Below, in pieces: positions 1 through 64,000 of a stretch of 64,000 bases of DNA. The notes beneath the pieces were generated by a model, which worked only from the letters and a program-made list of their open reading frames with translations, was not told the origin of the DNA and made no database searches. The position numbers and the translations under genes are program-made. Source of the stretch: an uncultured Ureaplasma sp. Lineage in GTDB: Bacteria; Bacillota_I; Bacilli_A; Mycoplasmatales; Mycoplasmoidaceae. The DNA lies in the NCBI GenBank assembly GCA_902800015.1, contig CADCCU010000003.1:1-64000 (forward strand). The letters are read 5' to 3'. How positions within the stretch are numbered: position 1 is the first letter of the stretch; the number at the start of each line of letters is the position of its first letter.

Positions 1-315
1 TACAAATTAACTAAAGGTGAAACTGAAAGCGATTTAACTAAATATTTAGGTGGTAAAGCGGCTCACGAAAATCTTATTAATAATATAAAAGATGTTATTA
101 AATCTTATAAATGAATGTTTCTATTAACTGCTTTTACAGTAGTAGCAATAATTGTCCTTGGTTATATCCTTGTTTCTTTAATTAAAGCAGGTGAAGCAAA
201 ATTAGCTGATAAAAATCTATTTCAAGAAATTATAGATGATGTTCAAATTAAACATAATAATAAAAATCAATATATAGTTGCTGATCAAGGAGAATTTGTG
301 CAGTTTGATGATTAA
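1..315 (+). CDS. C-terminal end of a membrane protein (partial)
   Basis: The reading frame is open from the first base and ends with TAA at 313-315, so the 5' part lies outside the window. UGA at 112-114 is read as Trp. The roughly 104 visible residues are a hydrophilic stretch, one strong membrane segment around residues 39-62 (LLTAFTVVAIIVLGYILVSL), and a charged tail of about 40 residues. I do not recognise the family. Its last codons touch the decayed transposase on the other strand, so the C-terminus may have been altered by that insertion. Confidence 0.6.
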
Positions 316-967
316 TAAATTCATAATATTTATCTTTCCAAGTTTTAAATTTAGATTATCAATTATTTGTTTGCTTAATGGATTTAATTTTTAACAGCTC
401 TCTAGATAAACTTAATAATTCTTGACCAACTTGTGTTTTACGATTTAAACTTAGTTTTTATCTAACATTGATCAAACATGGGATTAACATCTTTGAATTT
501 TTGCAGTAAATCATTCTGATTTAATTGCTTTAATTAATCCGTTTTGGTCATCACAAACAACATATTGTGATTCATGATCTACCAAACTAAAACTAATAAC
601 ATGTTTACCATTACTTGCTATCAAGTATGTTTTCTTATTGACTCTTAAACCATCAAGATAGATAACTAGATGTCTATCTTTTGATTCAGGAATAAAAATG
701 TTTCTATTTTTAAATATCTTAGTGTTTCTCCAAAATGTCGATCGGTGGCATCCATATTCAGACATTTTCTTTGAATGGGTAAGATATTCAAAATATTTGA
801 ATAACCATAATTTGGTTTTTAATTTTTTCTTTTTATTATCCTTTGTGTACTATGACATTTAGGGCAATATCACCTATAAGAATCTTTAAATTTATATTTT
901 CCTTTTCGCTGCAAAATATGCCACAAATTGAGCAATATCTGCTGCCATTTTTAATTTTCTTTTTCAT
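305..967 (-). pseudogene. Decayed IS256/IS1249-like transposase remnant
   Basis: Reading the minus strand across several frames recovers one transposase-like protein. It has an N-terminal zinc ribbon (CSICG, then YCPKCHSTQRI in a shifted frame), a helix-turn-helix-like segment (YGCHRSTFWRN, 729-765), a DDE-core-like segment (LVIYLDGLRVNKKTYLIASN), and a C-terminal piece with RKTQVGQELLSLSREL and WKDKYYEFINH near 305-430. At least three frame changes and several stops separate these pieces. The longest intact part is 511-765 (84 aa). The element is therefore dead. The family is judged by eye from this domain order; IS1249-like is my best guess. No clear terminal inverted repeats were found. 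Confidence 0.7.
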
Positions 968-1130
968 AGAACTATATTATGGGTATATAGTTCAAGCATT
1001 TTTTATAATTTTATATATGTATATAAATATACATATATATTTTTTGAAATTTTGTTAAATTTTGCTCACTTTTTGCAACATAGCTCAATTATTTGTTTGT
1101 AGCAACTAATAATATTCACGTATTTTTATA

Positions 1131-1136
1131 TATAAT
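1131..1136 (+). promoter_or_regulatory. -10 box of the rpmH operon
   Basis: TATAAT lies 10 bases before the rpmH ATG and has no purine-rich ribosome binding site after it. The transcript would be leaderless or nearly so, as is common in mycoplasmas. No convincing -35 box is visible. Confidence 0.5.
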
Positions 1137-1145
1137 ATAAGCACT

Positions 1146-1292
1146 ATGAAACGTACATTTCAGCCAAATAAAAGAAAAAGAGCTAAAAATTCTGGATTTA
1201 GAAAACGTAATTCTACTTCTAAAGGACGTAAAGTTCTAAAAGCAAGAAGAATGAAAGGAAGAAAACAAATTTCTTCTTCTGATGAAAAATAA
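1146..1292 (+). CDS. rpmH: Ribosomal protein L34
   Basis: 48 aa, beginning [19 protein letters not shown], the L34 signature of the large ribosomal subunit, and very basic throughout. The C-terminal SSSDEK is a slightly longer tail than usual. It overlaps the start of rnpA by 11 bases, the widely conserved rpmH-rnpA pair. dnaA, often found upstream of rpmH, is not in this window; a transposase remnant is there instead. Confidence 0.97.
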
Positions 1293-1614
1293 TATTAGAT
1301 TTTTAGTAATAAGAAAAAACTCTGAAATTTCTGATATTTTACAAACAGGGTATTCTTTGTCGAATGAATGTTTTACAATCAAATATATAAAAACTAAAGA
1401 CAAATACCAATTTGCTATTGCAACAAGTAAAAAAATATTTAAAACTGCTGTACAAAGAAACAAAATTAAAAGACAAATAAGAACATTTGTACAGAAAATA
1501 GTTAAAATTACGCCAGTCAAGTTTTTAATTATTGTAAAAAAGCAATATTTAAAAAACACTTATGCAAAAAATAATTTGTTATTTCTAAATTTAATAAATA
1601 AAATAAAAGAATAA
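1282..1614 (+). CDS. rnpA: Ribonuclease P protein component
   Basis: 110 aa, the usual size. The basic RNA-binding helix is visible as [18 protein letters not shown] (family pattern AVxRNxxKRxxRE). The protein assists the RNase P RNA in maturing tRNA 5' ends. The start overlaps rpmH, and the stop directly abuts yidC (TAA then ATG), so the genes are probably translationally coupled. The RNase P RNA gene was not seen in this window. Confidence 0.95.
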
Positions 1615-2754
1615 ATGAGTAACCAACCAGCTTTTAATTATAGTTCATTATCAAATAAGACTGATTCAGGTAATGTATCAAGTCCTTTTTGAGTTAAACC
1701 AAAAAACGATGCAACTAAAATCAAAGCTATACTTAAACAAATATGAAAATGAATCAAACTTTTAGTTCTGTTATTCTTTTTTGTTATGGGTCTATGGGGA
1801 TGCTTTCAAACATCATTTGATCCTAAAGTAGCAACCAATACAAGTATTGGCAGTGGCCTTGAATTTGGTTTTATGTTTGGAACTACCGGTGATGCTTTAT
1901 ATGATTTATCTGGTGGCCCAGGTCAAGAGTTCCATTCATTTAATACATGGAGCATTGTTTATGGCCCATTTTACTCTTTGTTCGTATGGCCAGGTGCATG
2001 ACTAACATTACAAATAACATGATCTACTCATAGTGCATGAGGTTCACTCAACGCTTTATTAGGTATTTTTGTTTTGATTTCAATTATTAGAGTGTTTACA
2101 ACAGTTGTTACAATTAAATCAACGCTTCAAAACGAGAAGATGAACGAAGTTAATGCTAAATTATCAGAAATTAATGCTAAATATAAAGGCACCAGCGATG
2201 TTCAATCTAAACAAATGAAGCAGCAAGAAATAATGCAATTATATAAAAAGAATAATGTTCGTCCTTTTGCTGCTTTTGAACAGATACTAATTACATTACC
2301 TATCTTCTTAATTGTTTACCGAGTTGTTACTATTTTAAGACCTCTAAAAGGTGCTGTTTTATTTAATATTTGAAGTTTCTCTGCTGCCCCATTAACTACT
2401 ATGTTTTCACAATTTGTAAACGGTGGTTGAACATACATATTCTTTATTATTATTGTTGTTCCTGTTCAATTCGTGTCAACATGGTTACCACAATATTGAG
2501 CAAAGAAACGAAATCGTGCTGCTACAACATTGACTCAAAAAGGCACAAAAGATTTAAAGAAACGTGTTATCTTCCAATATGTATTTGCAGGCGCAATGTC
2601 ATTAATTGTTTTGTTTACTCCTTGTGGTGTTGGTGTATATTGGTTCTTTAATGCTTGTTTTGCAATTTTGCAATCTTATGTAATGCATCAAATTATAATT
2701 ACACAAAGAAAACGTAAATTTAGACAAAGTATTGGAAATATAACAATTGTTTAA
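1615..2754 (+). CDS. yidC: Membrane protein insertase YidC/OxaA
   Basis: 379 aa, with UGA read as Trp at several sites. A first hydrophobic segment near residues 48-62 ends in GLWGC, which may be a lipobox. The conserved insertase core follows, with the cytoplasmic loop ([17 protein letters not shown]) and membrane segments such as [15 protein letters not shown] and [16 protein letters not shown]. It inserts proteins into the cell membrane with or without SecY. It follows rnpA without a gap and overlaps rsmA by one base, the conserved rnpA-yidC order. Confidence 0.95.
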
Positions 2755-3566
2755 TGGAATTAATTAATCCATCAAAATATATCAAAAGAAACAAATTTAA
2801 TCCTTCAAAGAAAATGGGTCAAAATTTTTTAGTTGACCAAAACATAATCAATCATATCATCTCAATTGTTAAAAACTATAAATGCGATGCTATTATTGAG
2901 ATTGGACCAGGATTAGGGGCTATAACTAAATATTTATGTGAATTAGATATTGATGTTCATTTAATTGAAGTAGATAAAAGGTTATTTGAATATTTAAGTG
3001 AACATTATAATGACAAAACAAAAGTTAAGTTATATTGTCAAGATGTTCTAAAATTTGATTTGGACTCAATTGCTAAAAAATATAAAAAATGTATTATTGT
3101 AAGTAATTTACCATATTCAATCAGTTCATTAGTGATCATTCATTTTTTACAAAGTCAAAATATAAAAACAATGTTTTGCATGTTGCAAAAAGAACTAGTT
3201 GATCGAATGCTAGCAGCTCCGCATACAAAAGCTTATAGTTCTTTTAGTGTGCTTATGCAAAAATATACAAATATCAAAAGGTTAATAGATGTAGATAATA
3301 ATTGTTTTGTGCCACCGCCAGAAGTAAAGTCTAACTTTATAATGATTGAAAAAAAATCAAATATATCATTTGATGTTAAATTCAATAAGTTTATTAAATT
3401 AATTTTTTCTTCAAAAAGAAAAACATTATATAACAACTTAAAATCAAAATATTCTAAAGTACAAATAATGGATTTATATAAAAATATGGGTTTAGATAAA
3501 AGCCTTAGGGCAGAAGAATTATCATACAGTGATATCGAACTAATATATAAATATATTGAAAAATAA
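2754..3566 (+). CDS. rsmA: 16S rRNA (adenine1518-N6/adenine1519-N6) dimethyltransferase
   Basis: 270 aa, standard length. Motifs seen: KKMGQNFLVD near residue 20, the SAM-binding IEIGPGLGAITKYL, and catalytic VSNLPYSISS. It dimethylates the two adenines of the 3' terminal 16S rRNA hairpin late in small-subunit assembly. Its ATG overlaps the yidC stop (TAATG). ispE follows two bases later, and the rsmA-ispE neighbourhood is frequent in Firmicutes. Confidence 0.97.
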   Translation: MELINPSKYIKRNKFNPSKKMGQNFLVDQNIINHIISIVKNYKCDAIIEIGPGLGAITKYLCELDIDVHLIEVDKRLFEYLSEHYNDKTKVKLYCQDVLKFDLDSIAKKYKKCIIVSNLPYSISSLVIIHFLQSQNIKTMFCMLQKELVDRMLAAPHTKAYSSFSVLMQKYTNIKRLIDVDNNCFVPPPEVKSNFIMIEKKSNISFDVKFNKFIKLIFSSKRKTLYNNLKSKYSKVQIMDLYKNMGLDKSLRAEELSYSDIELIYKYIEK

Positions 3567-3568
3567 CT

Positions 3569-4354
3569 ATGTATAAAAAAGCATTTGGCAAAATAAATAT
3601 TATTTTAAAAGTACATAATAAAAAAGCTAATGAATCAAAACATCAGATAGATTCAGTTATGCAAATCTGTAATAAAGTATATGACAAGATTAAAATTAAG
3701 CCAGCTAAAAATTTTGATGTTAAATATGTAAATTCATATAAACAAAATATTTCATTTGATGATTGTAGTATTTCTAAAATTGTGAAATGATTTAAAAGCA
3801 ATTTCCCAAATAGTAATACAAATTTTCAAGTGAATGTAATTAAGAATATACCAATAAATTCAGGATTTGGCGGCGAATCAACAGATGCAGCTTTTGTTCT
3901 TAGTTTTTTAATTTGCAAAAACAATATACCTGAATTGACTAATAAACAAATCAAAGATATAGCTATCAATGTTGGTAGTGATATTCCTTTTTTCTTAAGT
4001 AGAGCACACACTGCGCACGTTACTGGTTTTGGTGATGAAGTTAAAATAATTAAAAAAGCGCAAGTTCATTATAAGATCTATCCAATAAAGGAAAAATGCA
4101 GTTCAAAAAATATATATGAAGCTTTGGACAAAGACACAAATTTTCAATCAAAATATACAAGTAGTTCATTATATGTTGATGTTCTTAATAATGAATATAC
4201 ATTTACTGATTATTACAATGATTTACAAAATTATGTATTTCAACTTTATCCAGAAGTTAAAAAGCATTATGATAAATTGAATAATTTTGCAAAACATCCA
4301 ATAATAGTTAATGGAGCGGGTTCTTATTTAATTATCTTTAATTCCGATTATTAA
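3569..4354 (+). CDS. ispE: 4-diphosphocytidyl-2-C-methyl-D-erythritol kinase
   Basis: 261 aa, with one UGA-Trp at 3788-3790. GHMP-kinase features: KAFGKINIILKV at the N-terminus (catalytic Lys), the glycine-rich ATP loop IPINSGFGGESTDAA, and NVGSDIPFFLS with the catalytic Asp. It phosphorylates CDP-methylerythritol in the MEP pathway to isoprenoids. ispD and ispF lie within 3 kb, supporting a working pathway. The last 17 bases overlap the convergent ispD gene, and no terminator fits between them. Confidence 0.93.
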
Positions 4355-4991
4355 TTTTCTTAGCAAACACTAAATCTTTTTTAAATGTGATCTTAAAGTT
4401 TAATGGTGAGCCATCATATAAATTCCTTTTATTTAATTTAAGGTTCAATGAAGAAAATAAGTCATTACCATTTTGTTGTTTATCATTTCAATATTTAAAT
4501 TGAAATGATTGAGGCGTTTGAACACAATATATTTTATCCCTAGAAATATATTTGATATTATTATCGATCGTAATAATTGAGTCAGAAAGTTTTACGCATG
4601 CACAAGCATAACCTTCTTTTTTTGAAACACTAATACTTTTATTTATTAATTCATTTGTAACAAAAACACGATCACCATCTAAAGTAACGATAATATCATT
4701 AGGTTTTAAATTATTGATAATATATTTCATACCAATATTTAATGATTGTTGACGAGAAATTTTACTTCCAACAATAATAGAAATTTTTTTATTTGTTTTA
4801 TATTGCTTTTCAATTATTGTTTTTTCATTTTCATTAACAATTAAAATAATTTTATTTATTAGTTTATTTTGTAAACAAGTACTTGCAACAAAATTAAAAA
4901 CACGTTTTTTATTAATTAAGGATAAATTTTTTGATTGCGTGTTCTTAAATCTTTGACCTTTTCCAGCTAAAAGAATAAGTGCATAAACCAT
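4338..4991 (-). CDS. ispD: 2-C-methyl-D-erythritol 4-phosphate cytidylyltransferase
   Basis: 217 aa. Nucleotidyltransferase loop LLAGKGQRFKNTQSKNLSLI at the N-terminus, where the usual PKQ is SKN. DGDRVFVTNELI and VQTPQSFQF match IspD landmarks (DxARP-like and TPQ). A UGA-Trp follows the TPQ segment. It makes CDP-methylerythritol from MEP and CTP. It overlaps the folD stop by one base (TAATG), so folD and ispD form an operon. Its 3' end overlaps ispE tail to tail. The loop is less canonical than usual, so its activity is less certain than its family. Confidence 0.88.
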
Positions 4992-5851
4992 TATGCAATT
5001 CCTTTTTGTGATTTTGTCAAATTAATTAAATTAATTAAAACCATCATGACAGTCATAGGGCCAACACCACCAGGTACAGGTGTTATTAAATCAACTTTAT
5101 CTTTTACATCTTCAAAATCAACATCACCGCAAGTTTTGTTATCTGGTAATCTATTAATACCTACATCAATAACTGTAGCACCTTGTTTTACAAAATTTTT
5201 ATTAAAAAATTTTGGACTACCAATAGCAGCGATTAAAATATCAGCATTTGAACAAATTTGTGCTAAATTTTTGGTATGTGAATGACAAATTGTTACGGTT
5301 GCATTTTCAAGTAATAGTAATCCAGCCAAAGGTTTACCTACTATATTACTTCTTCCAACAATAACAACATTAGCACCATCTAAATTAACTTTTGAACGTT
5401 TTAATAATTCAATAACCGCTGCAGGCGTACAATTTTTTAAACTAATATCATGTTTTTTAGCAGTTCATAACTTTCCAACATTTTTTAATGTAAAACAATC
5501 AACATCTTTTTCTGGTGATATCTCTTCCAAAACATGTTCTTCATTAATTTGTTTTGTTAAAGGTAGTTGAACTAAAACACCATTAATATTTTTGTCATTA
5601 TTCAATTTATGAATTTCTTGAATTAGTTCCTCTTCAGAAATAGTATCTGGAAACCTATATAACAAATTTTTACAATTTAAACCTTCAAGAAGTTTCATTT
5701 TATTACGAATGTAAATATTACTACTTGGATTGTCTCCAACTTGTATAATTGCTAAAGTAGGAACTATTCCCTTGGCAAATAATTCATTTATCTGCTGCCT
5801 TATTTCTTCTTTCATTACAGAAGCAATCTGTTTTCCATCAATTAATCTCAT
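4991..5851 (-). CDS. folD: Bifunctional methylenetetrahydrofolate dehydrogenase/cyclohydrolase
   Basis: 286 aa after reading the TGA at 5465-5467 as Trp. Motifs: IQVGDNPSSNIYIRNKMKL (substrate Tyr and Lys), VQLPLTKQINEEHVLEEISPEKDVD, and the C-terminal PVPGGVGPMTVMMVL. It interconverts methylene-, methenyl- and formyl-tetrahydrofolate for one-carbon supply, including formyl-Met-tRNA. It is first gene of a folD-ispD operon and divergent from ispF, with only 34 bases between start codons. Confidence 0.96.
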
Positions 5852-5854
5852 AAC

Positions 5855-5875
5855 ATTATCTATATAATAGATAAT
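5855..5875. promoter_or_regulatory. Palindromic divergent promoter folD/ispF
   Basis: A perfect 9-base inverted repeat (ATTATCTAT, 3-base spacer, ATAGATAAT) fills the 34-base gap between the two start codons. TATAAT on the plus strand (5863-5868) sits about 18 bases before the ispF ATG, and the mirror strand offers a near -10. Neither gene has a Shine-Dalgarno sequence, so both transcripts are probably leaderless or nearly so. The symmetry could also be an operator. Confidence 0.5.
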
Positions 5876-5885
5876 ATATTTTATT

Positions 5886-6362
5886 ATGATTACTTCTCGA
5901 AAAATATTATTTGGTGAAAGTATTGATTTTCACAAATTAATTAAATGTAAAAATAGTTCTATTATTTTAAGCGATGTAAAAATTAGATCTGAATATCAAA
6001 TTAAAGCGCATTCAGATGGTGATTTAGTTATGCATGCAATAGCTAATGCAATTTTAGGCGCATGTGGGAAAGGTGATATAGGACTTTATTTTCCTGATAA
6101 TAAAAAAGAATATAAAGGTATAGATTCTACACTAATTTTATTATTTGCAATATCACAATTACCTAAAGATTTTAAAATTAATAATATTGATTTAACGATC
6201 ATTTTTGATAAAACTAAATTATCATCATATCGCGATAAAATGGTTAAAAACTTAAGTATATTAACAAAGTGCAAAGATATAAATGTTAAATTTACAAGAT
6301 TTGAAGACGATGTAGAAATGATTGGTTGTTCTTGCATTGTATCAATCATCAAAAATAAATAA
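5886..6362 (+). CDS. ispF: 2-C-methyl-D-erythritol 2,4-cyclodiphosphate synthase
   Basis: 158 aa, normal size. ESIDFHKL carries the metal-binding Asp and His. AHSDGDLVMHAIANAILGAC and GDIGLYFPDN are the family signatures, and the third metal-binding His is in HAI. It cyclises the CDP-ME phosphate to MEcPP in the MEP pathway. It is transcribed alone, divergent from folD, and ends at a terminator shared with the convergent HU gene. Confidence 0.95.
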   Translation: MITSRKILFGESIDFHKLIKCKNSSIILSDVKIRSEYQIKAHSDGDLVMHAIANAILGACGKGDIGLYFPDNKKEYKGIDSTLILLFAISQLPKDFKINNIDLTIIFDKTKLSSYRDKMVKNLSILTKCKDINVKFTRFEDDVEMIGCSCIVSIIKNK

Positions 6363-6387
6363 CTTGAATTCTCATAAGAGATATTAA

Positions 6388-6421
6388 TAAAAAAAGAGCG
6401 TGTGTCGACGCTCTTTTTTAA
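6388..6421. terminator. Bidirectional terminator between ispF and HU
   Basis: AAAAAGAGCG, an 8-base loop, then CGCTCTTTTTT. Both strands give a GC-containing stem followed by a T run, so the hairpin can end the convergent ispF and HU transcripts. Confidence 0.85.
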
Positions 6422-6437
6422 AACTTATAAGAATAAA

Positions 6438-6728
6438 TTATCTTTTATTAACTGATTCTTTGAAGTCTTTTCCAGCACGTAATTTAATTCTGTTAGATGC
6501 AGGAATAGTAATTTTCTTGCCAGTAGCTGGGTTGATACCTTTTCTAGCTTTAGCACGAACAATAACTAATTTACCTAAACCGAATAGGTTGAATTCTCCA
6601 TTTTTCTTTAATTCTTGTTTAATGTAAGAATTCATTCATTTAATAAATTTATCAGTTTCAGTTTTAGCCATTCCTGTAGCTGCAGCTACATCATTAGTTA
6701 CTTCTTTTAAAGTTTTAATTTTAGACAT
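6438..6728 (-). CDS. hup: DNA-binding protein HU
   Basis: 96 aa, starting at the ATG at 6728 after AAGGAG. One UGA-Trp in FIKWMNSYI. The DNA-binding arm is clear: FNLFGLGKLVIVRAKARKG, then INPATGKKITIPASNRIKLRAGKD. It is a nucleoid protein that bends DNA. A start at the internal Met of the 65-aa uninterrupted stretch would lose the N-terminal helices, so the longer start is correct. Confidence 0.96.
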
Positions 6729-6789
6729 TTTTTTCTCCTTTATGTGCATATTATATAACATTTTGACTATTTTTTCAATACTTTTTTAC

Positions 6790-7512
6790 TTAAAACAGTG
6801 TTTTAGGCTTGTTTATAAAAACACGTTTATGAGCAGTTTGCTTATGTAATTTTTCAATTCTATTTTTTGCTGTTTTGCTTATTGGTTTACCTACTAAATA
6901 ATTATCGATTTCAACATAGCTAACTTTTAATTCTTTTTCATCAGTTTGGCCTTTATATAAACCTGCTGTTGGAATTCGATCAATAATTGATTGAGGAACT
7001 TTTAAATATTTACTAATTTCATATACATTACTTTTAGTTAACGAAGCAATAGGTGCAAGGTCTCCTGATACATCTCCAAATTTTGTAAAATATCCTACAT
7101 AAATTTCATCCGCATTGGATGTGCCAACAACTAAAAGATTTTTCTCTTGTGCAATGCCATATAAGCAAATTGAACGCAATCTAACTTTTAAATTATTTAG
7201 TGAAAGTTTATTTTTAACGTTTATCAAAAATTTAATTTTTTGTAAACTTTGTAATAAGTCAATTCGATTAATTTTTATATTGAATGACTTTTCCAAATCT
7301 TTTAAATATTTTAATTCCTCTTTATTTTGTTGAAAATAAAAATAATAAGGATATATCTTTATATTTTTAATTTGTTTGCATAATGCTAAACAGCATGCAG
7401 AATCTATACCACCAGAGACGCCAATAACAACACCGTCTTTTTTAGCATTTGTAATTTCTTTACTAATTCAATTTGTTAAATTGTCAATTTGTTTTTTTAT
7501 TTTATTATTCAT
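6790..7512 (-). CDS. nadE: NH3-dependent NAD+ synthetase
   Basis: 240 aa, typical for the ammonia-dependent form. ATP-pyrophosphatase loop VIGVSGGIDSACCLAL near residue 30, then VVGTSNADEIYVGYFTKFGD and DLAPIASLTKSNVYEISKYL. It amidates nicotinate adenine dinucleotide in the last step of NAD synthesis. The ATG at 7512 is one base past the obgE stop on this strand, so it is probably co-transcribed with obgE. Confidence 0.95.
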
Positions 7513-7513
7513 A

Positions 7514-8797
7514 TTAATCTATCACCATTTCATTTCCATAAATTAGTAATGTATCACCTTTTGCACCGCCAAGCTTTTTAATTTTATTTTCGACATCTAA
7601 ATTTTTAATTTTTTGGTTAAATCTAATTATATTATCATTGGTTTTTAAAGGAATACGGTTGGACCAATATTCTAAATATTTAGATTTAATTTCCCATGTA
7701 TGATCATCAATTTGATTTATTTGAACATGTTCCTTATAATCAATTTGTTTCTTAAGTTCAATAATTTTTATTTTCTTTTTATTTTCAAATTTTATTTGTT
7801 GTTTTTTTACATCAACATACAAATTGTAAATTCTATTTATCAATTCTTGAATGTTGGTTTTGTTTTTAGCACTGATAACTAAAACTTCTTTGTGCCCAAC
7901 AACTTTCTTAAGTTTTTTTAATTGTGTTTCAGCATTTTCACAATCTATTTTATTAGCAACAATTAATATTGGTTTTTTTAATAATTCAGCATTATATTGT
8001 TGCAATTCAAATTGAATTGTTTTATATGCTTGTTCAATATCTATATTATCATCAATATTTAATGAAATTAAATGGATTAAGATAGAACATCTTTCTATAT
8101 GTTTTAAAAATTCATGTCCTAGTCCTTTACCTTTAGATGCGCCAGATATTAACCCTGGAATATCTGCAACAACCATTTTTGTATTTTTATATTCACAAAT
8201 GCCAAGGATTGGATTTAATGTTGTAAACTCATAATTAGCAATTTTAGGTCTAGATGATGTTATAGCACTTATCAAAGTAGATTTTCCAGCATTAGGAAGA
8301 CCAACTAAACCTATATCAGACATATATTTAATAACAAATCTTGCTTTTAATGATTCGCCTATATCACCATTTTCATATAGATTAGGAATTTTATTTTGTG
8401 CATTAGCAAATCAACCATTGCCATGGCCACCTTTTCCACCATTACAAATAACTTTAGTTTCACCGTGTTTTAAAATCTCAACTACTTGTTTACTAGTAGT
8501 TTGGTCAAAAATAACAGTTCCTAGTGGAACATGGATAACATTATCTAAACCTCTTTTACCACTAGCTAATTTAGTTGCACCGTTTTCTCCATTTTGAGCA
8601 GTAATCCGTTTATAGTTTTTAAGATGTAATAAATCATTAACATTATGATCGCCAAAAACAATGATGTCACCACCATCACCACCATCACCACCATATGGTC
8701 CACCATATGGATTATGTGCTTCTCTTCGTCAAGCAACGATTCCATTGCCACCATTACCAGCTTTTAATTCAATAAAACATTCATCAACAAGTTTCAT
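7514..8797 (-). CDS. obgE: GTPase ObgE/CgtA
   Basis: 427 aa with UGA-Trp at two sites in the first third. The N-terminal glycine-rich Obg fold (KAGNGGNGIVAWRREAHNP, then repeated GGDGGDGGD) covers about 1-155. The G domain follows with GLVGLPNAGKST (P-loop), DIPGLISGASKGKGLG (switch II), NKID and ISAKNK. A C-terminal OCT-like domain of about 70 residues completes it. It is an essential GTPase of large-subunit assembly. prpC lies 3 bases upstream in the same operon. Confidence 0.97.
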
Positions 8798-8800
8798 GAT

Positions 8801-9568
8801 TTAATTAATTTCTTTAGTTAATTGAATAATAATACCAGATAAATTGTCATTTGAATGATTATTTAATGCTTTTTTAATAGTTTGTGGCACTACATCTTCA
8901 AATTCATTTGATCCTAATTTATGAATAACTTCGTTTACATAAGATAATTCAATAAAGTTATACAAACCATCACTACTTAAAAATATAACATCATTATAAT
9001 CAACTTTAAATGTTGAATAACTAAACTTCATACGTTCATGCTTAATATCAGAAGAATCGATAAAATTAGTTAAAGATAGCAAATTATTTGCATTTGCTTT
9101 AAAACTAATTTGTGGTGCATGATTATCAACTAAAAAATTAAACAAATTATGATCTTTAGTTTTTACAAATCATTTATATTGGTTCATCGAAAAATGATAT
9201 AAACGAGAGTCACCAATATTAAATACATAAACATTCATATTAGAAATTAAACATAAAACAATTGTCGTTCCTACACGAATTTCTTTTGTTTTGAATAAAT
9301 TATTTAACTGCGATGAAGCAAATTGCAAAGTTTTTTTAAATCATAATTTAGGAAACAATATATGTTTTCTATGAGAAAAACAAGTTTTAAAAGCATTAAC
9401 AACTAATCTTGAAGCTTGGTCACTATTTTTTTCACTACCTATACCGTCACAAACAATAGCAAGACATTGATTGGTATTATTAATACCGATATAAACAGCA
9501 TCTTCATTGTTTGTTTTAATCCCTTTATCTGAAGATATAGAACACATGTATTTAAATTTGTTTTTCAT
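8801..9568 (-). CDS. prpC: PP2C-type serine/threonine protein phosphatase
   Basis: 255 aa after reading two UGA-Trp codons. Metal-binding motifs are present: KTNNEDAVYIG, the DGIGSEKNSDQAS equivalent of the DGMGGH motif, GDSR, SSDGLYNF, and a C-terminal NDNLSGIIIQL. It removes phosphate from Ser/Thr, usually against a PrkC/PknB kinase encoded next door. Here the next gene is obgE and no kinase lies in the window. The rlmN stop overlaps its start by 17 bases, the conserved rlmN-prpC pair. Confidence 0.93.
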
Positions 9569-10595
9569 ATTTAGCTCTTAATTGACCACAAGCAGCTTGA
9601 ATATTCTTGCCACGTCCTAATCTTACTGTAACTACTATATTATTCTTACTTAATTCATTTTTAAATAAGTTTATCTTATTACTTGTACTAAAAGAATTTT
9701 TTGATGTTATGTTATAAGGAATTAAATTTACAAAACATAATCTATTTTTAGCAATCTTAATTAATTCATTTAGACACTCATCAGTATCATTTAAATCACG
9801 AAGCATAATATATGAAAGCATTACTTTATGGTTTGTAAGAGCAATGTATTTATCAACAGCAGACAGCAAACTTTTAAGTGGATATGCTTTGTTAATAGGC
9901 ATAATTTTATTTCTTACACTATCAATAGGGGCATGTAATGAAATAGCTAAATTCATTTGTGGTTGATCTTTTGCATATTGTAAAATTTTAGGAACAACAC
10001 CACATGTTGAAATTGTTACATGTCTTGCACCAATACCAATACCGTAAGGATCATTAATAATTTTTAGTGCAGTCATTAAATTTTCGTAATTATCAAAAGC
10101 CTCACCTACGCCCATGAAATCTATGTTACTTACCCTGCCTTTTTCCTCATTTCGTAAATATTCATTTATTATGTAATATTGTAAAACTATTTCGTATGGT
10201 TCTAGTTTTCTTACAAGTTTTAATAGACCACTTGCACAAAATTGGCATCCCATTGAACAACCAACTTCAGAAGAAACACAAATACTATTTCCTCAATCAA
10301 AATACATTAATACAGATTCAATATAATGTCCATCTTTCAATTTAAAAAGAAATTTAGTAGTTTTATCATTTTTATCAATTTGAATTTTTTCAATTGTAAA
10401 TACATCCAAAGACAACTTATTTTTTAACATTTGAATAGTTGTTTTTGAAATGTTGTGCATTTCATCAAATGATGTTGCATGTTTTTTATAAATTCAATCA
10501 TAGATCTGTTTAGCATTAAATTTTTTTGCATTATGATTAACGCAAAACTCTTCTAGTTGTTTAAGTGTAAAATTATAAAAAGATTTTTTTTCCAT
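9552..10595 (-). CDS. rlmN: 23S rRNA (adenine2503-C2) methyltransferase RlmN
   Basis: 347 aa. Radical SAM cluster motif CSMGCQFC, upstream VCSSEVG, GMGE-like FMGVGEAFDNYENL, HVTISTCGVVPKI (methyl-carrying Cys) and NLAISLHAP. The C-terminal QAACGQLR holds the second catalytic Cys. It methylates A2503 of 23S rRNA and some tRNAs. The start at 10595 overlaps the gmk stop by one base (TAATG), and the end overlaps prpC. Confidence 0.96.
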
Positions 10596-11188
10596 TATTT
10601 TATATTATGTGATAAAATGTTAAATAATTGTTTTGTAGCTTTCTCTGATCTTCCTGGTCTATTAACAATAACATATTGATAATATTTTTGCTGTTTGATT
10701 TCTCATTTAGCTTGTTCAACACGTTGTTTTATGATATCTTTTGATTCAGTAGCGCGTTTAGTTAGTCTTTTTTCTAATTCTTTTAAATTAGGCGGAACCA
10801 CGAATATAGTTATTATATTACTATCTTTGTTTTTCTTACAAATATCAATAATTTGTAGTCCGCCTTTTGGTTCAATTTCTAAAAACACATTTTTACCTTG
10901 TGCTCTTACACTATCAACAAATTTTTTAGGTGTTCCATAGTAATTATCGGCAAATGTTGCGTATTCTAATAATTCATGAGATGCAATAGCTTCTTCAAAT
11001 TGTCGCTTTGTAACAAAGAAGTAGTCCTTGCCATTTATTTCACCTTTACGTTTTTTTCTTGTAGTCATGGAAACGCTAAAAACTAAATTAAATTTACGCT
11101 CGTTAATAATTGGTGTTCAGATTGTTTTTTTACCTACACCACTTGGACCAGAAATTACAACAATTTTACCATTTTTATTTTTTTTCAC
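10595..11188 (-). CDS. gmk: Guanylate kinase
   Basis: 197 aa. P-loop VISGPSGVGKKT, SVSMTTRKKRKGEINGKDYFF (GMP binding), and YGTPKKFVDSVRAQGKNVFLEIEPKGGLQI. It phosphorylates GMP to GDP. No ATG fits the N-terminus. The best start is GTG at 11186-11188, three bases after the trkH/ktrB stop and preceded by AGGATAG. The usual small residue after the P-loop GK is Lys here, a minor difference. Confidence 0.93.
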
Positions 11189-11190
11189 AA

Positions 11191-12807
11191 CTATCCTATC
11201 CTAATATCTTCTTGAGCATAATTGATATTTTTACCAAGTGATATTTTCTTAGTCCATGATAATAAAGAGTTGCTTACACCAAGTTGACCAACAAACATAC
11301 AAATAACAAGTACAAATAATGCAATTGGTGAGGCTAAAGTTGTAATGCCTATTGTTAATCCAACAGTACCAAACGCTGAAGATACTTCATATAAACAATT
11401 TAAGAAATCAAATTGAGGTAAAGAGCCAATTTTAATGTCTGAGTTTTCTATAGTTGGAGTATACAAGATAATAATCACAGATAAGAACATTAATAATAAA
11501 GCAACAAAAAATACAACAAACGAATTAATTACTGTGTTTTTAGGAATGTTTCGTTTTAAAATTGATACGTTTGTTCTTCCTCTCATTATTGAAATGATTG
11601 TGGCAAATATTACAACTAATGTGGTTGTTCTTATACCACCAGCCGTTGAAGATGGTGATGCACCAATAAACATCATCACTATATATACAGAATGTGTGCC
11701 AGTAGTAAATAAATTCTGATTAATAGTTGAAAAACCAGCACTACGTGTAGAGATAGTATTATAAAAAATTGATCAACATTTATTAAATGTCTCATTGTCT
11801 CCTCAGAATTTTTCTGTAGAAGTATTGTTTATACCGGCAAGAGTTATATGTCCGACATTTGTAGCACCAAATTCAAAACTATATGCAAAAATTAAACATA
11901 TACCCAAGATAATAAAGTAAGAACTCAAGCAAACTTTACTAAATAAAGTCAATTTATAATTAATATTCTTTTTCTTTAATCTTATCTTTTCATAAATATC
12001 AAATATTAAAGGATAACCAATACCACCAATAATAATTTCAAACATTGTAAATAATTGGAAAATAACATTTCAGTCATTTCTAAATGCAGCAATAGAAATA
12101 TTCTGTTGGAAGACATCAAAACCAGCGTTATTCATTGCACTAAATGAACAGAACATTCCTTGTCAAATAGCTATGCCATAATTATTGTGAGCATCAATAA
12201 ATTCAGGTAGATCATAGGTAATATTCATATTATTACCAAGATCTCGCACTCCTTGGACATGAATTGGCATTCAACATAGTCAAAAAGAATAAATAAAGCC
12301 AAAAAATATTTGGACTGTTATGATGAATAAAACACTGAATCGAATAGACTTAAATGTGTTATTTAATTTTGTGGTACCTCGTTCAGATTGCAATAAAATA
12401 ATTTGTTGTAATTTAATACTATCGCTTTTTCGGAAAAAATTTCAAATAACATAAAATAAAGAGATAATTCCTATACCACCAAATCAAAGTAATAAGAAAA
12501 CAATAAATTCACCAAAGAAATTAAAAAATGTACTTACATTAACACATGTAAGTCCTGTATCTGTAAATGCGCTGCAAGCAATAAATAAAGCATTTCAAAA
12601 AGTATATGGATGTGTTCCTTCAGTTGTTTGGTTAGGGATGTCTCATGAACTATGTGTTAATGGTGTGTATAAAAAAATAGCACCAACTAATATCACAAAA
12701 ATATAAACACGAAAGAACAGATTAAAAATAGTTTTACCTAAAAGAATGTTCTTTACAATCCGCAAAATTTTCCTAATCTTTATATCTTTGTCACTCGTCC
12801 TTAACAT
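11191..12807 (-). CDS. ktrB: Potassium uptake protein, TrkH/KtrB channel subunit
   Basis: 538 aa membrane protein with many UGA-Trp codons. Four selectivity-loop-like repeats are recognisable, such as SAFTDTGLTCVNVSTF, SAMNNAGFDVF, STRSAGFSTINQN and SAFGTVGLTIGIT, each followed by a membrane helix. SPSSTAGGIRTTT is a conserved TrkH/KtrB motif. It forms the ion path of a K+/Na+ uptake system. The regulatory partner ktrA starts 50 bases away on the other strand, so the pair is divergent rather than one operon. Confidence 0.95.
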
Positions 12808-12827
12808 AATTAGTTAAATATTTAATA

Positions 12828-12842
12828 ATTATAAATTATAAT
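12828..12842. promoter_or_regulatory. Divergent -10 boxes between ktrB and ktrA
   Basis: ATTATA (12828-12833, giving TATAAT on the minus strand) and TATAAT (12837-12842, plus strand) lie back to back in the 50-base gap. This should drive the two potassium uptake genes in opposite directions. No Shine-Dalgarno is obvious for either gene. Confidence 0.5.
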
Positions 12843-12857
12843 ACATATATTAAAATT

Positions 12858-13547
12858 ATGTTGAAAAAAGAATATTTTATTTTAGGTTGTGGAACATTCG
12901 GTGCTACAGTTGCAAAACATTTAGATCAAGCAGGTGTTAATATTGTTGTGGTAGACAATAATAAAGAAGTTATTGAAAAAGCTGGAAAAAAATATTCATA
13001 TGCAATCTGTGCTGATACTACAAATATAGATGTTTTAAAAGATTTAGGTATTGCTAAAGCTGCATGCATTATTTTGGGTATAAGTAATGTTGAAGATTCA
13101 ATTACTACATGCGCAAACTTAATTCAACTTGGTGTTCAAGGTGTTATTATTGGACGTGCTAAAAATGAATTACATGCTCGTGTTTTGAGAACATTAGGCG
13201 TTGAGCGTGTTTCTTTGCCTATTCAAGAATCTGCAGAACTTGTTGCTTTACGAGCTTTATATAACTTTACTGAGAGTGTATATAGTTTAGATCATAGTTT
13301 AAGTTGAACAAAAGTTACAGTTGCTAATGAAGAATGTACACTTCACCCAATTAAGATTTTAAATTTAAGAAACACTTATCATGCAAACATTTTATATGTA
13401 TTACATAATGATAAGTTAACGTTTCCAGTAGATCCTAATATGCATTTAGCTATTGGTGATATTGTGGCTATTATGTGTCCTGATGGAGATTTAAATGAGG
13501 CTATAAATTATTTTTCAGGATTAAATACTAAGAAACGCAAAAAATAG
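12858..13547 (+). CDS. ktrA: Potassium uptake regulatory subunit KtrA
   Basis: 229 aa. The N-terminal RCK/TrkA-N Rossmann fold is seen as YFILGCGTFGATVAKHLDQ, with the Asp (VVDNN) that contacts the nucleotide ribose. The C-terminal TrkA-C lobe begins around residue 150, after a UGA-Trp. It forms a cytoplasmic ring that gates KtrB in response to nucleotide. It faces ktrB divergently, and rpe follows 17 bases downstream. Confidence 0.94.
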
Positions 13548-13564
13548 TATAAATAATTTTTAAT

Positions 13565-14233
13565 ATGTCAAGAGTTAAAAACCTTGAGGCTTCATTGTTA
13601 GCCTTTGATTCGAAAAACACTGAACATTTTAAACAACAATTAAAACTTATTCATAATTCAGGAATACAAAATATTCATTATGATGTAATGGATGGCAAAA
13701 ATGTTCCTAATGTTGCTTTTGGTACAGAATGATTAAAAGAGCTTTATGTAGATGGTTTTAATGTTACTGTTCATTTCATGGTGAATAAACCACGAAAATA
13801 CTTTAATCATTTTTGCACTTTTCCATTTAATAATTTAAGTTTTCAACCTGAACAAATTTCTAAATTAAATGCATTATTATTGTTAAAAAAGATTAGAAAA
13901 AACGGTCGCAAGTGTGGTTTGGCTTTTAAACCAGATACCAATTTATTAAAGTATAAACGATTAATAAAACATTGCGATTTTGTAACAATTATGGGAGTAG
14001 AACCAGGATTTGGTGGTCAAGAATTTTTAAAGGATATAACATTAAAAAATTTGAGAACCATTAATGATATTAAGAGGGAAATTAACCCAAATCTTATTAT
14101 TGAATTAGACGGCGGGGTTAATTTTGATGTTATTAAATTAACCTCAAAATATGTGGATACATATGTGTCTGGTAGTTTCCTATTAAAGCAAGAAAAACCA
14201 CAAGAACTACTAGATTTTATTAAATCTATTTAA
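13565..14233 (+). CDS. rpe: Ribulose-phosphate 3-epimerase
   Basis: 222 aa TIM barrel. Motifs: ASLLAFD, HYDVMDGKNVPNVAFG (metal His/Asp), VHFMV, VTIMGVEPGFGGQEF (phosphate and catalytic segment) and IELDGGVN. It interconverts ribulose 5-phosphate and xylulose 5-phosphate in the non-oxidative pentose phosphate route, which supplies ribose. One UGA-Trp (TEWLKELY). Length is normal. Confidence 0.95.
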
Positions 14234-14269
14234 TAATTTCGACATTATTAAAAAATATATATCATTTAA

Positions 14270-14275
14270 TATAAT
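14270..14275 (+). promoter_or_regulatory. Possible -10 box before the 70-aa ORF and dnaE
   Basis: TATAAT 21 bases before the ATG at 14297, in the 63-base gap after rpe. The -35 region is only AT-rich, so this rests on the hexamer alone. Confidence 0.35.
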
Positions 14276-14296
14276 AAAATCACAGAATAACTAATT

Positions 14297-14509
14297 ATGA
14301 AAGATATTGACAAAGACGAATTTGAAAGACTACAGCTTGAGCCAACAAAAGCTATAAATCCAGAAGATATTAGACACGCAACAGAATGACCAACTGATGA
14401 AGAACTTCGTAGCTATACTTTAGAAGAATTAACTTATATGATAGAATACGAAGACTATCCAGAAGATGTTGTGGAGAGAATTAAGTATTATATTACTCTT
14501 AAGAAGTAG
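14297..14509 (+). CDS. Small acidic hypothetical protein
   Basis: 70 aa, MKDIDKDEFERLQLEPTKAI..., with one UGA-Trp (ATEWPTDEEL). It is very rich in Asp and Glu with no membrane segment. It sits between rpe and dnaE, its TAG three bases before the dnaE ATG, so it is probably co-transcribed with dnaE. I do not recognise the family. The full open frame and tight spacing support a real gene. Confidence 0.65.
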
Positions 14510-14512
14510 TTA

Positions 14513-17452
14513 ATGTTTGTTAATCTTCTTACTCATTCATATTTCTCATTATTAATGTCATCAATTTCTATTGATGACATTATTCACTATGCAATAGCAA
14601 ACAAACAAAAATATGTATGTTTGACTGACTTTAACAATATGTATGGGGCAATGGAATTTTATAACAAAGCCCATCAAAATAATTTGATTCCTATTATTGG
14701 TCTACATATTGTTTTTAATAATCATGATGTTTATTTAATTGCTAAAGATAACAAAGGATATAAAAATCTTTTAAAAATATCTTCTAATGTAATGACAAAC
14801 CAATCTTTTAATATTAAAAATTATATTGATTCTTTATTTGTTATAGCAGATGATATAGATAAAATTTCTTGATTAAAACAAAAAGAAAATGGTTTTAGTT
14901 TAAATCAGTCAAAAACAAATCCAATCGCTGCTCGCCCATGCTTCTATGAAAACAAAGAAGATGTTATTTATGTTAATGCACTAAATGCTATTGCTAATGA
15001 AAAGAAATTAGAAGATTATGATAATGATAAACAATTAAATGATTTATATCTGTTAAATGAAGACTCAGCTAAAAAAATGTTTTCTAAACAAGCTCTAGAT
15101 AATTTAGCTAAAGTAATTAAAAGTTCGTCATGAGATCTTGAATTAAATAAGAAGCATTACATGATAAAATATCAACAAGGCAAGCAGAGTAATATTTTAT
15201 TGCAAACAATGTGCCTTGAAGCTTTAACTAAATTGTTTGGAAATAAAGATAAGATCCCTAAAGAGTATTTATATAGATTAAAATATGAACTGGATACCAT
15301 CAATAAAATGGGATTTGATGACTATTTTTTAGTAGTTCAAGACTATGTGAATTACGCAAAAAATGCTGGCATCATTGTTGGACCAGGACGAGGAAGTTCA
15401 GCTGGCAGTCTCGTTGCATATTTATTAGGCATCACTATTGTTGATCCAATTAAAAATGATTTAATCTTTGAAAGATTTTTGAATCCTGAACGGGTAACTA
15501 TGCCAGATATTGATGTTGACTTTATGGATGATAGAAGAAATGAAGTTGTCCAATATTTATTTAATAAATATTCAAGAAACAATGTTGCTCATATTATTAT
15601 TTTTCAAAGAATGAAAGCTAAAATGGTTATAAGAGATATTGGCCGAATTCTTGGCATGAATAGAACCATTATTGATTCTATTTGTAAATTATTAACCGAC
15701 CATTTTGAAACTATTGAAGAAAATTCAAAATCAGGTAAACTGTTAAAAAAATATGAAAAAGAGTATCCAGAATTATTTAAATTAGCTTTTAAACTACAAA
15801 ATTATCCAAGACAGATAGGTATTCATGCTGCTGGAGTAGTTCTATCATCTGTTAATTTAACTGAAATTATTCCTGTTCAAGAAAGCACAGATGGGTTGCT
15901 ATGCACACAATATTCAATGGAATATTTAGAACCATTAGGTCTAATAAAAATGGATATTCTTGGTTTGATTAATCTAACAACATTAAATCAAGCAATAATT
16001 AACATAGAGAAAAATCATGGTAGAAAAATTGATTTATATAAAATTCCATTAAATGACCATAAAGTATTTGACTATATTGCACAAGGTCACACAACTGGTA
16101 TATTCCAATTAGAATCTGCTGGAATGACTAATTTAGTGATGCGAATAAAACCAAAGAATATCGAAGATATTTCTATCTGCTCTGCTTTGTATAGACCGGG
16201 ACCACAAAAAAACATTGATACTTTTTTAAAAAATAGAAATAATCCAAAAGATATTAAATATTTGAATGATGATGTTAAAAAAATACTTGAACCTACAAGC
16301 AACATAATCATTTATCAAGAACAAGTTATTCAAATGGTGCAAAAAATTGCAGGATTTTCTCTTGCACAAGCTGATTTATTTAGAAGAGCTATTTCTAAAA
16401 AACAAGTTGATAAGTTATCGGGTTTGAAAAAGTCATTTATTGAAGGTGGAATTAAAAATGGTTATTCCGAGACCAAAGTTAATGAAATATTTGATTATAT
16501 TTTTGAATTTGCTAACTATGGATTCAACCATTCACATTCATTAGCATATTCATATGTAAGTTATTGACTTGCATATATTGCATATTATTACCCTCTTGAA
16601 TTTTATTCAACATTATTAATGAGTAATGATGCAAGTATTGAAAAAGTTGCACAATACATAAATGAGGTAAAAAATTCAGGTATTGAAGTATTGCCGCCTG
16701 ACATCAATTTATCTGAATATTCTTTTAGTATTTACAACGGAGAAAAAATTGTTCTTGGTTTTAATATGACTAAAGGCATTGGTGTTAATGCTTGTGAAAA
16801 AATATTAAAAACAAGACAATCACAAAAGAAACATAAATTTGAGAATTTAATGTTATGTATAAGAGATTTAAAGAATAATGGTGTTACATTTAATTTAATC
16901 AAATTATTAACAGAAAGTGGATGTTTTAATTCTTTAAATAAAGATCACAATTGATTCTGATTGATTAATAACATTAAAGTTATTTATGATAATTGTGACA
17001 CAATCGGTTTAGATGGTAAACCTGTTATTTCAATGGCATTTAATAATGCTAAACCAACAAATGAAGATTTATTAGCAATTAACGAAAAGCAATATCAGTT
17101 ATTAGGTATTTCATTTGCTGAGCATCCTATTGTTAAGATTAAAGCTCAATATAAAGATTTAAAAATCCAAACGTTAAAAGAAATAGCAAACGATAATATA
17201 CAATCATTCTTTAGGACTATTTGCATAATTGTTGGTATTAGAGAAATTACTGACTCTAAAGGTCATAAAATGGCTTTTTTAAAAATTGAAGATGAAACCA
17301 AATTAGCAAATGGCGTTGTTTTTGGATCAGTATACCCTAAAATAGCTGATCAATTGAAAAATAAAGAAGTTGTTGCTTTAAGTGTAAGAAAAGATTTAAA
17401 AAAAGAAGGCAATTTAATTATTCTTAATGCGCATAAGATAAATACAATATAA
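14513..17452 (+). CDS. dnaE: DNA polymerase III alpha subunit (DnaE type)
   Basis: 979 aa, joined through several UGA-Trp codons. N-terminal PHP domain (FVNLLTHSYFSLLMSS, then KYVCLTDFNNMYGAMEF). The polymerase core shows GPGRGSSAGSLVAYLLGIT and PDIDVDFMDDRR with the catalytic aspartates, then FRRAISKK and YGFNHSHSLAYSYVSYW. A helix-hairpin-helix region and a C-terminal OB fold (FFRTICIIVGIREITDSKG) follow. The length suits the shorter DnaE polymerase of Gram-positive lineages, which works beside PolC. Confidence 0.95.
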
Positions 17453-17464
17453 TTGTATTTAGAT

Positions 17465-18358
17465 ATGACAAAAAAGAAGGCAATTGCTATAGATGGTAAC
17501 AGCTTAATGTATCGTTGTTTTTATGCAACATATAACCAATTGGAATATTATCAAAAGCATAATTTAAAGCCAATGAATGCTTTTAATTTATTTGTCTATT
17601 CAATTTTAAAATTGATAAACGCTAACCATTATGATTATGCAGTAATTGCTTTTGATCATGGAAAAACAACCTTTAGAACTGAAAAGTATGAAAAGTATAA
17701 AGAGGGTCGTAAACCAATGCCTGATGGTTTAGTAAGCCAACTAGAAGATATTAAAAATTCAGCTAAATTAATGGGAATTATTGGTATGGAACTTCCTAGA
17801 TATGAGGCAGACGATATTATTGGTAGTTTTGCTAATCTAATGAACAAAAACAATGTTGAAGTAGAAATTTATTCATCAGATCGTGACATGTTACAATTAG
17901 TTAATAATTTAACTAAAGTTATGATGTTTAAATCTGGTGTAAGTGTTACTGACGAATACAATACCACAAATTTTAAAGATAAGTTTATGGGATTATTACC
18001 TGAACAAATTACTGATTACAAAGGAATTGCAGGAGATAATTCTGATCGTTTAAAAGGTATTCAAGGCATCGGACCAAAAACAGCAGTGAATATGTTATTA
18101 AAGTATCATGATATTGAAAATTTATATAAACATGTTGATGAATTATCAGAAAAAACAAAAAATAATCTATTAAATAATAAACAACAAGCAATTGATTGTA
18201 AAGAATTAGCAACAATATTAACTAATCTTTTTGATCAAAAAGATATTAAAGAGTTTGCTCATACATCTATTTTATATGATGAGTTATATAAGATAGCGGA
18301 AGATAATAATTTAAATCATTTAAAAAATTACATTAAAAAGAACGAGAGATTATTTTAA
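17465..18358 (+). CDS. 5'-3' exonuclease (PolA N-terminal domain homologue)
   Basis: 297 aa from the ATG at 17465; a TTG at 17453 is possible but less likely. FEN-type metal-binding acidic residues appear in AIDGNSLMYRCF, VIAFDHG, RYEADDIIGSF, SSDRDMLQL and GDNSDRLKGIQGIGPKTA (H3TH DNA-binding motif). Only the 5' nuclease is present, without the polymerase part of PolA, as usual in mollicutes. It removes RNA primers and flaps. It precedes mutM, as polA does in Firmicutes. Confidence 0.93.
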   Translation: MTKKKAIAIDGNSLMYRCFYATYNQLEYYQKHNLKPMNAFNLFVYSILKLINANHYDYAVIAFDHGKTTFRTEKYEKYKEGRKPMPDGLVSQLEDIKNSAKLMGIIGMELPRYEADDIIGSFANLMNKNNVEVEIYSSDRDMLQLVNNLTKVMMFKSGVSVTDEYNTTNFKDKFMGLLPEQITDYKGIAGDNSDRLKGIQGIGPKTAVNMLLKYHDIENLYKHVDELSEKTKNNLLNNKQQAIDCKELATILTNLFDQKDIKEFAHTSILYDELYKIAEDNNLNHLKNYIKKNERLF

Positions 18359-18360
18359 TT

Positions 18361-19203
18361 ATGCCAGAGCTTCCTGAAGTCACTACAATTATTAATGTTT
18401 TAAAGAATACTACTTTAATAAACAACAAAATTAAAAGTGTTGATGTTTTAATTCCTAAAGTCATACAAAATGCTTCAATTCAAAAATTTAAAAATTTTTT
18501 TATTAATGAAAAAATTATTAATATTGAACGATTAGGTAAATACATAATTTATAAATTAACTAATAAAAAGGTATTTGTATCGCATTTAAGAATGGAAGGC
18601 AAATTTTTTTATGGTGAAACAAATAATTTAAAAGATTTGCCTCATTTAATGGTTTTATTTAATTTTACTAATAGTAACAGCCTTGCATATTGTGATTCTC
18701 GCATGTTTGGCACATTTTCTATTTATCATGAGGATGATTATTTAAATTCAAAAGAATTATCAAAAGTAAGTATTGATCCATTGGATAAAAAATTTACTGC
18801 TGAATTCTTATTTAATAAGATTCAAAATATTAATCGACCAATTAAAACAGTTTTATTAGATCAAACTATAGTGTCTGGTATAGGAAATATTTATGCAGAT
18901 GAAATTTTATTTATGTGTAAAGTTCATCCATTAACAAAAGCAAAAAAAATAACAAAAAAAGAATGTGAACTAATCTGTAAACACTCTAAAAAAATTTTAT
19001 TAGATGCAATTAAACATAAAGGCACAACTATATTCTCTTATAAATTTGATCGAAATCATTCTGGAGAATATCAACAATTTTTAAATATTCATCAAAGAGA
19101 AAATAAACCTTGTAAGATTTGTAAAACACCTATTGTTAAGATAAAAGTAAATGGTAGAGGTACATATTTTTGTCCAAAATGTCAGAAGGAGAGACAATGT
19201 TAG
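18361..19203 (+). CDS. mutM: Formamidopyrimidine-DNA glycosylase
   Basis: 280 aa. MPELPEVTTI at the N-terminus carries the catalytic proline and glutamate. SGIGNIYADEILF is the helix-two-turns-helix, and the C-terminal zinc finger is CKICKTPIVKIKVNGRGTYF with CPKC. It excises 8-oxoguanine and formamidopyrimidines. It starts two bases after the exonuclease stop and overlaps coaE by 7 bases. Confidence 0.97.
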   Translation: MPELPEVTTIINVLKNTTLINNKIKSVDVLIPKVIQNASIQKFKNFFINEKIINIERLGKYIIYKLTNKKVFVSHLRMEGKFFYGETNNLKDLPHLMVLFNFTNSNSLAYCDSRMFGTFSIYHEDDYLNSKELSKVSIDPLDKKFTAEFLFNKIQNINRPIKTVLLDQTIVSGIGNIYADEILFMCKVHPLTKAKKITKKECELICKHSKKILLDAIKHKGTTIFSYKFDRNHSGEYQQFLNIHQRENKPCKICKTPIVKIKVNGRGTYFCPKCQKERQC

Positions 19204-19781
19204 TTTGTATTACAGGAAAAATCGGTAGTGGAAAATCAACAGTTATAGACCAGTATACAAAATTAGGTTATAAAACATTTGAGATTGATAATTATATTCA
19301 TTCCATTTATAAAGCTAATAAAATTGGTTATCAAAAAATTAAAGACGAATTTGGATCTGAATATGTTAATGATAAAGAAGTTAATCGTGCAAAACTTGGA
19401 CAATTAGTTTTTAATGATAAAAAAGAACTTGACCGACTTAATGCTATTACATTACCATTAATAAAAGAAAAGATTTTGTCTTTGCAAAATAAAAAAGAAA
19501 TAATTTTTATTGAATTGGGTATTTATATCACTAATGAGCAATATTTCAAGGATTGTTTTGATTTAGTTATTTTAGTTAAAGGAAAACAAGAACTTACTGA
19601 TCAAAAGCTAAAAAAACTTTCTTGACATGGCAAAAAATCTTTAGTAAATTGGAACATTAAATTATTAAAAACAACTAATTTATTAGTTATTGATAATAAC
19701 TCAACAATTGAGCATTTAAAAAACACAATAAAAAAATCAATAATCGATATTAAAAAACACAATAAAAAAATTGTTGAATAA
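19197..19781 (+). CDS. coaE: Dephospho-CoA kinase
   Basis: 194 aa from the ATG at 19197, preceded by AGAAGGAGAG inside the end of mutM. P-loop CITGKIGSGKSTVIDQYTKLG, then EIDNYIHSIY and RAKLGQLVFNDKKELDRLNAITLP (family pattern LGxxVFxDxxxLxxLNxIxHP). It phosphorylates dephospho-CoA to CoA. The mutM-coaE order matches Bacillus. Confidence 0.93.
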
Positions 19782-19878
19782 TTTCCTACATTTTATGTCG
19801 GAAACTTCTAGAAATAACATTTTATAGGCATTCAAAATATTGTAACCTACATTTTTGGCTGTAGGCAATGCTTTTTTT
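19782..19878 (+). promoter_or_regulatory. Two-hairpin region after coaE: terminator or dnaB attenuator
   Basis: Hairpin 1 (19782-19804) pairs TTTCC/GGAAA and ACA/TGT. Hairpin 2 pairs CCTACA (19846-19851) with TGTAGG (19860-19865), is extended by GCATT/AATGC, and ends in seven T (19872-19878), so it looks like an intrinsic terminator. The same CCTACA occurs in hairpin 1 (19785-19790) and could pair with TGTAGG instead, giving two exclusive folds. It may only end the coaE transcript. Confidence 0.5.
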
Positions 19879-20018
19879 CAGAATTATTTGAAAAAATTTT
19901 TTACTATATTTCTTATTTTTTCCATTTTTGTAAATATACTAATCATACAGTTTGATTGAGGGTACTAAAATACCTATTAATTAAACTAACTTATTTAAAT
20001 AGAAAGGGATAGTGAATA

Positions 20019-21200
20019 ATGTTTAAAAATATTATTTTCTCAACGGTAAAAAAATATGACTTCACTATCAATTATAAATCCCTATATGATTTATATGCAC
20101 CAATAATTGGTGACCAAACTATTGCTCTATATATTATTCTCAATAATGAAGCAGATAAACACCTTCAAGCTGGTACTACTTTTAGTACAATTGAATCTTT
20201 ATATAAACAATTAAATTTAACATATGATTCATTCTTACAATTAAGAACTAAACTAGAAGCATTTCAATTATTAAGAACATATGTAGATGTAAGTAAAAAG
20301 TTATATTACTTTGAACTTATTGAGCCATTAAGTTTTAATAGTTTTATTCAAAATCAAAAATTTAGACATCTACTATATAAGAGTATTGGTCGTATTAACT
20401 ATGAAAGATTAGAATACTTACATTCTAATAACCATTTACCTAAATCATTATTAAATGTGTCAACAAATTTTGATATTGTTTTTAAAGATTCTGAATTAAA
20501 ACAGATTTATGAATTTAACTTTAATGATTTATATGAAAATATTATTAAGAAAACCCATCAAACAGTTTTATTAAATGATCAAGTTAAAGATTTAATCAAC
20601 TTCTTCTTTAGCTCATATAGTTTGACTTTATCAGAAATTGAACATTGTGTTTACAACTCTATTATTCATAATCAAGACAAACAATTTGAAGTTGACTATA
20701 ACTTATTACAAATAAACTTTAAAAAATATATTGATGAATCAAATAATATCGATATATTTAAACAAATTAAAGTTAATCGAAATGCAAAGATGTTTTATGA
20801 CAATCTAAATGATGATGAATTACTAGAAATTTTTAATTCATATCAAAGTTTAAACTCTGAACATTATTATTTTGCTATTAAAAAAACAAGTTTAAGTGAT
20901 GACGAATTAAAAATTATTAATAATTTACGTAATGTATATCATCTAAACGATAGTTTAATCAATTTGATGATTGATTTTAGCTTAAACAAAACAAATGGTA
21001 ACTTAAATTCTACATATCTATATAAAATGGCAAAAACAGCTAATGGTGCTAACTTATTAGATATTACTTCTTTATATCAGTATTTAACAACTAAGAAAAA
21101 CAATAAGATCAATGACATTATATGTCATATGGATAAAAAGGCATTAGATATTAAAAATGATGATGGCCCTGATTGATATTCAATGTTTAATGATCACTAA
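20019..21200 (+). CDS. dnaB: Replication initiation and membrane attachment protein DnaB (Gram-positive type)
   Basis: 393 aa. It starts after AAAGGGA. The N-terminal winged-helix region has LYDLYAPIIGDQTIALYIIL, the pattern seen at the start of Firmicute DnaB/DnaD proteins. This is the helicase co-loader, not the replicative helicase. Sequence similarity is weak by eye; the strongest support is synteny, between coaE and dnaI as in Bacillus. One UGA-Trp lies near the C-terminus. Confidence 0.8.
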
Positions 21201-21202
21201 TT

Positions 21203-22180
21203 ATGTCTACAGATTTTTTAAAAGAATACAAAGATCTTTTTGAAGCAAGTTATATTAAGGAGTTAAACTTATCAGAACACGAAAAGTTAATTTATTTTCC
21301 GATCATTAAACAAATTGTAGATGAACAAAATTTATGTGATAAATTACCGCCAGATGTTTGTGTTAATGAAAATTTTACTCACACAAGATTAGCTAGAGAC
21401 AATAACAATAAAATCATTGTTACTATTGTGCCTTGTTCAAAACATAAAAGGCAAAACAACTCTATTTATGATGATTTTGTTGAAATAGATAAAAAGAATT
21501 TAACAATGTCGCAATTATGTAATTCGCTTGTTGATGAAATGTGAGAATATTTACCTTCTAATAATGTATTAGATATTAATCTATCATATCCAGAAAAATT
21601 TAAGGTTTTAAAAGAACAAGATTTTTACAAAAATTCTAAATTACAGATTATTAATGCATTTTTAAATCCTGAATTTCAAGCTATAAAAAAAGATAATGAT
21701 ATATCTAAAATTAATGGAATTTATATCTACGGTTCTTATGGTGTAGGCAAAACATTATTAATGCATACTTTTTTGAATGCCTTACAAAATGAAAATTTAA
21801 AAACGATTTTTATTAAAACAGCCACATTATCAAAAATGCTAAAAAATAACTTTGATAAAGCTAATATCATTAATGAAAAAATTATTAATAATTTTAAAAA
21901 AGCTGATGTTTTAGTCTTTGATGATATTGGTGTGTCAGATAGTACTGAATGATTTATCAATCAGGTATTATTTGAAATTTTAGATGAACGATATAACACT
22001 AAAAAATTAACTTATTTTACTAGCAATTTTAGTTTAAAACATTTGTTTATAAAATTTAAATCTGCTTCTAAATTATCAGCCATCGATATTGATCGTGTTA
22101 TTGATAGAATTAAAGCATTAACAAATAATACCGAAGTTGAGATCAAAGAAAAAAACCATCGATATTCTAACAATAAATAA
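21203..22180 (+). CDS. dnaI: Helicase loader / primosomal ATPase DnaI
   Basis: 325 aa, starting two bases after dnaB. AAA+ features: Walker A IYIYGSYGVGKTLLMHTFLN near residue 175 and Walker B VLVFDDIGVSDSTEW, followed by a sensor-like YFTSNFSL. The N-terminal 150 residues match the helicase-binding domain position of DnaI. It loads the replicative helicase at the origin with DnaB and DnaD. A strong terminator follows at once. Confidence 0.92.
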
Positions 22181-22182
22181 AA

Positions 22183-22205
22183 AAATACCCAATGTTTGGG
22201 TATTT
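22183..22205. terminator. Terminator after dnaI (also faces tRNA-Cys)
   Basis: AAATACCCA, a 5-base loop, TGGGTATTT, with A-rich and T-rich flanks. It ends dnaI, and the mirror image can end the tRNA-Cys transcript on the minus strand. Confidence 0.85.
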
Positions 22206-22213
22206 ATTGTTTA

Positions 22214-22288
22214 TGGAGGTGTCTGTCAGATTCGAACTGACGAATACGAAGGTTGCAGCTTCGGACCTTACCGCTTGGCTAAGACACC
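22214..22288 (-). tRNA. tRNA-Cys (GCA)
   Basis: 75 bases including an encoded CCA. Acceptor GGTGTCT pairs with AGACACC. The anticodon stem CGAAG/CTTCG closes the loop CTGCAAC, giving anticodon GCA. The T-arm is GTCAG TTCGAAT CTGAC. The discriminator base is U, the known identity element for tRNA-Cys. Confidence 0.95.
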
Positions 22289-22305
22289 ATTATTGATTAT
22301 ACCAA

Positions 22306-22497
22306 TTAACAATAGATATATATTAGATAACCAATAATAATGCCTAAACATGCAGCAGAGATGCTAGATAAAATAATAACTATGCCATTGAACAAACGAG
22401 AGAATGAATTCTTGTTTTTATTTTTAATTCCTTCATTGTATAAATCGGCAAGTTTATCTAAATTTTTATTATCAGCTACTTCTTTAGTCTTATCCAT
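22306..22497 (-). CDS. Small single-pass membrane protein, hypothetical
   Basis: 63 aa, a charged N-terminal half of about 35 residues (MDKTKEVADNKNLDKLADLY...) and one hydrophobic C-terminal segment (IVIILSSISAACLGIIIGYL), a tail-anchored layout. It starts 6 bases after the rpmF stop and precedes tRNA-Cys. SecE was considered, but its conserved Trp/Pro motif is missing. Function unknown. Confidence 0.6.
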   Translation of the reverse strand: MDKTKEVADNKNLDKLADLYNEGIKNKNKNSFSRLFNGIVIILSSISAACLGIIIGYLIYIYC

Positions 22498-22503
22498 TAT
22501 AAA

Positions 22504-22686
22504 CTAGCTATTTTTAACATTAACTACTTTTTTACCATTATAGTAACCACAATTTTTGCAAACATGATGTGGTTTAACAGGTTTACCACATTTCTTGCAT
22601 GTAGTAACTGTTGGTTTAGACAAAGCTAAATGGCTTTTACGCATTCCTTTGCGAGACTTACTTACACGTCTTTGTTGTACTGCCAT
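22504..22686 (-). CDS. rpmF: Ribosomal protein L32
   Basis: 60 aa from the ATG at 22686, which follows AAGGAG. MAVQQRRVSKSRKGMRKSH is the L32 start, and a zinc ribbon CKKCGKPVKPHHVCKNCGYY follows, the four-Cys zinc-binding form. Large-subunit protein. An upstream in-frame Met at 22716 has no support. Confidence 0.96.
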   Translation of the reverse strand: MAVQQRRVSKSRKGMRKSHLALSKPTVTTCKKCGKPVKPHHVCKNCGYYNGKKVVNVKNS

Positions 22687-22743
22687 AATTCTCCTTGATG
22701 TTGTTATATTATACACAATTAATTAAGAATATATAATATAGTC

Positions 22744-23016
22744 ATGGCAAAACTTAAAAAGATTAATTTAACTAAAGAAGTTCTTGAGGACGTTGTTGTT
22801 AATTTAATTAACTACGTTCCTGGTATTTCTAAAGAATCTAAACCAATAGTTGAAATTTGTCAAGTTGATGTTCCTTATATAAAAATTACTATCAAACCAA
22901 TTGACGATATTACAAATGTTTATGATTTGTGTAAAAAATTACAAGATTTGGTTTATTATCACATTTTAACTAATTTTGATTTAGAAAAAATTAAGGTGGA
23001 TGTTTTAGCTATATAG
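22744..23016 (+). CDS. Asp23/Gls24 family protein
   Basis: 90 aa, shorter than typical 120-aa members. The central VPGISKESKPIVEICQVD and VPYIKITIKPID resemble the family, whose members sit before the DAK2-domain gene (yloU-yloV order of Bacillus). fakA starts 42 bases downstream. The role in Bacillus is poorly known and linked to envelope or fatty-acid functions. The call relies mainly on that neighbour. Confidence 0.65.
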   Translation: MAKLKKINLTKEVLEDVVVNLINYVPGISKESKPIVEICQVDVPYIKITIKPIDDITNVYDLCKKLQDLVYYHILTNFDLEKIKVDVLAI

Positions 23017-23058
23017 TATATTCTTTATATATAATATATTCACTTTCATAGTTTTATT

Positions 23059-24765
23059 ATGACGAAACTAGGTATAAACGAATTAAAGAAAATGTTTATT
23101 AATGGCGGTTTAGCAATTGGTAAACAATTTGAATACATTAATAAACTAAATGTATTCCCAGTTCCTGATGGCGACACCGGCAGTAATATGAAAATTACAA
23201 CTGAAGGTGCAACTAACACAATTAATTCTGCTGTTTTTAATGAACTTTCATCATTTGGTAAGGCTTATTCACGTGCATTATTAATGAATGCTCGTGGTAA
23301 TTCTGGTGTTATTTTTTCACAAATCATGAAAGGTTTTGTGTCAACATTCAAACCTGAAGCAACCGAATTGTCTTTAAACGAACTATTTAATTCATTCGTA
23401 GCCGCTAAGGAACAAGCTTACAAAGCTTTATCTTCCCCTATTGAAGGTACAATTTTAACAGTCATTCGTATGACTGCTGAAGGCTTAATAGCTAAAAAGG
23501 ATTCAATTAATACAATTGAAGAACTATTTGAATTAGCAGTTAAACTTTCAAATGAAGCTTTAGAAAAGACCCCAGATTTATTACCACAACTTAAAAATGC
23601 AAACGTAGTCGATTCAGGCGGTTATGGTTTATGTTGTTACATTCAAGGAATGAGCGATGTTGTTTCTGGTAAAAAATCAGATACCACTTCAGTTACTAAC
23701 ATTAAAACTACTGTATCTAATAAAAATGATTTTATTAATGATGGTAATGACAATAATGAAGGTTTTGGTTATTGTTGTGAATTTATCATGACTATTGGTT
23801 CAAGGGTTGAACTTCACCAAAAAGATAAAGATAAATTCGATGTTAATAACCTTAAAAAAGAATTATTAAAAATCGGCAATTGCTTAGTAGTAGTTGTTGA
23901 TGAAGATATTGTTAAAGTTCATGTTCACTCTATATGACCATATAAAGTGTTACAAATAGGCTCTCGATACGGTGAATTTAATAAAATTAAAATCGAAAAC
24001 ATGACTTTGCAATTCATGGAAAACAATCCAGGAACAACTTTAGAAGAATTAACAAAAAAGAAAAAAAGTGGCTCTAAGAATGCACTTAATAAACACCTTG
24101 ATTCTAAAACTAAAGTTATTGTTACTGTTCCTACTGATGAAATGGAAAAATTATTCCATGAATCGTTACATATTGATTATGTAATTAATTATTCAATTAA
24201 TGGTAATCCATCTATTCAAGAATTTTTAAATGCTTTTAAAGCAACAAATTCAAAAAATATTATTCTAATTGTTGATGATTCAAATGCATTATTAGCTGCT
24301 AACCAAGCTGTTAAATTAATGGGTAGCAAGTATAAAATTACCGTATTTTCATCAAATAATATAGCAGTAAGTTATTTAGCATGCAAATGTTATACAGCAT
24401 CAGCTACCTATAGTGATAATGTTAAAAAAATCCATAAACAAATTCGTGTAAACTTTGGTAAGATTGCAATCGCAAGTAAACGTGCTAAATATGGCCGTGT
24501 AAAAGTTTTGCCAAATGATTATATTGGTTTTTTTAATAAGAAATTAGTAATTTCAAAGAAATCACAATTTAGCGTTGTTAAATACATCTGTGATTTAGTT
24601 GTTAAGAAAAGTAAGAAGAAAAGCGTTGTTAAGCTTTTTGTTGGTACAAATGTAACTATTGAAAACATTCGTAAGATTCAAAAATATCTTTCAGAAAACT
24701 ATTCTCTAAAAACAAAAGTTATCCCTTCTGGTCAGACTCTTTATAACTATCATATTGTTATTTAA
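23059..24765 (+). CDS. fakA: Fatty acid kinase catalytic subunit FakA (DAK2 domain)
   Basis: 568 aa through one UGA-Trp at 23935-23937. The N-terminal DAK2/DhaL ATP-binding domain shows NVFPVPDGDTGSNMKITTEG (metal-binding Asp), ARGNSGVIFSQIMKGF and VVDSGGYGLCCYIQGM. The C-terminal 270 residues are the FakA-specific part, with FGYCCEFIM at its start. In Firmicutes FakA phosphorylates fatty acids held by a FakB/DegV carrier, allowing host fatty acids into phospholipid. No FakB is in the window. Confidence 0.92.
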
Positions 24766-24833
24766 AAACGTTAATTTGAGAAGGCTAATATAAAAAAATA
24801 ATCAAAATATTGTTTTTTATTGTATTATTTAAG

Positions 24834-24839
24834 TACAAT
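24834..24839 (+). promoter_or_regulatory. -10 box of the S10-spc ribosomal operon
   Basis: TACAAT, about 18 bases after a TTGTTT (24810-24815). This would give a leader of about 95 bases before rpsJ, unusually long for this genome, where most genes have very short leaders. Confidence 0.5.
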
Positions 24840-24851
24840 TTGCTTTTTGAG

Positions 24852-24903
24852 ATTGCTGATACACCAAAAGATGTTGTCACGTATCAGGGAACTTATTAGC
24901 AAT
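24852..24903 (+). promoter_or_regulatory. Structured leader of the S10 operon
   Basis: CTGATAC (24856-24862) pairs perfectly with GTATCAG (24881-24887), and ATTGCT (24852-24857) pairs with AGCAAT (24898-24903), making nested helices before the rpsJ ribosome binding site (CGAGGAG). The position fits an autoregulated S10 leader such as the L4-bound leader of gammaproteobacteria, but no sequence similarity to a known class is claimed. Confidence 0.45.
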
Positions 24904-24942
24904 TGTTAAAAAACAAGAATCGAGGAGACAACAGTATAAAAT

Positions 24943-25248
24943 ATGTATCAAGAACTACGTATAAAATTATTCTCTTATGATCCAGATTTATTAGAAAAAT
25001 CTGTTAAGAACATAATTGAAATATCTAAAAATACAAACTGTACATTAAAAGGTCCTATTCCATTACCTACTAAAGTAGAAAAATTTACTATTTGTCGTAG
25101 TGTGCATGTAAATAAACCTTCAATGGAACAATTTGAACGTCGTACACACAAAAGATTGATTATCTTGTCAAACACCAATGCTAAAACAATTGAAAGCTTA
25201 AAAAGATTAACTATTCCTACAGGAGTAGAAATCCAAATTAAGTTATAG
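24943..25248 (+). CDS. rpsJ: Ribosomal protein S10
   Basis: 101 aa. [20 protein letters not shown] and [12 protein letters not shown] are the S10 signatures of the small subunit and NusB/E antitermination partner. It is first gene of the S10-spc cluster, behind a roughly 100-base structured leader and a CGAGGAG ribosome binding site. Confidence 0.97.
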
Positions 25249-25263
25249 TGTCAGGAGTTTACT

Positions 25264-26130
25264 ATGAGATATATAATCGGTAAAAAATTAGGCATGGTTC
25301 AAGTGTTTGCAGTAGATGGAAAATTATTCCCAGCTACTGTTGTACAATGTGAAGACAACAAAGTTATCAACAAAAAGAATAACCAAATCACTATTGGTTT
25401 TCAAGAGATTGATGAAAAGAAATTAAATAAACCTCAAAAAGGTTATTTTAAAAAATTAGGTGTTAAACCTTATAAAATAATTGCTGAATTTGCAAATGCA
25501 GAAGCATCAATTAAAGCTAATGACATCATCAATATTAATACTTTTAAAAAAGGTGAATATGTTGATGTTCAAGGCATTACCAAAGGTCGTGGATATACTG
25601 GAGCTATTGTAAGATGAAATTTTAAAATTGGTCCTATGTCACATGGAGCTGGTTATGTTCACCGTTATCAAGGTTCAATTTCATTTGGTCGTGGTGGTAG
25701 TCAAGGTCAAAGAGTTCCTAAAGGAAAGAAAATGGCTGGACATTATGGTCATGAAGTTGTAACAACTGAAAATTTATTAATTTTAGATTTAATTCCAAAG
25801 AACAATGTAATTTTAATCTTAGGTGCAATCCCAGGACCAAAGAATGGTATTGTAATGATTAAATCTTCAGTTAAAAAACCAAATGATAAAAAGGAATACA
25901 CAATCATTAGTAAAGAAATCAAAGAAGATATCTTAAAAGCTAATGAAGCTCTTGAAAATAAAGAGGCAGTATTTGAAGCTAATAAAGAAGCTGAGGAAGC
26001 TGAAAAGAAAAAAGAAGCAGCCGCCGCAGCAGAAAAAGCCGCAGCAGCCGCATCAGCTAAAAAAGAAAAAGAAGCCGCTGAAAAAGCTAAAGCTGCAGAA
26101 GCTAAGAGTGCTGGAGAAGCTAAGAAATAA
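25264..26130 (+). CDS. rplC: Ribosomal protein L3 with Ala/Lys/Glu tail
   Basis: 288 aa, against about 210 in most bacteria. One UGA-Trp (VRWNFK). The L3 core is clear: KKLGMVQVF at the start, [20 protein letters not shown] and [15 protein letters not shown]. The last 65 residues are a highly charged repeat-like extension ([20 protein letters not shown]) predicted to be helical. Preceded by a GGAG. Similar tails recur on other proteins of this operon. Confidence 0.96.
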
Positions 26131-26141
26131 GGAGATTAGTT

Positions 26142-26774
26142 ATGGATAAAAAAGTTAAATTAATCAACCTTAAAGGTGAAGTTATTAAAGAAGTTGGTTT
26201 TAATAAAGACCTACTAGTTGCTAAGATTGCTAAGCAAGCAATATTTGATACAGTTATTGCTGAGCAAGCATCAAAGAGACAAGGAACACACTCAACTTTA
26301 ACTAAAGCTGAAGTTAGAGGTGGAGGTCGTAAACCATTTATGCAAAAACATACTGGTAATGCCCGCCAAGGTTCTATACGTAACCCACAATGAGTAGGTG
26401 GTGGTATTGTATTTGGTCCTAAACCAAACCGTAACTACAATAAGAAAGTAAATGCTAAAGTAGTTCATTTAGCATTCAAATCTGTTGTTACTGAAAAATA
26501 CAATGATGAAAAAATCTATCTACTTGAAGATACATCAATAAAAAAACCTAACACAAAAACTGTTGCTCAATTACTAAAAAAACTTAATGTTTATGGTAAA
26601 AAGGTTCTTTTCGTCATTAACAAGGAATCTGATGTGTTAAATAAATCTGCTAGAAACATCAATAAAGTTGCTATTAAAAAATTCAACCAAGTTTCAACTA
26701 CAGATGTTATGAATGCTAACATTCTTGTAATTGAAAATAAAGCTTGTGAAGAATTAGGAAAGGTATATTGCTAA
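26142..26774 (+). CDS. rplD: Ribosomal protein L4
   Basis: 210 aa through one UGA-Trp. [20 protein letters not shown] and [20 protein letters not shown] match the L4 tunnel loop. In other bacteria L4 also binds S10 leader RNA. It starts after AAGGAG and ends two bases before rplW. Confidence 0.96.
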
Positions 26775-26776
26775 TT

Positions 26777-27211
26777 ATGAATATTACACGAGTATTAATT
26801 AAACCTTTATTAACTGAAAAATCATACGCATTAAATTCTAATGAGGTTAAGCAATATGCTTTTTTAGTTGATCCAAAAGCAAATAAACATGAAATTGCTA
26901 ATGCTTTTGCAGCACTATATGAATTTAAACCATTAAAAGTAAATACACAATTACGCAAACCATCTAAGACACGTACAATGTCTTATCACCCAGGTTACAC
27001 TAAGCTTATGAAAATCGCTTACATTACTTTACCACCTGGTAAAGACATTAGTGTAAGTAGTGAAGAAGCAACAACAAAAGAATCTCAAGCAAAAACTGAA
27101 GCAGCTGTAAAAGCTAAAGAAAAAGGTAAATTAAAAGAAGTTAAAAAACCTGAAGCTGAAAAAGTTGAAACAAAACAAGAAACAAAGAAAGTCGACAAAC
27201 CAAGTAAATAA
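26777..27211 (+). CDS. rplW: Ribosomal protein L23 with charged C-terminal tail
   Basis: 144 aa, against about 95-100 normally. ITRVLIKPLLTEKSYAL and FKPLKVNTQLRKPSKTRTM place it as L23 at the polypeptide exit. The last 50 residues (EEATTKESQAKTEAAVKAKE and following) are Lys/Glu/Ala-rich. Start chosen at ATG 26777, two bases after the L4 stop; an upstream TTG in frame is unnecessary. Confidence 0.95.
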   Translation: MNITRVLIKPLLTEKSYALNSNEVKQYAFLVDPKANKHEIANAFAALYEFKPLKVNTQLRKPSKTRTMSYHPGYTKLMKIAYITLPPGKDISVSSEEATTKESQAKTEAAVKAKEKGKLKEVKKPEAEKVETKQETKKVDKPSK

Positions 27212-27222
27212 TGAGGTAAATT

Positions 27223-28065
27223 ATGGCTATTAAATATACAAAAACTAGAAGTAGTGGTAAACATAATGTTGTGTCAATTGACTACAAAAAAGAATTAACA
27301 ACTGACAAACCTTACAAACCACTTATAAAAATAACTCAAAACCAATCTGGTCGTAATAACGGCGGATATATCACTACACGACATCAAGGCGGTAGACACA
27401 AAAGATTTTATCGTGTAATTGATTTTAAACGTAATAAAGATAATGTTGAAGCTGTTGTTAAAACCATTGAATATGATCCAAACCGTACAGCATTTATTTC
27501 TTTAGTATGTTATAAAGATGGTGAAAAACGTTATATCATTACTCCAAAAGAATTAAAAGTTGGAGACAAAATCATTTCTGGTGAAAAAACTGATATCAAA
27601 GTAGGAAACACTACAACTTTAAAAAATATTCCTGAAGGTACATTTGTACATAATATTGAACTATCACCAGGTAAAGGTGGTCAAATTGTTCGATCAGCTG
27701 GTAGTTCCGCACAAGTATTAGGTAAAGATGAAAGTGGTGAATTTGTAATTATTAAATTATCATCTGGTGAAGTTCGTAAATTCCCTAAGAATGCTAGAGC
27801 TACAATTGGTATCGTATCTAACTCAGATCATAACTTAGTTAACTTAGGTAAGGCTGGACGTAGTCGTAATATGGGTGTAAGACCTACAGTTCGTGGTAGT
27901 GCTATGAACCCTAACGATCACCCACACGGTGGTGGTGAAGGTCGTCAACCAGTTGGTTATGATGCTCCACGTACACCATGAGGTAAAAGACATATGGGTA
28001 TTAAGACTAGAAAACAAACTAAAGCATCTAACGCTTTAATTATCAGAAGAAGAAATAGCAAATAG
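27223..28065 (+). CDS. rplB: Ribosomal protein L2
   Basis: 280 aa, normal length. Signatures: [40 protein letters not shown] and TPWGKRHMG, with Trp as UGA. It helps form the peptidyl transferase region. It carries no tail, unlike its neighbours. Good AGGAGG-type site before rpsS downstream. Confidence 0.98.
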
Positions 28066-28073
28066 GAGGAGAC

Positions 28074-28379
28074 ATGTCTAGAAGTAGTAAAAAAGGTGCT
28101 TATGTAGAACCATCATTAATGAAAAAAGTAATGGCAATGAAAGATGCACCAAAAAAGAAAAATATTAAAACATGATCACGAAAGAGCGCAATCTTTCCAG
28201 AATTTATTGGTTTAACATTTGATGTATATAATGGTAAAGAATTTATTCCTGTTTTTGTAACAGATGATATGGTAGGACATAAGTTGGGTGAATTTGTACC
28301 TACACGTACATTTAAACAACACTCATCAAATAACAAAGCCGCTGATTCTGCTGCAGCTGCTGAATCTGGTAGTAAATAA
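28074..28379 (+). CDS. rpsS: Ribosomal protein S19
   Basis: 101 aa, starting at the ATG after [30 protein letters not shown] (Trp as UGA) and [17 protein letters not shown] identify S19. About ten extra C-terminal residues ([13 protein letters not shown]) resemble a short version of the operon's low-complexity tails. Confidence 0.96.
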
Positions 28380-28396
28380 GGAAAGGACAAAGATAT

Positions 28397-28891
28397 ATGA
28401 AAACAACTGTAACACAAAGTGCAATTCATGTTTCTTCACAAAAAGCTAATTTAGTTTGTGATTTAGTTCGTAATCAACCTGTAATGAAGGCATTAGTTAT
28501 CTTAGATAACACACCTAATAAAACTGCAAGAATCATTAAGAAAATATTAAATTCTGCAATAGCTAATGCAACAAACAATCATGCAATGAACGCATCTAAC
28601 TTATACATTTATGAAATTACTGCTAACCAAGGTAAAACATTAAAAAGAATGATACCACGTGCTAAAGGTTCAAGCAGCCCGGTTCGTAAACGTTTTGTAA
28701 GTATTAAAATTGTTTTAAGTGATGATAAAGATCAAAAGAAAAAAGATTTAGCAGCAGTTAAAGCAAAAATTGCAAAACGTAATCAAAGCAAAAAAACAAA
28801 GGTTGCAAAAACAACTACAAAAGTTAAACCAGCTGTTAATAAACCATCAACACCAAGAGTTAAATTATCTAATAAAGGAGAAAATAAATAA
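28397..28891 (+). CDS. rplV: Ribosomal protein L22 with Lys/Thr tail
   Basis: 164 aa against about 112 usually. SSQKANLVCDLVRNQPVMKA and KRMIPRAKGSSSPVRKR are the L22 landmarks. About 50 extra C-terminal residues are rich in Lys, Thr, Ala and Pro. Its stop overlaps the rpsC start (TAATG). Confidence 0.95.
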   Translation: MKTTVTQSAIHVSSQKANLVCDLVRNQPVMKALVILDNTPNKTARIIKKILNSAIANATNNHAMNASNLYIYEITANQGKTLKRMIPRAKGSSSPVRKRFVSIKIVLSDDKDQKKKDLAAVKAKIAKRNQSKKTKVAKTTTKVKPAVNKPSTPRVKLSNKGENK

Positions 28892-29706
28892 TGGGACAAA
28901 AAATCAATCCAAACGGCTATCGTTATGGAATTAATAAAAACTGACAGTCACGTTGAATTGCTAAAGATGCAATCCAAACTGGTCAATGATTAAATGAAGA
29001 TGATAAAGTTCGTAAGTACTTGTTCAATACTTATCGAACTTCACAAATTGACCGTGTTGAAATTGAAAGAACACAATCTACAATTGATTTATTTGTTTAT
29101 TGTGGTCAACCTGGTATTATTCTTGGAAAAGATGGTGAAAATTTAAAGAAACTAGTTTTTGACATTAATCGAATTGTTGGTCGTAAAATTAAAGTCAACG
29201 TAAATGTTTTACAATACATTAACACTGCGTGAAGTGCACGTGTAATTGCAAGAGAAATTGCTGATGCTATTGAAAATCGTGTATCATTTAGAAATGCTCA
29301 AAAAATGGCTATCCGTAAAGTTATTTCTTCTCATGCATTAGGTATTAAAACTAGTGTTTCAGGTAGACTTGGTGGTGTAGAAATTGCTCGTGAGGAAGGT
29401 TATTCACAAGGTGTTATCCCTATGAATACCATTAGAAGTGATTTAGATTATGCAGTTGAAGAAGCACACACAACATACGGCATCATTGGTGTTAAAGTTT
29501 GAATTAATCGTGGAGAAATCTTTAAAAAAGGTTTAAATAATCAAATTACTCCACCAAAACCAACAACTGATTTTGGTTCTCATAGACCAAGAAGACCAAT
29601 GAAAACAAACAAACCTCAAACAGCTGAAAAAAAACAAGCTCCTGATGCACAACCAGCAAAAACATCTAAAGCTCCAGCTGAACAAGCTAAAAAGGATGGT
29701 GAATAA
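28891..29706 (+). CDS. rpsC: Ribosomal protein S3 with C-terminal tail
   Basis: 271 aa through several UGA-Trp codons. [20 protein letters not shown] at the start, KH domain [17 protein letters not shown], and [18 protein letters not shown]. The last 50 residues ([16 protein letters not shown]...) are an Ala/Lys/Pro-rich extension. Small-subunit protein at the mRNA entry. Confidence 0.96.
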
Positions 29707-29708
29707 TT

Positions 29709-30131
29709 ATGATGCAACCAAAACGTTTAAAATATCGTAAACCACACCGTACAAGATACGACGGTAAAGCTAAAGGTAACAAATATGTTGCATTTGGTGA
29801 ATATGGTTTAATGGCTACAGAAGGAAACTGATTAACAGAAAATCAATTAGAAGCACTTCGTGTTGTTTTATCTAAAGCAATTGGAACTATTGGTAAAATG
29901 TGAATTCGTGTATTCCCACAATTAAGTTTAACTCGTAAACCATTAGAGGTTCGTATGGGTTCTGGAAAAGGTAATCCTGAATTATTCGTAGCAGTAGTTA
30001 AAAAAGGAACTGTTATTTGTGAAATTGCTGGAATTCCAGAAGATCAAATGAAAGAAGCTTTAAGAAAAGCTGGAAATAAATTAAATGTTACAACAAAAAT
30101 CGTAAAGAGAGGAGAATTACCTCATGAATAG
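29709..30131 (+). CDS. rplP: Ribosomal protein L16
   Basis: 140 aa, usual length. [19 protein letters not shown] (a doubled Met at the start), [20 protein letters not shown] and [14 protein letters not shown] identify L16. Trp codons are UGA. It overlaps the next gene, rpmC, by 8 bases. Confidence 0.96.
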
Positions 30132-30555
30132 AGAAACAAAAGAATTAAATACTAAAACAAATGATGAACTATGTGCTTTAATCACAAGATTAAATTCACA
30201 ACTTTTGGAATCTCGTTTCAAAATGGCAGTTGGTGAAGTTGATAAAACACATGTAATTTCACAAATTCGTAAAACAATCGCTAGATGTATGTTCATATTA
30301 AATCAACGTGGATATGATATCTCTATTGGTTCACATGGTGTTTATACAATTGATAAGAAAACTAATAAGGTTCAAAATGTAACTCAAAAGGTTCAAAAGA
30401 TTTTATCTGAACCTGAAACTGCTTCTAAAAAAGAAACAAAGAAAGAAGAACCTAAAACTACATCTAAAAAAGAAGAACCTAAAAAACCTGCAACTGCAAA
30501 GGCTAAAAAAGATAAACCAGCTACTGCTAAAAAACCTGCAAAGGAGGCTAAATAA
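30124..30555 (+). CDS. rpmC: Ribosomal protein L29 with long C-terminal extension
   Basis: 143 aa, about double the usual 65-70. The L29 helical pair is residues 1-65 ([20 protein letters not shown] and [20 protein letters not shown]). The rest is a linker followed by Lys/Ala/Pro/Glu repeats ([16 protein letters not shown]). L29 sits beside the polypeptide exit, so the tail would project near L23. Its stop overlaps the rpsQ start. Confidence 0.93.
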
Positions 30556-30830
30556 TGGAACAAAAGAAAACTAAAGTTGAACGAACAAGTCGTAAAACCT
30601 TCCGAGGTGTTGTTGTTTCAACTAAGATGAATAAAACAGTTACTGTAGATGTACAACGTAAATTCTTACACCCACTATATCGTAAACAAGTTATTTCTGA
30701 CAAGAAATATCATGCTGCTGATCCAAAATCAATATGTGGTGTTGGTGATGTTGTAAGAATAATTGAGACTCGTCCAATCAGTAAAACTGTATGTTACCGT
30801 GTAGAGTCTGTTATTAGAAAGGCAAAATAA
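30555..30830 (+). CDS. rpsQ: Ribosomal protein S17
   Basis: 91 aa. FRGVVVSTKMNKTVTVDVQR and VGDVVRIIETRPISKTVCYR are the S17 OB-fold signatures. It binds 16S rRNA early in assembly. Translationally coupled to rpmC by TAATG. Confidence 0.97.
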   Translation: MEQKKTKVERTSRKTFRGVVVSTKMNKTVTVDVQRKFLHPLYRKQVISDKKYHAADPKSICGVGDVVRIIETRPISKTVCYRVESVIRKAK

Positions 30831-30841
30831 GGAGGTAAGTT

Positions 30842-31210
30842 ATGATTCAATTTATGTCTCGTTTAAATGTTGCTGATAATACAGGTGCACGAAGTGTAGG
30901 AGTTATTAAAATCTTAGGTAACTCAAGACAACGTTATGCAACTGTTGGTGATGTTGTAAAAGTTAGTGTTAAAGATGCTACACCTAATGGTCAAGTTAAA
31001 AAAGGACAAATGTCTTTAGCTGTTATCGTACGTGTTCATAAACAAGTAAAGCGTCCAAATGGTAATATTGTTAAGTTTGATGACAATGCTTGTGTATTAA
31101 TTAAAGAAGATAAATCACCTAAAGGAACACGTATCTTTGGACCAGTTGCAAGAGAATTACGTGATAAAGGATTTATGCGTATTATTTCTTTAGCACAAGA
31201 AGTATTATAA
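30842..31210 (+). CDS. rplN: Ribosomal protein L14
   Basis: 122 aa, exactly the family length. [20 protein letters not shown] and [20 protein letters not shown] are diagnostic. It lies at the subunit interface and is preceded by AAGGAGG. Confidence 0.98.
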
Positions 31211-31223
31211 GGAGAATATCATT

Positions 31224-31559
31224 ATGCAAAGAATTAAAAAAGGTGATCTTGTAAGAGTTATTAGAGGCGATGAAACTACAAAAGAAGGAATCGTTCTTAA
31301 AGTTTTACCTAAACAAAATGCAGCAATTGTTGAAGGTTTAAATATTGTTAAAGTTCATCAAAAAGCTGATCAAAAAAATAAAAATAAAGGTGGTATCATT
31401 TCTAAAGAAGCACCAATTCAATTATCAAAATTAGCTATTGTTTCAGCTAAGGCTCCTCAAGGTATAAGCAAAGTTGCTTATAAAATGGATAAGAACAATA
31501 AAAAAGTTCGTATCGCTAAAAAAACCAATACTGAAATTGTTGTAGGAAAGAAAAAATAG
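31224..31559 (+). CDS. rplX: Ribosomal protein L24
   Basis: 111 aa. KKGDLVRVIRGDETTKEGIV (KOW motif) and GLNIVKVHQKADQKNKNKGG identify L24, an early assembly initiator of the large subunit. Preceded by AAGGAG. Confidence 0.96.
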   Translation: MQRIKKGDLVRVIRGDETTKEGIVLKVLPKQNAAIVEGLNIVKVHQKADQKNKNKGGIISKEAPIQLSKLAIVSAKAPQGISKVAYKMDKNNKKVRIAKKTNTEIVVGKKK

Positions 31560-31562
31560 TTT

Positions 31563-32102
31563 ATGAAAAAGACAAAAATTTATAAAGATAAAATTGCAAA
31601 AGCAATGATGGAACAATTTAAATACACTAACATCATGCAAGTTCCAAAATTAGAAAAAGTCTGCATCAATGCAGGTATTGGTGACGCTACAACAGATGTT
31701 AAAATCATAGAACAATCAGCAAAAGAAATTGAACAAATTACTGGTCAAAAACCTGTATTAACAAAAGCTAAGAAAGCTATTGCAACATTCAAAGTTCGTG
31801 AAGGACAACCAATTGGTGTTAAAGTTACTTTACGTGGTGAAAAAATGTGAAACTTTGTTGAGAACTTAGTAAACATCGCTTTACCTCGTGTACGTGACTT
31901 TAAAGGCTTACCAGCTAATTCATTTGATAACCAAGGTAATTACACTATGGGAATCAAAGAACAAATTATTTTCACTGAAATTAATTTTGATGAAATCAAA
32001 AGAGTTCGTGGTTTCAACATTACATTTGTTACTTCAACAAATAAAAAAGAGGAAACAATGGCTTTATTAAGAGCTATCGGTTTACCAATTGTTAAGAGAT
32101 AG
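31563..32102 (+). CDS. rplE: Ribosomal protein L5
   Basis: 179 aa through one UGA-Trp (EKMWNFVENL). [40 protein letters not shown] and [20 protein letters not shown] identify L5, which binds 5S rRNA. It starts three bases after the rplX stop, without a clear ribosome binding site, so it is probably coupled. Confidence 0.97.
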
Positions 32103-32114
32103 GAAAGGGATAAC

Positions 32115-32300
32115 ATGGCAAAAAAATCATTAATCGCAAAACAAAAAAGAGTACCAAAATATAGCACACGTAAGTATAGTCGTTGTGTACGTTGTGGAAG
32201 ACCACACGCTGTAAACGGCAAATTTAAATTGTGTCGTATTTGTATGCGTGAATTAGCATACAAAGGTGCAATTCCAGGTTTAAAGAAATCATCTTGATAA
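32115..32300 (+). CDS. rpsZ: Ribosomal protein S14, zinc-binding type Z
   Basis: 61 aa ending in SSW, the Trp written as UGA just before TAA. Zinc-binding cysteines lie in [11 protein letters not shown] and LCRICMREL, and GAIPGLKK closes the protein. This is the short zinc form of S14. Confidence 0.97.
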
Positions 32301-32314
32301 GGAGAAAATAGAAT

Positions 32315-32704
32315 ATGACAGATCCAATTTCAGATTTAGTAGTTCGTATAAATAATGCTAATAGAGCAAAAATCTCAAGTATTACTTTTAATTCTTCTAG
32401 CTTGACAAGTTCAATTGCCGAAGTGTTAAAACAAGAAGGCTACATTGAAAACTACAAAATCATTAGTCACAATAAAAAGAAATCAACAATCATTAATTTG
32501 AAATATAAAAATTTAGTTCCTGTAATTCATGGAATTAAACAAATTTCAAAACCTGGATTGAGAGTTTACCAAGAATGTGGCAAACTTCCATATGTTTTGC
32601 ATGGTATTGGTACCGCAATTATTTCTACTTCAAAAGGTGTAATGACTGATAAAGAAGCACGCAAAAATAAAGTTGGCGGCGAAGTATTAATATTTGTTTG
32701 ATAA
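32315..32704 (+). CDS. rpsH: Ribosomal protein S8
   Basis: 129 aa. MTDPISDLVVRINNANRAK and GIGTAIISTSKGVMTDKEAR are S8 signatures, and the C-terminus GGEVLIFVW ends in a UGA-Trp. In other bacteria S8 represses the spc operon by binding near rplE. Preceded by AAGGAG. Confidence 0.97.
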
Positions 32705-32723
32705 TGAAAGGAACAAATAGATT

Positions 32724-33272
32724 ATGTCTAGAAAAGGTAATAAATTATTAGATATTCCATCAGGTGTTACAGTAACAGTTAATGCAAATAATGTTAATGT
32801 TTCTGGTCCTAAAGGAAAATTAGATATCCCATTTCCAAACACAATTAGTGTAAAAGTTGAAGATAACAAAGTTAAAGTATCACGAGCAAATGATGAAAAA
32901 CAAACACGTATGTATCATGGTACAATTAACTCATTAATTCATAATGCAATCATTGGCGTTAGCGAAGGTTACACTAAAAACTTACATATTGAAGGTGTAG
33001 GATACAAAGCAAACGTATCAGGTGATAAATTTAATTTAGCTATTGGTTTTTCACATCCAGTTGTATTACAAATTCCAAAAGATGTTAAAGTAGTATGCAA
33101 AACACCTACAGATGTTGAAATTTCAGGTTACGATAAAATTATCGTTGGTGAATTTGCTGCAAAAATTCGTGAAATTCGTAAACCTGAACCATACAACGGT
33201 AAAGGTATTATGTATGTTGGCGAACACATCATCCGTAAAGTTGGTAAGACCGCTGAAGCTGGAAAGAAATAG
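32724..33272 (+). CDS. rplF: Ribosomal protein L6
   Basis: 182 aa. IPSGVTVTVNANNVNVSGPK at the start and EIRKPEPYNGKGIMYVGEHI near the end are the L6 signatures. It lies near the GTPase centre of the large subunit. Preceded by AAAGGAA. Confidence 0.97.
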   Translation: MSRKGNKLLDIPSGVTVTVNANNVNVSGPKGKLDIPFPNTISVKVEDNKVKVSRANDEKQTRMYHGTINSLIHNAIIGVSEGYTKNLHIEGVGYKANVSGDKFNLAIGFSHPVVLQIPKDVKVVCKTPTDVEISGYDKIIVGEFAAKIREIRKPEPYNGKGIMYVGEHIIRKVGKTAEAGKK

Positions 33273-33283
33273 GAGTATAAATT

Positions 33284-33643
33284 ATGAAGCGTATTAATTT
33301 TGACCGAAAAGTACAACGTAAATTACGTCACAAAAGAATTACTAATACATTAAAACATGCTGAAAATAAAAAACCAAGACTAGTAGTTACCAAAACTGAC
33401 CATCACATTTATGCACAAATTATTGATGATGCTACAGGTAAGGTTTTAGTAGCAACTTCAACATTAATGTTGAAACTTGATAAAGCTAATTTAGCGAATG
33501 CAAAACAAGTTGGTACTGAAATTGCTCAAAAAGCAAAAGCTAAAAAAATAAGTACAGTTGCTTTTGACCGTGGTGGTAATAAATACCATGGCCGTGTAAA
33601 AGCTTTAGCTGATGCAGCAAGAGAAGCTGGATTAAAATTCTAA
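33284..33643 (+). CDS. rplR: Ribosomal protein L18
   Basis: 119 aa. KPRLVVTKTDHHIYAQIIDD and the C-terminal AFDRGGNKYHGRVKALADAA with REAGLKF identify L18, a 5S rRNA-binding protein. Usual length, AGGAG before the ATG. Confidence 0.97.
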   Translation: MKRINFDRKVQRKLRHKRITNTLKHAENKKPRLVVTKTDHHIYAQIIDDATGKVLVATSTLMLKLDKANLANAKQVGTEIAQKAKAKKISTVAFDRGGNKYHGRVKALADAAREAGLKF

Positions 33644-33656
33644 TTAAGGAGAAGTT

Positions 33657-34304
33657 ATGGAAGATAAAAAAGAAGTTAAAGTAGAACAAGCTCAACCAGT
33701 AACACCAAAAACTGACGCCCCTAAAAAACCTGCTACACCTAAGCAAGAATTTAAACGTCGCCGTCCAATGCGAAAAAACAGTGTTGGTGATAATTTTGAA
33801 GAAAGAGTTGTTAAAACAAAGCGTATTTCTAAAACCACAAAAGGTGGACGTAGAATGCGTTTTAGTGCGCTAGTTATCGTTGGTGATAAAGAAGGTCGTG
33901 TAGGTTACGGAATTGGTAAAGCTACTGAAGTTCCTAATGCAATCAAAAAAGCTGTTAAAAATGCACGAAAAAACATTGTTAGAATTCCAATGACTAAGTC
34001 ACACACACTATATCATGAAATTATTGGTCACAAAGGTGCAACAAGAGTTTTAATTAAACCAGCACCTGAGGGTACAGGAATAATTGCTGGTGGTGTAATT
34101 CGTGATGTTATCGAATTGGCTGGATTCCATGATGTATATACAAAGAATTTAGGTTCAAACACTGCATTAAACATGGTAATTGCCACTGTTGACGGATTAA
34201 AGAATCAGTACATTCCTCACAAAATTAGAGAAATGAGAGGAATTGAAACCAAAAAAGAAAAACCTGTTAAAGAACAAAAAGGAGTAAACGATGGAGCTAA
34301 ATAA
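33657..34304 (+). CDS. rpsE: Ribosomal protein S5 with N- and C-terminal extensions
   Basis: 215 aa against about 165 normally. The first 45 residues are a Lys/Pro-rich leader ([20 protein letters not shown]). The S5 core follows: [40 protein letters not shown] and [13 protein letters not shown] short charged C-terminal tail overlaps rplO by 14 bases. S5 contributes to decoding fidelity at the mRNA channel. Confidence 0.96.
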
Positions 34305-34752
34305 TTTATCTTATACAAAAGGTTCACGAGGTCATAAACGCCGTACATATGGTCGTGGTTTTTCTTCTGGTTTAGGAAAAACATCAGGTCGTGGACAAAA
34401 AGGTCAACATTCACGTAAATCAGGAAACGTTCGTATTGGTTTTGAAGGTGGACAAACACCTATTTACCGTAAGATTCCTAAGGTTGGATTTAATAAATAC
34501 AACTTCTGTGAAGAATTTTATGTTGTTTCTTTAGACCAAGTTATGAATTTAAAACTTAAAAATGTAAACCGTAAGACTTTATTAGAAAAAGGTGTAATTG
34601 GTAAGAAAAAACTACCAATTAAACTAATTGGTCCAAGAGATTACAAAAAAGTTAACATTGAAGGTATTACCTTTGAAGTTGATATTGTTACAAAACCAGT
34701 TGAAAAATTTATAATTGATAACAAAGGTAATTTAAAAATAACTAAGAAATAG
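34291..34752 (+). CDS. rplO: Ribosomal protein L15
   Basis: 153 aa. [38 protein letters not shown] and the later [19 protein letters not shown] identify L15. The ribosome binding site AAAGGAG lies inside the end of rpsE. Its stop is 18 bases before secY. Confidence 0.96.
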
Positions 34753-34769
34753 TTAGAGTTTTAATAATA

Positions 34770-36479
34770 ATGGATAAGCCTGTTGATTTTAATGCTAATG
34801 GTAATTATGCCAATCTAAAAGCTGCGTTACGTGCTAACAAAGCATGGTATAAAGCTACCAAAAAGTATTATAAAGAGTTATATAATTCACAAATAAATGA
34901 TAAAAATTTGACACTCGAACAAAAGTCACATATTTTTGATCATTATCAACAAAATTTATCTAATCTTGATACAATGTATAAGCAAAACATTAGAAATGTT
35001 AAGTTTCATTTTGCTGACATTAAAACTAAAGTTACTAAAAACAATATTGCACAAAAAACAATACTTAACAAAGCAGCCAATAACGAAGGTTTTTGAAAAA
35101 ACATTGTTCAAATTTTCAAAAACAAAAAAGTTTTGGCAGGAGTATTCTTCACTGTATTTTTATTAATTATTTTCCATGTTTGTTCTTCAATAACATTACC
35201 TGGAATTCAAATTCCTGATCAATATAATCAAACCGATTTTGCAGGCATGCTTAACTTATTGGCTGGTGGCGGACTAACCCGTATGTCATTCTTTGCTGTT
35301 GGTGTTGGTCCTTATATTACTGCCCAAATTATTGTGCAATTACTTTCTAGTGATTTAATCCCTCCGCTTTCAAGAATTCAAAAACAAGGTGAAAGAGGTA
35401 AAAGAAAACTTGAAATTATTACAAGAATGTTAACATTACCATTCTGTCTTGTTCAAGCATATGCAATAATGGCAATGATTTTTAGCATGAACGGTTCTGC
35501 TGAATCAGGTGCTACATTCTCAATCTTTGGTAAAACCACCATGGCTGATTTATCTGCAGGAGAGATTTTTGGATTAATGATGATCTTTACTGGTGGTTCA
35601 TATATTGCTATCTTCTTAGGTGATATGATCACTAAACGAGGTGTTGGTAATGGAATTACAGTAATAATTTTTGCTGGTATTTTATCAAATTTATTTGGTA
35701 ATTTTATATCTGTATATCATTCAATTGCAAGTAAATTCCCACAAACTGAATCAACATATACATTAGCGGTTATTCTAACTTTCTTAATTTACATGTTATT
35801 TTACTTCTTAGTCTTGTTAGTTGTTACATTTATTAATGGATCAATAAGAAAGATTCCTATTCAACAAACAGGTGAAGGTTTAACAAGTGATGTTAAAAAC
35901 TTATCATACTTACCAATTAAATTTAATTCAGCAGGAGTTATTCCAGTAATTTTTGCAAGTAGTATCATGACTATCCCAAGTACTATTGCACAATTCTTAA
36001 AAGAAGGTGATGCTAAATGGGTAATTCAAGATTATTTCACTCTTGAATCATGATCTGGTATGAGTTTGTACTTTATTTTTACTATCTTATTTACATTCTT
36101 CTATTCATATGTTCAATTAAATCCAACTCAAATTCAAGAAAACTTTGACAAATCTGGTAAATTTATTCCTGGAGTTAAATCAGGTGAGAATACTGCCAAA
36201 CATATTACAAAAGTTTTAAATCGTATTAACTGGATGGGCGGACCATTCTTAGCAGTTATTGCAACCTTGCCATACTTTATTTCTAAAATATCAGGTATTC
36301 CTTCTGGATTAGCATTAGGTGGTACAGGTATCATTATTATTGTTAGTGCTTCAATTGAAATTTGAAACTCAATTAATTCTGCTGTTACAAACACAGGTTA
36401 TGAACAAACAAGAAAGAATATTCAGACAAAATACTTTGATGATTCATCTAATGATACAAATGTAGAGGAATTATGATAA
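34770..36479 (+). CDS. secY: Protein translocase subunit SecY with long N-terminal extension
   Basis: 569 aa; typical SecY is 430-480. Residues 1-108 are a charged, Lys/Asn/Tyr-rich helical region (ALRANKAWYKATKKYYKELY), followed by a UGA-Trp and the normal SecY start FKNKKVLAGVFFTVFLLIIF. Core motifs include LPGIQIP, GVGPYITAQIIVQLL, GERGKRKLEIITRML and SAGVIPVIFASSIM, with ten predicted membrane segments. It forms the protein-conducting channel. The last codon is UGA-Trp, and the end overlaps adk by 7 bases. No ribosome binding site is seen at 34770, but the frame is open and continuous throughout. Confidence 0.93.
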
Positions 36480-37117
36480 AAAAACCAAATATTATATTTT
36501 TAGGTGCTCCTGGCAGTGGCAAAGGAACCGTAGCTAAACAATTAGTAGAAAAATATGGTTATTTACATTTATCTACTGGTGATATGTTTCGCGAAACATT
36601 AAAACAAGATACACCATTAGCTAATGAAATTCGTGAATATATGAAGCAAGGTAAACTTGTTCCTGATAGTGTAACTAACAGTATGATTAAACAATATATT
36701 GTTAATGCAATTAACAATAATCAACATTTTCTATTAGATGGTTATCCAAGAACTATTGATCAAGCTGAATTTTTAAAAAATATCTGTGATATTGATTTAG
36801 CTATCTATTTAGATATAAGTGAAGATTTAGCAACTAAACGTATTATTGGTCGTAGAAATTGTCATAACTGCGGAGAAATTTACAACATTTATTTTAAAAA
36901 ACCAATTAAAGACAATGTTTGTGATAAATGTAATACAACTTTATCACAAAGAAAAGATGATACAGCTGAAGTGGCAAAAGCACGATTTGAAACATATCAA
37001 AATGCAACTGCTCCATTAATCGATTATTACCGTAAACAAAATAAATTAATATCAATTGTCGTTAATGATAATGATACTGATGTCTTTGGCAAAATTTGTG
37101 ATTTGATTAAAGAATAA
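36473..37117 (+). CDS. adk: Adenylate kinase
   Basis: 214 aa. P-loop FLGAPGSGKGTVAKQLVEKY, LSTGDMFRETLK, LLDGYPRTIDQAEFL, and the zinc-binding lid CHNCGEIYN with CDKCN. It equilibrates ATP, AMP and ADP. The secY-adk-map order is the standard spc-cluster end. Its stop overlaps the map start (TAATG). Confidence 0.97.
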   Translation: MIKKPNIIFLGAPGSGKGTVAKQLVEKYGYLHLSTGDMFRETLKQDTPLANEIREYMKQGKLVPDSVTNSMIKQYIVNAINNNQHFLLDGYPRTIDQAEFLKNICDIDLAIYLDISEDLATKRIIGRRNCHNCGEIYNIYFKKPIKDNVCDKCNTTLSQRKDDTAEVAKARFETYQNATAPLIDYYRKQNKLISIVVNDNDTDVFGKICDLIKE

Positions 37118-37899
37118 TGATCAAACTAAAAACTTCAGAAGATATTAAAAAAATTAAAAAAGCATGCGAAATCTGAAAGATAGTTCGTACTGAACTACCT
37201 AATTTTGTTAAACCAGGAATATCTACACATGAATTAGATTTAATTGCTAAAGATTTAATTGAAAAACACGGTGGTATTCCTACTTTTTATAAGTTGTATG
37301 ATTTTCCTGGATATATTTGTATTAGTGTTAATGATGAACTAATTCATGGTATTGGTAATGACTACATATTACAGCCTAATGATTTAGTTACATTTGACAT
37401 AGGTGTAACCTACCAAGATCATGTTTGTGATGCAGCGTTTAGTATGGTGGTTGCTCCTGGAGATGATATTGAAGCTAATAAAATTCTCGATGCCACATAC
37501 AAATCATTAATGGAAACTATTAAAATGATTAAACCACACAACCATTTAGGCGATGTTTGTGCAAAGACTTATGAAGTAGCTAAAAATGCTGGATATGAAG
37601 TTATTAAAGCTTATGGCGGCCATGGTTGTGGTAATGCCCCACATGAAGATCCAATAATTTTAAACTATGGCACAGCTAATACAGGTGTAGAATTAGTTCC
37701 TAATATGGTTATATGTATTGAACCAATGTTAATGACTAATTCAGATAAATACAAAATCAAATCAAATAACTGGACTGTATATGCTAAAAACCACAAATTA
37801 ACTTGTCACTATGAACACATGGTGTTAGTTACTCCTACAGGAAATGAAATTCTTACATTAACTGATATTGAAAAAGATCAGTTTAAACATTTAGCTTAA
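37117..37899 (+). CDS. map: Methionine aminopeptidase, type I
   Basis: 260 aa, first UGA-Trp in ACEIWKIVR. Metal ligands are in LVTFDIGV, DHVCDAAFSM, YGGHGCGNAPHEDP (the usual GHG), CIEPMLM and YEHMVLVT. It removes the initiator Met from new proteins. In most Mollicutes and Firmicutes infA follows; here the operon stops and gyrB comes next after about 96 bases. Confidence 0.96.
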
Positions 37900-37931
37900 A
37901 TTAACAAAAATTTTAATATTTTCAAAAGCAA

Positions 37932-37963
37932 ATATATTATATATATACATATATATAATATAT
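37932..37963. repeat. Perfect AT inverted repeat in the gyrB promoter
   Basis: A 15-base arm (ATATATTATATATAT), a 2-base spacer, and its exact reverse complement. It lies in the map-gyrB gap and contains TATAAT at 37954-37959, 37 bases before the gyrB ATG. It could extrude as a cruciform in supercoiled DNA or mark a regulator site. Confidence 0.6.
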
Positions 37964-37995
37964 GTAACATTTATTGTTATTAAGATTGGAGAAAT

Positions 37996-40047
37996 ATGGA
38001 TCAAGATAAAAACAATCGCCTTAAGAGTGACGAGGAACTAATTAATAGTAATCCTGAGTTAATTCTTGAGGAAGAACAACATATGATGCAAATGGCACAA
38101 CAATATAATGCATCAAGTATTCATGTGCTAAAAGGACTAGAAGCTGTAAGAAAACGTCCTGGTATGTATATTGGTTCAACAGGAGTAAATGGTTTACACC
38201 ATATGATTTGGGAAATCATCGATAACTCTGTTGATGAAATTGCTTCAGGTTATGGCCAACAAGTTAAAGTTACATTAACTAAGGAAGGATCAATCATTGT
38301 TGAAGATGATGGTCGTGGCATTCCGATTGATATGCACCCAGAAGAAGGTAAACCGACTGTTGAAGTTGTTTTAACAATTTTACATGCTGGTGGTAAATTT
38401 GATAATAATGCATATAAAACATCAGGTGGATTACATGGTGTTGGTGCGAGTGTTACAAATGCTTTAAGTAAATGAATGAAAGTATGGATTGTAAGAAACC
38501 ATCAACAATATTACATTGAATTTAAAGATGGTGGTAAACTAGCTGTACCATTAAAAGAATTAGGTAGTGTTGATAAACTTCAAGGTACAACAGTTGAATT
38601 CTATCCTGATTTCACTGTTATGGAACGTGCTCCATTTGAACACGAAAGAATTGTTAGTCGTTTAAAGAAACTTGCTTATTTAAATAAGAATGCACATTTT
38701 AAATTTATTGATCAACAAATGAACACTACAGAAGAATTCTGTTTTCCAGATGGAATTATTTCTTATGTTCAAGATATTAATAAAGATAAAAATAAGTTAT
38801 TTGAAGATGTTGTTTATGGTTCAAAAGAAGTTAATACAAAGAGCGCTAATAGATTTGATCCAGCTAATCCAGATAAACCTTTAATGTTTAACATTAAGGT
38901 TGAAATTGCTTTCCAATATAACCAATCATATTCAAGTTCAATATATACATTCTGTAACAATATTGATACCGCTGAAGGTGGTACTCATGAAGAAGGCTTT
39001 AGAGCAGCAATTATAAAAGTATTAAACAACTATGCTCTAAGAAATAAATATTTAAAAGAACAAGATGAAAAATATACAAAAGATGATGTTATTGAAGGTT
39101 TAGCTGCTATTGTTTCTGTTAAACACCCTGACCCGCAATATGATGGTCAAACAAAACAAAAATTAGGTAACACTGAAGTTCGTGCTGTAGTAAATAGTGT
39201 AACATCAGCAATTTTTGAAAAATTCTTAAACGAGAACCCGAGTGAAGCTGCATTAATCATTAATAAGATTAATTTAGCTAAAGAATCTCGTATTCGTTCA
39301 CAAGCAGCTAAAGAAGCGGTAAGAAGAAAATCTCCATTTGATTCTAACTCCTTGCCTGGTAAATTAGCAGATTGCTCAACTAAAGACCATACAATTAGTG
39401 AACTATACATTGTTGAGGGTGACTCAGCTGGTGGCAGTGCTAAATTAGGTCGTGACCGTTATTATCAAGCTATTTTACCTCTACGTGGTAAGATTTTAAA
39501 TGTAGAAAAAGCGAAAACAGACCGAATTTTTGAATCTGAAGAAATCAATGCAATGATTACAGCTATTGGTGCTGGTGCTGTTCCAGAATTTGATATTAGT
39601 AAGATCCGTTATGATAAGGTTATTATTATGACCGATGCTGATGTTGATGGTGCGCATATTCGAATTTTATTATTAACATTCTTCTTTAGATACATGAAAC
39701 CTTTAATTGAACAAGGACATGTATATGCAGCAATTCCACCACTATATAAGTTTGTAAATGATAAAAAAGTATCATATGCATATAGCGATGAGGAATTAGA
39801 AACATTAAAAGCTAATGCAAAATCTGGTAAAGTTGATATTCAAAGATATAAAGGTCTTGGTGAAATGAATCCTGAACAATTATGAGAAACAACAATGGAC
39901 CCAACTGTAAGAAAATTACATTGTTTCTCAATTGATGATGCAATTGAAGCTGACAAACAATTCTCATTCTTAATGGGTGATGATGTTTTACCTAGAAAAG
40001 AATTTATTTCTAAGAACGCTAAGTTTGTTAAAAATTTGGATATTTAG
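37996..40047 (+). CDS. gyrB: DNA gyrase subunit B
   Basis: 683 aa. GHKL ATPase features: [30 protein letters not shown] and [17 protein letters not shown]. The TOPRIM part has [16 protein letters not shown] and [20 protein letters not shown]. About 30 extra acidic residues precede the usual start. With GyrA it introduces negative supercoils. Preceded by TTGGAG. Confidence 0.97.
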
Positions 40048-40065
40048 AAGAAAAGAGGAAATACA

Positions 40066-40275
40066 ATGAAATGTAAAAATTGTGGTAATGATGTAATTCC
40101 AAAGATGTCTACAGGACAGATTGTTTTTACAATAATTTTTTGTTTATTTTTTGTAATACCAGGCATTTTATATGCTGTTATTTGTAGAAAAGTAACACGC
40201 CCAGTATGTAAAAATAATGTGTATGTAAAATATACATCACCAAATAATAAAGATATAAATGATAAGAAGAAATAA
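40066..40275 (+). CDS. Small zinc-ribbon membrane protein between gyrB and gyrA
   Basis: 69 aa: an N-terminal CKNCG, a membrane segment (IVFTIIFCLFFVIPGILYAV), then RPVCKNN and a hydrophilic Lys/Asn/Asp tail. Only three Cys suit zinc (CxxC plus one). AAGAGGAAA precedes the ATG, and it lies 18 bases after gyrB and 17 before gyrA, so it is in the gyrase operon. Function unknown. Confidence 0.7.
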   Translation: MKCKNCGNDVIPKMSTGQIVFTIIFCLFFVIPGILYAVICRKVTRPVCKNNVYVKYTSPNNKDINDKKK

Positions 40276-40292
40276 GTGGAGAGTAAATTACT

Positions 40293-42833
40293 ATGTCAAA
40301 TAATCGTGATGAAAATTTAATTAAAGAACAATTAGCACAAACTAAAATTATTGAAAAACCAATTATTTCTGAATTAAAAAACTCTTTCCTTGAGTATTCA
40401 ATGTCAGTTATTGTTGCTCGTGCTTTACCTGATGCTCGTGATGGTTTCAAACCAGTTCACCGTCGTGTATTGTATGCTGCATATGGACTAGGTATGACTT
40501 CTTCACGTCCACATAAGAAGTCTGCACGTTTAGTAGGTGAAGTTATTGGTAAATATCACCCACATGGAGATACAGCTGTATATGAAACTATGGTACGTAT
40601 GGCACAAGATTTCTCAATGCGTTACATGTTGATGGATGGTCATGGTAACTTTGGTTCTATCGATGGTGATGGTGCAGCAGCTATGCGTTATACTGAAGCA
40701 AGGATGTCAAAAATCGCAGACACCATGCTTGAAGATATTAATAAGAATACAGTTGATTTTGTTGATAACTATGATGGTAGTGAGTCTGAACCTACTGTTT
40801 TACCTTCATTATTCCCTAACCTATTAGCAAATGGTACTAATGGTATTGCTGTTGGTATGGCAACTAATATTCCACCTCATAATTTAAGTGAATTGGTAGA
40901 AGCAATTAAATTAGTAGCACATAATCCAGAAGTAAGTATTGATGAAATCAAAACTGTATTACATGGTCCTGATTTCCCTACAGGTGCCCAAATTATTGGC
41001 GCTAAAGGTATTGATGATTATTTCCGTACAGGTCGTGGCAGTGTAATTATCCGTGCTAAAGGAACATACACTACAAATGAATCTACAGGTAAATCAACAA
41101 TTATCTTTACTGAAATTCCATACCAAGTTAATAAAACAACATTGATTCAAAGAATTGCTGAATTAGCAGCTAATAAAGAAAGTGAAGAAAATGGTATTAG
41201 TGGCATTGCTGATTTAAGAGATGAATCTTCTCGTGAAGGTATTCGTATTGTTATTGAAACAAAACGGGATGTATCACCAGAAGTATTGATGAATCAGTTA
41301 TATAAGAAGACACAATTACAAACTTCTTTTGCTGCTAACATGTTAGCATTAGTAAATGGTGAACCAAAATTAATTAACATTAAGGATGGATTACAAATAT
41401 ATATTGATCACCAATTACATGTTTTAAATCGTCGTGTAAATTTTGATTTAAATGCCGACAAAGAACGTCAACACATTTTAAATGGTTTACACATTGCTAT
41501 GAGTAATATTGATGAAGTTGTTAAGATCATTCGTAATTCATCAAGTGATGAAGCAGCAAGCAATGAATTAAAAGCAAATTTCAAACTTGATGATAAGCAA
41601 ACTAAAGCTATTCTTGATATGCGTTTAAGAACATTAAGTGGTCTAGAACGTGAAAAGATTGAAACTGAATTAAAAGACTTAGAAGTAGAAATCAAAGACT
41701 TTGAAGATTTATTACAAAACAAAGATCGTCAAATTCAAAATATTATTGAACGTTTAGAAGCATTAAACAAAAAATTTGGTGATCCAAGACGAACAGAAAT
41801 TGATGCTGAATCAAATGTTGATATTTCTGATGAAGACTTAATTAAAAAGACTGATATTTTATTAACAATGTCTTCAAGAGGTTATTTAAAACGTTTACCA
41901 ATTGATACATATCGTGTGCAACATCGTGGTGGTGTTGGTGTAATCGGTGCGACAACATACGAAGATGATGATGTAAGTCGTATTATTGTTGCAAATACGC
42001 ATACAGATGTATTAATCTTTACTAATAAAGGTAAAGTATACCGTATGCGTGGTCATCAATTCCCACAAGGAAGTCGAACAAGCAAAGGACTTCCTGCAAT
42101 TAGTTTTATGCCAGGAATTGAAAAAGGTGAAACCGTTATTACTTTATTACCATTAAACAACTATGATGAGAATACCTACTTATTCTTTGTAACAAAGAAT
42201 GGTATTGTTAAGAAAACAAATATTTCTGAATTTGTTCATATTATGCGTAACGGTAAACGTTGCATTACATTAAAAGAAAACGATTTCTTATTTGATGTAT
42301 TACAAATTATTGATACTGATGAAATTATTATCGGTGCAAGCAATGGTCAGGCTATTAGATTTGATCACACTAAAGTAAGACCTATGGGTCGAACAGCTGC
42401 TGGTGTTAAAGGTATGCGCTTAGATAATCATGCACATGTTATTGGTGTTTCAACAAATAAACAAGGCGAATTTATTTTATCTATTGGTGCAAAAGGTATC
42501 GGTAAACTAACACCAATTACTGAATACCGTTTAACCAACAGAAACGCTAAAGGTGTAAGATCTTTAAAGATAACTCCAAAAACAGGAAACTTAGTAGCAA
42601 CCAAAGCTGTTGATCTTGATGATGAAGTATTAATCATTACTACAAAGAACAAAATTATTCGTATTCTAGTTAACCAAATCCGTGAAACTGGTAGAAATGC
42701 AAGTGGTGTTAAATTAATAAATATAGAAAATGAAGATAAAGTAAGAGACATTGCTGTATTTAAAAAAGGCATTTTTGGTACAGATGAACTTGTAGCTGAG
42801 CAAACAGAGCAACCAACTAATGAAAATGCTTAA
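40293..42833 (+). CDS. gyrA: DNA gyrase subunit A
   Basis: 846 aa. The breakage-reunion domain contains [40 protein letters not shown] and the catalytic Tyr in [11 protein letters not shown]. The C-terminal half is the DNA-wrapping beta-propeller, with a GyrA-box-like segment [12 protein letters not shown]. Only ATG with a GGAG site; no in-frame UGA in this gene. Confidence 0.97.
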
Positions 42834-42846
42834 TTGAGTTTATAAA

Positions 42847-44166
42847 CTAAATAATATTCTTCTTAGTTAATTCGCTTCGTAATGAATCAGCTTGTTGATA
42901 ATCTTTATTATTTAAAGTTTTAATTCAATTATTAATTAATTCTCTAGAGTCATTAGATTCTAGAGGATTTTTATATTGAATACCAAAAATATCAAACATA
43001 TTAATTAATGAATTAATATTTTTTAATAAATCATTAAAATTTTTAGTTTTTATTAAATTAGGTAGACTCTTAACAAACGATCAGATTACTGTAATCATAT
43101 TTGGGAAATCTAAATCATTATTAGCAGCAATTGTAAAAGGTTCAGGCAAAGGAGTTTTATCATGTTGAAATTTTATGTTATTACTATGTAAAGCAATCAA
43201 AGCATTATTCATTGCTTTAAATATTTTTAAAATTTCATTTTTTGAAACTTCTAATCCATCATATGAGAAGTTTAATGGGCTAGCATATTGAGTTTGAAAA
43301 AAGAACCAACGAATAGTATTAGCATCATATTTTGCAAGAATGTCTTTAGCTAATATAAAGTTATTTAATGATTTAGACATTTTTTTGCCTTCGATGTTTA
43401 CATGACCAACATGCATTCAACATTTTGCTAAACCAATATTATTTAAAGCTACATTTTGAGCGTTTTCATTTTCATGGTGTGGGAATTTTAAATCAACACC
43501 GCCTCCATGAATAACAGTTTGCTTACCAATATATTTATTAATCAAATATACACATTCAGTATGTCATCCTGGTCTTCCGTGTTCATTTCATGGCGATTTT
43601 CAAGCTAAACCAACATTAGTTCGTTTTCAAAGAGCAAAATCTAATGGATATTTTTTATTTTCATTGTTTTCTTTTCTTACACCGTCAAGAAGTTTATCAA
43701 TCTTTTGATGCGATACACATCCATAGTCTTTAATTGATTTAATATCAAAATATACATCACCATCAATAACGTATGCATGTTTGGAATCAACTAATTGTTC
43801 AATAAAATTAATAATTCCTGGAATATTATCTGAAACTTTTGGTAATACATCCATATGTAATGCATTTAATCGATCAATTATTTTTAAATACTCTTGATAA
43901 TAGTGTTCAGATACTTCTGCTTCAGGTTGTTTTAATTCAATACTGCGGCTGATGATTTTATCATCAATATCAGTGATGTTATGGACATAAACAACATCAC
44001 GGTTTGTATATTTTAAGTATCTATATAACGCATCAAAAGTAATTAATGGTCTTACATTACCAATATGGACATCATTATAAACAGTAGGTCCACAATTGTA
44101 AATTGAAACCTTATCTTGATCAATATTTATAAATCTTTGTGAAGAAGAATCTTTAATTTTTAACAT
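42847..44166 (-). CDS. cysS: Cysteinyl-tRNA synthetase
   Basis: 439 aa through several UGA-Trp codons. Class I motifs HIGN (in [20 protein letters not shown]) and KMSKS (in [12 protein letters not shown]), zinc-binding [18 protein letters not shown] and [15 protein letters not shown]. It charges tRNA-Cys. It converges with gyrA with only 13 bases between stops and no clear hairpin. Confidence 0.96.
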
Positions 44167-44173
44167 GGTTATA

Positions 44174-46465
44174 TTATCAAATCTTATTATAAATAAGTTT
44201 TATTCCTAATTTTTCTGCTTTTTCTAATTTAGAACCACCATTTTCACCAACAATTAGATAATCCGTAGATTTATTGATGGAATTGGTTACATTAGCATCA
44301 TATTTTTGAATTAGTAATTCTCTAATCTTATCTCTTGAAATATCAAAACTACCAGTAATACAGAAACTTTTTTGGTAGTATTCACTGTTTCTTGCTTCAT
44401 TTGTAATGTTAGATTTTGATATGTAATTAGTATTTATTCCTAATTTCTTTAGGTTGGTTACTAATGTTAAGTTCTTTTCATTGTGGAATCAATCATAGAT
44501 TGAAGTTGAAACAACTTCACCAATGTCTTTTAGAGCAACTAATTCTTCTTTTGTTGCTTTAGCTAAAGCATCAATATTCTTAAAATGTTTAGCTAAAAAT
44601 GTTGCTGAGATTAGTCCAACATCTCTAATTCCTAATCCAAAAATTAATCTTTCTAATGAATTAGTTTTTGACTTTTGAATTGATTCATTAATTTTATTGA
44701 ATACTTTAAATTTGTTGTTTAAGATTGTAGTAATGATTTCTTGACGATGGTTATTTAAGTTATAAATATCTTCAATACATTTGATATAATCTAAATTAAA
44801 GTATTTAGTGATTGTTTTTTCACTTAAGCCCTCAATATTCATGGCATTTTTAGAACAGAAATGAATAATTGATTGGATTAGTCTTGCTGGACATGAAGTA
44901 TTAACACAATATTGGTCAACTTCACCTTCAATCTTTTCTAATTTAGAATTACAGATTGGACAAACTGTTGCCGGAGCAAAAGGTTTAGAGTTATTTGGAC
45001 GTTTATCTAAAACAACTTCTTTAACATAAGGAATAATTTCTGCAGCTTTAAAAATTTTAACAGTATCCCCAACTCTTATATCTTTAGATAAGATATATTC
45101 TCCATTATTTAATGTAGCAGCAGAAACAATTGAACCAGATAATTCCACAGGTTTTAAATTAGCAACATATGTAATTTTTCCAGTCCTACCAACATTAGTT
45201 TGAATTGAAAGAATTTGTGTTTCTACTTCTTGGGGGATAAATTTATAAGCAATAGCTCAGTGTGGGAACTTTGATGTAGTTCCTAATTGATCATAATAAG
45301 CAATTAAATTTTCTTTTAATACAGCACCATCAATAGGATAATCCAACTTATATTGGTTGTCTTCTAATCACTGGATCTTTTTATATGCTTCTTCAATATT
45401 TTTATATTGACCTACTTCTTTTGCAGTATTAAAACCATATGCTTTTAATTGTTCAATCACTTGACTTTGTTTAGTGATATTTAATTTTTTAACATCATCA
45501 AAATTAGGGATATAGTAAGCAATCATTTGTAGGTTTCGTTGTTTTACTAATTCAGGATCTAATCTTCTTAATGTGCCACTTGCAGCATTACGAGGGTTAG
45601 CAAACTTATTTTTCTCCTCAGGGATAGATGCATTAATAATTTCAAATTGTTTATGTGAAATAAAGACTTCACCACGAACTTCAAATCGATCAAAATCATT
45701 ACTGATAGTTTGTGGGATAGAACTAATCATTTTAATGTTTACAGTAACATCTTCCCCTGTTTTACCATCGCCTCTAGTAATTCCTTTGATTAATTTACCT
45801 TTTTGGTAAATTAATGAAATGCTTAAACCATCAAGTTTAGGCTCAACATAATATTCAATATCTTTATTAGCATCAAAATGTAATAATTTCTTGATAGTTT
45901 CATCGAAATGTTTTAACTCTCTAAAGTTAAATGCATTTGATAAAGATAACATTGGTAATATATGACTTACTTTTTTAAATTTATTATCGACTGTACCACC
46001 AACAGTATTTGTAGGTGAAGATTTTGAATAAAATTCAGGAAAAGCTTTTTCAAGTAAATTTAATTCTTTTAATGTTAAGTCATATGTTGTATCTGATACA
46101 GTTGGTTTTTCTAAACCATAGTATTCATATTCTCACTGACGAAGTTTTTTTCTTAAAAAACTTATACGTTGTTTAATTACAACTTTTTCATTAATTATCT
46201 TTGATTTATTTGAATATATAGTTTGAATTTGTTTTAAAAGATCAACATTCATTAAATATTGGTTAAAATCAAAACCACGGTCAATAATTTGATTAACTTT
46301 TTTTGTTTGATCATTTATCAATGTTTGATAATGATTAATAAGTTTGTCAAGATATTGTTTATTGTCATTTAAATTATTTTGATTAATAAGTGATAAATAT
46401 GATTTAGTATTAAAACTAAAATCATTTTTAATAATTTTATCTTGAAATAATTTAATATCTTTCAT
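44174..46465 (-). CDS. ligA: NAD-dependent DNA ligase LigA with N-terminal extension
   Basis: 763 aa, against about 660-670 typical. Residues 1-110 are an unrecognised, Lys/Asn-rich helical region. The normal NAD-binding Ia domain then begins with [19 protein letters not shown]. The adenylation motif is [14 protein letters not shown]. The zinc finger has CPICNSKL and [11 protein letters not shown], HhH repeats follow, and a BRCT domain ([10 protein letters not shown]) ends the protein in a UGA-Trp. It seals nicks in replication and repair. Its ATG is three bases after recR. Confidence 0.94.
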
Positions 46466-46467
46466 AT

Positions 46468-47070
46468 TTAATATTTAGTCTTATTCTTAATAGCTTGTGA
46501 TAATGTTTCATTATCAGCATAGTTTAAAGCTGAATTAATTGGTAATCCTACTGCTAAACGGTAGAAGTTTGCATTAGGCAAAATTTCTTTAATTATATTT
46601 TTTAGAAAAAAAGCTGTAGCTTCACCGTTTGGAGTTCAATTGGTTGCAAAAATAATTTCATTAAACTTTTTCTTTTTTAATAATTCCATTAGTTTCTTTA
46701 CTACATCTTTATTTAAACCAACGTTTTTCTTTACATTAATTTCATCATGTAATACAAAGTATAAACCACTATAACTATTTGTGTCTTCTATTTTTTGTAA
46801 GTCTTCCGAAGAAGAGACAATACACAATTTATCTTGTTCTCTTAATTCATTGCTGCAAATACTACAGATTTCAGTTAAAGATACATTCTGGCACTGTTTA
46901 CAGAAATGTAAAGACTGTCTTAGTTTAGCAACTTGTTCTGATAAATCTTGCATGAATTCATCTTTTTGATTAATCATAAAATAACAAATCTTTTCAGCTT
47001 GTTTTTGACTAATACCTGGGAAAGATTTTAATAATTGGATTAATTCATTGAATTCATTGATTTCACTCAT
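46468..47070 (-). CDS. recR: Recombination protein RecR
   Basis: 200 aa through one UGA-Trp. Helix-hairpin-helix LLKSFPGISQKQAEKI, a four-Cys zinc finger (FCKQCQN, ICSICSN), and a TOPRIM segment CIVSSSEDLQKIE with LHDEINVKKNVG. It works with RecO/RecF in gap repair. The ybaB-recR pair is conserved; dnaX, usually upstream, is not adjacent. Confidence 0.95.
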
Positions 47071-47073
47071 AAT

Positions 47074-47352
47074 TTAGAACATTCCACTACCTGATGGTGC
47101 TATTTCTTCTTTTTGTTCATTAACTAAAGCTATAGCACTATTAATTGCTTCAGCTACCATTTCTTGTAATGTGATTGGATCTTCTGGATCAATTAATGTT
47201 TTGTTAATTGTTAAACTAATAATCTTTAAATCTCCAGTTAGTTTAACAATAACTGAACCATTAGAATAATCATATTCAAATTCTTTCTTATTAAATTCGT
47301 CAAGCTTTTTTTGCATCATTTTAGCTTGTTGCATTAAGTTATTAAAATTCAT
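47074..47352 (-). CDS. ybaB: YbaB/EbfC family nucleoid-associated protein
   Basis: 92 aa. MNFNNLMQQAKMMQKKLDEF at the start, a beta segment GSVIVKLTGDLKIISLTINK, and a C-terminal helix ending PSGSGMF. It is a small DNA-binding dimer of unknown detailed role. First gene of the ybaB-recR-ligA unit. Confidence 0.92.
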   Translation of the reverse strand: MNFNNLMQQAKMMQKKLDEFNKKEFEYDYSNGSVIVKLTGDLKIISLTINKTLIDPEDPITLQEMVAEAINSAIALVNEQKEEIAPSGSGMF

Positions 47353-47373
47353 AATTTCTCTTTGTTAACAATA

Positions 47374-47400
47374 TATTATATTTTAGTATAAAATATAATA
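47374..47400. promoter_or_regulatory. Palindromic divergent promoter ybaB / 47418 gene
   Basis: A perfect 12-base inverted repeat (TATTATATTTTA, 3-base spacer, TAAAATATAATA). Each arm gives a TATAAT pointing outward (47394-47399 plus, 47375-47380 minus). The layout matches the folD/ispF gap and suggests two -10 boxes sharing one short site. Confidence 0.55.
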
Positions 47401-47417
47401 CATAAATCATATTTGAT

Positions 47418-48194
47418 ATGAAAAAACAAGAAATTAAACCAAGCAAAAAACAAGAGATTTTCTTTCAAGAAGAGTTAGATGCTATTCAAGAACTAATTCA
47501 TGCAAAGAAATATGCTAAAGCTCTTGATAAAATCAAACAGGTTAAAGAAAATACATTTTGAACTATGAAGCAAAATGATGTTCTAGATCAACTTGATAGT
47601 GCAGTTACAAGAATGTACACAAAAAGTGTTAATAATGAAATTATTAGCAAGATGTCAAAAAAAGATATCTTAAATGAAGCGTTAGTTAAAAATAAGATTG
47701 ATTTAGGTCTTATTGATGCCTTGGTTAATAATTTTAGTAATGAAATCGATAAGGAAGATATCGATTTATATATTGCTGATTGATTAAACAGTAAAACAAT
47801 CAATAATGTAGATAAATATTATGTTTTAAGTGCCTTAAAAACTATTGATAAGTTAGCCAATATTAAATTAATTGTTTATAACGCTAATATTGGTAAGCCT
47901 ATTGAAATTGTTATTAAAGATTGAGATGAAGATTTTCACAATGTTAAGTATTATCAAGATGTGTTTAATGAAATTGAAAAATATTTCTTTAAAAATCCAT
48001 CATATGCTAAATTTGCCGAGTCAATCCTTGATACAATTGCTTTATGACATTTTAGTGTAGCACCAGAATATAAATCAGATAAGCTATCAAAAAATATTAT
48101 TCAATACATTGAATTTTTAACTCAAAATAAAGATATTGAAGATCTTGAATTCTTTAAATGGATTGAATCAATTCTAAGAAAACAAGAGTTTTAA
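47418..48194 (+). CDS. Hypothetical helical protein, possibly mycoplasma DUF3196-like
   Basis: 258 aa, intact only when UGA is read as Trp at four places. It is mostly helical, with repeated short helices such as DAIQELIHAKKYAKALDKIK, which looks TPR-like. No membrane segment or catalytic motif. It is divergent from ybaB. I recall a mycoplasma-specific TPR-like family (DUF3196) of this size and style, but the match is only by impression. Confidence 0.6.
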
Positions 48195-48238
48195 TTTAGT
48201 TATTTTATAATATTAATGTATAGATAAATAAACATGGA

Positions 48239-48258
48239 ATATATATATATATATATAT
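48239..48258. repeat. (AT)10 dinucleotide tract
   Basis: Ten AT units about 80 bases before the ATG of the GIY-YIG-like gene. Such tracts change length by slippage, and one between or beside promoter boxes could vary expression. Confidence 0.7.
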
Positions 48259-48285
48259 AAGTAATCAATTTTTTACATCGAAATA

Positions 48286-48320
48286 GCCTTCTTGCTTTTT
48301 TTAATCAAGAAGCTTTTTCT
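48286..48320 (+). terminator. Hairpin with T run before the GIY-YIG-like gene
   Basis: CTTCTTG (48288-48294) pairs with CAAGAAG (48306-48312), followed by a T-rich stretch and then at once by the AAGGAG of the next gene. It may terminate the upstream gene's transcript. Its place directly before the ribosome binding site would also let it attenuate the downstream gene. Confidence 0.6.
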
Positions 48321-48337
48321 TTTTAAGGAGAGAAATT

Positions 48338-49045
48338 ATGTCTAAAAAAGGAATATTGTATTTAATGACAACATCACATCCAGGAATTATTAAAATTGGT
48401 AAAACTGAAGAATATCAATTTGAAAAAAGAATGAAATACCTTGAACAAAATGGATATAGTCAATTTAATGGGTTACATCGAGAATTTGCTATATTAGTTG
48501 ATGACTACGATAATAAAGAACAATTATTACATCAAATATTTGATAAATCTCGAATAGCAAACACTGAATTCTTTGCAGTTAAAATAAATTTAGTAAAAAA
48601 ATTATTATCTGCATTTGCTGGAGAACAAATTTATCCAAAAGATGAAGTTGAAGGATTGCAATCTAGAATACAAAATACTAATCAATCATTTAGAAAATCA
48701 GTAATAAACAAAAATTTTGGTTTACCTGAAGGCTTATACCATACAGTTTCAAAAAAATATTATGGGATAATGGAATATAAAAATGGAGGATACATTTTAA
48801 AAAAGGGCACAGTTATTTCTCCTTTATCTTATGGTGCAAGAAGAAATCAAATTAACTATTCAATGGATAGAAATAAATTATTAAATCTAAAAGATGACGA
48901 TTCAATTATTTTAAATGAAGATTTAATATTTGGTAATGATACATCAACATCTTTTCTAGGCTTTTTAGTTTCAGGACGATCAACAAATGGCTGAACATTT
49001 TGGTTCGATGATAAAAATGAACCAATAGATAAATATCGAAAATAA
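48338..49045 (+). CDS. GIY-YIG superfamily-like protein (T5orf172/MUG113 type) with possible DUF4357 C-terminus
   Basis: 235 aa, start after AAGGAGAG. The N-terminal 90 residues have GILYLMTTSHPGIIKIGKTE followed by an Arg (FEKRMKYLEQ), the pattern of T5orf172/MUG113 GIY-YIG domains, in which Y..I....KIGKT replaces the classic GIY..YIG. The C-terminal part (GGYILKKGTVISPL) resembles the DUF4357 fold often joined to such domains. Possible nuclease; catalytic residues are not certain by eye. It is an isolated accessory-looking gene with its own leader. Confidence 0.65.
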
Positions 49046-49049
49046 TCAA

Positions 49050-50849
49050 TTATTTAAATTTAACCAACAATTGTTTGATGATTTGTTTTACATCATCATA
49101 TGGTTTTTTAGTATTTAAATCAATACCTAATAACTTAATAGTGTCCAATGGTGATAAACTACTTCCACTACTTAAGAAGTTAATAAATTTATTTAACATA
49201 TTCTTATCACCATTATAAATCTTATATGCCACAATTAAACCACATATTTGACCAATGGCGTATTTATATACATAAAAGTTTCCTGCATAAAAATGCGGAA
49301 TTCTTAAAATTGTTGATAAATAATGTTTATAAGGTTCTTTTTTGAATTTAGCAATTTTAGAATCACTTAGATTTTCATATTTTTTCAACATTTGTAAATA
49401 TAAATCTTTAGCTGTATCTGCAGCAAATGGTTGCATATTATTGATCATTTTATTAGCTTCATATTCAAAGTTTGAAAACTCAATTTGTCTTATTGTGCAA
49501 GCAAAGAAGTTATCTAGCAATCTTTTTAAATAGAAGTTAGTCATTGTCTTATCACTCTTATATTTATTAAGCAAATATAAGATTAATAATGTTTCAGTAG
49601 TAATACTTGCAATTTCAGCATAAAATATTTTTGTATCAACATACACTTCTTGCTTTTTACATGAATAATAAGAATTCATTGAATGACCTAATTCATGGGT
49701 AATGGTTTCAACTGAGCCCATTGTACCATCAAAATTCATTAAGATATAGTATTTATTTAATCCTTTGATACCGCCAATAGAATATGCACCAGTTAGTTTA
49801 TTTTTCTTCGGTAATCAAGATATTCAATTTTCATCAAAAGCAGTTTTAATATGAGATAAATAATCTCTACCCAAAGGTGATAAAGCTTCCAAAACAATTT
49901 TCTTAGTTTCTTCAATTGTTACTTTAATAGGTTTAGCAGTAAGATCCATTGATTTATCTCATGGTTCTAATTCTTTAAGTTTTAATTGTTTAGCTAAAAG
50001 CTTTTCAACTTTATTCTTATAAGCAACATAAATTGATTTAAAACTTTCAACATTTTTATAAAGATTTAAAATGAATGTCTCATTTATTTCATCAGCGAAT
50101 GCTGACGCATTAACATAATCTTTAAAGTTACGTAATTTAGCAGATGAATTAAATCTTAAATAAGTGTAGTATAAGGTTTGTGCTAGTGTATTAGAGATTG
50201 CATTATATGCTGAATGAAAATTAATTCATGCATTCTTACGTAATGTACGATCATTTGATTTTAAGTATCTAGTTACATCACTAGCAGTAACAATCGGATT
50301 TAATTTTCCATTTTTATCTTTTGCTGGTTGAAATTTTAAATCGCTATCGGTAAGTGTTGAAAATACATGTGCAACTCCGCCATTAGCTAAACTAACTTTA
50401 GATAATGCTTTTTCAACATTAGGTTCTAATATGTGCGGTTCAAGTTTAAAAATGTCATCAAATTCTTTTTGATATTTTTTCAAATCTTTGTTGTTTAAGT
50501 AAGATTGAATCGTTTTTTTATTTCTAATAGCAATGTTTGCATAATCAGACATTTGTGATGAGATTTGGTTAGATACTAAATTCATCTTTTGTTCAAAACC
50601 TAATCATTTAGTATTTACTAAATCTTCATTTAATTTATTACCAACATAATTAGATAAACGATTCTCAATGATTTCTAATTCTTCATTAGCTATCATTCAT
50701 TTTTTAAAGTTATTAATAGTTTTGTAAAAATCAGGATAAAGTTTTAATATTTCTTTTTGTTTATTAACCCAATTTTCAAATAAATAATCAACATTCTTAT
50801 TGTTTAATAGATCATCAAGATCTCAATTATATTTGTTTTTTTGTGACAT
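49050..50849 (-). CDS. pepF: Oligoendopeptidase F (M3B metallopeptidase)
   Basis: 599 aa, open only with UGA as Trp. The zinc motif is HELGH in VETITHELGHSMNSYYS, followed downstream by a glutamate ligand in YAEIASITTETLL. The N-terminal helical lobe starts YNWDLDDLL. It degrades short peptides in the cytoplasm, useful to an organism living on imported peptides. The start overlaps the end of pgsA by 23 bases. Confidence 0.95.
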
Positions 50850-51489
50850 TTGCTTTATTACTCTTTCCTTGGATATTTATTGCATAAATGATTCCTGATG
50901 TAATAGAGAATGTACAAGCTATTAAATAAAGTAAGTTAACAACAAAATAATATAGAATTAAATGGTTTTGCGCATTTTCAACAATACCAAATGCAAAGAA
51001 AGTCGCAGCGATAGCGATCATTTGAGTTACAGTTTTTAATTTTCCTCAAATATTTGCTGCAACTACATTGCCTTTAGAACTAGCGTACATTCGCATTGCA
51101 TCAACAATAATATCACGAATGATCATTATGATAGGAACAAATACAGGGATAGAATTGTTAACTGCTAAAGCAATTAATAAACCATCAATCAATATTTTAT
51201 CTGCAATTGGATCTCATAATTTTCCGAAATCAGAAATTCAATTATATTTTCTTGCTAAATGTCCATCAATTCAATCTGTTGCACAAGCAACTAAGAAGAT
51301 ACTTCCAGCAATTATATAAGTAACAGGAATATAGATATACATACCTGAAAAAAAATAATGATACAAGGTGTAATTTATGCTTGCATTTTTAGCTTTATAT
51401 AAACAAACAAATAATATAGCAAAGATTGCTAAAATTATCCTAATTATAGTCAATATGTTAGGTATTGATTTTGCTTTAATTTTGTTCAT
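50827..51489 (-). CDS. pgsA: CDP-diacylglycerol-glycerol-3-phosphate 3-phosphatidyltransferase
   Basis: 220 aa membrane enzyme. NILTIIRIILAIFAILFV opens it, and the CDP-alcohol phosphatidyltransferase signature is complete: DWIDGHLARKY, then ISDFGKLWDPIADK. It makes phosphatidylglycerol phosphate for membrane lipids. asnS is just upstream on this strand and pepF overlaps its end. Confidence 0.93.
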
Positions 51490-51490
51490 A

Positions 51491-52855
51491 TTAGAACTTT
51501 AATTTTCCTTCATATCTTGGGAATGGGATAGCATCACGGATATTATCTAAACCTAAGATATACATAATTAAACGTTCAAAACCTAATCCAAATCCAGCAC
51601 TTGAAGCATATCCATATTTTCTTAAATCAAGATATCATTGAATTGATTCAGTTTCAATTTTCTTATCTTTAATTTGTTGTTGTAGTTTTTCCATGTTATC
51701 TTCACGTTGACTACCACCAACAATTTCACCAACACCTGGAACTAATAAGTCAGTAGCAGCAACTGTTGCGTTATCATCATTAATTTTCATGTAAAAAGCT
51801 TTAATATCTTTTGGATAGTTGTATAAGAAAACAGGGGCATTATATATCTTTTCACAGATATATCTTTCATGTTCACTTGCTAAGTCTTTTCCAAAATAAA
51901 TGTTTTTATCCTCAAAGTTATAGCCATCTGCTACAGCTCTTTTTAAGATGTCAATACCTTCAGTATAAGAAATTCTAATAAACTTCTTTTCAACTACATT
52001 TTTTAATCTTTCAAGAATTTGTTTATTGTTTTCAGCAAAGAATTCAATTGCATCACGACATTCATTCAACATATCTTGAACAACAGTTTTAATGAACGCT
52101 TCAATAATTGACATTAATTGTTCTAGATCAATAAAAGCAATTTCTGGTTCTACCATTCAAAATTCAGCTAAATGACGGTTTGTGTGTGAACGATCTGCTC
52201 TAAATGTTGGACCAAATGTATATACACGGCCTAATCCTTGAGCATAACTTTCAGCATTTAATTGACCAGATACTGTTAATTTTGCTTGAGGTATAAAGAA
52301 TGGTTTATCCTTGTCTTCTTGAATTAAGAAACTTTCGCCTGCACCTTCACAGTCATTTGAAGTTAAAAGAGGACTAGATACTCAAGAAAAGCCATTTTCC
52401 TGAAAGAAACGGTGAATAGCATATGCAAGTTTACTTCTTAATTTAGCAATAGCTTGAATAGTACGAGTTTTACTACGCAAGTGTGCATTATCTCGTAAAA
52501 ACTCCATAGAGTGTTGTTTCTTTTGTAATGGGTAATCTTCATCTGCTTGTTTTAACAAAACGAATTCATCTGCTAAAATTTCATAACCACCAGTTACACG
52601 TTCATTTTTTGCAACTTTACCAGTAATTTGAATAGCTGCAGAAATTCTTGCAGTCTTTGCTAATTCGAAATTCTTTGTTACTTCTTTTTTGTAAACAACT
52701 TGAATGCCTTCTAATGTACTACCATCATAAGCTTCAATGAAACCAATTTTACCACTATCACGGTTTGTTCTAATTCAACATTTTAGACAAACAGCTTCAT
52801 CTTGTAATTTATTTTCAATTATTTTCTTAACATCTTTAACTTGTATAGTTTTCAT
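51491..52855 (-). CDS. asnS: Asparaginyl-tRNA synthetase
   Basis: 454 aa through several UGA-Trp codons. N-terminal OB fold ([20 protein letters not shown]). Class II motifs: [19 protein letters not shown] (motif 2) and [18 protein letters not shown] (motif 3). The residue set fits AsnRS rather than AspRS, as does [10 protein letters not shown]. It charges tRNA-Asn, whose gene is at 57111. Confidence 0.95.
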
Positions 52856-52945
52856 AATGTTTATATTATATTAAATATATTTAGTTTGTATTTTTAGGGT
52901 AGTTCATTAATCAAAATAACAATTTTATGGTATTATTAGATTAAT

Positions 52946-53019
52946 GCAGATGTAATTCAATGGTAGAATATGGCCTTGCCAAGGCTAGTATGCGGGTTCG
53001 ATTCCCGTCATCTGCTCCA
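52946..53019 (+). tRNA. tRNA-Gly (GCC)
   Basis: 74 bases including encoded CCA. Acceptor GCAGATG, anticodon stem TGGCC/GGCTA closing the loop TTGCCAA (anticodon GCC), T-arm CGGGT TCGATTC CCGTC. It reads GGY codons. Confidence 0.95.
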
Positions 53020-53032
53020 TAAAATTAGAAAT

Positions 53033-53053
53033 CAGCACATCGTGCTATTTTTT
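53033..53053 (+). terminator. Terminator after tRNA-Gly
   Basis: AGCAC, 3-base loop, GTGCT, then a run of T. It separates the tRNA from tatD. Confidence 0.8.
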
Positions 53054-53094
53054 TATTAAAGATAATATAATTTAAGTATTAATTTACTAATCAT

Positions 53095-53904
53095 ATGAAA
53101 AGCATTATTAAAACAATAAAACAATTTAATTATTTTGATACTCATGCACATGTTAATTTTTCACCAATGTGTGAACAAGAAACTGGTATTTTTTCAGATT
53201 GTTTAAATAAAAGCATCTTAGTTAATAATATTGGAACTGATGAAAAAGATTCATTGGTTGCATTTAACCAAGCAAAAAAGTATGAAAATGTTTTTTGTAC
53301 TGTGGGATTTCATCCTGAAACATTTGGTAACTATACACCTGAACAATGTAGTGATTTAATAGAGAATATTTTAAAACTTAATGATGGTAATATCATTGCT
53401 GTTGGTGAGACTGGTTTAGATTACACTGATGAAGTTGATAAGCAGAAACAAAAAAGAGTGTTCATAAAGATGATTAATCTTGCTAGAAAATATAATCTTC
53501 CTCTAATAGTGCATGTTCGCCAAGCTCATGATGATGCTATTGAAATCTTAAAAGAATACGCTACAGATATTAAAAAGGTAATTCATTGTTTTACAGCCAA
53601 TAGTGCAATAGCTAAGAAATATTTAGATTTAGGCTGTTATATTTCTGTAACAGGGATTGTTACATTTAAGAAAAGAACAGAGGATATATTAGATGCTTTA
53701 AAAATTATTCCTCTTGATCGATTAATGATTGAAACAGATTGTCCTTTCTTAACTCCTGAACCATATCGGGGAACACCAAATAAACCACAATATGTTAAAT
53801 TAGTATTTGATAAGATTAAAGAGTTATATGCAATTGATGAAAATATACTAATTAAACAATTGCAAGAAAATGCAATAAATTTCTTTGGAAAAAATAAAAA
53901 GTAG
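53095..53904 (+). CDS. tatD: TatD family metal-dependent DNase
   Basis: 269 aa. Metal ligands are in YFDTHAHVNF, VGFHPE, AVGETGLDYT, IVHVRQAHDDAIEIL, HCFTANSA and IETDCPFLTPEPYRG. TatD-type enzymes act as 3'-5' exonucleases in DNA quality control. Normal length, ending at a strong hairpin. Confidence 0.95.
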   Translation: MKSIIKTIKQFNYFDTHAHVNFSPMCEQETGIFSDCLNKSILVNNIGTDEKDSLVAFNQAKKYENVFCTVGFHPETFGNYTPEQCSDLIENILKLNDGNIIAVGETGLDYTDEVDKQKQKRVFIKMINLARKYNLPLIVHVRQAHDDAIEILKEYATDIKKVIHCFTANSAIAKKYLDLGCYISVTGIVTFKKRTEDILDALKIIPLDRLMIETDCPFLTPEPYRGTPNKPQYVKLVFDKIKELYAIDENILIKQLQENAINFFGKNKK

Positions 53905-53922
53905 CACATTTGCTACTTTTTT
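53897..53922. terminator. Terminator between tatD and rubrerythrin
   Basis: AAAGTAGCA, 4-base loop, TGCTACTTT then T run. It is symmetrical and lies between two convergent genes, so it can serve both. Confidence 0.85.
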
Positions 53923-53923
53923 A

Positions 53924-54496
53924 TTAATAATCTTTTTTTAGACGTTTGTAGTATGCTTGAGGATGTTTACATACTGGGCATACTTTTGGAGCGACTTTGC
54001 CAACGTATACATATCCACAATTCATACAGATTCATTTTTCGTTACTTGCTGATTTAAATGTGGTGCCCTTCTTTAATGAATTTGCAAGACTTACATAACG
54101 ATCATAGTGCTCTTTTTCAATTGCGCCAACCGCACTAAACAAATAAGCAATTTCATTATATCCTTCTTGTTTAGCAACTTTAGCCATTTCTTTATACATA
54201 TGAGTTGTTTCCTCATATTCACCTTTGGCTGCTTCATTTAAGTTTTCTAATGTGCCAGGAATTTGATTATTCTTTTGTAGAAGTTTAAATCAAATCTTTG
54301 CATGTTCTTTTTCATTAGTTGAACTCTCAGCAAAATAATTTGCGATTTGAACAAATCCATCCTTCTTTGCTTTTGAAGAATAGTATTGATATTTAACACA
54401 TGCCTGACTTTCACCTTGGAAAGCTTTTAATAAGCTTTTGTAAGTCTTAGAATCTTTAAAGTTTTTAGTCTTTTTATCTACGACTTTTTTTAGCAT
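53924..54496 (-). CDS. rbr: Rubrerythrin
   Basis: 190 aa, with two UGA-Trp codons. The N-terminal ferritin-like four-helix domain carries diiron glutamates in LLKAFQGESQACVKYQYYSS, AESSTNEKEHAKI, NEAAKGEYEETTHMYKEMAK and VGAIEKEHYDRY. The C-terminal rubredoxin-like iron site is WICMNCGYVY with CPVCKHP. It reduces hydrogen peroxide, typical of anaerobes. The ATG at 54496 lies inside the end of a lysine-rich ORF in another frame. The first 12 residues are not part of the usual family start. Confidence 0.92.
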
Positions 54497-54650
54497 GTTT
54501 CTTTACAGATTTTTTTGCAACTTTTTTTGCAGGTTTTCTTGTAGTTTTCTTAACTGCTTTTTTTGTTGATTTTTTTGCAACTTTTTTTGCAGGTTTTTTT
54601 GTCATTTTTTTTGTTGGTTTTTTTCCAATTTTTTTTGTAACTTTTTTCAT
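54474..54650 (-). CDS. Lysine-rich histone H1-like small protein
   Basis: 58 aa, nearly half Lys, with repeats of the form KPAKKVAKKS (twice) and TKK/VKK units, like the C-terminal tail of histone H1 or the chlamydial Hc1 proteins. The DNA itself repeats a unit built on GCAAAAAAAGTTGC. It overlaps the rubrerythrin start by 23 bases in another frame and shares an A7 run there. It could be a nucleoid protein or, after a frame change, a basic leader of rubrerythrin. The low complexity lowers confidence. Confidence 0.6.
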   Translation of the reverse strand: MKKVTKKIGKKPTKKMTKKPAKKVAKKSTKKAVKKTTRKPAKKVAKKSVKKHAKKSRR

Positions 54651-54686
54651 AACGGTATTAATTATAATATTTTTAATATTTATATT

Positions 54687-55859
54687 ATGAACAATTTTAA
54701 ATTAAGATTTTATGTTGATCCTGTTTTAAATGAAATTAATTTCAGCAACGAAAATAATTGAATGATTGAATTGATTAATACACCAGAATTTAAACGTTTA
54801 AATCGTATTCACCAATTAGGTGTAACTTATATAATTTTTCCAAGCGCCACACATAATCGTTTATCACATAGTTTAGGTGCATTTGAAATTGTAAGGAGAT
54901 TTATTAAGCATTTGAATTTAGATAAAATAAATTCTTCAGAATCAAAACATTTGTTATGTGCAGCTTTATTACACGACTTAGGCCATGGACCCAATTCACA
55001 TGCATTTGAAAGATATACAGGTGTTAATCATGAAGAATATACTAAGAAGTTCATTTTAGATAAGAATACTAATATTCATAAGATCTTAGTTAAACATGGA
55101 ATTAATCCTAATGAAGTTGTAAACATTTTGCAACAAAAATCAAAAAATAAATGAGCAACAGATTTAATCGATTCACAAATAGATGGTGATCGAATGGATT
55201 ATTTATTAAGAGACAGTCATTATACTGGCGCAAGTTATGGAATAATAAACCCAGCATATATTATTAATGGTAGTGTTTTAATTAATAATCGTGTTTGTTT
55301 TGTAATGAAAGCATTAGCTGAAGTTGAAAATTTATTACTTGGTAGATTTCACATGTATAAACAAATCTATTCAAATGCAAATTCAATTAAATATGAATTT
55401 GTTATTCAACAAATATTTTTAAGAATTAAATATCTTTATAAGCATGGTTATAAGTTTGTTGATGAATATAACATATTAAAAGTGTTTAAACCATATTTAG
55501 AAGATAAAGAATTTTCATTGAAAGATTTTTTAAAACTTGATGATTATATTTTTGCTACATTTATTGAGTCACTTAAATATGAAAAAGATTCAATTATCAA
55601 AAAATTACTTGCAGCTTATTATGATGAAAGTTTAATTTCTGTAAAAGAAGTACAAACACAACAGAAAGTGAAGAATAATTTTTTAGAAGGTTACTATACC
55701 ACTAAGCCAATTGATATATATCATACTGGACGTGGTGATGAAATATTCATGTATGATGATGTCAACAAGAAAGTTTACGAACTATCAGAAGTAAGCATTA
55801 TCATCAAAAAGTTAATGAATACTAGATATAAATTTATTTATCAAATTAAAATTAAATAA
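54687..55859 (+). CDS. HD-domain phosphohydrolase (dGTPase-like)
   Basis: 390 aa with two UGA-Trp codons. The HD motif is split as in this family: NRLSHSLGAFEIVRRFI, then CAALLHDLGHGPNSHAFE, and a later Asp in SQIDGDRMDYLLRDSHYTGA. It resembles the YwfO/dNTP triphosphohydrolase group. Substrate is uncertain. It is divergent from the lysine-rich ORF with 36 bases between, which contain a TATAAT. Confidence 0.85.
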
Positions 55860-56552
55860 TTAAAGTTCAAAATTAAGAACTTTTACATATTTTTTGTAGT
55901 CAGGACAAAACTCTTTAACTTTTAGTCAAAAATTACTTGAATGGTCTTGATGAAAATAATGTGATAGCTCATGAATAATTAAATAGTCAATACTATCTAA
56001 ATCAAAAGCTAAAACAAAGAAACTAAAAGTTACTGTACAAGTAGTATATGCAAAATATGCATATGCATTATTAATATCTTTAAAAGTAATTTTATTTACT
56101 TTAACTTTCATTTTTCTTGCTCAATATGCGACTCTTTTATCCATATATTTATGAGCAATATACTCACAGGCATTTTTAAATACTTTATATTGATTATTAG
56201 TATTTATTAAATGTAAATAAATTGTTTTATTAAGAATTTCAAATTTGTTGGAATTACTTTTAACTGTTTTTACTGAATATGTTGTTCCACAAATAGTTAC
56301 ATTTGATGCATCTTTAAAAAAATGATTGTTGGATTTAATTTTGTCTAACTTTGAAAGATATTCAGTTAAATATTGATCCTCCAAAAATTCTGAATGATAA
56401 ATACCTTTTAAATAAACAAGTTTATTATTTTCATCAATAGTAAAACGGCTTCATTTACCTTTTGGCGCTTTTATTACTTTATAAGTAATAGGTTTGCCAT
56501 TAATAATCTTTGTTTTTAAAGTGTAATTGTATTTATTTAAATGTTTAGCCAT
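55860..56552 (-). CDS. YgjP-like (DUF45) metallopeptidase-domain protein
   Basis: 230 aa with UGA-Trp in VAYWARKM and NFWLKVKEF. The C-terminal zinc motif reads DYLIIHELSHYFHQDHSSNF followed by W and PDYKKYVK, which matches YgjP-like metallopeptidases (HExxH plus a downstream His). The mid-region is divergent. The substrate is unknown in the family. Its ATG overlaps the stop of the upstream dUTPase-like gene (TAATG), and it converges with the HD gene. Confidence 0.8.
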
Positions 56553-57058
56553 TAATAATTGTTGTTTTGTCTTTGATGATTAATTTCATTCTTTTTGGTA
56601 TAAGCAGATTTAATTTCACCAAAACTAAAACCAAGGGCATAACCTAGCTCAATATAGTCTTTATATCATTTAACAATATTATGTTTATTATTTAGTTTAT
56701 TAACATGACCAAATAATTCATTAAATAAAATTGTGATTTCTTTTTTGGTATATCGTTCAGAACCAACATTAATTGATCATTGATTATAATTTTTAATATT
56801 CTTAGCAATTGCTAAACTAGTAATAAAATGAATACCATCAACATATTCTTCCAAAATAACTTCTTTTTCACTTGGTTGTTTAAAACTTCAGAATTTAAAA
56901 CATCTTACTTCATTGGCTAATTCACCTAGTTCAACAGCCAATGCAAGTTTTAATTCTTCAAAAATATCATCATATGATAAATGATGATTAGAATGGATAT
57001 GTTTGTCTAATTCAATTTGTTGATCAAATATTTCTGATAGATTAATGTTTGTTTTCAT
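56552..57058 (-). CDS. dUTPase-like all-alpha NTP pyrophosphatase (dUTPase type 2)
   Basis: 168 aa, start at 57058. The all-alpha NTP-PPase metal motif is ExxE...ExxD: LAVELGELANEVRCFKFW, then EEYVDGIHFITSLAIA. Members hydrolyse dUTP and keep uracil out of DNA. It is coupled to the YgjP-like gene and divergent from the tRNA cluster. Confidence 0.82.
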
Positions 57059-57110
57059 TTTGTATTTATAATAATTTAATTGTATTATATTATAGTGTAA
57101 ACTACTATAT

Positions 57111-57185
57111 GGCCACATAGCTCAGCGGTAGAGCAACCGGCTGTTAACCGGTTGGTCGTAAGTTCGATCCTTACTGTGGCCGCCA
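57111..57185 (+). tRNA. tRNA-Asn (GTT)
   Basis: 75 bases including CCA. Acceptor GGCCACA, D-arm GCTC/GAGC, anticodon loop CTGTTAA (GTT), T-arm GTAAG TTCGATC CTTAC. Confidence 0.96.
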
Positions 57186-57190
57186 TATAA

Positions 57191-57267
57191 GGCCTGTTGG
57201 TGAAGTGACTTAACACATACGCCTTTCACGCGTACATTCATGGGTTTGAATCCCGTACAGGTCACCA
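57191..57267 (+). tRNA. tRNA-Glu (TTC)
   Basis: 77 bases including CCA. Acceptor GGCCTGT pairs with ACAGGTC (one G-T pair), anticodon stem TACGC/GCGTA closes loop CTTTCAC (TTC), T-arm ATGGG TTTGAAT CCCGT. Five bases after tRNA-Asn. Confidence 0.94.
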
Positions 57268-57273
57268 TACATT

Positions 57274-57349
57274 GGAGCGCTAGCTCAGCTGGGAGAGCAT
57301 CTGCCTTACAAGCAGGAGGTCAGGGGTTCGAGCCCCTTGCGCTCCACCA
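57274..57349 (+). tRNA. tRNA-Val (TAC)
   Basis: 76 bases including CCA. Acceptor GGAGCGC, D-arm GCTC/GAGC, anticodon loop CTTACAA (TAC), T-arm AGGGG TTCGAGC CCCTT. Last of three tRNAs, followed by a terminator. Confidence 0.96.
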
Positions 57350-57354
57350 TACAT

Positions 57355-57387
57355 AAAGGTTGATACGAAAGTGTCAACTTTTTATTT
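57355..57387 (+). terminator. Terminator of the Asn-Glu-Val tRNA operon
   Basis: AAAGGTTGATAC, GAAA loop, GTGTCAACTTT, then T run. Stem holds one G-T or mismatch; clear factor-independent terminator. Confidence 0.85.
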
Positions 57388-57401
57388 TTACAACTATTTA
57401 G

Positions 57402-57421
57402 AAATAAAAAAGTATGGCAAA
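57402..57421. repeat. 20-bp direct repeat, left copy of the restriction island
   Basis: An exact 20-base match to 60894-60913, containing AAAGTATGGCAAA. Here it is not followed by the complementary arm that makes the rpsD terminator at the other copy. The two copies bound the nuclease/methyltransferase genes. Confidence 0.65.
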
Positions 57422-57907
57422 ACAATATATAAAATTGTAAAAACCATGAATCAATGTGTAATATAATTTCATAGAAAAAGGAAACCAAAATTGATAATAA
57501 TTATTATTAAAAATACTCTCATAAGTTGTAGTAGAAATATGAATTAAATGAAACAAGCAATTAAAAATGATATTCAAATATTTTTATAGCTATAAAAAGC
57601 AATGAAAAGATTAAATCGATAAAATTAAAGAGAGCAAAAATAAAAACTTTGAAAATTAAAATTCAAATAATAAAGATACTTTATCTTTAGGTATCTAATT
57701 TATATTAGATTAAATGGTTTAAGACTAATAAAGGAGTAATTATTAATATTTGTAAATTCTCTATTCAAAAGAGATAGGTAAGAATTCATCACTAATTATG
57801 ATGAATAGCGGTTATAAAGTTAGAACTAATTTATCTATTGATAATTTGTGACAGCAAAAGTTGTGTAAACAAGTGATTAAGGAAGGAAAGAGGTAAGTTG
57901 CAAGAGA
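57422..57907. other. 486-base region without a gene, several small hairpins
   Basis: No coding frame longer than about 30 codons is convincing on either strand. Between 57670 and 57830 several short perfect hairpins follow each other: AGATAC/GTATCT, TCTAAT/ATTAGA, CTCT/AGAG and ATTCATCA/TGATGAAT. It could be a structured RNA or decayed DNA at the island edge. RNase P RNA, tmRNA and SRP RNA signatures were looked for and not seen. Confidence 0.5.
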
Positions 57908-58696
57908 CTATTTGTTATTCACACTTTTAAATATCTCTTCTATTTCATCTCAAGATTTATTTTCAAAACCTTTAATTGAATGCACAAATCTATGACAATT
58001 AGGACATAAGCCTTTTAAATCTTTGTGAATATCTGTTTCACGTTCTCCACATGCTAAATGATGAATGTCAATGATGTGGCTTGTACCATCAGCTTTTAAA
58101 TAAGACTTACCACATAATTTACAACTAAATCCATAATATTCTAAATATGCGTCTTTTATTTTCTGTGATCTGTTGTGAATTAATATTGTGTGTTGAATCA
58201 ATTCACCTTCATTTACTTTATGATTTGATATTACTTCATCGCTATAATCTGTAATTTCCTGATCAAGCAAACTTACCTGATTTGTAAAATTTTTGATTAA
58301 ATTTCATTGAATATTTGGATTATTACATTTATCTAATATTTGACCACCTTTAGCTGCTCAACGCTGTCGACCATTTTTACCATTAGTAAATTGTGTTACT
58401 ATATCCAAGCATTTAAAAGCATTTTTTATGTAGTAACCATGAAATGATGGCATATAGTCAGAATTACATACAAATTTATATTTTAAATGTGAGACACCGC
58501 TATCAATCGTAAAAATATAAATAACATCGTCTGCATTTAATTTAGTTGCAAAATTATATATTCCATTTTCGTTTTCTAATCATTGTAGATCAGTTTCAAC
58601 ATTGTTTCTGTTATATTTAGATATCGAAATATATCCTTGTCGAATTCATTCTTCAGGTTTATCATTTTCGTTGTTAATTTTTATTCAAATATACAT
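57908..58696 (-). CDS. HNH endonuclease with possible EVE-like N-terminus
   Basis: 262 aa with several UGA-Trp codons. The C-terminal HNH/zinc region reads CKLCGKSYLKADGTSHIIDI, then HHLACGERETDIHKDLKG and LCPNCHRFVHS, with two CxxC pairs and the catalytic HH and N/H positions. The N-terminal 100 residues (MYIWIKINNEN, then DDVIYIFTIDSGVSHLKYKF) resemble the EVE/PUA-like fold that reads modified bases. It lies about 47 bases after the type II endonuclease on the same strand. Role as modification-dependent nuclease is inference. Confidence 0.78.
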
Positions 58697-58743
58697 AACT
58701 ATTAAATAATGTTTAGTTGAGAAATAGAATTCAGGAATATAAT

Positions 58744-59532
58744 TTAATTAAAAAAGCTTTGAATTTTACCTACAAGATCACTGAATTTAATAGTTTTATC
58801 AAAATTTTCAAGATTATTTAATATTGTAAATCCTCCGCCCAATTTTGCGTCTTGATAAAATAATTCAACATCAAATTCTCTAGTAATATTTTTTCTTAAT
58901 CTACCGTTTGGAGTTTTTTTAGTATATTCTTTCTTATCGCCTAAGTCATAAGTAACCATCCCATATTTAATTTTTATGATTTTATTATTATCACTTCATA
59001 ACTTGCATTTAAATAATTCTGATGAGGCGTTATACTTTATTTTCATCACATCTCTATCAAGTAAAAACAATACAGATTCAGATTGGCCAACTCTTTCCCT
59101 GGTTGAGCACTTTACTGATAATGCATAAAATTTTGTTTCATCTTCATTTGATAAAAGAATATCAACATCAATTTTTTTTCTTAGATTTGTATTTTGGGCT
59201 GTATATATAGAAAAATATTGTTGAATTAAATCGTTTCTACTAGATATGGAAATCTTACTATCTAAATTATTTTCTTCCAAGAATTTTTGCAAACCATATG
59301 CTAAAATTTCTTCAGCTATTGTACCTCTATGTTTATCCATTGCTGATTTTTTTGCTTTTTCACTACCGTAATGTTTATCTTTAATAATATCGTTGATGAT
59401 GTATTCATCAAGAATTTTCAAATCAATGTAATCGTTTAAATTATTGAACACATTATTGACTTTTTTGTCTTTAATTAGATCTAGTAATTTGTCTTCAATA
59501 AATTTTTTATGCTTCAAGTCAAAATTTAGCAT
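58744..59532 (-). CDS. Type II restriction endonuclease (PD-(D/E)XK-like)
   Basis: 262 aa, with UGA-Trp at KLWSDNN. The likely catalytic core is KKIDVDILLS, then FYALSVKCSTRERVGQSE, where the Asp and the Lys of SVK would bind metal. The S-x-K form with a following R-x-R resembles the CCGG-cutting group (Cfr10I, Bse634I, BsaWI); that specificity is only a guess. The start overlaps the stop of the methyltransferase gene by 7 bases (ATGCTAA), the classic layout of a restriction-modification pair. Confidence 0.82.
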
Positions 59533-60338
59533 TTTTTACCTCTCTTAAAAATCGAACTGCCTAAGACGATACCATCTTTAACTCTTCGTTTAGCAAAGTT
59601 ACAGTATTTTTTTGATATGTCGATATATATAAAATTACGTTCTATTTTGCTGCATGCTAAAGCAACAGTTCCAGTTCCGCCGAACATGTCTAAGACAGTG
59701 TCATGTTTATAAGTATAGAATTTTAATATTCTATAAGCTAAGTCAAATGGAAATGGCGCTGGATGAATTTTTGATAATAAAGTTTCAGCTTTAATATTTC
59801 AAAAGCCATCTGAAAATGTTATAAATTCATCTTTGGTTATATCAATATTTTCTTTTTTGCCTTTATGCTTATAATTATTTTTATCTTTTTGAAAAACCAA
59901 TATAAATTCATACGGTTGTATGACATAAGGTGAAGATGGCGACATTCATGAACCTCAAGCTGTACGTTTGGACATAGCTTGTTTATACCAAACAATATCA
60001 GATCTCATAACGTAGTTTAATTTTCTACATTGGTTAATGATATCGACATATAAAGGTTGATAATATCCTTCATATGTGATACTTGGCACATTAATAATTA
60101 ATCTACCATCTGGTTTTAAAACTTTTCTAGCTAATTTTCATGCATCATTCAAAAAATCTAAGTATTGTTTGTATTTTTTGTTATCATCAGATGAATCATA
60201 TTTTTTACCAACATTATAAGGTGGAGATGTAAAAATACAATCTATAGAATTAGGTCGAATGTTTAACATTGCATTATGAAAGTCATCACATACAAAACTG
60301 TTAGGTTTTATTCATTTATTTTTTTTATCGTATGGCAT
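59526..60338 (-). CDS. Type II DNA methyltransferase, beta class
   Basis: 270 aa with several UGA-Trp codons. Catalytic motif IV, DCIFTSPPYNVGKKYD, comes near the N-terminus, and the SAM-binding motif I, DTVLDMFGGTGTVALACSK, near the C-terminus; this order defines the beta class. The SPPY form is common in N4-cytosine enzymes, though N6-adenine is possible. Between them lies the recognition region. It protects host DNA from the endonuclease encoded next. Confidence 0.92.
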
Positions 60339-60518
60339 AAATATTATGTTATGAGTAATCTTTATAATATATTACTATAAATATTGACTTAATTTTATAA
60401 AATCACGGTCATATTTATATATCATAAGCAATTATTTTATTTACTATCAAAATAGCTAAAATTTTTGAAAAAATTTTAATCTTATTAATTTTATTGCTTT
60501 AGCATTAGTTGGCAATAA

Positions 60519-60776
60519 AAATTTTTAATTTTTTGTTGTAAAATCACAAACGTATATGAATCCAATAATAATTCAGCTCATGGGTATGTTTCAGCATTTA
60601 GATGAGCTTACAATAACTTTTATGGAATGGAATTTAACATTGAGTATATTGTTAGCAGACCTAATGAGATTTCTAAGTTTACTACTAGATTAACTAATAA
60701 AGAAATTAGTTATGTCAGAAAGAAATATAAAGAATGAATTAATGAAGATTTAACTAATTTGATTAGAACCATGTAA
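60519..60776 (+). pseudogene. Open remnant without start codon, unknown family
   Basis: A plus-strand frame open for 85 codons after a TAA at 60516-60518, with UGA as Trp, ends at TAA 60774-60776. It includes NSAHGYVSAFRWAYNNFYGM and FTTRLTNKEISYVRKKYKEW, which look like real protein. The only ATG in frame is internal (near 60639). It is probably the 3' end of a broken gene at the right edge of the island. Confidence 0.5.
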
Positions 60777-60893
60777 ATTTATTATTCAAGAAAAATCTAT
60801 AAATTTGCATATTAATAAACAAATTTGTTTTAGAACTAGAATCATTAACTTCACTAATAAAACTATTTCTAAAATAATTTTTGTATTAGTTTT
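60777..60893. other. Short AT-rich gap before the rpsD terminator
   Basis: No gene or strong hairpin is seen. The gap 60339-60518 on the other side of the remnant likewise holds only AT-rich sequence and probably the methyltransferase promoter. Confidence 0.5.
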
Positions 60894-60913
60894 AAATAAA
60901 AAAGTATGGCAAA
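60894..60913. repeat. 20-bp direct repeat, right copy, in the rpsD terminator
   Basis: Identical to 57402-57421. Its GTATGGCAA is one arm of the terminator hairpin, so this copy looks like the original and the left copy like a duplicate. Confidence 0.65.
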
Positions 60914-60929
60914 CCTTGCCATACTTTAT
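60899..60929. terminator. Terminator of rpsD
   Basis: AAAGTATGGCAA, 3-base loop, TTGCCATACTTT. On the minus strand it is followed by TTTTTTA, as expected for ending rpsD. Confidence 0.9.
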
Positions 60930-60948
60930 TGATAACAATACGGCTGAA

Positions 60949-61539
60949 TCATTCAACTACGTAAGTTTCGTTAATGTCTGGGTTTAGTTCTTGTCTTTCT
61001 GGGAATCTTACATATTTACCTGAGAAACTTGCAGTATCAACATTAACAAATTTTAATGTTTGATTTTCCATATTAGCTTTTACAATAGGTAAATTTCTTG
61101 ATTTTTCCTTAATTGTAATGGTATCACCAACATTGATAATTACTGAAGGGATATCACATTTCTTACCATTAACTAAAACATGTCCATGGTTAACTAATTG
61201 ACGTGCAGCTCTTCTTGTTGGAGCAAAATTCATTCGGTAAACTAAGTTATCTAAACGTGATTCTAGAACAATTAATAAGTTTAATGATGTAGAACCTTGC
61301 ATTTGCTTAGCAATTCTGAAAATTCTTTGGAATTGACGATTATTTAGTCCGTACATGTAGGCTAATTTTTGTTTTTCAACCTGTTGTTGGCCATAACCTG
61401 ATAATTTTTTATTAGCCATTCCGTGCTGGCCTGGTGCATATTCTCTTTTCTTACCTTTTAAGAATTCTTTATTGTTTTCTAAGATAGAAAAGTGTAGACG
61501 ACGTGATTTACGATTAATACTTCCTGTATATCTTGACAT
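60949..61539 (-). CDS. rpsD: Ribosomal protein S4
   Basis: 196 aa. MSRYTGSINRKSRRLHFSIL at the start, REYAPGQHGMANKKLSGYG, and the S4 RNA-binding domain LESRLDNLVYRMNFAPTRRA with RQLVNHGHVLVNGKKCDIPS. It initiates 30S assembly and represses its own synthesis in many bacteria. It stands alone with a long leader. AAGGAAAT precedes the ATG. Confidence 0.97.
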   Translation of the reverse strand: MSRYTGSINRKSRRLHFSILENNKEFLKGKKREYAPGQHGMANKKLSGYGQQQVEKQKLAYMYGLNNRQFQRIFRIAKQMQGSTSLNLLIVLESRLDNLVYRMNFAPTRRAARQLVNHGHVLVNGKKCDIPSVIINVGDTITIKEKSRNLPIVKANMENQTLKFVNVDTASFSGKYVRFPERQELNPDINETYVVE

Positions 61540-61626
61540 AATTTCCTTTAAATTAAAAAAATAAAATATTTAAACAAAGTTTAACTAATTCTTAATTACT
61601 TATTTAGTGTTGGTATGTTCAGAATT

Positions 61627-61689
61627 TCAGCATTCTTACTAATACAGTATTACTCACTAACTAGAAGATAGTTAATACTAGTTTGCTGA
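61627..61689 (-). promoter_or_regulatory. Structured leader of rpsD
   Basis: Nested perfect inverted repeats: TCAGCA (61627-61632) with TGCTGA (61684-61689), AGTATTA (61646-61652) with TAATACT (61673-61679), and AACTA/TAGTT around a GAAGA loop. They lie between a minus-strand TATAAT (61702-61707) and the rpsD start, in a leader of about 155 bases. This suits an S4-binding autoregulatory RNA, but no known class is claimed. Confidence 0.5.
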
Positions 61690-61701
61690 CTTTGCTTAAA
61701 T

Positions 61702-61707
61702 ATTATA
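61702..61707 (-). promoter_or_regulatory. -10 box of rpsD
   Basis: TATAAT on the minus strand, about 163 bases before the rpsD ATG, upstream of the nested hairpins. Confidence 0.45.
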
Positions 61708-61786
61708 TCTAAAAATTAATTTTTGAATAATTAACTTAAACTATATTATGTTTCATATAAAGTATGTTTTATTTTGAGTGTAAAAA

Positions 61787-62107
61787 TTAATTTTTTGATT
61801 TTAATATACCGATCCTATTCAAATGTCTAGTTACATTTTGAAAAAAATCTTCAGTTCATTCTATATTACTAAAATTTGAATTATCGCTCAAAGTTCTTAA
61901 AATATAATTGTATTCTTCTTGTGTTAAAACTTTTCTATTTGGTACAAATTTTTTATTTTTAAGATTAAAGTATATCTGTTCATTTTCAAATTCTTTATCT
62001 TTATTTAGTGATAATAAAAAACCATTATCACCTGATATAAGAGTAATGTTGCAAAAAAAGTTGGTTTTTTCACTATTTAGTAGCATAGAAATCTTGTTTC
62101 AAAACAT
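61787..62107 (-). CDS. Hypothetical protein, possibly the second half of a frameshifted gene
   Basis: 106 aa from the ATG at 62107, one UGA-Trp near each end. Contents such as NITLISGDNGFLLSLNKDKE and LTQEEYNYILRTL look like a small soluble domain. It overlaps the upstream 67-aa membrane ORF by 35 bases in another frame. No family recognised. It may be the extracellular part of the same ancestral protein. Confidence 0.5.
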
Positions 62108-62276
62108 ACTTCTTTTTAACAAATAAATTTGAGTTCAAAAATCAATTAGTCTTGTTGTGACTAATAGTGTTAAATATCAAAGTTGCTAACCCAACTAAAG
62201 ATATTCATAGCAACCCATAAAGTATGATTGCTAATACCACTATTAGAATTGATTTTTTCACTCGACTTTTATCCAT
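62073..62276 (-). CDS. Small membrane-anchored ORF, possibly the first half of a frameshifted gene
   Basis: 67 aa: a basic start (MDKSRVKKS), a long hydrophobic stretch (ILIVVLAIILYGLLWISLVG, with Trp as UGA) and a Lys/Asn-rich end. It looks like an N-terminal anchor or signal peptide lacking its mature domain, which the following overlapping ORF could supply. No ribosome binding site is obvious apart from GAGGACAT. Confidence 0.5.
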
Positions 62277-62339
62277 AAAAATGTCCTCGAAAATCTTATA
62301 GCATTTTTATTCCTAAAAGTCAGCAGGATAATAGCAAAA

Positions 62340-62398
62340 AATATAGTGATAAAATCAACTACTAATATACTAGGTATATTAGTAATTATCACTATATT
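62340..62398. promoter_or_regulatory. Large two-part inverted repeat before the 62465 gene
   Basis: The outer arms AATATAGTGATAA and TTATCACTATATT (13 bases, perfect) enclose inner arms ACTAATATAC and GTATATTAGT (10 bases, perfect) around TAG. It lies between two divergent genes. It could be an operator, a transcript hairpin or the end of a mobile element. A smaller AAAGC/GCTTT hairpin with T run follows near 62423-62437. Confidence 0.55.
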
Positions 62399-62464
62399 AC
62401 TATTTACTCCTACTCGCATAAAAGCTCCGCTTTTTGCAATTTAGAAATTTATAATAATTCTATT

Positions 62465-64000
62465 ATGAATATACTTGATAAACTAAATGATAAATTTGAA
62501 AATTTTTGTTTTAAAGATTTAGGGATAAATGATTTATTTACTGGTTTGCAATTACGACATGTATTGGATAAATATGTAGATATAGATAAATATTTTTCAA
62601 ATTTTAAAAAAAATACTGGAATTGATTTACTCTGTGATTATTTTTTTCTTAAGACATTTGAGAATATGGGAGAATATATTCAGAATATTAAACCTGAATT
62701 TAAAGAAAGATTCAAAAAATTTGTTGATTCAATTCCCCAATGATTAAATAAGTTTAACCAAAAAGAAATAAGTGCCGCTGTAAAAGATAATTTTAATTGC
62801 TTATTTGATAGTAAAAATCCATGATTAAAAGAAACGTTATTTTTATACATATGGAATAATGATGAATTTAATAATTTATTTTCATTAATAATAAACAATG
62901 ATTTCTGTGTTCAATTTATTATTACAAATTTACCAAAAAATAAACAATTTGAAAATAAATTTAAAAGTCATCTAAACTGATGCCAACAGATTTTTAATTT
63001 TGATAAATTATCAAAATATCTAAATAATGGAATCATAATTAATGATTGATTGTTGAATTTTATTTCTCGTTTTAAGGATCATGACAATGAGTTTATTCAA
63101 AATGAATATAAAAAGTTTGAAACTTTTTTAAAAAATAAATTAGATGAATATTCAAAAAAATTAATGAATATTGATAATGAATGAATAAAAAATGCAATAA
63201 TATGCGAAAATATACTAAATTTTTTCATTAGAAATCAATATCCTGATCAAGTTAAATATGATTCTATTAAGAAAGATATTTTTAATTTTAGAAATAAATA
63301 TCTTGAAAAATATGGACATAAAGTTGAATATAAGTTATCTGCAGAACAACAAAAAGAAGCTAATAAATTGCTTCAAAATGAATATGGTGATATTAAAACA
63401 CAATGAAATACTAAATTATTAAGTTTAACACACAAAAAAGATGAAAATAATAATTTTTTTACATTCTATGAAGAAATTGGTAAAAATAATAAAAAGAATT
63501 TAACAGATGAGATTGGTCAAAATATTGATGATTATTTTTTTAGCTCTAAAATTCAAAATTTGGATATACATAATCAATACATTTTTATGCTTATATGAAA
63601 TTATTACTTATTAGACAAAAGCGATATATTTTTTGATCAAATTTTAAGTCTAATCAAACATTCATATAAATTAATTTATAAAACTTATGATATATTTAAC
63701 AGCGAAAAAATTGAATATGATATTTTAATTGGTCTTATTTCATCTGGTATACGACAAATAATAAAAATTATTAAAGATAAACAAAACCTTAATCATGATG
63801 AGAAAATAAAAGTTCAAACACATTCATATTATGTGTTAACATCACTAATATCATTAATTGAAAAAATTCTTCGCCTATTTTATTTATCTGAGCTAATTGA
63901 AGATGATAAATATTTAGAAAATATTTATCCAACATTAGGAAATTTTCTTAATCCAACTTCACCATTAAATAAAATTCTTGGTGAAAATACAGTAAAAATT
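62465..64000 (+). CDS. Large protein of unknown function (partial at the window end)
   Basis: The frame is open for all 512 codons to the last base and uses UGA as Trp at many sites, so it is a real gene cut by the window. It is mainly helical and rich in Lys, Asn, Asp and Phe, without membrane segments in the visible part. The last 60 residues (SLISLIEKILRLFYLSELIE, then NIYPTLGNFLNPTSPLNKIL) recall DUF4209/HEPN-like proteins, whose conserved part is near the C-terminus, but that end is not visible. Placement beside a restriction island suggests a defence role; this is speculation. Confidence 0.7.

Follow-up and report, generated by a model that had tools for sequence, protein, structure and literature searches.

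There is strong evidence, within the limits of MAGs, that the restriction genes beside rpsD in this window, the whole stretch of 64,000 nucleotides analysed here, lie in a 3.5-kb block that was inserted into the terminator shared by a tRNA-Val cluster and rpsD, with duplication of 20 bp of the left terminator arm. According to our preferred reading, to which we assign a probability of about 0.55, the block (57422-60893) is a decayed integrative element from a family found in rumen Mycoplasmataceae, and its own recombinase would have integrated it at a secondary site.

The source genome (G000; 568 kb in 14 contigs, 94% complete as an assembly) reads TGA as Trp, and the window is its contig 3. 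Comparison of rpsD placed this genome next to Mycoplasmataceae/Ureaplasma MAGs which, in several cases, carry isolate names of the rumen type: RUG206 (G017), which is the closest, RUG12784 (G007), RUG13716 (G015), SUG1262 (G010), UBA3729 (G040) and Tb.RUG.208 (G041). The comparison genomes are MAGs throughout and some flanks in G007 and G015 are cut off by contig ends. The block and its flanks comprise the following features:

57111-57349, plus strand: cluster of tRNA-Asn, tRNA-Glu and tRNA-Val, left flank (ARAGORN; Rfam tRNA; 96% identity to G017)
57355-57382, plus strand: terminator hairpin of the tRNA cluster (-13.4 kcal/mol, z -4.9; conserved in G017)
57402-57421, plus strand: left copy of the direct repeat (exact match; ancestral left arm whose partner arm is gone)
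57425-57560, plus strand: scar of an IS 5′ region, truncated on both sides (match to G007:C51 with a score of 50.5; the highest of 500 shuffles reached 32.5)
57642-57897, plus strand: 3′ part of element gene A, decayed and with a broken frame (85-88% nucleotide identity to the G040 and G007 copies)
57908-58696, minus strand: HNH endonuclease, 262 aa, weakly McrA/TagI-like (PADLOC mREase_IV, E=5.5e-4; PDB 6ghc, E=0.0015)
58744-59532, minus strand: type II restriction endonuclease, 262 aa, weakly BsaWI-like (Pfam RE_BsaWI, E=0.0011, below the gathering cut-off)
59526-60338, minus strand: DNA methyltransferase of the N4/N6 class, 270 aa (Pfam N6_N4_Mtase, E=5e-46; PADLOC MTase_II, E=4e-66)
60358-60420, no strand assigned: region upstream of the restriction-modification (R-M) operon (89% identity to G040 c2, one G040 copy only)
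60449-60571, plus strand: conserved region before and into the integrase start (93% identity to G040 c2 and c6)
60564-60771, plus strand: broken tyrosine-recombinase gene, N-terminal part only (88-91% nucleotide identity to the G040 copies over 60564-60755)
60772-60893, no strand assigned: about 120 bp of A+T-rich DNA between the integrase remnant and the right repeat (no significant match to an integrase continuation or to the G015 flank)
60894-60913, plus strand: right copy of the direct repeat (exact match; the rpsD terminator hairpin has its 5′ arm here)
60901-60927, plus strand: terminator hairpin common to the convergent tRNA cluster and rpsD (-14.9 kcal/mol, z -6.5)
60949-61539, minus strand: rpsD, ribosomal protein S4, right flank (open frame; relatives found)

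The initial annotation had described an exact 20-base repeat, AAATAAAAAAGTATGGCAAA, with its left copy behind a tRNA-Val terminator and its right copy forming one arm of the rpsD terminator hairpin. All of this was borne out: the left copy closely follows the hairpin of the tRNA cluster, the 5′ arm lies within the right copy, and a search of the whole genome returned exact copies at the two block edges and nowhere else. Four further sites come within three mismatches, two of them with 2 and two with 3, and by inspection their sequence is unrelated; at the same tolerance 100 dinucleotide shuffles of the window gave a mean of 0.23 matches per shuffle. Comparison of the two edges with each other yielded a score of 20, the shuffle maximum being 15. 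Only one other dispersed exact repeat of at least 20 bases occurs in the window, and it is almost pure A/T. A longer version of the repeat, of 39 bp, was rejected, as the additional 19 bp were at chance level. The folding of the left copy by itself is likewise at chance level.

A tRNA-Val-rpsD junction with a single 20-mer, named in the initial annotation as a check on the proposed insertion, is present in G017. Here, on contig C31, the tRNA-Asn/Glu/Val cluster, its terminator, a single hairpin AAAAAAAGTATGGTAATTTTTGCCATACTTTTT and rpsD are contiguous and the restriction genes are absent, which points to an insertion that turned one 20-mer into two. The left copy is the ancestral one, because its left flank aligns with G017 (score 66; none of 300 shuffles as good), and the right copy runs on into the second hairpin arm and rpsD, as in G017. 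Relatives lacking the restriction genes were also checked for both repeat copies, which would have spoken against an insertion; the hairpin at rpsD is single-copy in G017 and G015. Nor does the 20-mer occur in many copies across the genome, the other result that the initial annotation had named as refuting its view. In G007, tRNA-Val adjoins rpsD with a different terminator that lacks the 20-mer, and the insert is absent. The approximately 190 bases upstream of the G015 hairpin contain no island piece and show, by inspection, an IS-like end. That the 3.5 kb entered as a unit at the rpsD terminator is thus upheld by these three genomes as far as the insertion is concerned; the idea of a bare restriction island is not, as the block contains remnants of an integrase element.

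The same junctions bear on two other explanations. An ancestral island could have been precisely deleted in the relatives, the 20-mer pair being the footprint of deletion, and deletion between 20-bp repeats does leave one copy, as in G017. However, the G007 junction lacks island and 20-mer alike, no island piece is left beside the G015 hairpin, and the family is mobile, with G040 copies at several places; we regard this explanation as hardly credible. Alternatively, the island could have been acquired, already in place beside rpsD, from a relative by homologous recombination in which the 20-mer was one crossover point. Transfer by recombination had been named as possible in the initial annotation, and the hairpin arm together with rpsD would provide homology on the right side. 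It is nevertheless very unlikely, given that the endonuclease is found in no other examined genome of the genus and that the right inner flank matches neither G015 nor G017 at a significant level.

Between the repeats, three intact minus-strand genes for methyltransferase, endonuclease and HNH protein form an operon; their enclosure by the repeat, too, had been noted before, and all three frames are open when TGA is read as Trp. The methyltransferase and endonuclease frames overlap by 7 nt. These two adjacent open genes, the former with strong and the latter with weak similarity to known families, are consistent with a predicted type II R-M system. By eye only, the stretch IDVD...SVKCSTRER of the endonuclease looks like an active site of the PD-D/ExK type. 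A structure model of this protein from the single sequence was discarded as too poor (mean pLDDT 38). Searches of 35 further genomes from the genus, of GTDB genome contigs and of PLSDB plasmids gave no relatives of the endonuclease. Viral contigs searched for the integrase and the methyltransferase gave no matches; the best phage relatives of the methyltransferase, among the matches listed, have about 41% identity. The HNH protein shows a weak likeness to type IV enzymes. In G040 a relative with a broken frame stands alone between tRNA-Glu(CTC) and rpoC (L111:4252-5302), and in G007 another, also alone, follows a lipoprotein gene (L112, reverse complement 6455-7075); the HNH gene may therefore spread independently of the R-M pair.

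The operon is flanked by remnants of a mobile element. At the left, the IS scar starts 4 bases inside the repeat and stops short of the IS terminal repeat. It is followed by the remains of gene A, which has a length of about 107 codons in relatives. A non-coding RNA at 57642-57897 was considered and rejected, since there is no Rfam match and the sequence is the decayed gene. A third trace of the left module, the gene A region, is located at G000:C7:622-744 (L155) near the genes for ribosomal proteins L11/L1. The IS found in G040 c2 is matched by a larger copy at 314-1086 of the window (74% over 835 bp) and by a short remnant just past rpsD at 62046-62130 (87% over 86 bp).

At the right side, the statement that no integrase is visible proved wrong: a broken tyrosine recombinase occupies 60449-60771. 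At the protein level the remnant matches at E=9e-41, and the match contains stops. Missing are about 142 bp internally (at 60564-60571) and everything beyond approximately codon 120, the catalytic residues included; the intact relative is a Pfam Phage_integrase (PF00589), and in an alignment of four intact relatives with one G040 copy the invariant columns are R146, H231, R234 and Y266. A hint from the multiple alignment that 60772-60893 might be the rest of the integrase was rejected, as the match was no better than shuffles. A search for the Phage_integrase domain in the rest of the window's own 94%-complete assembly was negative, whereas all control genomes gave matches. The suggestion that the island might excise is therefore unsupported and, as far as its sequence tells, the window copy is no longer able to move by its own enzyme. 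Decay of the integrase, together with a genetic code that conceals its reading frame, can thus make a defence island look integrase-free by eye.

The remnants belong to an element with three copies in G040 and two in G007. These keep the same order, with gene A at the left, a variable R-M operon in one slot on the opposite strand and the tyrosine-recombinase gene at the right. The ends of the family are 84-93% identical and the cargo is unrelated between copies. In the case of G040, the left modules of 844-989 bp and the right modules of about 1.18 kb are 88-92% identical, and the middle 3 kb are unrelated. The cargo consists of a Tsp45I-like endonuclease with a methyltransferase in G040 c3, an EcoRI-type methyltransferase in G040 c6, an Eco57I-like methyltransferase in G040 c2, an EcoRI-type methyltransferase with a GmrSD/HNH protein and AbiH in G007 C45, and a C5 methyltransferase with HNH_2 and HATPase in G007 C21. 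As the homology ends on the left at the end of gene A and on the right upstream of the integrase (window 60426-60450), the R-M operon sits in a fixed slot, and we infer that the cargo was swapped as one unit. A broader proposal is that this family of small site-specific elements serves as a carrier of defence cassettes. A single integrase scaffold would then spread many unrelated R-M systems through wholesale exchange of everything from the end of gene A to the integrase promoter, and hairpin terminators could also serve as secondary sites; this is possible, and we put it forward tentatively.

The most complete element measures about 7.9 kb and has its integrase at the tRNA-distal end. An upstream tRNA in the same orientation is present in the four copies with context, namely the window, G040 c3, G040 c6 and G041:C17. 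Integrase relatives in another genome (G020; L085, L086) are accompanied by a probable cytosine methyltransferase and a coupling protein of the TraG/TraD type, and beside them lies a possible relaxase that has an HTNTDNTHIH stretch but received no Pfam call. This context suggests that the element may have larger mobilizable or conjugative kin.

For the attachment site, G040 c6 is the most informative copy. It is located directly behind tRNA-Trp(CCA), and the last 21 bases of this tRNA plus TAA recur 7.9 kb further on with 21 of 24 positions identical (0 of 200 shuffles as good). In the window's own genome the same right end stands behind tRNA-Trp(CCA), with a 39-base arm in which 1 base differs and an att-like core; this arm is found in no other genome of the genus. 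The locus (G000:C6:9964-13320, L157) comprises a lipoprotein gene, a C-terminal piece of the integrase, a small repeated gene family and the att-like end. In G041, too, an integrase remnant lies behind tRNA-Trp(CCA). These three cases make tRNA-Trp(CCA) the best-supported target of the family, and the window copy thus stands at a different, probably secondary, site. At the ends of G040 c3 and G041:C17 no convincing direct repeats were found. The tRNA-Trp att core is absent from the window; the block is edged by the different 20-mer, which by inspection has only TATGGCA in common with it. No att arm is recognisable in the window copy because the IS scar on the left and the 120 bases on the right damage the inner edges.

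Since the window and C6 carry non-overlapping parts of the integrase, a relocation within the genome is a serious rival. Here, IS-linked or illegitimate recombination would have brought the left half of the element at tRNA-Trp(CCA) to rpsD. The integrase is represented by its N-terminal part in the window and by its C-terminal remnant, with the right part and att-like end, in C6, without overlap, and the IS scar lies at the left edge of the island. On the other hand, about 360 bp of the integrase are found in neither place, two independent insertions would be equally easy with three copies present in G040, the IS scar falls short of its terminal repeat, and a duplication of 20 bp is longer than usual for an IS. 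On balance we consider such a relocation unlikely.

A further rival dispenses with the integrase: a fragment with R-M genes may have been inserted with a long target duplication, as in Helicobacter pylori. It has to be taken seriously, because the 20-mer shares so little with the tRNA-Trp core and the edges are damaged. The fragment is truncated at both ends relative to the family, the 20-mer is not the family att site, and R-M genes with long, variable duplications are reported for Helicobacter pylori (cited in PMC3031569 and PMC1643837). The R-M genes of the window are enclosed by a direct repeat of which G017 has one copy, and the integrase remnant lies inside the block. Against this explanation, the fragment retains the start of the element's own integrase and the end of gene A, and the upstream tRNA in the same orientation, as seen in three other copies, would be due to chance. 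We therefore hold it to be somewhat unlikely.

Integration by the element's own recombinase remains our preferred reading. The origin from an element is supported by the gene A and integrase remnants that flank the cargo and are 84-93% identical to the G040 and G007 copies; the 20-mer, being unlike the tRNA-Trp att of the family, and the damage to both inner edges count against integration by the own recombinase. The recombinase would have joined the circular element and the chromosome through one crossover (Campbell-type), using in place of its normal target, the 3′ end of tRNA-Trp(CCA), a secondary site in the tRNA-Val/rpsD terminator. Later deletions would have removed the left end, where the IS scar is left, part of the recombinase and all to its right. 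That the methyltransferase, endonuclease and HNH genes are still open suggests selection for defence or an addictive effect of the R-M system.

Among known systems, tRNA-linked integrative or mobilizable islands are closest in having a terminal tyrosine recombinase, an att site at a tRNA 3′ end (in the sister copies), defence cargo and repeats at the edges. The family differs in its size of about 7.9 kb, the tRNA-distal integrase and the one fixed R-M slot, and the window copy in its location within a terminator and its reduction to 3.5 kb. The window copy shares with these islands an empty site in a relative and a tyrosine-family integrase gene, here as a remnant. As it has neither an intact integrase nor the family att, we file it as a decayed derivative of a tRNA-linked element. 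MICE are likewise integrating mobile elements of mycoplasmas; they have 22-37 kb, a DDE transposase (CDS22), random integration and inverted-repeat flanks (PMC7466169, PMC9465063). The block is not a MICE: it showed none of these traits, and TraE, TraG and the DDE transposase CDS22 are not among the genes between the repeats. The R-M insertion in Helicobacter pylori is similar in its restriction block, in direct repeats longer than those of IS and in the single copy in the empty strain, whereas the window block carries remnants of an integrase element. The vpma and hsd loci of Mycoplasma agalactiae also have a recombinase gene in the cluster, and vpma locus I is near a tRNA gene and has abi genes. 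However, their recombinases are linked to rearrangement within the locus and not to the transfer of type II R-M cargo.

The turnover of R-M systems in bacterial genomes is rapid, yet known mobile elements carry few of them, which Oliveira and colleagues described as an open question; they also noted that Mycoplasma genomes are dense in such systems (PMC4176335). At least six related copies of the small carrier described in this analysis hold different R-M operons in the same slot. The carrier offers one route by which defence genes could travel between very small genomes, and its break points are sharp enough for testing the exchange of cargo.

Two minor observations concern unusual proteins. 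Upstream in the window, at 54474-54650, a 58-aa lysine/alanine-rich histone-like repeat protein with a 12-bp unit is encoded; it overlaps the start of a rubrerythrin-like gene on the minus strand. In a large mobile element near an integrase relative (G019:C71, L087), about 12 consecutive genes end in similar short basic tails containing Met, such as KPQSGMQRK, KKTMGMK and KKTLRMK. This could be a shared tag or an effect of the ribosome-binding site.
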